Source: Verrucomicrobiota bacterium
GTDB taxonomy: Bacteria > Verrucomicrobiota > Verrucomicrobiia > Opitutales > UBA2995
DNA length: 39,058 bases
Direction: 5' to 3'
NCBI GenBank assembly: GCA_027622555.1
Contig: JAQBYJ010000052.1
Coordinates: forward strand, 1-39,058
Part shown: positions 1-39,058 of the stretch, piece by piece
How positions within the stretch are numbered: position 1 is the first letter of the stretch
Layout: each line of letters begins with the position of its first letter
Made by a program: the position numbers and the translations under genes
Notes under the pieces: generated by a model
What the model was told of the DNA's origin: nothing
What the model saw: the letters and a program-made list of their open reading frames with translations, nothing else
Databases searched by the model: none

Positions 1-90
1 CCAACGAAAAAGCCCGAATCAAACTGACTCGCCTTTATCCGAATTTATAGATGGTACAGGGTACTAGATTACTCATTAAACAACTTAGAA

Positions 91-3000
91 GTGGGTGACA
101 ATGTGCCGAATAACATCACTCGTCTTTTGGGTGGAGGCACGAAGCACCCCACTGTGTTGGGTCATACACCCATTGTAGTTGTGAAAACAACAGCGGGCTC
201 TGCAGTATTGGGCGGCTCGATTACTGTCCTTCCAGGTACGATTATCAAGATGCCCCTATCCTCAAGTGGATTTTATAGGGAATGGCTGGATGGTAACGGA
301 CATTTTATATTGAATGGGGAACCGGGTAATCCCATTATATTTACCTCAGAGTTGGACGACACCATTGGTGGCGATACCAACGGGGACGGAAATGAAACTT
401 CCCCTGCACCAGGAGATTGGAATGGTATCCGAGTTCTAAATCCTAAAACTCAATTTAACAATGTAGAGATACGGTTCGCTGGAAGTATCGGTTCGGGCGT
501 TATTAATGGAGTTGGGTACGCTTCCCTATACATCAATATGGGGGAGGAATCAGAATTAAAATCATTTACGGGACTTCATATTCACGATGCCAAAGGTGAC
601 GCGTTGGTCCTGAGGGATCCTCAAAACTGGGATATATCCAACAGCCTAATTTATGATTTTGAAAATCAGGGAATCTATTCCTATGGTGATAGAACGGGTG
701 GCGCGACTCTCAGAAACGTCACAATTCATGGGGGTAAAACCTCTATTTCCCCGGCTTATGCTCATTATGCTTTGGTAAACAGTGTTCTGGCTGGTGCTAC
801 GGAAAGCCTCATTAAAAAATCAAATAATAATATAGAAACTGAGAGTTTGATCAGTAGAAATAATGTTTTTCACGGCCCGAATGCCAGTCTTGGACTTTTT
901 TATAGTGAAGACGGATTTAAGGAGATTACCTTGGCGGACAGCGTGGGTGATCTAATAGTCGATCCCATGTTTGTGGATGCCGGTGGTGATAATTTCAATC
1001 CAGATACGGATTCACCGCTTGTGGATGCAGCGAACGGTTCGTTAGCCGATGGGTTGGATTTTAATGGCTTTCCACGTTTTGATGATCCCGCGGTAACCGA
1101 CACTGGCGTTGGGAATCCCAGCTACGCAGATATAGGTGCGATTGAACAATTGGGCTCTTCGGATCCCACACTGAATCCAGATCTGACCGTAGATGGTTCT
1201 TCAATTACATTTATCACCACCAGCGGAAAGTTCTTTTCTTTAAGCGAACTGCTTGCGGATCCATTATACTCTCCCAATCAGTCAGTGAAAGTTGAATACA
1301 AAGTGACGAATGAAGGGGCATCGGCTGCGCTTGGAAACTGGGTGGACTCACTCTACTTCTCGAGGAATCGTAGCTGGGAAATCGGAGACTCCTTGGCGGG
1401 TTCTTCAGCTCGTCCTTCCACATTGGCACCTGGCGCTTCTTATACCCATTCTATCGTTACGTTTATACCGCCATTGGTGGACGGTTCTTACCACCTGATA
1501 ATTCGAACTGATGACCGAGGAGAGCAACTAGAGTATCAGAATGCAAACAACACGGGTACTTCCTCCAACGCTTTCGACCTAGAAGTTCAGTCACGTGCCG
1601 TTACCGAAATTGCTTCGCTAACATTTGCGGCGGGGCAGCGTACATCCCAGCTTTTCAGAATCGATGCGTCTACTGAGATCGGGAACGACATTTGTGTCGA
1701 GGTAAGTGCTACGGGTCCGAAAGCCAGAATCGAGTTGCTGGCCCAGGTAGATGGTATCCCGACGGTGTTTGAAAATGCCGCCAAGGCGGATGGGCTTCCG
1801 GGCGAGACGGCGACGGTACAAGTTCCCATAACTGGTAAGGGTATGGTCTATATTCTTATAACCGTTGATGACCCGGGTCCCGAACCAAACAACGTCTCGG
1901 TTGTTACAAGCGTAAAACCCTTTTCCATTACTGAGTTGCTGCCGTCCCAGGTCGGAAATAACGGGCCGGTTACGATCGTTGTGAAAGGCGCTGCTTTCCA
2001 AAAGGGAGATCGGGTATCAATTCGTCACGTTGACGGTGATCCGGTTATTGATACTACGCGGACCATATTTCGGAATTCTGGTTGCCTGACTGCGGCGTTC
2101 TCATTCCAAGATGAGAAACTGGGGAACTATGATGTGATTGTTTCTCGGACTGATGATTCGGTGGTTTTAGTGTCCGGAGTAACCCTTATTCAGGGAGCCC
2201 CTGTGGATGACGCGTTGTTACCTACTATCTCATTAAACACCCCTGATGTTATAAGACTCACGCCATTAGTTCCGTTTAAAATTGAAGTAAGTTTAACAAA
2301 CCCGCACGGTCAGGATATTCCCGTTCTTCTCAATTTTGCCAGCGAGTTCGCGGATTTTCAACCGGGTGGATTGTATTCTACCAGTCCAGTTCGGGAAGGC
2401 CGTAATAGTCTATTTTTAATCCCATCTTCCGAGACTGGAACTCCAGGTATGATCGCGACTGGTGAGACGATTGTCACAACTGTTTATTACCTTGGGATTG
2501 AGCGAAATAACCCCGGTGACATAATAATTCAGGACCTGGCGGCAATCGCAGTTAACGGTGAGCGTTCCAATATCAGCAATGTCAACGAGGATTCCATCTA
2601 TCACGATGAATTCCTCGATATCATTGGTAATACAATCGCTGAAAATCATCGAGCTGCCAGTGACGAAGCTGCCCGGTTAGCTGAGCTGGGAGTGGTTGAA
2701 ACAGACCTCGAGTTTCTTCTTCAAAATATTTATGACCGCCACGTAACTGGCTTCGGGAGCAATTCTATAGGTGGCGTTGTGCAGGATAGTGCAGGTCAAC
2801 CTATTGGCAACGCAACAGTGAGAGTTGTTAGTACAGACTCTGAAGAAGGAAGGTCTTATGAGGGTACCACTAATTCGAAAGGAGAGTTTTTGACGGAAGG
2901 GCTTCCTGGAGATGAGTATGTGGTAGTTACTGACGGTTATGGAAGCAGCCCAAACACAGTTGTTGTTCATGGTGGTCAAGTTTCAGATAATAATACCTTC

Positions 3001-6000
3001 GTGTTACCCGATCTGGGTGATGATTCGGGACCGGACGATCTCTCCGAATACCGGCATTTGAGCTTCTTGCAGGTCGAAGACGTCCCCCATCTATTTTTTG
3101 TTAGGAGGAATCTCGTTTTCACAACGCGGTATGAAAATAACGCATGGACCGAACCAGAGATAGTAGGCGCCGGAACGAATCCTGTGCCTGTCTATTCGCC
3201 GACACTCTACGATGGGGGCCCTGCGATTATAGTACTCCATGAGAGGGCGGGACGGAATTTGAGTAGCGATATAGATGTTCCCGTGGACCCTAATGATGTT
3301 CAACTGCTGGTTGCCTTGAGTCTTCCAGATGGAGAGGGTGGTTGGATTCGCCATGAGCCGGTTGAGTATGCATTCAGCGACGATGCTGCTTTTAGTAGCT
3401 TTGACTCAGTGCTTACAGCTGATGGCGAGCCCATCGTGTTGTGGACCGGCGGTGATGTAGCTAATCAGGAGGACGATACGGATTTGTATTACCGAACCGG
3501 TCCTTTGGAATCTGATCTTCTCGGCGAACCTCTTCAATTAGTGTCGAACGTATCAGATCCGCCTCCGCAAGCTAAGTTGAACGAGACCATAGAGTTCTAT
3601 TTACCTGAACCTGCGTTCTTTGATGAGAACGGCCAACAGCTTCCTATTTGGGAACCACTCGCCTCTGCTGATGACGCTGCGTGTAAATTTTTCAACGAAG
3701 CAATTGAATTGGGGTTTGAGTTCAAAAAGAGTAGTTCGAAAAGTCAGGCGAAGTGGCTCACTCGAAAATTCGGAACTCATTCGTTTTTGCTTAAGGGTGT
3801 GGTCGAAGGTGAAGCGAATCTAAAAGAAGCAAAAGTTGCTGCTGGAGTGGATGTGGCTGTTGGGTTTTTCAGTGATGCGCTAGATGCATTAGATCGAAGC
3901 CCCAACGAGCAACTGAATGAGGCCGAAAAGAAAAAGGTTGGTGGCTCAGGCAAGGGCCTAACGGTTGCTGGAAAAGCACGAATTGGCGGTGTTTGGACGA
4001 CCAATCCTAAAACGTGTGAATATGAGTTCGACAAGTTAACGGCTTCGTTAGGCTTGGCGATTCAAGCGAGAATAGCTCTTCCAAATTTGACCGTCTACGC
4101 TCCGCCATTGGCTGAGATTTATGTGGGTATTGCAATAGATGGTGTCTTTGGTGGAGAATTTGAATGGGCAACACCACAAATACTTCCTACGGATGGCAAA
4201 GTTACCCTTGCGGGCGGCATTGGCGGATACTTCACTGGCAAAGCTTTAGGTGACTTTGTGGAAATTTCCGGATCTCTCACAGGAAACATCGCCGTAGGTT
4301 ATGATAGTGCCATTGATCCAAAGACTAAAAATCCAGCTGGATTTGGATTACAGGACCTATCAATCAATGGTTCTTTGGGAGCAAAAGTAGGATGGTGGAC
4401 TCGAGTTTATTCGGTTAAGTATGATATAAGAAGTGGGGCACTAACGGTTAAGCGAAGTGATGGAGTGACCCCTGAGTTTGAAGATGGTGCCTTCGTTACC
4501 TATCATGCAGACGGAAATAGTCTCACACGGACAATCATTACCCCTGATGGATGGCAAATTGAAGAAACAGTCACACTTACAGCCAAGCCTGGTACGAATG
4601 CAGATTACAGTGCTTCTGGTATTAGTTCGCTCCTTGCGGATGTAATGAACGATTTCGAAGACGAAAGTAGACCAGCTCTCATCACTATGTCATCGGGTGA
4701 GACATACGCTTTCTGGATACGGGAGAAAGCAGTTTCCGGATCAGATCTTACCAATGATATTCTTATGTCTGAATTTGTCGATGATGCCTGGACGGCTCCG
4801 ATGGTTTTGCCTACCACAGGTGCTAATCGAGAAGTAAGGGCTGTGGAGGATTCGAATGGGCAGTTGCTTCTGGTATTTGCGCATGCTGACATGACGGGAT
4901 TTGACGCTAACTCTGATGTATCGGAGGCGATGGCTGCTTATGAAGACGCAGATCTTTGCTATATTCGGAAAACGGATACAGGTTGGACTACTCAGCAGCA
5001 ATTGGGCTCCATACCAGGCACCGCGAACAGGTTGAAAGTACACCGATTGCCCAATGGCGATGTTTTCACAACGTGGGTTGAAAGCAATTTGAAAGAGGGG
5101 CTGCTTCATGTCCAAATGTGGGATTCGGCCAATTTATTTTGGTTGCCATCCAAGAAACTAACCAAAGCGCCGGTTGCTTCAAATGCTGCACTGAGTTCGG
5201 TTGGGGAAGTTCCTATGGCCATATGGTCTGAGTTTTCAATGTTGGATGGCGCAGTCGGTCCAGAGGAACGCATTGAGGAACTCACTTACTCGACGCTGAC
5301 GAACGGAAATTGGAGTATCCCAACGGCTTTGAATGTGTCATTCTTTACGCCGGTTGATGACAATGCTACGAATAGTGTGATTCAACCTATCGCTGAACAG
5401 AGTTACGATTTTCCCGAATCTGAGAATCAATCGTTTTCAGATATCTTCAATCTGAATAAGCAAATCGAGCTGGATATGGAATGTTGCAAGGTCCTTGAAG
5501 AACAAGGGACCGATGGTATACCTGATGCCAGAGTACCGAAAGTTGCCGTCGATGACGCGCGAGAGCGCAAACGAAAGAAGGTTAGTACAACTGGGTCCAA
5601 TGACCCGAACGACAAGTTTGGTCTGAGTTCCTTTGGACAGGAAGGTTGGATCGAAGCAAATCAAGTGATTCCCTATACAATTCGTTTTGAGAACGATCCT
5701 GAAGAGGGAGCTACGGCAGCAGCCCAACGTGTGACAATCACCGACACACTCGATCCAGATTACGATTTTGATACATTTGTTTTCCGTGAGTTTGGGTGGG
5801 CTGATGTTTCGAAGTCCGTTCCGGCGAATACGCAGAATTTCCAGATAGATGTGGACTATCAGAATTCGGATGGTTCTCCGCTCATTGTGCGCGTAACGGG
5901 TGCTTTTGATCGAAACACTGGAGACATAACCATCATATTCGATTCCATAGATCCGGCGACAGGAATAACACCATTCGGGGCCTTTGATGGATTTCTTCAG

Positions 6001-6693
6001 GTTGAAGACGAGAGTGGAAATGGTCAGGGATTTGTCCGTTACGACGTTAAGCAGAAGCCTGATCTTCCGCAAGGTACGAAATTCGAGAATATTGCTGATA
6101 TTATCTTTGATTTGAACGAATCCATCCTCACCCCTGAGGTGGTGCACACAATCGATCTGGAAAAGCCAACGAGCTCTGCCAGCAGCCCGGCGGTCTCACA
6201 ATCGGCTTCTTTCCCGATCATCCTAACTGGTTCAGATCCAGGAGGCTCAGGCGTGGAATACTGGACCATTTACCAGTCAATTGATGGAGGTCCTTTCTTC
6301 CTATGGCGGGGAGCGGTAGATGTACCTAATCCAGTCTTTACCGGAACGTCCGGTCGAAGCTACTCGTTTTATAGTATAGCTACGGATGGAGCCGGTCTAC
6401 GTGAAGATAAAGATCCTTTGGTTGAAACAACTACGATAGTCGCCGACTCGGGAATTCGGGTTGAGTTGATGGAGAAGCTGACGAACGATACCGTTAGAAT
6501 TATTCTATTAACCCCTGAAGGATTAGGTGCAGAAATTCGTGCTGAAACTACAGACTTGACCGGTTTACTCGTTTGGCACGACATTCCTGAAATCACAGTC
6601 ACCGAATTGGGTGAAAATCGTTATGAAATCATTGCACCATTTACAGAAGATTCTCGACAGTTCTATCGTTTGATTGCAGGGGATGGTCAATAA
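91..6693 (+). CDS. Giant secreted multidomain protein (beta-helix, CARDB-like, DUF11/DPNDK modules), 5' end uncertain
   Basis: A 2200-residue frame with no transmembrane segment and no signal peptide. Domains as I read them: right-handed beta-helix about 30-350, with the GGDTNGDG and PGDWNGI loop typical of secreted PVC proteins; CARDB-like beta-sandwich about 400-505; pre-peptidase-like 508-610; IPT/TIG-like 611-700; carboxypeptidase-regulatory-like fold 892-975; two propeller-like stretches about 980-1157 and 1524-1747; a glycine-rich beta region 1289-1454; a DUF11-type module beginning with the DPNDK motif at residue 1838 and ending near 2020; an Ig-like module 2026-2117; and a terminal domain ending FYRLI. 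It is probably an extracellular adhesion or scaffold protein; no catalytic residues are recognised. The GTG start at 91 has no clear ribosome site. The frame is open back to a TGA at 25-27, so the true N-terminus with its export signal was probably lost by frameshift or lies outside the window. Confidence 0.85.
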   Translation: MGDNVPNNITRLLGGGTKHPTVLGHTPIVVVKTTAGSAVLGGSITVLPGTIIKMPLSSSGFYREWLDGNGHFILNGEPGNPIIFTSELDDTIGGDTNGDGNETSPAPGDWNGIRVLNPKTQFNNVEIRFAGSIGSGVINGVGYASLYINMGEESELKSFTGLHIHDAKGDALVLRDPQNWDISNSLIYDFENQGIYSYGDRTGGATLRNVTIHGGKTSISPAYAHYALVNSVLAGATESLIKKSNNNIETESLISRNNVFHGPNASLGLFYSEDGFKEITLADSVGDLIVDPMFVDAGGDNFNPDTDSPLVDAANGSLADGLDFNGFPRFDDPAVTDTGVGNPSYADIGAIEQLGSSDPTLNPDLTVDGSSITFITTSGKFFSLSELLADPLYSPNQSVKVEYKVTNEGASAALGNWVDSLYFSRNRSWEIGDSLAGSSARPSTLAPGASYTHSIVTFIPPLVDGSYHLIIRTDDRGEQLEYQNANNTGTSSNAFDLEVQSRAVTEIASLTFAAGQRTSQLFRIDASTEIGNDICVEVSATGPKARIELLAQVDGIPTVFENAAKADGLPGETATVQVPITGKGMVYILITVDDPGPEPNNVSVVTSVKPFSITELLPSQVGNNGPVTIVVKGAAFQKGDRVSIRHVDGDPVIDTTRTIFRNSGCLTAAFSFQDEKLGNYDVIVSRTDDSVVLVSGVTLIQGAPVDDALLPTISLNTPDVIRLTPLVPFKIEVSLTNPHGQDIPVLLNFASEFADFQPGGLYSTSPVREGRNSLFLIPSSETGTPGMIATGETIVTTVYYLGIERNNPGDIIIQDLAAIAVNGERSNISNVNEDSIYHDEFLDIIGNTIAENHRAASDEAARLAELGVVETDLEFLLQNIYDRHVTGFGSNSIGGVVQDSAGQPIGNATVRVVSTDSEEGRSYEGTTNSKGEFLTEGLPGDEYVVVTDGYGSSPNTVVVHGGQVSDNNTFVLPDLGDDSGPDDLSEYRHLSFLQVEDVPHLFFVRRNLVFTTRYENNAWTEPEIVGAGTNPVPVYSPTLYDGGPAIIVLHERAGRNLSSDIDVPVDPNDVQLLVALSLPDGEGGWIRHEPVEYAFSDDAAFSSFDSVLTADGEPIVLWTGGDVANQEDDTDLYYRTGPLESDLLGEPLQLVSNVSDPPPQAKLNETIEFYLPEPAFFDENGQQLPIWEPLASADDAACKFFNEAIELGFEFKKSSSKSQAKWLTRKFGTHSFLLKGVVEGEANLKEAKVAAGVDVAVGFFSDALDALDRSPNEQLNEAEKKKVGGSGKGLTVAGKARIGGVWTTNPKTCEYEFDKLTASLGLAIQARIALPNLTVYAPPLAEIYVGIAIDGVFGGEFEWATPQILPTDGKVTLAGGIGGYFTGKALGDFVEISGSLTGNIAVGYDSAIDPKTKNPAGFGLQDLSINGSLGAKVGWWTRVYSVKYDIRSGALTVKRSDGVTPEFEDGAFVTYHADGNSLTRTIITPDGWQIEETVTLTAKPGTNADYSASGISSLLADVMNDFEDESRPALITMSSGETYAFWIREKAVSGSDLTNDILMSEFVDDAWTAPMVLPTTGANREVRAVEDSNGQLLLVFAHADMTGFDANSDVSEAMAAYEDADLCYIRKTDTGWTTQQQLGSIPGTANRLKVHRLPNGDVFTTWVESNLKEGLLHVQMWDSANLFWLPSKKLTKAPVASNAALSSVGEVPMAIWSEFSMLDGAVGPEERIEELTYSTLTNGNWSIPTALNVSFFTPVDDNATNSVIQPIAEQSYDFPESENQSFSDIFNLNKQIELDMECCKVLEEQGTDGIPDARVPKVAVDDARERKRKKVSTTGSNDPNDKFGLSSFGQEGWIEANQVIPYTIRFENDPEEGATAAAQRVTITDTLDPDYDFDTFVFREFGWADVSKSVPANTQNFQIDVDYQNSDGSPLIVRVTGAFDRNTGDITIIFDSIDPATGITPFGAFDGFLQVEDESGNGQGFVRYDVKQKPDLPQGTKFENIADIIFDLNESILTPEVVHTIDLEKPTSSASSPAVSQSASFPIILTGSDPGGSGVEYWTIYQSIDGGPFFLWRGAVDVPNPVFTGTSGRSYSFYSIATDGAGLREDKDPLVETTTIVADSGIRVELMEKLTNDTVRIILLTPEGLGAEIRAETTDLTGLLVWHDIPEITVTELGENRYEIIAPFTEDSRQFYRLIAGDGQ

Positions 6694-6737
6694 TCGTCTG
6701 GCACAAACAGGCGTTGGTTTTTTCGAACACTATCACC

Positions 6738-8123
6738 ATGTTACCTACTCCTACTAAACTCCGATCATTTTTAGGTTCCTTCGCCCTACTCCTTCTGACG
6801 ATAAGCGGACAATCGCTTTCGGCTGCAAAGGAAGATCCACTGAAAATTGGAGGGGAGGTTTTCGAGCTGAAACCTTTCGTCGTCTATGAGGCGGACGTGG
6901 ACATCATAGATGGCCACACCGGTGAAAAATATGAAGGCACCAACGATGTGGTACTCGACTTTGCGGACACGTTCAATCTGCTGCTCCTGGGATTTCATAA
7001 GAAGTTACTTGTTTACGAAATTAATCACCTCAACTTTCGTTTGGAAGACGGGAAAGCATTTGTAAGTGAACTAACTGAACTGGCTGAATCGTTTGGTATT
7101 ACCCATTTTAAGGTGAATCATGATAACTGGTTAAGACGCGAAATCGCCATTGTTCAAAGACTGAGCCAGGATCCATTTTTCAAAATCGAAGCACTGGTTG
7201 CCTGGGATTTGGATAGGTTGAACCGAAACCTGCCGTCCATGCCCACGTCAAAGTTCGCCACTGATATCAGGTATAACGAAACGAAAGAAATCTGGGAAAG
7301 ACGGGTAACAACAGAATGGAGAGTCAGCCATCGAACCATTAGTAAGAATGGCAAAAAATACGGGCAGCCAATCAATGTGTTAAAGGAACAAGGTCTAAAC
7401 CTGGATACGCAGGAAGGATTCCATATCCTGGATCGGGGGCTTTCTGCTCAAGTTGTTCCAAATGCATTCAAGGATGTAAAACTAACCTACCCCATTATTG
7501 TTTCGTCAAACGAACCCAAGGAAGAGCAAGTTAAGCGGTTACAACAAATCTATATAAAAAACCTCACTCACATCTACGATCCATTTAGTTGGATGGCACG
7601 ACGCGAGAACAGATTCAGAGGAGGATTTGGAAATGAGTTGCTCAGGCATTTCAAAGGCAGGCGATATAAAATCTCAGATCGCGAATGGTTTGACCCGGTT
7701 CTTTGTAATCTTCTAAACGATATGATAACCATCAAACGTCATGGAACAAAGGAGATCTATTCACTGGAAGCTTATCAAAAATTTGAACACTCCCGGAATA
7801 TTTTAGGGGAAGACCTTGATCTGTTAAACTGGCTCACGGGCGAAAAACGTCAAGGAGCAGGCAAGTCCAGGAATCCGAAGTTCTCGATCAAATTTGATAA
7901 CCCCGGTGGCGCCCGTTTTATCGTACTAGATGCCTATATGCGATATACTGATAAATTTGTGAATACCTTACGGGACAAACTGACCAGCCTTAAGAAAACT
8001 GCCAACGGTAGAGAAATCATTGAACAATCGATCGAGGAAGTCTCCGGCATTCCCATGGAAAAATACATAAAAATGGCCATCCAAGCTCAATCAGAAATGG
8101 TCATGAAGTATCGGATAGAATAA
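6738..8123 (+). CDS. Unrecognised secreted protein with N-terminal ELKPFVV motif
   Basis: I do not recognise the family. I chose the ATG at 6738 because it begins a clean signal peptide (short basic n-region, LLLL core, cleavage near SLSA-AKED); the TTG at 6714 would only add eight residues. The mature protein of about 430 residues has FELKPFVVYEADVD close to its N-terminus. This resembles the ELSPFxV box found just after the signal peptide of many Opitutae TonB-dependent receptors and other exported proteins. The rest is rich in charged residues and looks alpha/beta, with several WxxR-type aromatic/basic pairs, and no recognisable enzyme signature. It follows the giant protein by only about 45 bases on the same strand, so the two may be co-transcribed. 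It is probably periplasmic or secreted; function unknown. Confidence 0.8.
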   Translation: MLPTPTKLRSFLGSFALLLLTISGQSLSAAKEDPLKIGGEVFELKPFVVYEADVDIIDGHTGEKYEGTNDVVLDFADTFNLLLLGFHKKLLVYEINHLNFRLEDGKAFVSELTELAESFGITHFKVNHDNWLRREIAIVQRLSQDPFFKIEALVAWDLDRLNRNLPSMPTSKFATDIRYNETKEIWERRVTTEWRVSHRTISKNGKKYGQPINVLKEQGLNLDTQEGFHILDRGLSAQVVPNAFKDVKLTYPIIVSSNEPKEEQVKRLQQIYIKNLTHIYDPFSWMARRENRFRGGFGNELLRHFKGRRYKISDREWFDPVLCNLLNDMITIKRHGTKEIYSLEAYQKFEHSRNILGEDLDLLNWLTGEKRQGAGKSRNPKFSIKFDNPGGARFIVLDAYMRYTDKFVNTLRDKLTSLKKTANGREIIEQSIEEVSGIPMEKYIKMAIQAQSEMVMKYRIE

Positions 8124-8134
8124 ATCGAAAAAGT

Positions 8135-8275
8135 ATGACCTCGAAAACAATATCTTCTCAATCTGTTTTATTTCGTCGTTTGGTGCGTCTGAATAACGAC
8201 AGTGACGGTGCCATCTATCTTGGCGAATGGAATGCAGAGCGCAGGTATCCTTCGAAATTAGCACCAGTACATTAA
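8135..8275 (+). CDS. Possible small ORF, 46 residues
   Basis: An ATG-initiated frame of 46 codons lies in the 165-base gap between the unrecognised secreted protein and the gamma-glutamyltransferase gene, ending 13 bases before the latter's ATG. It encodes a basic, soluble peptide (MTSKTISSQ... ending LAPVH). There is no clear ribosome site, signal peptide or known motif. It could be a short leader, a remnant of a longer gene, or chance. The fact that it sits exactly between two same-strand genes is the only support. Confidence 0.18.
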   Translation: MTSKTISSQSVLFRRLVRLNNDSDGAIYLGEWNAERRYPSKLAPVH

Positions 8276-8288
8276 AGAATTTCATCTG

Positions 8289-9983
8289 ATGAAACTAAAT
8301 AAGGTTATTAGCCTGTGTTTATGGTTCACATGCGTATTAACACCTAAACTCCTTCTTGGAGCCAATGCGGCCACCATAGCTAGCAATGGCATGGTGGTTT
8401 CTGCAAACGACCAGGCCTCTGAAGTGGGTATCGAGATTATGACGCGTGGTGGCAATGCCATCGACTCAGCAGTTGCTACCGCTTTCGCTTTGGCTGTTAC
8501 GCATCCAACCGCAGGAAATATCGGAGGTGGAGGTTTTCTTGTTTATCGACCTGATCAAGGCGAACCCATTTGTTATGATTTTCGAGAAATGGCCCCCAAG
8601 GCATCCTTTCCCGAAATGTGGCTGGTCGATGGTGTTTACGATCCAAAGAAACATCACCATAGCTACTGGTCGGTGGGTATTCCAGGAACGGTGGCAGGTC
8701 TTTACCTTGCCTGGCAGGAGCACGGAAAACTTCCGTGGAGAGATTTAGTTAAACCCGCGATAGACCTGGCCCAAAAAGGTATTGTTGTAACGCATGAGCT
8801 GTCGGCTTCGATTAAAGGGGTACTTCCTCGTATGTCGAAATACCCTGCATCTTTAGCGAAGTTTACACGCCACGGGGTTCCTTATGAAGCCGGAGAAATC
8901 TGGAAACAACCTGACCTCGCCGACTCCCTCAAGCGCATCGCAAGCAAAGGTCCGGATGGTTTTTATAAGGGGGAAACCGCAGAACTGCTGGTCGCTGAGA
9001 TGGAGGCGAATGACGGCCTGATCACGCTGGAAGATCTTGCCAGCTATGAGCCGAAGAAACGAAGTCCTGTGCAAGGAAGCTATCGGGGATACAAGATCAT
9101 CTCCATGCCTCCGCCTAGTTCCGGTGGAACTACGCTGGTGGAAATGCTAAACATGTTGGAGGCCTTCAACTTGAAGGAGACGGGGTTCGGTTCTGCGGAT
9201 ACGCTGCACCTTATGACAGAGGCGATGCGCCGGGCATATGAAGACCGCGCAAAATACCTGGGGGATCCCGACTTCACCAGTGACATGCCTTTGGAACGGT
9301 TGTTATCCAAGCGTTACGCAGCACAACTTGGAAGCAGTATCGAAATGAGTCATGCTTCCGTGTCATCGCCTGAACAGTCCAGGCAATCAAAGGAAAGCGA
9401 AGAAACCACCCACTTCTCCGTCGTTGATAAAGAGCGCAATGCCGTTTCTCTTACTTATACGTTGGAGTTCGGATACGGTTCAGGAATTGTTGTGCCTGGA
9501 GCCGGATTTCTACTGAACAACGAAATGGGCGACTTTAATGCGGGCCCGGGTCTGACGGACGACCAAGGGTTAATCGGAACACCGGCCAATTTGGCCGAGC
9601 CGGGCAAACGCATGCTCAGCAGTATGACTCCCACCATTCTGGAAAAAGATGGAGAACTATTCATGGTCACTGGAACCCCTGGAGGTAGAACGATCATTAA
9701 TACCGTCATGCAAACGATACTCAATGTAATTGATCACGAAATGAACGCACAAGCTGCAGTAGACGCGGGTCGAATTCACCACCAATGGATGCCAGATCAG
9801 GTTTCCTATGAAACTCATGGATTCTCCCCCGACACCCTGAAGGAACTTGAACGACGTGGTCATACGTTGAAAGAACGCTCAAATCAGGGATCCGCTGAAG
9901 TCATCATCCATAGGATCGAGGAAGGACTACTTGAAGGCGGAGTTGATCGCCGGGTGCCAGATGGTGGTGTGGGGACTTGGTAG
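8289..9983 (+). CDS. ggt: Gamma-glutamyltransferase
   Basis: Full-length 564-residue N-terminal-nucleophile hydrolase of the GGT family. It cleaves the gamma-glutamyl bond of glutathione and related compounds and can transfer it to amino acids or peptides. A signal peptide (hydrophobic stretch to about residue 27, ANA) predicts export to the periplasm. The large subunit carries the family start (MVVSANDQASEVG, RGGNAIDSAVA, GGGGFLVY). The autocatalytic cleavage and catalytic site is the TTHFSVVD motif, with Thr373 the expected new N-terminus of the small subunit. Downstream are GTPGGRTI (oxyanion region), LSSMTPTI, and HHQWMPD, all conserved in the family. The protein ends in GGVGTW, close to the usual C-terminus. 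It converges on the DUF1080 gene with only 15 bases between the stops. Function is likely recovery of amino acids from glutathione or peptides. Confidence 0.95.
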   Translation: MKLNKVISLCLWFTCVLTPKLLLGANAATIASNGMVVSANDQASEVGIEIMTRGGNAIDSAVATAFALAVTHPTAGNIGGGGFLVYRPDQGEPICYDFREMAPKASFPEMWLVDGVYDPKKHHHSYWSVGIPGTVAGLYLAWQEHGKLPWRDLVKPAIDLAQKGIVVTHELSASIKGVLPRMSKYPASLAKFTRHGVPYEAGEIWKQPDLADSLKRIASKGPDGFYKGETAELLVAEMEANDGLITLEDLASYEPKKRSPVQGSYRGYKIISMPPPSSGGTTLVEMLNMLEAFNLKETGFGSADTLHLMTEAMRRAYEDRAKYLGDPDFTSDMPLERLLSKRYAAQLGSSIEMSHASVSSPEQSRQSKESEETTHFSVVDKERNAVSLTYTLEFGYGSGIVVPGAGFLLNNEMGDFNAGPGLTDDQGLIGTPANLAEPGKRMLSSMTPTILEKDGELFMVTGTPGGRTIINTVMQTILNVIDHEMNAQAAVDAGRIHHQWMPDQVSYETHGFSPDTLKELERRGHTLKERSNQGSAEVIIHRIEEGLLEGGVDRRVPDGGVGTW

Positions 9984-9998
9984 CAGGCGGCAACCCTT

Positions 9999-10766
9999 CT
10001 ATTTTATCTCGCGAATCTGAATATCCTTGAACTGAACGGTCATGACCGGACCCACGTGAATTTGTAAAGCGAGAACCCCGGACTTCGAACTGCCAGTCAT
10101 GTCTTCATCGACTACCGAAACTGTCACACGATCGTTGATGATATGAGTGAGCTGATTGCCGTTGGCGATGATGGTGTAATCATTCCACTCTTCGGATTTG
10201 ATTACGGTTTGAATGTCATCTGTGTCTCCCAGTGAACCGAGAACTTGAACGATGGGTTTTTTGTTGTTTTCGGGATTGGTAAGAATCTTGGTGGCTTGTC
10301 CCCTGAGTGCGAGTATGGCCCGACCTTTTTCTTCATAAAGAATGCCGGAATACTTGGTGCCTGCTTCGAAGTCGGCCTGGTAGCCACCTACGATGGGACC
10401 GAATTCTCCTTCACTCAAAATCTTGCTTCTGTACTGAATGCCAGAATTGCCATTTTCGATGCGGTACTTCAAACGAAGTTCGAAATCGTCCACCGATCCT
10501 CCGGTGTAAACGAGAAAGGTGTTGTGAGTGAGTTTGTTGTGCGGCGCCTCACCTGTCTTTCCGGTTATCGCTCCATTTTCCACCGACCAAAGCTTTGGAT
10601 TCCCCGTCCATCCTGTTAGGTCCTTGCCGTTAAAGAGGCTTTTAAATCCCGGCTCAAGTTGCGAGGCATGGTGATTAGCCGTTGCAGTGGAAAGGAATGA
10701 TAGTGCGGTAATTGTGGCAATTGCCAAGGCGGTCTGAATACGAGTGGTGATTTGCATACCTCCCAT
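9999..10766 (-). CDS. DUF1080 (3-keto-disaccharide hydrolase-like) secreted protein
   Basis: A 255-residue protein with a signal peptide (cleavage near ATANHHASQ) followed by one DUF1080 domain, a concanavalin-like beta-sandwich. Diagnostic segments are FKSLFNGKDLTGWTG, WSVENGAITGK, the DFELRLKYRIENGNSGIQYRS core and the SGVLALQIHVGPVMTVQFKDI end, with IREI closing. In PVC bacteria this family is linked to carbohydrate breakdown, and members have been reported to hydrolyse 3-keto-glycosides; that is family knowledge, not visible here. The start could be the ATG at 10766 or the ATG at 10757, three codons in. A GGAGG lies just before the second ATG but too close for normal use, so I keep the first. 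It is divergent from the cytochrome gene, with a 151-base shared upstream region. Confidence 0.88.
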   Translation of the reverse strand: MGGMQITTRIQTALAIATITALSFLSTATANHHASQLEPGFKSLFNGKDLTGWTGNPKLWSVENGAITGKTGEAPHNKLTHNTFLVYTGGSVDDFELRLKYRIENGNSGIQYRSKILSEGEFGPIVGGYQADFEAGTKYSGILYEEKGRAILALRGQATKILTNPENNKKPIVQVLGSLGDTDDIQTVIKSEEWNDYTIIANGNQLTHIINDRVTVSVVDEDMTGSSKSGVLALQIHVGPVMTVQFKDIQIREIK

Positions 10767-10900
10767 TCAAACCGAGATGTAGCGTATTTCAATGTAATAC
10801 TCTCAGCTGGATCCAAGAGATTGACGTTTGTGGTCTGACCACTTCCTCCGGTCACCTCACCTCAAATAACCTCGACAAAATAAAGTCTCTTAGCTTTTTT

Positions 10901-10907
10901 GAGGAGG
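10901..10907 (+). promoter_or_regulatory. Strong ribosome binding site of the DUF1549/DUF1553 gene
   Basis: GAGGAGG sits ten bases before the ATG at 10918. It is a much better Shine-Dalgarno than most genes in this window show and fixes that start. Confidence 0.7.
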
Positions 10908-10917
10908 CATTTACCCT

Positions 10918-13779
10918 ATGATCCGTTTCTCTAAGAAGTTCTTATTATTCCCTTGTTGCCTTGTTATAGGGTTTCTCGTGGTGATTGAAAAATCAGCCTC
11001 AGCTTCCGAGGAAATAGATCATTTTGAAAAAAGAATCAGACCTTTGTTCCTGGACAACTGCATACAGTGTCATGGTTCGGCGAAACAGGAGGGCGGGCTT
11101 AGGCTCGACTCAAAGCACGGTTGGCAAGCGGGCGGCGCTTCAGGTCCTGTTATTATTCCCGGAAATGCAAAATCAAGTTCCTTGGTGGCAGCTATCGAGC
11201 GCAAGAATCATCCAACTTTAAAATTACCTAAAGATTCTATCACCGACCTGAACATCTGGATACAGTCTGGCGCAGTTGACCCAAGATCCGGACCAAGCAA
11301 TCGTAAGGCCTTGCCGAACTATGAAAGCGGGAAAGATCATTGGTCATTTAAAGCCATCCGCAAACCGGTTGCCCCAAAAGTTCAGAACAATTCTTGGCCG
11401 AATGGATCCATCGACCAGTTTATTTTAGCTACGCAAGAAAAGAAAGGAATTAAGCCCGTAGCGGATGCGACCAAAGAAGAGTTAGTCCGTAGGTTGTATT
11501 ATACTTTGATCGGCCTTCCTCCAACGCCTGATCAAATCGACACCTTTGTTGCCGACACCCGTGTGAATGCAAGGGAACTTCTGGTCGATGAGCTGTTGGC
11601 TTCTCCTCACTTTGGAGAACGGTGGGGCCGCCATTGGTTAGATGTTGCCCGTTTTGCGGAATCAAGCGGCGGTGGTCGTACCCTTCTTTTTAAGGACGCC
11701 TGGCGGTATCGTGATTATGTGATTCAGGCATTCAACGATGACATGCCTTACGACCAAATGATTCGGGAACAGCTTGCGGGAGACTTGCTTCCTTACGAAT
11801 CGCCAGGTCAGAGAAGTCGACAGCTAACTGCCACCGCGTTTCTTGCCCTCGGCCCGACCAATTACGAACTTCAGGATAAACAACTCCTTCGCTTCGACGT
11901 CATCGATGAACAAATCGACACCGTAGGAAAGGCCTTTATGGGAATGACTCTCGGCTGCGCCCGTTGCCACGACCACAAATTTGATCCGGTACCTACTTCA
12001 GACTACTATGCTATGGCCGGAATATTCAAAAGTACCCGAACGCTATATAATTACACGGACAATGTGGCTCGTTGGGTTGATACTCCCCTACTCCTCGAAG
12101 GCGTCGCTGCAGAAGAATTATCTAAAGCAGAAGCCAGCGTTGCGAAGCTTCAACTGCCACTGAATCTCAAAAAGGCTGAGTTAAAAGTCCTCACCCAAGA
12201 CAGTGTGAAGCCACCTCAACCAGGTTTACCAAAATCGACTAATCTCATTCCCGGACTGGTCGTGGATGACGAAGCCGCAGAACATCAGGGCGAATGGTTG
12301 TTTTCGCAATACTCACAAAATTATTTGGGCGAAGGTTATTACCATGATGGCGATAAGTTGAAGGGCGAAAAAACACTCACCTTCAAGACCACCATTCCAG
12401 TTTCAGGTAGTTATCTTGTCCGCTTGGCCTACGCAGAAGCAAACAACCGTTCCACGAAAACTCCCGTGACGATCGGTCATTCAAAAGGCGAAACGACGGT
12501 TTTGGTGAATCAGCGACAAGCACCTACGGAGTATGGCCGCTTTCATTCCCTCGGAGAATATGCATTCGAAAAAAACGAAATCAGTTTTGTCCGAATATCA
12601 AATGAAGGAACCGACGGACATGTGATCGCGGACGCAGTTCAATGGTTTTTGATCGAGGATGATACGAGTATTGGGAGTCCAGAAAGAACAGCTTACCTTG
12701 ACGCATTGAAACAGGACATTAAGGGCCTGGACAAAGAACTCAAACCTTTGACCGAAATGCTAAAAGCACGTCCATTGGCAATGACGGTCAAAGAGGATCC
12801 TGAACCAACCGATTCTGCCATTCGCATCCGGGGTGTAGAAAAGAACAAAGGCGATTTCGTACCCCGAGGATTCCTGCAAGTGGCCAGCCTGGGTGCGGTT
12901 CCGACCATACCTCCGAATACGAGCGGTCGTTTGGAACTGGCGGAATGGGTCATTAGTCCGGACAATCCTTTAAGCTCCCGGGTTATGGCCAATCGGATTT
13001 GGAGCTGGTTGTTTGGAACCGGTATAGTGCGAAGTGTCGACAATTTGGGTACGACAGGCGAATTACCTTCGCACGCCGAGTTGCTCGATTATCTGGCCGT
13101 CCGGTTGCAGGAAAATGAATGGTCTATTAAAGCGATCATAAAAGAAATTCTGCTATCCCGAACCTGGCAGTTATCTTCCAACATCAATGAGGAGGCAAAA
13201 AAGAAGGACCCCAATAATCGCCTCCTTACGTCCTATCCCATTCGTCGATTGGACGCAGAACAATTGCGAGATGCGATTCTTGCGGTAAATGGGAATCTAG
13301 ACCTTCAGATGTTCGGGCCCAACATTGTAGGAGCCGGAGAAATCAATGCCAACAGTACTGCCGCCCAAATGATTGAGTATAACTATGACTTCCAGGATAA
13401 TCGCCGCAGCGTTTACACACCGGCATTCCGGGTGCAACGTCACGAACTCTTCGAGCTATTCGATTTCGGCAATGTCAATTTCTCACTCGGGAAACGCAAC
13501 ACCAGCACGGTAGCTCTTCAGGCCCTGTATATGCTCAACAATCCTTTTGTTCTGGAACAATCCAAATTGGCCGCGGAATCCTTATTAAAAAGCGTGGAGA
13601 ATCCGAGTGAACGCGTTGATGTGGCTTACCGACAAACATTAGGGCGTCCACCTACCGATCAGGAACGCAAACTCATCAGTGAATTTCTAAAAGATGGACT
13701 TTCCACCGAATCAGTCACAGAGTGGGCCTCAGTCTTTCAATCGTTATTTGGCTCCTTTGATTTCCGCTATTTGAATTAA
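10918..13779 (+). CDS. PSCyt1-DUF1549-DUF1553 cytochrome with inserted golvesin-like domain
   Basis: A 953-residue exported protein of the planctomycete-type cytochrome family. The signal peptide covers about the first 29 residues. The N-terminal PSCyt1 domain has a c-type haem motif CIQCH (Cys48, Cys51, His52). DUF1549/PSCyt2 (about 165-385) carries ASPHFGERWGRHWLDVARF and a second CxxCH, CARCH at 347-351, followed by DHKFDPV. A beta-sandwich of about 140 residues (443-581, starting GLVVDDEAAEHQGEW and ending HVIADAVQWF) matches the golvesin C-terminal/Xly-type domain. DUF1553/PSD1 spans about 665-920 (SSRVMANRIWSWLFGTGIVRS; RRLDAEQLRDAIL). The usual MPP before the end of PSCyt1 is replaced by LKLPKDS. 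The DUF1501 gene follows after two bases, so the pair is one operon. The exact reaction of this family is not settled; it is commonly found in glycan-degrading loci. Confidence 0.93.
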   Translation: MIRFSKKFLLFPCCLVIGFLVVIEKSASASEEIDHFEKRIRPLFLDNCIQCHGSAKQEGGLRLDSKHGWQAGGASGPVIIPGNAKSSSLVAAIERKNHPTLKLPKDSITDLNIWIQSGAVDPRSGPSNRKALPNYESGKDHWSFKAIRKPVAPKVQNNSWPNGSIDQFILATQEKKGIKPVADATKEELVRRLYYTLIGLPPTPDQIDTFVADTRVNARELLVDELLASPHFGERWGRHWLDVARFAESSGGGRTLLFKDAWRYRDYVIQAFNDDMPYDQMIREQLAGDLLPYESPGQRSRQLTATAFLALGPTNYELQDKQLLRFDVIDEQIDTVGKAFMGMTLGCARCHDHKFDPVPTSDYYAMAGIFKSTRTLYNYTDNVARWVDTPLLLEGVAAEELSKAEASVAKLQLPLNLKKAELKVLTQDSVKPPQPGLPKSTNLIPGLVVDDEAAEHQGEWLFSQYSQNYLGEGYYHDGDKLKGEKTLTFKTTIPVSGSYLVRLAYAEANNRSTKTPVTIGHSKGETTVLVNQRQAPTEYGRFHSLGEYAFEKNEISFVRISNEGTDGHVIADAVQWFLIEDDTSIGSPERTAYLDALKQDIKGLDKELKPLTEMLKARPLAMTVKEDPEPTDSAIRIRGVEKNKGDFVPRGFLQVASLGAVPTIPPNTSGRLELAEWVISPDNPLSSRVMANRIWSWLFGTGIVRSVDNLGTTGELPSHAELLDYLAVRLQENEWSIKAIIKEILLSRTWQLSSNINEEAKKKDPNNRLLTSYPIRRLDAEQLRDAILAVNGNLDLQMFGPNIVGAGEINANSTAAQMIEYNYDFQDNRRSVYTPAFRVQRHELFELFDFGNVNFSLGKRNTSTVALQALYMLNNPFVLEQSKLAAESLLKSVENPSERVDVAYRQTLGRPPTDQERKLISEFLKDGLSTESVTEWASVFQSLFGSFDFRYLN

Positions 13780-13781
13780 GC

Positions 13782-15218
13782 ATGTCCGAAACTCAACCAG
13801 TTCATTCCATTTCGCGCCGCGACGCCCTACGTCACATGGCTTGTGGATTTGGTTATATGGCCGCAGCCGGCATCGCCCAGCAAGCCGCCGCGGCGGGTAT
13901 CAGCAACCCCCTACTCCCAAAAATCCCCCATATTATTCCCAAGGCCAAACGGGTAATCTTTCTTTTCATGGCTGGCGGAGTTAGCCAAGTCGACAGCTAT
14001 GACTATAAGCCACTGTTGTATAAGGACGATGGCCGCATGCTCGATTTTACCGACCAGCGCATTTTGGCAAAAACCGGAATGGGCTCCAATCAACGCGTGA
14101 TGAAACCGCTTTGGGATTTTAAACAACGCGGCCAGAACGGTGCCTGGGTTTCTGAGTTGTTTCCTCACATGGCGAAACACACAGACGACTATTGCATCAT
14201 CCGATCCATGCAGACGGAAGGAGTCGCTCACGGTCCCGCGACTCTCTTTCTCCACACGGGTTCTACTAATCTTATTCGTCCCTCCATGGGATCGTGGGTA
14301 AACTACGGCCTAGGTACCGAAAGTCAGGACATGCCGGGATTTGTAAGCCTCAGTCCATCGATGGGTAACGGAGGTCCGCGCAACTATGGAAACGCATTTC
14401 TTCCAGCATCGTATCAGGGAACCGCCATTGGCCGTGCCGGAATGAAGGCCACCGATATTGGCATCAAGAATCTCAAAAACGAAACCCTTTCATCCGACCA
14501 ACAAAGGCGTCAATTCGAGCTGCTTCAGGCCATGCACCACGAGCGCAAAAAGAGCTTGCCCGGAAATACCGAACTGGAAGCGGTCATCAACTCCTACGAG
14601 TTGGCTTGGCGCATGCAATCCAACGCACCGGAAGTGTTGGATATGTCCAAAGAAACGGAAGCTACCAAAAAACTGTATGGCATCGACGAAGAGCCGACAG
14701 ACGATTACGGCCGCCAATGCTTGATGGCTCGTCGCATGGCAGAGTCGGGAGTTCGATTTATTCAGGTCAATTACAGCGACAATTCCAACAACCCCGCCTG
14801 GGATCAGCACAACGACATGCCCAAACACAAGGAGCATGCCCTGGCGGTTGATAAACCCATTTCAGGCCTTTTGACCGACCTCAAGCAACGTGGATTATTG
14901 CAAGATACTTTGGTCTGGTGGGGCGGCGAATTTGGAAGAACTCCTTACGCCCAGAAGAACGGTGATGGCCGCGATCATAATCCAACCGGTTTCACGGTTT
15001 GGCTTGCCGGGGGCGGGGTCCGACCAGGACTCATTTACGGAGAAACCGACGAGTTCGGCCAATACGCAGTCCAAAACCAGGTGCACATGCACGACCTTCA
15101 CGCCACCATTTTACACCTGCTAGGCATGGACCACAAACGCCTCACCTTTCGCCATGAAGGACGCGACTTCCGACTGACCGATGTCTTCGGAAACGTGGTG
15201 CATGATATCATAACGTAA
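13782..15218 (+). CDS. DUF1501 protein, Tat-exported, sulfatase-like fold
   Basis: A 478-residue member of the DUF1501 family, distantly related to sulfatases and alkaline phosphatases. The N-terminus is a twin-arginine signal (SRRDALRHMACGFG followed by an alanine-rich stretch), so folded export is expected. Conserved segments are RVIFLFMAGGVSQVDSYDYKP, the GVAHGPATLFLHTGS core, MARRMAESGVRFIQV, WDQHNDMPKHKEHALAVDKPISGLL, and WWGGEFGRTPYAQ with GRDHNPTGFTVWLAGGG near the end. The length is normal for the family. Its ATG lies two bases after the stop of the cytochrome gene, which indicates translational coupling; DUF1501 and DUF1549/DUF1553 proteins are regularly paired in PVC genomes and probably act together outside the cytoplasm. 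The enzymatic role is not established. Confidence 0.94.
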   Translation: MSETQPVHSISRRDALRHMACGFGYMAAAGIAQQAAAAGISNPLLPKIPHIIPKAKRVIFLFMAGGVSQVDSYDYKPLLYKDDGRMLDFTDQRILAKTGMGSNQRVMKPLWDFKQRGQNGAWVSELFPHMAKHTDDYCIIRSMQTEGVAHGPATLFLHTGSTNLIRPSMGSWVNYGLGTESQDMPGFVSLSPSMGNGGPRNYGNAFLPASYQGTAIGRAGMKATDIGIKNLKNETLSSDQQRRQFELLQAMHHERKKSLPGNTELEAVINSYELAWRMQSNAPEVLDMSKETEATKKLYGIDEEPTDDYGRQCLMARRMAESGVRFIQVNYSDNSNNPAWDQHNDMPKHKEHALAVDKPISGLLTDLKQRGLLQDTLVWWGGEFGRTPYAQKNGDGRDHNPTGFTVWLAGGGVRPGLIYGETDEFGQYAVQNQVHMHDLHATILHLLGMDHKRLTFRHEGRDFRLTDVFGNVVHDIIT

Positions 15219-15262
15219 TCAGAAATAAAGCGATTTGAATACTACAATATAATCAGCGGAGA

Positions 15263-18200
15263 CTAAGGTATTGAAACTACATTAATTTGAACGGCTGTCG
15301 CGGTATAGACGACCTCGAACTTCCGGTCCGCTGAGATTTCCAGACCTGTTACTGTACCGAACTCGCCGGTACGGGATGTTCCATCTAATATTGTGTAGCT
15401 GGCACCGATTGCAGGAACGAACCCTTCGGCGATACGAATCTCTAGGATACCACCGAGTACCGCACCACGAGACACGGTCACTTTGTCCGGTCCTGCTTCC
15501 TCTGGCAGGCCGAAAATGTCGATGGCAATGCTGCCGGAACCACTCTGCATATACTCGCCCTTTATGGTAACAGTTCCCGAATTGGCATTGTCACCAGGGC
15601 TTATTGCTCCTCCAGAATTTTCAACATCAGAAAAGGTAGAGAACTGATGAAACCCGAACTCACCAGTACCGGTGATGGACCCACCCTGAAGGCGAACACC
15701 GCCATTCAATGACCAAGCTTGGAGATTCGATTCTGAGAGCCGGATTTCGCCCGCCGTTTGTTGGAAATCACCCACAATCAGCAAGGTGCCTTCTTTAATT
15801 TCAATTAGACCAGAATTGAGAAAGTGTATGTTGAATTCGCCATTGAGCGCCCCTTCCTTGATAAAAGAACCATCATTGGTGAACAACCAGTCTTCACCCG
15901 TCGAATCTCCTTCAATTCCGAAGTCATCTGTTTGTCGCCAAACAGCGCCAGGCAACACATGGATGCGGGAGGTCGTTGAAGCCTTGGGTTCAATCGAAAC
16001 GCCTGGAGATCCAATGGCTTCTCCAATAATCTCCAATGTCCGGTTTTCTAACCTCAGAGCCCGGTCGCTGAATTCCTGATTAAATTCCATCCTGAGCGTC
16101 CCTCGGATTCGAGTCGTGCCTCTTCCGGCCATTTTGCCTGTTGTCCACAGGAAATCGCTGGTTGATTCGAAGATCCCGGCGCCGACCAATTCCACCGATG
16201 GATGGATTATCTGAGCAGAGTTTGATTTCGCCAACGAATGGAAAGCAGCGGGTCCGCCTTCAAAAGATGTGGTACCGACGTCGTAATTTCCAAAAATTTC
16301 CACCCCCTTGGATTGTGCTATTTTCAGGACTACATCACCATCTCCCGCGATATCCGATCCTAAGGAAGATACAAAACCTTCTACTAGCTTAAGGGTTCCA
16401 GCTTCTTCCAACATCAGTGAGCCTCCCAGAATGCTGCCTGCGAAATCACTAAATAGTCCGGTACTAAAATGCAGCGTTGCTCCAGTTCGCACCACTATGG
16501 ATCCCTCACCAAAGTATCCGCCGCCGAAGATTTCAAGTTCACCTAGCTTTACGTCGATCGTTCCGTTATTTTCGAAACTAAGATTCGCAATGCGCAGTCC
16601 GCTTTCGCTGTTCTTGATTAAAGCCCCATCATTAATGACACCTAAGGGATCGAAATTGCCGCTATCCCCTATCACCGTGTAACTTTCATTCAGAAGCTCC
16701 AATGTGGCCCCAGTCGAATTCATAAATAGTGACTGACTGTGCCCTAAGTAAATAGCCCCATTGGTCCACTGTGCCAATCCATTGTTAACCAACCAATGGT
16801 CATTAAGGAGGTGACTATTAAGTCCATCAATTAACATACCACCATTGGCCATGGTTGTACCACCACCGCCTAGCGCGCTTTGAGAGGTCCAGGTAAAATT
16901 ACCATTGATGGTCGCTTCTTCTGCGACGTTCAGTGTCCCCACTGTAAGAGTAAAATCTTCTTCGGAAAGAAGGCTGGTAATTGAAAAAGTTCCCGAAGAA
17001 ATTTGTGTCGGCGCGTCCTCATTCGGAATATCTATTATCAGATTGTCCTGACCTTTTATGCTTCCGTTGGACCAGTTTCCACCCACTGCCCAGGATCCTC
17101 CAGCACCATTTATCCACTCGTTCGGATCCCTGACTTCAAATTCCCATACTAAGGCTTCAGTTAAAGAATTGCCAAATACATCTGATACCTCGGTTGAGAG
17201 GCTCACACGGTAGAGACCGGCCTCAAGCGCACCGGAAGGGGATAATGTTGCTATTAAAGAATTCGCATCAAAATCAATCACACTATTGATCAACACATCA
17301 TCAGGCGTATTTAGTGTTTCATCAGGTCCAGCTTCAAACAAGCGAAACGATTGCCCATTGATAGTTTCAGTGTTGGGCTGTTCATTGAACCTCACTGAAA
17401 TTGTAGATAAGATTTCGGTTTGCAGCACAGATCCATTATCCGGTTCCATTTCAGAAAACTGAGGTGGCAGTGTATCGATAAGGTCTACTTCGATTAAGTC
17501 AGTCCAGGTAAATGAGCCTGCCATATCCGTTGCTTTAGCTTGTACTGTAAAATTGGTTTTACTCTGGGTTAATTGTGGTGTGATAAAATTAAAATTGTAA
17601 GGAAAGTTTGTATACGAAGCTGTGGCTGCACCATCTATGTATAGCTCAACGTCCCTCACCTGAACATCATCGGCAGCGTTAATCCCTATCCAGGTCTCAC
17701 TATTACTTTGAGCTTCTGCAGGGTTTAAACTGAATCCGGCTTCCAAGGAGACTTCGGGTGCGACGCCTGCCAAATCAGGACTGATGAAATTGACAATTTG
17801 CAAGCCAGCTTGGGAATCAGCCACTAAAATAACTCCCCTGTGCTGCTGAATTGCGAGAGGTACTCCCGGTGTAACAATTTGAGTCACAAGACTATTCACA
17901 TTTGTTGGATCGCTTACATTATAAACTCCAAGCGTGAGTCTCGGATTTCCTAGAGAAATTATATTTGAACTAAAAATGAGACCTGAACCAGATGCGACAA
18001 TATCAACCATAGGCGGTTGGGGTTGTTGAGGTTCTCCCACCAGGATCGGTTGGGAGGGATTACTCACATCAAGTATGGAATAGCCCGTGTTATAACCAAT
18101 GTAGGCATAATCTCCCCCCACAAATAGGGTTCGACCATTTACCCTTTGCGAAGATGGCGCTTCAACTGGGAAGGAAACAACCTCTGTTGGGTTGTTAAGC

Positions 18201-21200
18201 GAGTCTTCCAAAATTTCGAGTGAGATAGTAGAAAGCGCGTATACTATACCACGGGATAGAGCAATATCGCCCAATGGTAATTCTGTAGTCCACCTCCAGA
18301 TTTCGGTGCCAAGCTCAAGGTCATATTTAATAAGGTGGTATTGGCTGTTTAGTAGACCCATACTGACGTAGCCGTAGTTTCCTTGTGTAACAGTGAATTT
18401 TACGTCACCAGGTACTTTCGTCACTTGAGAAATGATAGGCTCGCTTGGATTTGAAATATCAACAAAAGCCAACTGCTGATTCCCCAATCCAACGATCACA
18501 TGGTTGCCAGAGATTGCCACGTGTTTCGCAGTTCCTGGAAGTGGAAATTCAGAAAGAACGATCGGGGAAAAGAAGTTGCTAACATCTATCAGTTTAATCC
18601 CGTTTTCGCCGTCTGCGACCACGGCTATGTTTCCTTCAACAACCACATCAGTAGTTTCATCAGTGGTACCAATCGACGCGATGATTCCGGTTGAAACAGG
18701 GATTCCATCCAAAGGGTCTGAGCCCATTTGTACTTCTATACCATCAGACACCCCATCAGCATCTGTGTCAGGATTATTGGCCAAAGTTCCTATCACTTGT
18801 TCAGCGATGTCACTTAGACCGTCATTATCCGAATCATTCGATGAGGAAGGAATAAGCGGAGCGGTAGGAATAATAGTAGTATTTCCCGTTGAATTTGAGA
18901 AAAAGGTCGCGGCCCCCACGTTTAATGTGACCGGATCCACATAAGCAATCATGTGGTATTCATTTGGGGCAAATATAACTCCTTCTATAGAACCATTAGA
19001 GCTGAGCCGACCTCGGCGATCAAAACCTGAATCAAAGCTGCGAATTAAGTAGTGATGTCCTCTAGCAGGAAACTCCTCGCTTCCAACCTCTGGAGCAAGC
19101 TCTAAGGAGAGCCTTGCCAAACCAAAAATCAAACCATCTTCCCTGCGTTCCCATCCTCTGTTAATTAAAAGCTGAGTAACATCATTAGCATACTCAGCCG
19201 CTGCCTTGATTGCAGCTTCATCATACTCTTCAGGAGGCAAAGCGTTATTTCTCATCAATTCCATCCGTTCTAATAGTGTCATCCACTCGGGATCACTGAA
19301 TTGTGATACTCTTGGCAATTCTAACAGTCCGGTCCTTTCAGAGGTACTGATAATTATCCCTTCTTCGGAATCCGAGCTGGTTATTTCACCAAAGCGGTTA
19401 AAGAAGGCTCGCAATAATTCCAGCTCGAGCGGATCGGTTTGAGCTATTTTAGGAGTACCGAAAACGAGTGAAAAATAATCAGCTTCTGCTTTCCAGATCG
19501 CCTTCTGTTCCGCTATCCAATCGGGTAAAATTTGAGTTTCAAGTTCTTCTAACCCGAAAACAACCCCTGCTGATTGGAGAAATGCCATTTCGGTTGGGGA
19601 GAAAACCAGCATCTCTGGACAAGGATCGAAAAAGCCTTCGCAAGGGACTATCACAGGGAAGGTCGCAGCCGTGGGTGTCATACACTCGTCCATGCAACTC
19701 GTTTGATCTGATGTTAGGGAGTTGTCCCACCGGTCACTATCGACAACCTCTTCCAATGTCTCCCATTGATCCTTACAGGTTAGGGCATTCCCAGTGCATA
19801 ACCCCAATTCCATAGGAGACCTTTCTGTCTTATCGTCTCCAAATATTTGGTCGAGTACGTTACCTGTACATTCGAGCAGGCAATGAGCTAAATTACGTTC
19901 GCTCACAATTTCAGTGCAAATGATCTCTTTAGTACAATCATCGGGGTCGTCATCTTCTCTATCGGGAAATGGATCTTCCGGCTCTGGATCTTTTTTCTTT
20001 CTTGGTCGAGGGCCTCCTCCTCCTGATCCGCTTCCAACTCCATGCCAACCCGGAGCGAGAATACCGGAGCCAGGATCGCTTACCGCATATAAGCCATCTG
20101 CTGAGATAGTCATCATGCCAACCGATTCCCAATAACCAGTATCGTGATTGAAACTCCAGAGAGCAGTCTTGGCTCCGGGCGATAAGGTCTCTCCCGTTAC
20201 AGAATCAGGAAGATTTGGAAATCTGACTGGAACCGGGATATCGAAATTTTCCCGGTCGTTCGTTTGCACGGTTATAACCAGCGGAAAGTTTAGGCCATCT
20301 GGAAGTGGCTCAGGGAGTCGATCAGGTGCGACCGGGGCGATGCCCACCATGCCTCCACGAGTTCCGTCCTGATCGAAAAGTGCGCCGGCTGGAACAGTGA
20401 TGGATACGCCATCTAATTCAGGGAAGTCTTGAATGATATCGTCTGTAAACGTGATCTCTGTATCCTCTGTTTCGGACACTGCGTGCAGGCTATTACCGTA
20501 GATAAGCGGTAGATAAATGTTACCCGTTCCTCCGGCCAGGTTGTCGTCACGCCCAGGAACAGAATTCCAAGACTTACCAACCGTGGCATAATAGGCACCA
20601 TCAGGGTAATCGCTGCCCACCGCGGTACGTCCATAAATATGGACAAAGAATTCTCCAGCCGGAACCGGTTCAAGTTTGAAATAACCTTCGGAGTCCGTAG
20701 TGGTGTTGATGGTTTGCTCCAAGCCGTCGAGGAAAATGGTTACTCCTTCCAAAGGCGTGTCGACGGTTTCCCCATTTCCTGCACCCAGTTCTGAGGCGTA
20801 GACGTTACCTACAACCGCCGTTCCTTCCAGTGGCTGTAGGCCAAGGGTGTTGAATTGAAATTCAATTGAACCACCCGGTTGTCCATCACCATCTGCGTCG
20901 ATAATGCGTCCCAAATCGTCTTTCAAGCCAGTGCCGTTAAACACCACATCCACGCGAGCATTGCCTGGTAGATTTTCAGCATAGAATAAAGTTACAGAAC
21001 GACGGTCGGCCGACAGATGAATCCGGGCGGGTAAATCGTCTCCACCGGCACGAGCGAAGAAATGCGCCGATGTGACCACTGAGTCAGGATGAAGCGGACG
21101 CGAAAACCGCACGACCGTTTCCCGGGTCACGGCGACACTGGCATCTCTACTGGATGGAGAAGAACTGGTAATCCCCAGTAATTTGGGTTCTACTTCTCGA

Positions 21201-21535
21201 AGACGGAAAAATCGTGATTCACCGTAATAATCTAGTTCAATGCGATTCTGATTTCCTCCGGTTTGAATTTGCTGATTCACCTTGGACCAGCTTGCAGTTG
21301 TGAGTTCAGTCGAAGTGTCCAGCTCGTATTCCTCAGGGGATACCGGCCAGGTCAACTCGATGGATTCTTCCGTCAAGAGCTCGATCTTAATCTGCGTGTC
21401 TGCCTGTTGCCCGATGAGAAAAGAATCACTGAATGCAGCTAAAAGTATTAATAAAATAACCGAGCAACTAATTGTTAATTTATGTGACAAAATTCTGCAG
21501 TAATTGCATTTAAAAGAAAAAGACTTTGTTTCCAT
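15263..21535 (-). CDS. Giant secreted protein (Ig-like, CNA-B-like, Cys-rich, TSP3, LVIVD propeller, beta-solenoid)
   Basis: A 2090-residue exported protein; the signal peptide has its hydrophobic core at about residues 22-42. Domain order: Ig-like (Big_5 type) about 120-230; CNA-B/carboxypeptidase-regulatory fold 242-302; a module with VPAGALFDQDGTRGG and ALWSFNHDTGYWE, 376-501; a glycine-then-charged linker followed by a region of ten cysteines, about 505-640; a mainly helical stretch to about 790; calcium-binding thrombospondin-3-like repeats (DSDNDGLSD, DTDADGVSD) about 899-945; LVIVD-type propeller repeats (IKLIDVSN, LAFVDISNPSEP, YSILDVSNPSQP) about 955-1262; Ig-like; a second Big_5 at 1352-1472; a long beta-solenoid of N/G-rich repeats about 1480-2000; and a beta C-terminus. 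It is likely a cell-surface or secreted adhesin-like protein. It converges on the DUF1501 gene with a 44-base gap. No catalytic motif was seen. Confidence 0.92.
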   Translation of the reverse strand: METKSFSFKCNYCRILSHKLTISCSVILLILLAAFSDSFLIGQQADTQIKIELLTEESIELTWPVSPEEYELDTSTELTTASWSKVNQQIQTGGNQNRIELDYYGESRFFRLREVEPKLLGITSSSPSSRDASVAVTRETVVRFSRPLHPDSVVTSAHFFARAGGDDLPARIHLSADRRSVTLFYAENLPGNARVDVVFNGTGLKDDLGRIIDADGDGQPGGSIEFQFNTLGLQPLEGTAVVGNVYASELGAGNGETVDTPLEGVTIFLDGLEQTINTTTDSEGYFKLEPVPAGEFFVHIYGRTAVGSDYPDGAYYATVGKSWNSVPGRDDNLAGGTGNIYLPLIYGNSLHAVSETEDTEITFTDDIIQDFPELDGVSITVPAGALFDQDGTRGGMVGIAPVAPDRLPEPLPDGLNFPLVITVQTNDRENFDIPVPVRFPNLPDSVTGETLSPGAKTALWSFNHDTGYWESVGMMTISADGLYAVSDPGSGILAPGWHGVGSGSGGGGPRPRKKKDPEPEDPFPDREDDDPDDCTKEIICTEIVSERNLAHCLLECTGNVLDQIFGDDKTERSPMELGLCTGNALTCKDQWETLEEVVDSDRWDNSLTSDQTSCMDECMTPTAATFPVIVPCEGFFDPCPEMLVFSPTEMAFLQSAGVVFGLEELETQILPDWIAEQKAIWKAEADYFSLVFGTPKIAQTDPLELELLRAFFNRFGEITSSDSEEGIIISTSERTGLLELPRVSQFSDPEWMTLLERMELMRNNALPPEEYDEAAIKAAAEYANDVTQLLINRGWERREDGLIFGLARLSLELAPEVGSEEFPARGHHYLIRSFDSGFDRRGRLSSNGSIEGVIFAPNEYHMIAYVDPVTLNVGAATFFSNSTGNTTIIPTAPLIPSSSNDSDNDGLSDIAEQVIGTLANNPDTDADGVSDGIEVQMGSDPLDGIPVSTGIIASIGTTDETTDVVVEGNIAVVADGENGIKLIDVSNFFSPIVLSEFPLPGTAKHVAISGNHVIVGLGNQQLAFVDISNPSEPIISQVTKVPGDVKFTVTQGNYGYVSMGLLNSQYHLIKYDLELGTEIWRWTTELPLGDIALSRGIVYALSTISLEILEDSLNNPTEVVSFPVEAPSSQRVNGRTLFVGGDYAYIGYNTGYSILDVSNPSQPILVGEPQQPQPPMVDIVASGSGLIFSSNIISLGNPRLTLGVYNVSDPTNVNSLVTQIVTPGVPLAIQQHRGVILVADSQAGLQIVNFISPDLAGVAPEVSLEAGFSLNPAEAQSNSETWIGINAADDVQVRDVELYIDGAATASYTNFPYNFNFITPQLTQSKTNFTVQAKATDMAGSFTWTDLIEVDLIDTLPPQFSEMEPDNGSVLQTEILSTISVRFNEQPNTETINGQSFRLFEAGPDETLNTPDDVLINSVIDFDANSLIATLSPSGALEAGLYRVSLSTEVSDVFGNSLTEALVWEFEVRDPNEWINGAGGSWAVGGNWSNGSIKGQDNLIIDIPNEDAPTQISSGTFSITSLLSEEDFTLTVGTLNVAEEATINGNFTWTSQSALGGGGTTMANGGMLIDGLNSHLLNDHWLVNNGLAQWTNGAIYLGHSQSLFMNSTGATLELLNESYTVIGDSGNFDPLGVINDGALIKNSESGLRIANLSFENNGTIDVKLGELEIFGGGYFGEGSIVVRTGATLHFSTGLFSDFAGSILGGSLMLEEAGTLKLVEGFVSSLGSDIAGDGDVVLKIAQSKGVEIFGNYDVGTTSFEGGPAAFHSLAKSNSAQIIHPSVELVGAGIFESTSDFLWTTGKMAGRGTTRIRGTLRMEFNQEFSDRALRLENRTLEIIGEAIGSPGVSIEPKASTTSRIHVLPGAVWRQTDDFGIEGDSTGEDWLFTNDGSFIKEGALNGEFNIHFLNSGLIEIKEGTLLIVGDFQQTAGEIRLSESNLQAWSLNGGVRLQGGSITGTGEFGFHQFSTFSDVENSGGAISPGDNANSGTVTIKGEYMQSGSGSIAIDIFGLPEEAGPDKVTVSRGAVLGGILEIRIAEGFVPAIGASYTILDGTSRTGEFGTVTGLEISADRKFEVVYTATAVQINVVSIP

Positions 21536-21662
21536 ATTATGAAGCTAAACGAACAAATTCCTCATTGTTGAATTCTTTGGTTCTATAACAAAATAGACCT
21601 ATTTTAGGTGATGGAAAACAAAGTTATAAAATGCATTTCTTTATCACCTCACATTTTTTAAA

Positions 21663-22847
21663 CTAAGGCACTAACACCCGGTAAAAACGCCCGTCTATAT
21701 TTGCAACAGAGTCTGAAAAAGAAATCTCTTCTTCAGATGCTTCTAGAGATAATGAGGTCAACCATTCATCTAGATTTGCAGAATGCTGAACTTCATACTG
21801 GGTTCCAATTTTGCTGTTAAACTCAAAACGAAAACTATTTTCCTCGAGCCGAATATTTTTCAAAACAATCTCAATCGGTGGCGGTGCGACCACATTGGAC
21901 CGCAAAATAGTGCCTCCCGTACCTACAACCACAAAGCGTTCTCCATCGAAAGTGACACCAAAAAATTGATCATTCTTAATAGTGTTTGTCTGGCGAACCC
22001 AATTCGAACCATCTGCGGATGACCACAGTTCTGATCCGTTTGGCGAGCCGAATCCTGCTATATCTCCTACAGCGACAAACTGACCATTTCCCCAGGCTAC
22101 TCCATATAGTGCTTTAAATCCTCCAGCGAGATTTTGTTCGGTCCAAGTAGTACCATTGGATGAAGTAAGAACAGTTCCATTTAAGCTGGATGCCACGAAA
22201 ACTCCATTGCCGTAGGTGACGGATACCAGGGCATCGTTTGTTTGATCCGGAAGGAGAGTCCAGGTTATCGCATCTGGTGACGTCAGAATATCACCGCCAT
22301 GACCTACGGCCACAAATAGGCTGTTTCCATAGGTCGCAGCGTTCAAGCGCGCGGAATTGAATCTTTCCCGCCTCGTGAATGTCTGTCCATCCGCAGAAGT
22401 CCATATAGCTCCAAACGTGCCCGTAACTACAAAGAGTCCATTACCGTAAAATACACCATAAATGGTTTCGCCGGTTCCTACCGCTGCCGCCTCCCAGGTG
22501 ATTCCGTCGGTGGAGCTGAGGATTGGGGTGTCCTTCCCTACCGCTACAAACCTGCCATTTCCATAGGCGATTCCGGTATACTCGGCGAAATTTCCATGGG
22601 TGCGTGCTGTCCAAACGACACCATCCGGTGAAGTGGCCACAAGACCACCAAAACCAACTGCAACGAATTGATCTCCACCAAATGTAACAGCATTAATGTT
22701 GGTATCGAATTGGTTGGCCGCGACCTGCGTCCATTCGTCGACAGCTTGGATCCAAACCGGAAACAGGCTAGCGATTATGACTACAATTTAAAAAGTAGGT
22801 TTTAAACGAAGACAAGAAGTCTTAAAAAAGCTAAGAGCTGCATTCAT
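21663..22847 (-). pseudogene. Seven-bladed propeller protein with in-frame TAA inside its signal peptide
   Basis: The continuous frame from a GTG at 22640 gives 325 residues of about 40-residue repeats (YGNGxFVAVG ... SSxDGxTW), like a YCF48/BNR-type propeller, followed by a C-terminal domain ending GRFYRVLVP. Reading further upstream in the same frame adds one more complete repeat (VDEWTQVAANQ to FGGLVATSPDG), a hydrophobic signal core (IVVIIASLFPVWIQA) and an ATG at 22847. That makes exactly seven blades and a normal signal peptide, but codon 20 is TAA (22790-22788). The GTG at 22640 would leave six blades and no export signal. The original gene therefore almost certainly began at 22847 and has a nonsense change, unless the stop is read through or is a sequence error. 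Function unknown; probably an extracellular protein related to the neighbouring giant proteins. Confidence 0.8.
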
Positions 22848-23148
22848 GATGAGGATTTTTTTAAAAATAATACAAATGTAATGGAAGGGGGTCAATTCAA
22901 ATTACTACAACAAAACCCTGAACCTTATGCGCATGTTTATACTATTCAATGAGATGTCATACCCCTATATTGTACTAAATATTATCACAAAATTCCGGCT
23001 TAAAAAGCCAGGGAATATTATTTATGCATTCGTTTTAGTATGGCATCATAAGATGAGTAAATGCAGTTTGGAAAACACAATCAGGAAATATAGAAAAAGC
23101 CTTTGGAGTGAAGAGATTGGGTAATCATCCTAGGAAAAGCTGATCGCC
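22848..23148. other. Intergenic stretch without a recognisable gene
   Basis: About 300 AT-rich bases between the propeller gene and the sulfatase remnant. I translated the longer frames and found nothing resembling the missing N-terminal half of the sulfatase. A short palindrome, GGCTT-AAA-AAGCC, lies near 22998-23010 but has no T-run. It is probably degraded DNA. Confidence 0.5.
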
Positions 23149-23832
23149 TTGTTGAGGAATGACAAAGATTTGACTCAACCGGGTAAGGCCAAGATTGGCG
23201 GGACAGAGAATTCGGACGTTCAGGGAATGAACATTGAAGTCCTGCCTTCCTATAAAGACTGTCATCCTAAAGAAGAGGCAGTTCAGTGGATAACAGAGAA
23301 CAAGGAACAGCCCTTTTTTCTATACCTGGCTCATAATATGCCCCATGCGCCGATATTTGCATCCAATGAGTTTCAGGGGCGCAGCGAAGGTGGACGCTTG
23401 GGAGATGTGGCAGAAGAGATCGACTGGTCTGTCAGATTACAAACACGCTGAAAGAGCTCGGAATAGAAAAAGATACACTAGTGATATTTACCAGCGACAA
23501 TGGACCCTGGACCATGTTTGAACAACACGGTGGAACAGCCGCTTTCAAAGGACCCGACCGGAGTTTTAATTAACAGTGAAGCTGGCCCAAGAGAAGAATG
23601 GTTCTATGGCATTGGCTCTATTGCGTATCGATCGGGTAATTACAAAATACATCTCAGTTCGAAAGATCGTTCCTCAAATCCAGACACGCGGGCACGCGAA
23701 TCGATGAAGACTTATGATCCGCCACTCTTGTTCGATTTATCGAAAGACATCGGCGAGCAGCACAAAATAAATGCCGAACACCCGGAAGTGGTCGAACGTC
23801 TGCTGCAGGAGTTGAATGCGTACCGAAACTAA
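23149..23832 (+). pseudogene. Sulfatase remnant (N-terminus lost, frameshift, internal deletion)
   Basis: Three frames read in order give pieces of one family-S1 sulfatase. Piece one contains ENKEQPFFLYLAHNMPHAPIFAS and LGDVAEEIDWSV, the middle of a sulfatase. At about 23432 the frame moves, and the second frame continues with QITNTLKELG, TLVIFTSDNGPW and HGGTAAFKGPD to a stop at 23573. The third frame continues with PREEWFYGIGS, GNYKIHLSSK and LLFDLSKDIGEQHKINAEHPEVVERL, the C-terminus. The catalytic N-terminal half with the CxPxR formylglycine motif is absent, and the segment between GGTAAFKG and PREEWFYG (normally about 100 residues with TWEGG and the PT/LDG motifs) is missing. It cannot be an active sulfatase. 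The remaining similarity is to the same type of enzyme as the fused sulfatase at 31 kb. Confidence 0.88.
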
Positions 23833-23982
23833 TCCGATCCTGTTACCTGCATCACCAATGGACTAAAGCAAGCAAGTAACGTCCTGTTTTCTGTCTGAGC
23901 TTTATGAGTCCTAAATAGCGGAGGAGAAACATAATGCTTTTCTAAATAACCATGATTTTCCTGAAACGAACGTAATTGCCAC

Positions 23983-25296
23983 TTAGGCCAATTTCCAGTC
24001 ATCGTGTTGCTTAACGGTCAATTTGGAATTCGCCTCTTCATCGTTCTTAAAGCGTTCTTTCTTCGGATCCCATGTGACCTTGCGCTGAAGATCGGCAGCA
24101 ATAACGCCCATATGTAAAGTTGTGCTCAGCCTATGTAGTGTTTCAGCGGGATAGGTAGGTTCTTTGCCCGTGCGAATACTTGCCAAAAAGTTGGGATGTT
24201 CACGGGCTGGAAGCGGATAATGTTTAGAATTTCCCGTAGCGTATTTCTTTCGTAAAACAGTGGGATCGCTGGCATCAAATTGTCCGCGCCAACCGGTAAC
24301 TGAAACCCAACCTTTGGAACCGTAGAATCGTACATAAACATTTGCCCCAAGTCCTTCCTCTTTTGAAACATTGTGGAGTTGCATGGTTATACCGTTCGAA
24401 TACCGGTAATGAAGATCGTAGTTGGCTGGAATGTTGGACTGAGCTTTCTCGGTAACTTCAACTGCGGTCCCTTTTACTTCAAGCGCGCATTGGTGTCGAT
24501 CATCTGCAGCGAATTGAGCGGTATCCACCAGATGACATCCCCAATCGGTAATGATCCCTGTGGAGTAGTCCCGAATATAACGCCAATGCATGGGTTCGGT
24601 TCGGGTGGCTGTGTAAGGATGATAAGGAGCAGGCCCTAGCCACAATTTCCAATTGAGATCGTCTGGAACTGCCTGTTCCTCTTCCCAGGGATGAATTGCT
24701 CCTTCGGGGACTCCAACATCCATGTGGTGCAAATCACCAATAGCCCCATTGCGTACCCACTCAACCATACGGTGGTAATGAGTAAGTGACCGATCTTCCA
24801 AACCGGTTTGAAAAACCATGCCACTTTTCTTAACCGCATTTACGAGAATACGTCCCTCGCCAATCGTAAAGGTTGGTTTCTCGCAAAAAACATGTTTGCC
24901 GGCCTTTAATGCCATTAGCGACATAGTCGTATGCCAATGGTCAGGAGTGGAGATAACCACCGCATCGATACTTGGATCATCAATCACTTCGCGAAAATCC
25001 TGAACCGCACGACAATCAGTGTTGCCATATTCCTTATCGACGAGTTCCTTAGCTGCCTCCGCACGACCCATATAGACATCGCACACCACAACGCAGCGAC
25101 AGTCATCCTCGGTGAGAAAGGATTTCAAATTGAGGTCTACTCCCTGCCAACCCACACCAATAAATCCAAGAGTGATTTTCTTGGAAGGGGCATCCTTTCC
25201 CAGCAGTCCGGAACGGAGAACCATTGGGGCGGCACCGGCGGCCAGCATGGTTTTTAAAAAGGAACGTCGATCGGGTGTATGAGAATCTGTTTTCAT
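23983..25296 (-). CDS. Gfo/Idh/MocA family oxidoreductase, Tat-exported
   Basis: A 437-residue NAD(P)-dependent oxidoreductase of the Gfo/Idh/MocA family, which act on sugars, inositols and related compounds. It starts with a twin-arginine signal (DRRSFLKTMLAAGAAPMVL), so the enzyme is likely exported folded with cofactor. The Rossmann motif is GFIGVGWQG; the second family motif is STPDHWHTTMSLMALKAGKHVFCEKP, including the catalytic-lysine EKP. The C-terminal half has the usual alpha/beta domain (HHMDVGVPEG, WRYIRDYSTGIITDWGCHLVDTAQF, HPNFLASIRTGKEP). Length and motifs are normal, with no damage. It lies just downstream of the polysaccharide lyase on the same strand (60-base gap), which supports a role in processing sugars released by it; that is inference. 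Confidence 0.93.
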   Translation of the reverse strand: MKTDSHTPDRRSFLKTMLAAGAAPMVLRSGLLGKDAPSKKITLGFIGVGWQGVDLNLKSFLTEDDCRCVVVCDVYMGRAEAAKELVDKEYGNTDCRAVQDFREVIDDPSIDAVVISTPDHWHTTMSLMALKAGKHVFCEKPTFTIGEGRILVNAVKKSGMVFQTGLEDRSLTHYHRMVEWVRNGAIGDLHHMDVGVPEGAIHPWEEEQAVPDDLNWKLWLGPAPYHPYTATRTEPMHWRYIRDYSTGIITDWGCHLVDTAQFAADDRHQCALEVKGTAVEVTEKAQSNIPANYDLHYRYSNGITMQLHNVSKEEGLGANVYVRFYGSKGWVSVTGWRGQFDASDPTVLRKKYATGNSKHYPLPAREHPNFLASIRTGKEPTYPAETLHRLSTTLHMGVIAADLQRKVTWDPKKERFKNDEEANSKLTVKQHDDWKLA

Positions 25297-25356
25297 AGGT
25301 TGATAGCAAAGTTAACCGGGCTCTATGACCGGATCAAGCAGTTCATTGGCATATAA

Positions 25357-28163
25357 TCAATTATTGGAATGCAGACGATAGGCAACCATCATTGGTTTTC
25401 CAGCATAGACCTCCTCAGTAGAGTGAGTAAATGTGAGATGTGAGAAGCCTTCATCGGAATCGTATCTGCAGTTGGGCCCGGATAGCTTTTGATTAACTGA
25501 TACCAGGATAGTGGCATCCTCGGTCGAATGATTGGGATCGGTAACTGTTAACGTAAATCCTTCATCCGTTTCCCTGAGCATGACCAGAGCCGGTCGATTC
25601 ACGGACAATTGTATGGGAGTATCGGAGGTGGATGGAATGGCAATTTCACCAACTTCGTAGAATGCCACTTGAGAGATGTTCAGGGCTCTTTGTTGAACCG
25701 CCATCAGCTTTTCATCGTTCCGCAAAATAGCGATGGATCGATTCTCACCCAAACCATCCACATACTGTTCCACCTCTTCAGGAGTAGTATTTGGGAGAAC
25801 CATGTAACGATAGCTATCCCTTTGAGGAGTTGCTCCATGGTTTATAGCCAGCTGAAAAATCCTTTTACCCTTGGCTCTCGACTCGGCGGACAAACGAATA
25901 TTCACCGAATCATTCCCGGGTAGAATGACATAACCCACACTATCGTGAAAAAGTAGATTGGTTTTTTTATACCATACAAATCCAGGGTCTCGCCGATTCC
26001 TTTTGACGAAATGGTCATCGAGTTGCCTCCATCAACTTGATACTGAATATCACCTTTCCAGGCTATCTGGTTGAGGGTGGTCCATATCTCCCGATTGTCA
26101 CCCGGTCGCACGCGGCGAATGTTATTTCCCAAGGCAACAATTTCGTTTTCGAAAAAGAAGTAGCCTTTGTTGGCATTCACGGTGGAATAGTTCACCGAGT
26201 CATCGGAGTGATTTCGCTCATATTCGAAGGCCCCAAAGCCAAAGCGACCGTCGGAAACTACTCCGGCAAAGGTATTGGTTCCGCCCGCCCCACGAAAGGG
26301 AGAATCTGCGGCTAAAGGTAAAGCGTCGAGGCGTTGTTCCGCCGTGGTACCCGGGATGGCGTGCCAGTTGTATACATCGGAAAGCCCATTGTAATCGTCA
26401 TCATTCATCCGCACAAAAAGAGCGCCATCACCCAGATAGTAATAGGACCTTCGATCAACTCCCCGCTCAAGACCTCGCGAACGCGTCGAAATCATCTTGG
26501 CCGATGCAAAAAAATCCGGCCGACGATGAACCAGGTAGTCGATATTCCAGAAGGGCTGGTTCAGCGTCAGCTCGTCAACAAAGTGATTGTTTTCGAGTAT
26601 GGTTTTGAACTCCCTGAGTTCGTCTTCGCGGGAAATAACTGTATCGTTTGATTTGGCGGCCAGCAGTCCGGATGCTGCCAAAAGTAGGTTTCTTCCCCAC
26701 TTGCTCCGGTCGGGAAGCAGGCCTCCTACCGACATGTCGAGGTAGCCATTAAAGGTCAGGGGGCGGTAGGCGTCCAGGATTCGGTCGGCGATGGTGTTAT
26801 ACATGGCATCGCTGGCCTTGTAGCGGGTGTTTCTCAGGAAGTGAGCCATGGGAATGCTGTTTTCCACCAACCACTCCCACCCATAGGCATCGGCTGTAAA
26901 CTGGAGACCTACCCGTGGATGATGACATATGGTTCCGTCCGGGAAGAACCCGTTCCGATTGTCGTAGGTATCCATAAACACAAAGCCAGTTTCGATAAGT
27001 TTCATCACATCCCCAAGCGCTCCGTTTGGATAGTAGCCGGGAATACGGGGATCCACGGTATCGTACCACACGTCCTGATCGGTCAACGCCCGATTGTAGT
27101 CATGGGAAATAACCACCCTCGTGATCAGGGAGCGCATACGATGGTTTCGGTTGGCATTGCCAATAGCCGGACGCTCATACATCCGTTCGGCCCACATCAC
27201 ATCACAGACATCCAGAATGGCGTCGTAGACCTCGATAGCTTTTTGCCGGATTGAGTCCTCATCGCTCCTCATCTCCTCGCGGAGCAGGCGGAAGAACCGG
27301 ATGCCAATGCCGGCGATGAAATCGGAGTTACGCCATACATGCGTTTCAGCCCAGTCGGTCCTGTATTTTGCATTCTGTTCGGCATTTCGAATAATTCCCT
27401 TATAAAGCTGATCCTTGAGGTTTTCGTTTTTAAAATTAGCTGAATCCTTCCGGAGATAGGCGGTGGCAAGCTTGAGTAAACGCTCGGCGGATGCGCAGGT
27501 ATTTTCCCATCCGCGCTTTTCCATTCCCAGCGGTAAATCCCTGAAAGTGCCATCAGAGTTCATTTGATCCAGGATGGTTTTGATCTCATCATCTGTCTCC
27601 GAACTCGAGAGTCGTCGGTGTTGCGAAAACTCCCTTTCTTTCAGAGCAAGAAACGCGTCTGCAAGAGTCTGTTTAACCCGATGGATGCGATACTCCTGTT
27701 CATCGGAGGTGCCATCGGTAAACGTGGCCTTCACGCGCAGGGTGTAGTCAAGCTGTGTCAGTTTATCGGTAGCCACCTTGATGACTCCAAAGTGCTTTCC
27801 CCGAGAATTGACAAATGTCTCGATTGTGAATCGATCGCGTCCGGTTCCACCGACAATAACAAACTGGGCTTTTTCAAATGAGTTGTTCGCAAGATTTACC
27901 CGACCGACTACCTCCTCGCCAACTGCCGCACCTTCGAGGACTTCAAAAAAACTATCCGTAGCGCCAAGAAGGCTGTTCTTGGGCACAGCTGGATGAATTT
28001 TTCCAATCTGCTCCAGCTTGGGCAAACGCCCAGGATCCGAGTCGCTTTTTATGTTTAAACCGTACCCGCGATTGATGCTTTGCCCACCAACGTTCGAGAT
28101 GGCTACCAAGGTGAAGGCCGTCGTAATACACAAGATGGTCCGAATCATATTAATGCTGCACAT
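25357..28163 (-). CDS. Polysaccharide lyase family 8-like enzyme, split by a -1 frameshift
   Basis: Two overlapping frames form one enzyme: the upstream frame (about 750 residues, stop at 25902-25904) and a downstream frame to 25357. The N-terminus has a signal peptide (MIRTILCITTAFTLVAIS; ATG at 28163 or 28148) and a cadherin-like beta-sandwich (FFEVLEGAAVGEEVVGRVN ... YTLRVKATFTDGTS). The catalytic alpha-toroid follows, with NANRNHRMRS and GFFPDGTICHHPRV...YGWEWL, which line up with the Asn, His and Tyr region of PL8 hyaluronate/chondroitin/xanthan lyases; then the beta-domain with YNWHAIPGTT and FRGAGGTN. At A7 (25962-25968) the frame must step back one base to continue as LFHDSVGYVILPG, the typical central-to-C-terminal PL8 join. 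Substrate is probably a uronate-containing glycan. One missing or extra A explains the split; programmed -1 shifting at A-AAA-AAA is possible. Confidence 0.85.
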
Positions 28164-28276
28164 TCTTCTATGCAGCTTACCAATAGGCAACCAAGCTTAA
28201 CAGAATTTTATTGAAGGTTACTTCTTAAATATAAACCACTAGAAACTAGATTTTCTGAATACAAACACAACTGGTC

Positions 28277-29083
28277 CTAGTCGACACATCCGCCTTGGGC
28301 CAACAAGCGGAATATTGTCGGTTCACGGGCGGGCTTCGAGTATGAGGTTAAAGGGGTATCAGCCGCTTTGCGAAAACGGGTGAAACCTCCTTCGGTGACC
28401 ACTTCGCGCAGGCGTTTTTCTCCGGCCTGAGCACCAAGACCCAATCCTACCTCCTGGCTAATGCAGCTCGGTGTGCAGACCATAGTGGAAAAAGAATAAA
28501 ACGCACGACCGACGGGATTCAGGTTTTCCTGCAAGGTGTCGTGGGCAAAGGGCTCAACAATCATACAAGTTCCGTCAGGAGCTAATGCCTTGACGCAATG
28601 CGAGGCAGCCCCAACCGGATCTCCCATATCGTGCAAGCAATCAAAAAAAGTAATAAGATCATAATTTTCTCCAGGGAAATGTTTGGCGGTGGCCACCTGG
28701 AACGAAACATTTCTCAGACCGGCTTCCTCGGCATGTTGCCTGGCGTGGTCAATAGAAGGTTCGTGAAAATCAAATCCAACGAATTCAGAATTTGGGTACG
28801 CTTCAGCGAGAACCTTAGTGGAGGCACCATGCCCACAACCAATGTCAGCTACCTTTGCACCCGCTTTCAGTTTTACCTCGACTCCATCAAGTGCGGGTAT
28901 CCAGGAAGAAATAAGGTTGGCTTTATAGGAAGGCCGGAAAAACTTTTCTCCACCATTTTTTGCAAGTGATTTGTAGAGGCCAAGCCGGTCGCCTAGCAGT
29001 ACCAGAGGGGCCACCGCAGCGGCTCCCATTTCCGTAACCATTTTGCCGAGTAAGGTCTGTAGTTTTTCTTCGTTGATTTCCAT
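28277..29083 (-). CDS. SAM-dependent methyltransferase lacking its winged-helix domain
   Basis: A class I methyltransferase of 268 residues with a clear SAM site: VADIGCGHGAST (motif I, about residues 78-89), FVGFDFHEPSI (motif II), FFDCLHDMGDPVGAA and LAPDGTCMIVEPFA. The C-terminal part with NPVGRAFYSFSTMVCTPSCISQEVGLGLGAQAGE and GGFTRFR is a typical ending for this subfamily, whose members are usually about 350 residues. In those, LGDKLGLYKALA at the N-terminus is followed by a winged-helix dimerisation region of about 85 to 90 residues before FFRPGY. Here GLYKSLAKNGG runs straight into EKFFRPSY at about residue 44, so that region is deleted in frame. The Rossmann core is intact; activity is uncertain because the family dimerises through the missing part. 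The natural substrate is unknown. Confidence 0.85.
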   Translation of the reverse strand: MEINEEKLQTLLGKMVTEMGAAAVAPLVLLGDRLGLYKSLAKNGGEKFFRPSYKANLISSWIPALDGVEVKLKAGAKVADIGCGHGASTKVLAEAYPNSEFVGFDFHEPSIDHARQHAEEAGLRNVSFQVATAKHFPGENYDLITFFDCLHDMGDPVGAASHCVKALAPDGTCMIVEPFAHDTLQENLNPVGRAFYSFSTMVCTPSCISQEVGLGLGAQAGEKRLREVVTEGGFTRFRKAADTPLTSYSKPAREPTIFRLLAQGGCVD

Positions 29084-29137
29084 AATATGTTTGGGGTTCT
29101 ATTTAGTGGGTGAGGAAATTACTTAATGACTAAGGGG

Positions 29138-29908
29138 TTATTCCGGTTTGATGTTCTGGTTAACTCGGAAAAAGTTTTGAGAATCGTACTTTGCCTTGAT
29201 GGCTCCCAAACGGGAGTGATTAGCTCCATAAGTTGCCTGAATGCGCTCATCCCCTTCTTCCATGAGAAAGTTTATGTAGGTTCCTTCACAGGAATAGGGA
29301 TGAGTAGCTTCCCAATAATTTTTTGCCCAAGCCTTGACGGACTCTGCCTTAGCCGGATCGGAATCGACTCCGCCAATGACCATTGACCAAGTGGCATCAC
29401 GACGGCTCCAGGCCGTACCTTCAGATGCCACGCGATGAACAGCTGCATTTATGGGATATAAATGCATGACGCATAATTCACTGGGTGATCTGGCAGCTTG
29501 CTCAATGTGGGCTTCAATCGCCTCGTCAGAAAGCTCCCGAACAAAGTCGCCTTTCAAATACCACTGGAGACCTTTGATATAAATGGGATCAAACATGCTC
29601 TGCAGAACTGGCAGGGGTATTGTATCGATCACTTCAAAGAGCGGTTCAGGTAACTCGGTAACCATGGGAGCAATTGCTTTTGGTCCATCCTCTACCGGGC
29701 CGCTGTAGCAGGGTATTAACGCACAAACCTGGCGCCCCCAAAGCTCCTCCGGAAATGGTTCAGCAGATACAATCGACTTGAACCCAAAAAACACGTTTAG
29801 CTCCTCAGGTGCATCTTGAATAAAGTCGCGATACCACTGCATGATTTCCCGAGCGTGCTCGACCTCATACATTTTAAAACCGCCGTAGATATTTTTAACG
29901 GGATGCCC
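29138..29908 (-). pseudogene. C-terminal half of an FAD-linked (berberine-bridge type) oxidoreductase
   Basis: The 244 residues from the ATG at 29872 correspond to the substrate-binding and BBE C-terminal part of the FAD-binding PCMH/BBE oxidoreductase family; YDSQNFFRVNQNIKP at the end is the classic BBE tail and YPINAAVHRVASEGTAWSRRDATW is typical upstream. Family members are about 450 residues, and the N-terminal FAD-binding half with the covalent His is absent. The same frame is open for twelve more codons upstream (HPVKNIYGGFK), still matching the family, until a TGA at 29911-29909. There a different gene (the EF-hand fragment) begins on the opposite strand, so this is a rearrangement joint and not a start site. 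Without the FAD domain the product cannot be a normal oxidoreductase. Confidence 0.85.
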
Positions 29909-30061
29909 TCAGCTGATATGATGGCTAGAATGGACACGGACAAAGATGGAAAACTCAGCGAAAAAGAATTTGCCGCAGCTAACCAAAGACCAGCCGAAGG
30001 AAGAGGTCCCGGACAAGGGAAAGGTGGTGGCGAAGGTCAACGCGCTAGACCGCCTGAATAA
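29903..30061 (+). pseudogene. C-terminal EF-hand protein fragment
   Basis: A short frame of 52 residues. It contains one canonical calcium-binding loop, D11-T-D13-K-D15-G16 with S19 and E22, in the consensus of bacterial EF-hand proteins, then a glycine/arginine/proline-rich tail that ends RPPE. Secreted verrucomicrobial and planctomycete EF-hand proteins usually have several such loops and a signal peptide; here only the last is left and the 5' part is replaced by the truncated oxidoreductase on the other strand. A strong intrinsic terminator follows, which supports the idea that this is the 3' end of a once-expressed gene. It may still be expressed as a small peptide from an ATG at 29903, 29918 or 29921; I saw no clear ribosome site. 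Confidence 0.6.
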
Positions 30062-30120
30062 TTTTGTGGAGAGAAAGAGAGAATAATACCATGCACGCAT
30101 TTTAGTTGATGGTGCATAGC

Positions 30121-30167
30121 AAAAGATTCGAGCGGTCTAGGGGTAGACTAGCTCGAATCTTTTTTTT
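30121..30167 (+). terminator. Rho-independent terminator after the EF-hand fragment
   Basis: A perfect ten-base stem (AGATTCGAGC pairing with GCTCGAATCT) encloses an inner five-base hairpin (GTCTA, loop GGGG, TAGAC), directly followed by eight T. A second, weaker hairpin (ATGCAC/GTGCAT) lies just upstream at 30091-30117. The T-run is on the plus strand, so it serves the EF-hand gene. Confidence 0.88.
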
Positions 30168-30287
30168 ATAATCCAGAACCATCAATTCAGTTGAATCCGC
30201 GATCACAAATGATTCCACGTATTAATGAAAACAGATGCATTGACTGACCATCTATTAATTGGGGAAAACGAGAGACGGTACCCGATG

Positions 30288-30776
30288 CTAATAGCACTCA
30301 GCCAAGATGTACTTTTGCCGGAGAGCCATGATTTCATAGCCTACCATATCAAAATAATCTTCTCCTAATTCTTTAACTAGAAGATTGGATTCAACAGTCA
30401 GGGCTGGCATGACAGACAGGTACTTTCGAGCTGTACGATCTTCTGTGAGTTTGAGTAATTCATCGAATTCGTCAGGAGTGAACTTATCGGACAAAAGATC
30501 AACCATGCGGTCTACGTATCTGGGATTCTTCGTAATTCTAGCTGCATGCTTCTTCAAGATGGCCTGAACTTTGTCATTAAATTCGTCCTCAGGCATAGAA
30601 TAGGTTTCGGGACTCGGCATGGCCTTCCAAAGCTCAGCTGTCATTGCCGTTTGTTAGGATACGAGATCGACGGCGTTCAACAGTTCAATGACCTTTGCTC
30701 TAGGCAATTTTCCAAGCAAACTTTGAGAGGAAAACAACACAATCCAGAAGGCTATAAATAAGAGAGTCGATTTCAT
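30288..30776 (-). pseudogene. DUF2059-like secreted protein with premature TAA
   Basis: The intact-looking frame from the ATG at 30644 gives 118 residues whose C-terminal half (FTPDEFDELLKLTEDRTARKYLSVMPALTVES) resembles DUF2059, a domain of small exported proteins of unknown function. Continuing upstream in the same frame leads through QTA to a TAA at 30656-30654, then to LPRAKVIELLNAVDLVS and a perfect signal peptide (MKSTLLFIAFWIVLFSSQS) with ATG at 30776. The DUF2059 N-terminal helix (VIELLNAV) is therefore upstream of the stop, and the complete gene would be 163 codons with TAA at codon 41. A single C-to-T change from CAA would explain it. The downstream part alone has no export signal, so the gene is probably inactive. 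Confidence 0.75.
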
Positions 30777-31048
30777 TGTCTAATCAGATTTATCTAACTT
30801 ACTTAGAATTTGGCCCAACCATCGAGAAAAATAGATCCTCAGCTCATCTGGAAATGCCTGCGTTGCAAGTTTACCTTTACCATTGGAATCAATATTTATT
30901 TGATCTCTACTCCTAGTGCAGAGATCCCAAAACTAATTAATGTCCAAAAGACAAATACCATTAGATGCTACTAACCTCATTCGCTTTTGAAAATTAATGG
31001 CGTTTTCAAAATTGCGGCCCTGCGAGACGCCAACGATACACACTGAAT
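30777..31048. other. Divergent intergenic region
   Basis: About 270 bases between the DUF2059-like gene and the fused sulfatase gene, which point away from each other, so both promoters are expected here. It is AT-rich, but I could not single out a convincing -35/-10 pair, and no RNA structure or repeat was evident. Confidence 0.45.
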
Positions 31049-33820
31049 ATGAATTTTAGACGATATCTTTTTCTTTGGGTAACTATAAGCTGTAGCGGGT
31101 TTCTGACTACCCTTCTTTCGGGAGCGCAACCCAACATCATCCTGGTGCTGACCGATGACCTCGGTTACGGGGACCTGAGTTGTTACGCTTCGCAATTTAT
31201 TGAAACGCCGCACATCGACAAAATGGCGGCACAGGGCGTCCGATCTGATCAGTACAGAGTGGCAGCGAATATTTGCACACCTTCCCGTATCGCACTCCTT
31301 ACCGGTTCTTATCCTCAACGGGCAGGTCTCTCAACCGGAATCAGCCCAACCAGACCGGAACACCAACATCTGGGATTGCACCCCAACGAAATTACCATCC
31401 CCGAGTTGCTCAAAAACCGTGGCTACGCAACCGGCATGGTGGGAAAATGGCACCTTGGTTTCGACGAAGTGTTCCATCCGCTCAATCACGGATTCGATAG
31501 TTATTATGGCATGCCTTCAAACTTCGCCCATGATCCGCGATCCTTTAAAGACAAAGAGGAGATAGCAAAGACCACCGACCTTTCGATGCTGGTAACGGAC
31601 TACACACGCAAAGCAGTCGCATTTATAAAGAACAACCAACACCAGCCTTTCTTTTTATACCTCGCCCACAATTATCCTCACGTACCGCTAAAACCAAATC
31701 CGGCCTATGTAGGTAAATCGAAGGCAGGTGACTATGGCGATATCATCCAGGAACTGGATGACAGCATGGGTACTTTGATGGATACGCTGGCGGAACTAAA
31801 GATCACAGAGAATACGCTTATCATTTTCACCAGCGACAACGGACCTCTGCCCAAGTATGCCAAGGAGATCGGGTCCGCAGGCTCCTTTCGCGGAAGCAAA
31901 TATGTCACTTTCGAAGGAGGACACCGGGTCCCGGCAATTTTTCATTGGCCCGCCCATGTACCAAGCGGACGACTGCTGAGTGTTCCCATAAGCTCGATGG
32001 ATATCCTTCCAACGATCGCAGGCATCGTGGGTACACAACTGTCCGACGACCGCAAACTGGATGGCAAAAATATCTGGCCCCTATTGGTGGGTGAAACCAC
32101 AGAACCTCCGAGAGAGATGGATTATTATTACAACGACAGAAACCTGCAAGCCGTTCGCAAGGGTGATTGGAAAATGCATCTGCCACGAACTTTGGATGAT
32201 TTACCCTTCTGGCACGCGAATGGAGAAAAGGAATTCAAAGAACTCTCAGAACCCTTTCTAGTGAACCTGAAAACCGATGTCGGCGAATCCACCAATGTTG
32301 CTTCCGAAAACCCACAAGTGGTAAGCCAAATCCTTTCCGAAGCAACTGCAGCCCGACGGGAATTGGGAAGTTCGAAAACAACCGGAAATGCGCAACGGGA
32401 AACAGCCGACTCAAGGGACCTCGCAATTGAAACTCGCACTTCATCAAAGCCGCCTAACATCATCCTCATTTTTGCCGACGACCAAGGCTACCAGGATATT
32501 GGCCGCTTTGGTTCTCCCAACATAAAAACCCCCAACCTTGATCGTATGGCCGATGAGGGAATGCGGTTTACAGATTTTTATGCGCAGACCGTTTGCGGAC
32601 CCTCCCGAGCGGCGTTGATGACGGGGAGTTATCCGCTTCGCGTAGCCACCAAAGGAAACCGGGTCGATGTTCATCCATACTTGCACACCGAAGAGATCAC
32701 CATTGCGGAGGTTTTAAAAGAAGTGGGTTACACCACCGCCGCCTTTGGAAAATGGGATCTGGCGGGTCATACTCAAGACCCCAATCGCTACGCCCCAGAA
32801 CTCCTTCCCCTCCATCAAGGTTTCGACTATTTCTTCGGCACCTCGACGAGCAATGACAGTAAGGTGCACCTAATACGTAATGATACCGTGATTGAGCAAG
32901 ATACAGACATGAGTCAGCTAACCCGCCGCTATACCGATGAAGCAATTGGCTTTATCAAGCGGAGTAAGAACCGTCCTTTCTTTGTCTATCTCCCGCACAC
33001 CATGCCCCATATTCGACTAGAAAGATCCGAGCCGTTTAAAGACAAATCAAGAGGAGGGATCTACGGTGATGTTATCGAGGAAATCGACTGGAACGTTGGC
33101 CGTATTTTCGAGACCTTAAAAGAAGAAGGTCTCAATGAGTCCACTTATGTTTTCTACATGAGCGATAATGGGCCGTGGTATTTGGGTCGCAGTAAAGGTC
33201 ATCTCGATCGAATCGGACCGGACGCTGAGGCTCATGGTGGGTCCGCCCTCCCACTCCGTGGTGCCAAGACCTCCACCTGGGAAGGTGGGCTTCGAGTACC
33301 GTGCATCATGTGGGCACCTGGCAAGATTCCAGCCGAATCCGTAAGTGAGGAACTCGCTTCGACCATGGACATGCTTCCCACCATCGCGAAGCTGGCAGGT
33401 GGACAGGTTCCGCAAGACCGAGTCATCGATGGTCATGACATCAGCGACCTCATCCATGGAGTGCAAGGCGCCACCAGTCCGCGGGAAGCATTCTATTATT
33501 ACGTTCGCACTCAACTTCGAGCTGTTCGTTCCGGTCCTTGGAAACTGCATCTACCGTTAAAGTCCGATCAGTTCTGGGCACGCTACAGCAAACCGGAAGA
33601 CGTGATCGATATCTCAAAGCCGCTGCTGTATAATTTAGAATCTGACATAAGCGAAACAATCGACGTCTCGGTTCAACATCCGACTGTAGTCAAAGATCTA
33701 CTACAACTCGCTGAACAGGCCCGCAACGACATCGGTGACATCGACCGTATTGGTATCAACGCTCGCTTCTTCGACGACGAGCCGAGAAGGCCGGATATCG
33801 CTACTAGAACAAAAGAGTAA
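31049..33820 (+). CDS. Fused tandem double sulfatase
   Basis: One 923-residue exported protein contains two complete sulfatase (S1, alkaline-phosphatase-fold) domains. A signal peptide covers about residues 1-26. Domain one (about 27-435) has the metal site LTDDLGYGD, the formylglycine motif Cys76-T-P-S-R80, GKWHLG (Lys133, His135) and FTSDNGP. A charged linker of about 30 residues leads to domain two (about 467-905) with FADDQGYQD, Cys516-G-P-S-R520, MSDNGPW and the TWEGGLRVP motif. Domain two has GKWDL instead of GKWHLG, so Asp570 stands where His is normal. Both Cys motifs suit oxidation to formylglycine by a sulfatase-modifying enzyme, which is not encoded here. It probably removes sulfate esters from glycans in the periplasm. 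The pyrimidine-dimer glycosylase gene starts at its stop codon (TAATG). Confidence 0.93.
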   Translation: MNFRRYLFLWVTISCSGFLTTLLSGAQPNIILVLTDDLGYGDLSCYASQFIETPHIDKMAAQGVRSDQYRVAANICTPSRIALLTGSYPQRAGLSTGISPTRPEHQHLGLHPNEITIPELLKNRGYATGMVGKWHLGFDEVFHPLNHGFDSYYGMPSNFAHDPRSFKDKEEIAKTTDLSMLVTDYTRKAVAFIKNNQHQPFFLYLAHNYPHVPLKPNPAYVGKSKAGDYGDIIQELDDSMGTLMDTLAELKITENTLIIFTSDNGPLPKYAKEIGSAGSFRGSKYVTFEGGHRVPAIFHWPAHVPSGRLLSVPISSMDILPTIAGIVGTQLSDDRKLDGKNIWPLLVGETTEPPREMDYYYNDRNLQAVRKGDWKMHLPRTLDDLPFWHANGEKEFKELSEPFLVNLKTDVGESTNVASENPQVVSQILSEATAARRELGSSKTTGNAQRETADSRDLAIETRTSSKPPNIILIFADDQGYQDIGRFGSPNIKTPNLDRMADEGMRFTDFYAQTVCGPSRAALMTGSYPLRVATKGNRVDVHPYLHTEEITIAEVLKEVGYTTAAFGKWDLAGHTQDPNRYAPELLPLHQGFDYFFGTSTSNDSKVHLIRNDTVIEQDTDMSQLTRRYTDEAIGFIKRSKNRPFFVYLPHTMPHIRLERSEPFKDKSRGGIYGDVIEEIDWNVGRIFETLKEEGLNESTYVFYMSDNGPWYLGRSKGHLDRIGPDAEAHGGSALPLRGAKTSTWEGGLRVPCIMWAPGKIPAESVSEELASTMDMLPTIAKLAGGQVPQDRVIDGHDISDLIHGVQGATSPREAFYYYVRTQLRAVRSGPWKLHLPLKSDQFWARYSKPEDVIDISKPLLYNLESDISETIDVSVQHPTVVKDLLQLAEQARNDIGDIDRIGINARFFDDEPRRPDIATRTKE

Positions 33821-34248
33821 TGCGACTCTGGTCACTGCATCCGAAATACTTAGATTCAAAAGGCATAGTTGCTTTATGGAGGGAAGCATTGCTGGCTCAA
33901 AAAGTATTGGACGGCAAAACGAAGGGCTACCGAAACCATCCGCAATTGGATCGTTTTAAGGATTTGAAGAACCCGGTGAGTGGTTTGGCGACCTATCTCT
34001 TAGCGGTATCAAACGAAGCAAGCGTTCGTGGGTACCATTTTGATTCTTCCAAGATACTAAAAGGCCGTGTGCGGAATCCGATACCTGTTCACGATGGACA
34101 ATTGAAGTATGAGTGGAATCACCTGAAAAAGAAATTGTGGATACGGGATCGCAGCCGATATTTAGAGTTTAAGTCTGTCGATTTACCAGACGCACATTCT
34201 ATCTTTAAGATGGTTCCTGGTGACATTGAACCGTGGGAGGTAGTATAA
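33820..34248 (+). CDS. Pyrimidine dimer DNA glycosylase / endonuclease V family protein
   Basis: A 142-residue protein starting MRLWSLHPKYLD, with LWREALLAQKVL, GKTKGYRNHPQLDRF and QLKYEWNHLKKKL. These are the characteristic blocks of the Pyr_excise family (PF03013), which is annotated as pyrimidine dimer DNA glycosylase/AP lyase, related to T4 endonuclease V, and expected to act in repair of UV damage in the cytoplasm. No signal peptide. Its ATG overlaps the TAA of the fused sulfatase by one base, so the two are translationally coupled, although the functions are unrelated. It is followed after seven bases by the VOC protein gene. The catalytic residue in this bacterial subfamily is not certain from sequence alone. 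Confidence 0.88.
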   Translation: MRLWSLHPKYLDSKGIVALWREALLAQKVLDGKTKGYRNHPQLDRFKDLKNPVSGLATYLLAVSNEASVRGYHFDSSKILKGRVRNPIPVHDGQLKYEWNHLKKKLWIRDRSRYLEFKSVDLPDAHSIFKMVPGDIEPWEVV

Positions 34249-34255
34249 ATAAAAA

Positions 34256-34645
34256 ATGATTATTCCTATGCTCGTATGTCGTGACGCTTCGGCTGAAATC
34301 GATTTCTGTCAGCAAGCGTTTGATGCAGAAGAACTGTCACGCCGCGTGGCGAAAGATGGAAGTGTGATACATGCGACGATGAAGATCGGTGACGCTATGT
34401 TTATGGTTCATGGAGAAGCTTCGCATCTAGCAAGCAATCCGCCACAACAAGATGGTAGCTCGGCAGTGGTTATCTACCTATACAGCAATGAGGTTGATCC
34501 TATAATCGAGCAAGCGGTAGCAGCCGGAGCACGAGTTCTACTTCCTGCTGAAAATCAATTGTGGGGTGACAGGGTTGGAAGGATTTTGGATCCAGCTGGT
34601 CATGTGTGGAATATTGCTGCTCGGACGCTTGAAAAAGAAATCTAA
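34256..34645 (+). CDS. VOC (glyoxalase/bleomycin-resistance fold) family protein
   Basis: A 129-residue cytoplasmic protein with two beta-alpha-beta-beta-beta modules of the vicinal-oxygen-chelate fold. It begins with IPMLVCRDASAEIDFCQQAFDAEELSR and ends with the family hallmark RVGRILDPAGHVWNIAART, close to the PhnB-like group. The substrate cannot be told from the sequence. It lies seven bases after the pyrimidine-dimer glycosylase gene and is probably in the same operon. Confidence 0.85.
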   Translation: MIIPMLVCRDASAEIDFCQQAFDAEELSRRVAKDGSVIHATMKIGDAMFMVHGEASHLASNPPQQDGSSAVVIYLYSNEVDPIIEQAVAAGARVLLPAENQLWGDRVGRILDPAGHVWNIAARTLEKEI

Positions 34646-34790
34646 CCGAGTACTAAAGCCATACGATAATGAGGAAAATACGTTTCCGAGCCTCCATTTC
34701 TAGCTTCGACATCCCTCTAATCCTTCTGAAAGCTCATGGTCCCGCCATCACAACACCATTAAGAAACTATATTATTATCACTCTCGATCA

Positions 34791-35263
34791 GTGACTTATT
34801 ATCCTAAAGCCTCCCTCCTAATCTTCATTGGGGCTTTCGCCCTAAACGGACTCTCCCAAGAAATTTCAGCCAACCGGGCCAGAGCTCGGGAAATAGGTGT
34901 TCAAGTCGTTAAGAAGCCGACCGGAAAATGGAACGCGATCACCGATGTACCGGGAGTTGAGGTCGGCCATACGACCATCCATCGGGGCAAGGAGATTCAC
35001 ACGGGAGTTACTGTGGTCTTGCCGCATGACGGCAACATTTTTCAGCAGAAGGTGCCCGCGGCGATCGTGGTCGGAGAAACCAATGACGGTTACCTGAACG
35101 ATATCCGCGATTTCCGTACTAGAGAAGAACAGGTGGTCGCTACAATTTGCTATTTATGGCTACAACCGTTCATGGTATGAATGGAATGGCCCCTGCAATC
35201 AACCTGGATGCCGTTCAGGCGTCGCTTCGAAAACACAATCTTCTGTTGAGTCCCGTGCGATAA
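34791..35263 (+). pseudogene. P1-family (DmpA-type) peptidase, internally deleted
   Basis: The first 129-residue frame has a signal peptide and the N-terminal part of the DmpA/L-aminopeptidase-D-esterase family (RAREIGVQVVKKPTGKWNAITDVPGVEVGHTTI, VRTGVT-like GVTVVLPHDGNIF, VPAAIVVGE). Near 35135-35160 the sequence jumps to another frame that reads YNLLFMATTVHGMNGMAPAINL...LRKHNLL, which is the C-terminal end of the same family (normally ATTVxGxNG and a final helix), ending at 35263. About 200 to 230 residues are missing, including the auto-cleavage site with the nucleophilic Ser, and the joint is out of frame. The gene is dead. It points toward the D-amino-acid oxidase gene in the same direction. 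Confidence 0.85.
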
Positions 35264-35302
35264 TTCAGAAGCTTCCAATACAAACCATTTTTTCAGATTC
35301 AA

Positions 35303-36274
35303 ATGACTTCGTCGGTTAAAAAAATTGCCATTGTTGGCCAAGGAGTTATGGGATTGACCTCCGCCCAACGACTACTGAGGCAAGGCTTTGCGGTTGATAT
35401 TTTTTCAAAGGAGGAATTTCAGGAAACAACCTCCATGGCGGCTGGAGCTTTCTGGTGGCCACACAAAGCTTACCCGGAAGAGCGTATATCTAAATGGGCA
35501 AAAATAAGCTTCGACGAGTACACGCGAACGAAGACAGATGCCAGCTCCGGAGTTCACTTTGAAAGACATTATAGGTTCTGTATAGATCTGGACGATTGCG
35601 CCTATGCGAGGCACCTGGTTGATGATTGCGAAGAGATTGAAGGTTCGAAGTACGGCTTCCCCTGTCATGAAGCCTATTTGATGAATTTGCCTGTAATTGA
35701 TGTACCGAAATTGATGCCCTACTTGAGGGATCAAATCAATTCGCTTGGTGCCAGGGTCTATATTAAAGAAATCGAATCGCCAGCTGAACTCTTTCCAAAC
35801 TATGATCTCGTTGTTAACTGCACCGGCGTTTGGGCACATCACTTCGTAAAAGACCCAGAAGTGTTTCCGATTCGTGGCCAAGTGGTCCGTGTGAGTCGAC
35901 CTGACGGATTAAAAGCATCTACACGTTTGTTCCAAAAGAACGACAGATACATTCTCATTCTTCCGCGAACAGATGACGTGGTGCTTGGAGGGACCGCTCA
36001 AGAAGGTAACTGGGACAGAAAGCCATCGGACAAGGATACCGAATTCATTCTCAAACAATGCATCGATTTGGTTCCGGAGTTAGCTGATAGTCGGATTCTC
36101 GGAACAACCGTAGGACTGCGACCCGGAAGACCCGAAGTGCGTCTGGAACTCGAATTGTCAGGTCCAAATCAGCCGATCATTCACAACTACGGCCACGGGG
36201 GTAGTGGATACACTGTAGCGTGGGGATGCGCTGATGAAGTTACCGAGTTAGCGGTCAGATACTTTTCCAACTAA
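35303..36274 (+). CDS. D-amino-acid oxidase (FAD-dependent)
   Basis: A 323-residue flavoprotein of the DAO family. The FAD-binding motif is IVGQGVMGLTSAQRLL (GxGxxG), followed by TTSMAAGAFWWPHK, the family's conserved second motif. The C-terminal signature HNYGHGGSGYTVAWGCA is the classic D-amino-acid oxidase/D-aspartate oxidase pattern and GLRPGRPEVRLE provides the substrate-binding arginine region. It oxidises D-amino acids to 2-oxo acids, ammonia and hydrogen peroxide. No signal peptide, so cytoplasmic. The ATG at 35303 has no strong ribosome site. It lies 39 bases after the P1-peptidase remnant, whose family includes D-amino-acid amidases/esterases; the pair may once have worked together, which is inference. 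Confidence 0.94.
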   Translation: MTSSVKKIAIVGQGVMGLTSAQRLLRQGFAVDIFSKEEFQETTSMAAGAFWWPHKAYPEERISKWAKISFDEYTRTKTDASSGVHFERHYRFCIDLDDCAYARHLVDDCEEIEGSKYGFPCHEAYLMNLPVIDVPKLMPYLRDQINSLGARVYIKEIESPAELFPNYDLVVNCTGVWAHHFVKDPEVFPIRGQVVRVSRPDGLKASTRLFQKNDRYILILPRTDDVVLGGTAQEGNWDRKPSDKDTEFILKQCIDLVPELADSRILGTTVGLRPGRPEVRLELELSGPNQPIIHNYGHGGSGYTVAWGCADEVTELAVRYFSN

Positions 36275-36457
36275 TTTCAAAACCTTGGCACGGTATAGAT
36301 AAATTAAAAAGACAGTTATCTATCAAGTAACAGAATCACCGAAATAAATTTCTAAATCCAATAAACGGTGGATTTCGTTATTGAGGTTTACAACTCGGAC
36401 TTACACCCCAAAACTAGGAAAGTGACATTCACAGGAACCTAAATTAAAGGAAAAACG

Positions 36458-37147
36458 ATGGCGCTTAAACTTATTGGAGCAGGACTTGGTCGCACAGGAA
36501 CCGGGTCGCTGAAATTAGCCCTGGAACAACTTGGCCTTGGCCGGTGCTACCACATGACCGAGATTATGCATAATCCGGAATACATACCGAATTGGATTGA
36601 TGCAGCTGATGGCAATCCTGACTGGGAAACGATTTACAAAGACTACGGAGCAACCGTCGATTATCCAGGATGCACCTTTTACAAGGAACTTGCCGATCAT
36701 TACCCCGACGCGAAAGTTCTCCTCACAGTGCGAGACGCAAATAAGTGGTTTGAGTCCACCAACGAAACAATTTTATCGCCCAAGGTTTCAGATTTTATCC
36801 GCAACAGTCCGTGGGGACATATGATTCAAAAGACAATTTGGAATACCTTGGACAATCGCATGCAGGACAGAGATTTCATGGTCTCTTACTACAAGAATAG
36901 GAATCAGGAAGTCATCGATTCGTTTCCACCCGAGCGCCTTCTGGTTTACGAAGTCAAAGAAGGTTGGGCTCCATTGTGCGAGTTTCTTGAAGTCCCTATA
37001 CCAGACACAGATTTTCCGAGAATAAACAGTCGGGAGGAAACGAAGGAACTGTTTGCTCAATTAATAGCTGCTCAAGAATTAAGCGAAGAAGGCATGGCTA
37101 AAGTAGCCGAAATGCTCCACGGCGACAGTTTAAAAGGGGAACCGTAA
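36458..37147 (+). CDS. Sulfotransferase family protein
   Basis: A 229-residue protein of the sulfotransferase PF17784 (Sulfotransfer_4) group. The phosphate-binding loop is GLGRTGTGSLKLALEQL near the N-terminus; the second PAPS-related region is KVLLTVRDANKWFES, and the C-terminal part is KEGWAPLCEFLEVPIPDTDFPRIN, all typical. A good Shine-Dalgarno (AAAGG) is seven bases before the ATG. Members transfer sulfate from PAPS to small molecules or glycans; the acceptor is unknown. Cytoplasmic, no signal peptide. It is immediately followed, 80 bases on, by a sulfatase gene on the same strand, so one gene adds and one removes sulfate, possibly on unrelated substrates. Confidence 0.9.
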   Translation: MALKLIGAGLGRTGTGSLKLALEQLGLGRCYHMTEIMHNPEYIPNWIDAADGNPDWETIYKDYGATVDYPGCTFYKELADHYPDAKVLLTVRDANKWFESTNETILSPKVSDFIRNSPWGHMIQKTIWNTLDNRMQDRDFMVSYYKNRNQEVIDSFPPERLLVYEVKEGWAPLCEFLEVPIPDTDFPRINSREETKELFAQLIAAQELSEEGMAKVAEMLHGDSLKGEP

Positions 37148-37227
37148 GGATGCCATAAACCTTTCGTTACTGAATAGTTTCGGCAGACGCTCATAAAGGG
37201 AATTAAAAAGTTTATGCACTAACCCAA

Positions 37228-38751
37228 ATGCAATTCGCTTCACTTCGAATTTTCCAGCTAGTCCTATTTATTATAGGACACCTATTACCTGCGTCAGGGG
37301 TCGAAGAAGTACGTCCCAATGTTCTCTTCATTGCCATTGATGACCTGAACGATTGGGTCGGTTTTATGGGCGGATATCCTGGGACGGTACATACACCGCA
37401 CATGGATCGATTGGCCGCGAGAGGTACCGCATTCCTAAATGCACACACAGCCTCCCCGGTTTGCTGTCCGAGTCGAGCTGCTGCAATGAGTGGTCAACTG
37501 CCATCCACTTCGGGCATCTATCACAACAAACACTGGTGGAAACCGAACCGGCCCGATCTGGTTACGATACCTGGACACTTCAAATCTCAGGGATACACCA
37601 CCGCCGGAGCTGGAAAAATATTTCATCATACGTCCGGCAACAACCCGCCTCAAAACTGGGATGACTTCCAACCCCTGGCCTTTCTCGACAACGCCTTTGC
37701 CTACGAGAATCTGGAACAATATGGTTTGACCGAGAAAACAGAGCTACCCTCCGGTTTCCCGTTTTCCGGCGTTTCCCTCTACTCCAAAGAAGTTGATTGG
37801 GGAAGTTTTTCCAAACCGGAAAGCGAATTTGATGATGCGCGCGCGGCACAATACTGCGTGGATTTTCTAAGTAAAAAACAGGACAAACCCTTTTTCCTGG
37901 CCTGTGGCATTTTCCGTCCACACATGCCCTGGTATTTTCCTAAAAAGTATCTGGAACTATATCCGCTGGACGAGGTGTTCGTACCCGAAGATTTACCAGA
38001 GGATTTGGATGACGTCCCAGAAGCTGGTAAGAAACTGGGGCTTCGCAAGTATATGGATATGAAGAAAACCAGAGACGCCGGAAATTGGCCCACCGCCATC
38101 CAGCATTACCTGGCCAGCATCAGTTTTGCTGACGCACAAATCGGGAAATTACTCGATGCCCTGGACGCCAGTCCCTATGCAAAGAATACTGTTGTGGTGC
38201 TATGGTCAGATCATGGTTGGCACCTTGGCGAAAAACAACATTGGCATAAACGCACCCTCTGGGAAGAAGGCACTCGTATTCCGATGATTGTCGTTTCGCC
38301 AAAATTAGGTAAACCCGGGCAAACCTCAATTCAGCCTGCCAGCACTCTGGACCTCTTCCCCACCCTCATTGAACTTTGCGAGCTTGAAGAAATCCCCAAG
38401 CAGAAACTCGACGGCATCAGCCTGGTTCCGTGGCTGAAGTCACCGAATCAAACCCGAAGCCAAGCCGCCATCACCATCGACGAAAACCAGCACATGTCCG
38501 CGCGAAGCGAACGGCACCGCTATATCCGTTACAACGATGGCACGGAGGAATTTTATGACCATCAATCGGATCCCAATGAATGGACCAACCAAATTAATAA
38601 TAAACGCTACGCCACCGCTATCAAACAACTGCGCGCCCAGCTCCCAACCTCAGTAGCCCCACCCGCCCGTCTCTGGAACGAATTCGATTTCAATCCAGAT
38701 ACCTACTCCTGGGTGGATAAAGAATCTGGCCAAATAATTTCCGGTCGCTAA
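37228..38751 (+). CDS. Iduronate-2-sulfatase-like sulfatase
   Basis: A 507-residue exported S1 sulfatase. A signal peptide (about 1-24) precedes NVLFIAIDDLNDWVG, the metal-binding start typical of iduronate-2-sulfatase-like enzymes. The formylglycine motif is Cys79-C-P-S-R83; GKIFHH, with the lysine and histidine, replaces the usual GKWHLG and is also characteristic of this subgroup, as is LWSDHGWHLGEKQHWHKRTLWEEGTRIPM. Later DLFPTLIEL and KLDGISLVPWL close the domain. It is expected to desulfate uronic-acid- or sugar-containing glycans in the periplasm after activation by a formylglycine-generating enzyme. Length is normal and no damage is seen. Confidence 0.93.
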   Translation: MQFASLRIFQLVLFIIGHLLPASGVEEVRPNVLFIAIDDLNDWVGFMGGYPGTVHTPHMDRLAARGTAFLNAHTASPVCCPSRAAAMSGQLPSTSGIYHNKHWWKPNRPDLVTIPGHFKSQGYTTAGAGKIFHHTSGNNPPQNWDDFQPLAFLDNAFAYENLEQYGLTEKTELPSGFPFSGVSLYSKEVDWGSFSKPESEFDDARAAQYCVDFLSKKQDKPFFLACGIFRPHMPWYFPKKYLELYPLDEVFVPEDLPEDLDDVPEAGKKLGLRKYMDMKKTRDAGNWPTAIQHYLASISFADAQIGKLLDALDASPYAKNTVVVLWSDHGWHLGEKQHWHKRTLWEEGTRIPMIVVSPKLGKPGQTSIQPASTLDLFPTLIELCELEEIPKQKLDGISLVPWLKSPNQTRSQAAITIDENQHMSARSERHRYIRYNDGTEEFYDHQSDPNEWTNQINNKRYATAIKQLRAQLPTSVAPPARLWNEFDFNPDTYSWVDKESGQIISGR

Positions 38752-39058
38752 CTTTCAATAACACACCGAATATGAATATTATTTTTTGTAGGAGTGCAAT
38801 CGGGGCGTAAAGCCCCTCCTACAGTTAATATCACCCTAAAGCAATTCCTCCCTGTAATTAAACAAAACATACTTTATCTTCTTCGATGGTCTCACGATCA
38901 TTGCTACCATTCATTTATTGTAACTACTCAGGTGGATTAGAAGGTAAAACTAGAGAGTAAAAATTCAAAATAAAAAATATTAAAAAAGGCTGTACTTTCA
39001 AGTTCTTACCTGTCATGCACTTATGAATGCTAGACCGGGAGTCCAAAAAACAGGCGCT
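38752..39058. other. Non-coding end of the window
   Basis: About 307 bases after the last sulfatase. Apart from the REP-like hairpin it is AT-rich and has no convincing coding frame, RNA gene or promoter. The window ends before the next gene. Confidence 0.5.
38787..38823. repeat. REP-like hairpin downstream of the sulfatase
   Basis: TGTAGGAG at 38787-38794 pairs with CTCCTACA at 38816-38823, and inside it GGGGC pairs with GCCCC across a GTAAA loop. The TGTAGGAG start and GC-rich nested arms recall the repetitive extragenic palindromes of other bacteria. There is no T-run on the 3' side, so it is not an intrinsic terminator; six T precede it. Whether it is repeated elsewhere in the genome cannot be told from one copy. 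Confidence 0.6.

Follow-up and report, generated by a model that had tools for sequence, protein, structure and literature searches.

Genes with two sulfatase domains have been described before. The closest case was described by Kim et al. (2016, PMC4807772) in Planctomycetes P1 and P2 from Porphyra. In that gene the 5′ domain is arylsulfatase-A-like, the 3′ domain is iduronate-2-sulfatase/choline-sulfatase-like, and the authors ascribe the gene to fusion of adjacent unrelated genes. Since this two-domain gene was published in 2016, double-sulfatase genes as a kind are not new; no other two-domain, tandem or bifunctional sulfatase was found in the literature among the matches listed. The gene studied here lies in a stretch of verrucomicrobial DNA, which is referred to below, at its full length of 39,058 nucleotides, as the window. 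It shares with the gene of Kim et al. the presence of two sulfatase domains but, to judge from the published description, not their make-up: by sequence both halves are nearest, among solved structures, to steryl sulfatase, GALNS and arylsulfatase A (iduronate-2-sulfatase is the last among 60 matches listed for the C half), and the second one is of a type that carries aspartate in place of a catalytic histidine.

This histidine, the last residue of the GKWH motif, has its own literature. Sulfate elimination has been assigned to it (His115 of AtsA), it is 81% conserved in 4058 sequences, and the pattern [HLGN] comprises the residues exceeding 1% at this site (PMC5066984). Since the pattern has only H, L, G and N, aspartate should account for less than 1% of that set. 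Opinions on the significance of the residue disagree: the S subsite is invariant across S1 according to a 2023 review (PMC10154612), while the role of this histidine was called "ambiguous" by the authors who studied fucoidan sulfatase SWF4 (S1_25), an enzyme that has glycine here, as its subfamily does, and yet is active (PMC6315715). An N-sulfamidase cited in the same paper likewise lacks this histidine.

Layout of the gene and its two sulfatase modules

The frame runs from ATG to TAA without internal stops, and its product contains two PF00884 and two Sulfatase_C stretches (Pfam; E-value of PF00884 3.3e-119 for the whole protein). Because of these E-values and of the conservation in relatives, chance may be excluded as a source of the two-module layout. 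The features are collected in Table 1.

Table 1. Features of the double sulfatase gene (positions in the window)
Feature	Position	Strand	Basis
Double S1 sulfatase gene, 923 aa	31049..33820, stop codon included	+	ORF, Pfam, motif script
Putative Sec signal peptide, residues 1-26 (MNFRR...LSGA)	31049..31126	+	translation judged by eye
First sulfatase module (N half), residues 27-439, GKWH type	31127..32365	+	PF00884, trees
CTPSR formylglycine motif, Cys76	31274..31288	+	motif script
GKWHLG, Lys133 and base His135	31442..31459	+	alignment, motif script
Junction, residues 440-467	32366..32449	+	alignment with fused relatives and lone N gene L115
Second sulfatase module (C half), residues 468-923, GKWD type, without own signal peptide	32450..33817	+	PF00884, AlphaFold model, VIA-align
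CGPSR formylglycine motif, Cys516	32594..32608	+	alignment, motif script
GKWDLAGH: Lys568, Asp570 replacing base His, His574	32747..32770	+	alignment, motif script

The N-terminus looks, by eye, like a Sec-type signal ending between LSGA and QPN, and residues 4-23 are helical in a low-confidence model of the full-length protein. Upstream of the second module there is no signal sequence but the C-terminal tail of the first one. According to the alignment, which ignores L024C (wrong ORF), L104N and L106N (both aligned to the wrong half), the junction consists mainly of this tail (GSxxxxGxxQRxxxDSRxLA), present also in the lone N gene of locus L115, and of about 10 further residues. In the closest stand-alone relative of the C half (L118) a hydrophobic leader directly precedes the same ...AKPPNF start, so that the second half is short of nothing but this leader.

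The motif script registered D36/D37, C76-T-P-S-R80, K133/H135, H211, D263/N264 and K284 in the first module, and D477/D478, C516-G-P-S-R520, K568/D570, H654, D706/N707 and K740 in the second. Thus CxPSR, calcium ligands (Asp-Asp and Asp-Asn), the lysine of GKW, the acid histidine and the second active-site lysine are retained by both modules, and C76TPSR and C516GPSR agree with the formylglycine motif C/S-x-P/A-S/X-R as worded in PMC10154612. The base histidine of GKWH is absent from the second half: in a gap-free alignment its Asp570 stands opposite the histidine that human steryl sulfatase has in GKWH, and the aspartate found at the same site in L118 stands opposite the corresponding histidine in human arylsulfatase A. 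Both halves have the PF00884 domain; the alkaline-phosphatase-type fold is assigned to the C half by a model and to the N half by sequence only. The C-half AlphaFold model (20-row alignment, pLDDT 90.3) is best matched by human arylsulfatase A (entry 1e3c, Z 44.5, rmsd 2.1, 407 aligned residues, VIA-align), with Z of 42.6-43.9 for 1auk, 4fdi and 1p49; its structural matches are sulfatases, arylsulfatase A being first among the 50 listed. The full-length model was poor (11-row alignment, pLDDT 57.5, pTM 0.45) and was left out of the geometry; NCBIfam matches of the halves were far below their cut-offs. The first-pass annotation had read this gene as two complete sulfatases in one polypeptide, with metal-site aspartates in both halves, one N-terminal signal serving both, and Cys76, Cys516 and Asp570 at the key positions, and this reading is confirmed.

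Distribution and origin of the fusion

The same annotation proposed to look for this fusion elsewhere. Genome and species-level contig searches revealed it as a single ORF in seven genomes, the window's own included. The six further loci are L116, L117 (the same gene as L059), L019, L020, L021 and L123 (the same as L022), the last being cut at its 5′ end. Among the best 80 loci in one-genome-per-species contigs both halves share one ORF at L019, L020, L021, L022 and L059; the genome search added G001 (L002, L116), and attributed the L059 gene to G322 and the L022 gene to G002. The fusion is present in 4 of the 372 searched genomes of the order (G000, G001, G002 and G322), and fused genes span at least two of its families, f1 and f13 included; in G004, G005 and G007 the pieces are cut by contig ends, which makes their fused or separate state unreadable. 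Five full-length fused relatives are 80-85% identical to the window in the C half and 63-71% in the N half.

For phylogeny, the set of 270 segments was reduced to 208 by removing duplicates, contained pieces and pieces under 180 aa. In the N-half tree (28 rows, careful method) all seven fused rows fall into one clade of 10 (100/99), together with L124 and L119, both cut by contig ends, and L115, a complete lone N gene. Both halves are under purifying selection in the measurable pairs: for the three pairs of L019, L020 and L021 dN/dS was 0.083-0.084 in the N half, 0.073-0.084 in the C half and 0.19-0.26 in the short linker, with N-half dS near 1.8, i.e. close to saturation, in two of these three usable pairs. 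In all 12 other pairs the N halves were saturated and gave no value.

Locus L115 (genome G235) shows how a lone half can arise. Its N gene, a frame of 483 codons, is sister to the fused L021 (100/99 in the N-half tree) and 80% identical to its N half. Four upstream sulfatase genes are shared in the same order (79, 84, 81 and 73% identical), and beyond the N half there follow a cyclophilin gene (69%) and two more genes (69 and 89%). In this gene-by-gene comparison L115 lacks counterparts of the C half of L021 and of the sulfatase gene that follows it. At L115 about 35 bases separate the end of the cyclophilin gene from the stop of the lone N gene, and no trace of a C-half remnant was found after this stop. 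Since L115 is nested in the fused clade and keeps an L021-like neighbourhood minus the C half, its separate state is derived, by loss of the C half. Elsewhere in G235, some 14 kb away, there is still a different C-type gene with 58% identity. As the lone N gene shows, the C half is dispensable. On the other side, the stand-alone C gene of G006 (L118) is 81% identical to the window's C half and lies just outside six fused C halves (95, quick method), the surrounding forks being open in the C-half and joint trees; judged from the C side alone, it may reflect a later loss of the N half.

The joint tree (46 rows, quick method, without the N half of L123, which is too short) gives each half stand-alone genes as companions: the N half belongs to a group of 19 rows with N-type genes (96), the C half to one of 23 rows with C-type genes (98). 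Because the halves join separate stand-alone types, the fusion united two different sulfatase subfamilies. That both halves belong to S1 and are 37% identical to each other would suit a tandem duplication of one gene, but such an origin is not supported by this grouping and is hardly credible. A recent stop-loss, or an assembly artefact, is the other way by which two genes could have been joined, and the first-pass annotation had pointed to it in case relatives should have separate genes with a stop codon at the linker. Such a picture was not found among close relatives. The arrangement that resembles it, a pair of genes one stop apart in frame, belongs to a distant family (L163; identities of 44% and 55%), seven genomes have an open junction, and within the fused clade the separate state, seen in G235, is the derived one. 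Recent stop-loss was thus rejected, and together with the artefact it retains next to no probability.

In genome G610 (L163), from family f30 of the same class, an N-type gene at 3740-5209 is followed, after one stop, by a C-type GKWD gene at 5222-6691 in the same frame and in the same order as in the fusion; this is likely to resemble the precursor state. In G517 (L203) the N-type gene overlaps the following GKWDLS gene (starts were called mechanically), and genes of both types share clusters in L029 (its C-type gene is GKWH), L138, L193, L201 and L202. Of 145 searched genomes of family f30, 27 matched at the cut-off, and the fusion was absent from the inspected loci, some matches without a locus lying outside this inspection. 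Long open frames noticed at L163, L193 and L197-L200 turned out not to be single ORFs. Another double gene of the same class, the 1208-aa ORF of L164 (6236-9859, minus strand), has two sulfatase modules, one of which is 51% identical to the window's N half, but there the N-type module comes second, both modules are GKWH and about 190 residues separate them. Among the 372 genomes, 12 of 13 with an N-type hit also had a C-type one, which was registered in 17 genomes (that of G007 is GKWH); this co-occurrence is confounded by sulfatase number and hence is no proof.

Modules may also have been exchanged after the fusion. L123 reverses the usual pattern of identity: its N half is 76% identical to that of the window and groups with it (99/94, N-half tree), whereas its C half, with no more than 58% identity, belongs to another Asp-type subclade (100, quick method), the switch falling at the module boundary. 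Since this contig comes from a fragmented bin (G002; 850 contigs, 75% complete, 5% contamination), which holds a second N-half piece, L124 (93.6% identical over 125 residues), a strain mixture or chimera retains some probability as the source of the apparent exchange. In the pair L020/L021 identity of DNA jumps from 65-74% over the first 360 codons to 83-94% after them, and this step, too, indicates recombination.

Aspartate at the base histidine site

The C-half tree (56 rows, quick method) contains a 33-row clade (97) with aspartate at this site in 31 rows and histidine in two, L029 and L034; four more GKWD rows (L057, L062, L080, L090) form a separate group (91), and at least two changes of this residue are required by the tree. 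Thus a subfamily with aspartate as the norm, which the first-pass annotation had named as the observation that would lift its doubt about the activity of the second half, does exist. Across 184 aligned S1 modules (over 330 aa) the site is occupied by His in 142, Asp in 35, Asn in 4, Gly in 2 and Gln in 1, and, since similarity to the window decided which rows entered the set, these proportions apply to its kin and not to S1 at large. Asp-type rows of this alignment keep the lysine of GKW, the acid histidine, Asp-Asn and the second lysine in 35 of 35 cases, Asp-Asp in all 33 with data, and at the formylglycine position have Cys in 33 and Ser in one of 34 with data. Stand-alone Asp-type modules occur in records labelled Verrucomicrobia, Planctomycetota and others, and the window's own genome has at least two further GKWD modules of the GKWDVS kind (the search pattern misses some codons).

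Four residues after Asp570 there is His574, which is present in all 31 core Asp-type rows and in L057. In the GKWD[V/I/M]S sequences L062, L080, L090, L146 and L148 this position is not His; in the two GKWH rows of the clade it is His (L029) or Pro (L034). As a possible relocated base His574 is a lead only.

The base histidine of GKWH is usual, but not defining, for S1 formylglycine sulfatases. Since SWF4 with glycine is active (PMC6315715), loss of this histidine need not abolish activity; for Gly this is already known, and for Asp no report was found in an incomplete search of partly accessible literature.

Proposed function and comparison with known systems

The window's genome is rich in sulfatases: of 335 candidates 150 were scored and gave at least 151 PF00884 matches, and among the matches listed no open frame but that of the fused gene exceeds 712 codons. 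The genome also encodes the sulfatase maturase anSME (TIGR03942, 524.8 bits against a cut-off of 349.45) and gives two low matches to the FGE family (31.1 and 22 bits), both marked as exceeding the 23.3-bit cut-off, the weaker only with its neighbours. Immediate neighbours of the fused gene are not sulfatases, and a single sulfatase gene is located 3.4 kb downstream. A PL8 lyase gene is found in the window, but because it is 2.9 kb away and frameshifted, no firm inference of a chondroitin-like substrate can be drawn from it. Fused loci L020, L021 and L117 are within sulfatase clusters; no glycoside hydrolase was found among five neighbours scanned at fused loci (one each at L020, L116 and L117, two at L021), and an ABC permease gene was confirmed by Pfam at L115 only. 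Unfused N- and C-type genes cluster with GH116- and GH43-type genes in G350 and G091, and in G091 also with a GH29-type gene. Taken together, sulfatase clusters, the permease and these hydrolases fit degradation of a sulfated polysaccharide, and the cluster context hints at a sulfated glycan, perhaps a fucose-containing one, as the substrate. Sulfated-polysaccharide degradation has been described for marine Verrucomicrobiota (PMC8857213).

The fusion and an exported enzyme with two sites have good support. Based on these data, we consider it probable that the gene encodes an exported polypeptide with two working S1 sulfatases, fused from different genes that probably once were neighbours. In such a protein Cys76 and Cys516 would be converted to formylglycine by anSME before export of the chain by the Sec route. 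Both sites are most likely active and share one glycan as substrate: each would remove a differently placed sulfate from it, and tethering would hold two consecutive steps together, which fits the suggestion that two sulfates are removed in turn. In the second site Asp570 would take the formylglycine proton and so release the bound sulfate, the step usually assigned to His; alternatively, this step may be base-free, which is possible also in the S1_25 enzyme that has Gly. A broader scenario can be put forward only tentatively. In the Asp-type clade histidine may have been durably replaced by aspartate as the base, perhaps with the help of conserved His574, activity being kept; Asp-type and N-type enzymes would then act as a pair on two sulfates of the same glycan, their genes being found repeatedly as neighbours and joined at least once, with the second head later exchanged for another Asp-type module, as in L123.

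Some points stand against this reading: the C half can be lost, as in G235, the immediate neighbours of the gene are not sulfatases, the full-length model is poor, and two of the three usable dN/dS pairs are close to saturation in the N half. The second module might also be catalytically dead and serve the first one as a substrate-binding or stabilising domain, since aspartate replaces the elimination base and G235 has lost the C half without a replacement in place. Loss of activity was also the concern of the first-pass annotation, but the data do not support it. Aspartate is normal in the subfamily, the other catalytic residues are kept, and Asp-type modules exist as stand-alone genes. In the five full-length fused relatives the C half has diverged less from the window than the N half, and activity is known for an S1_25 enzyme that has Gly at the site (PMC6315715). 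With dN/dS also low, a degenerate second half finds no support, and a dead module seems very unlikely. The other departure from the proposed reading is a second module that is active within the alkaline phosphatase superfamily, with altered chemistry or substrate class, for instance sulfamate or phosphoryl ester. A residue of the S subsite is changed clade-wide, an N-sulfamidase model reported in PMC6315715 also lacks this histidine, and promiscuity is known in the superfamily (PMC12421950). Retention of the formylglycine motif and a list of structural matches made up of sulfatases speak for ordinary sulfatase chemistry, so that this variant, too, is rather unlikely.

In a genome with so many sulfatase domains, and for enzymes whose substrates are mostly unknown, a fusion kept in evolution points to two that probably cooperate, and the choice of substrate is thereby reduced to glycans carrying sulfate of two kinds. 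The Asp-type clade, in turn, offers a natural acidic variant for the open question of the elimination histidine's role.

Among the known enzymes, human arylsulfatase A, GALNS and steryl sulfatase (1auk, 4fdi, 1p49) share with the modules the fold, formylglycine motif, calcium ligands, acid histidine and lysine, but they are single-module enzymes and have histidine where the second module has aspartate. SWF4, a fucoidan 3-O-sulfatase, is alike in having lost the same elimination histidine (HisA) and differs in being a single enzyme with Gly rather than Asp (PMC6315715). In the described sulfatase-glycoside hydrolase fusions, such as the S1_25 module of the GH78 rhamnosidase 6hr5 and the Kiritimatiellales fusions with GH29, GH10 and GH32 (PMC6388578), the partner is a glycosidase, not a sulfatase. 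New in the present case, relative to the double-sulfatase genes already known, are a different pair of sulfatases, its maintenance in a clade and the Asp-type second module.

A mosaic fusion gene in relatives, and neighbouring genes in the window

Compared with each other at the DNA level, the double-sulfatase fusion genes of two relatives (loci L020 and L021) are 65–74% identical before approximately codon 360 and 83–94% identical beyond it, so that, judged by this jump in identity, at least one of the two genes is mosaic. Upstream of the double sulfatase of the window, the domain matches of the PL8 lyase gene place Lyase_8_N and Lyase_8 in one ORF and Lyase_8_C in the other; the gene looks frameshifted, a sequencing error being possible instead. 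The ORF with the BBE domain, inside which Pfam gave no match to the FAD-binding domain, is possibly a gene remnant, and the short Peptidase_S58 ORF is a probable one. A second, single sulfatase gene was registered immediately 3' of the sulfotransferase-domain gene.

Features of the window and of related loci
Locus	Coordinates	Strand	Feature	Remarks
Window	25357-28190	-	PL8 polysaccharide lyase gene	two overlapping ORFs, Pfam domains divided between them
Window	29138-29872	-	BBE-domain ORF	C-terminal BBE domain of berberine-bridge-type oxidase only
Window	34791-35180	+	short Peptidase_S58 ORF	match restricted to model positions 1-46 of 307
Window	36458-38751	+	sulfotransferase-domain gene (PF17784) and single sulfatase gene	Pfam
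L090	1-1212	+	GKWD-type sulfatase	Ser, not Cys, at the formylglycine site
L162	4666-7146	+	C-type sulfatase-GHL15 fusion	domain matches
L164	6236-9859	-	double sulfatase, 1208 aa	two modules; same class as the organism of the window
L194	1917-5024	+	GKWDLS sulfatase	long N-terminal extension
L195	4809-7616	-	GKWDLS sulfatase	long N-terminal extension

Formylglycine maturation

In the organism's own genome at least 151 sulfatase-domain matches were found. Since it contains one clear anSME maturase, while FGE-family matches are low-scoring only, most of these sulfatases may need the anaerobic-type maturase.

Other fused or extended sulfatases at related loci

The N-terminal approximately 500–600 residues of both extended GKWDLS sulfatases had no Pfam match at 1e-5. 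The sulfatase joined to GHL15, a hypothetical glycosyl hydrolase domain, is 56% identical to the C half of the window's enzyme. In the double sulfatase of L164 both modules, separated by about 190 residues, carry GKWH and CxPSR, and its second module shares 51% identity with the window's N half.
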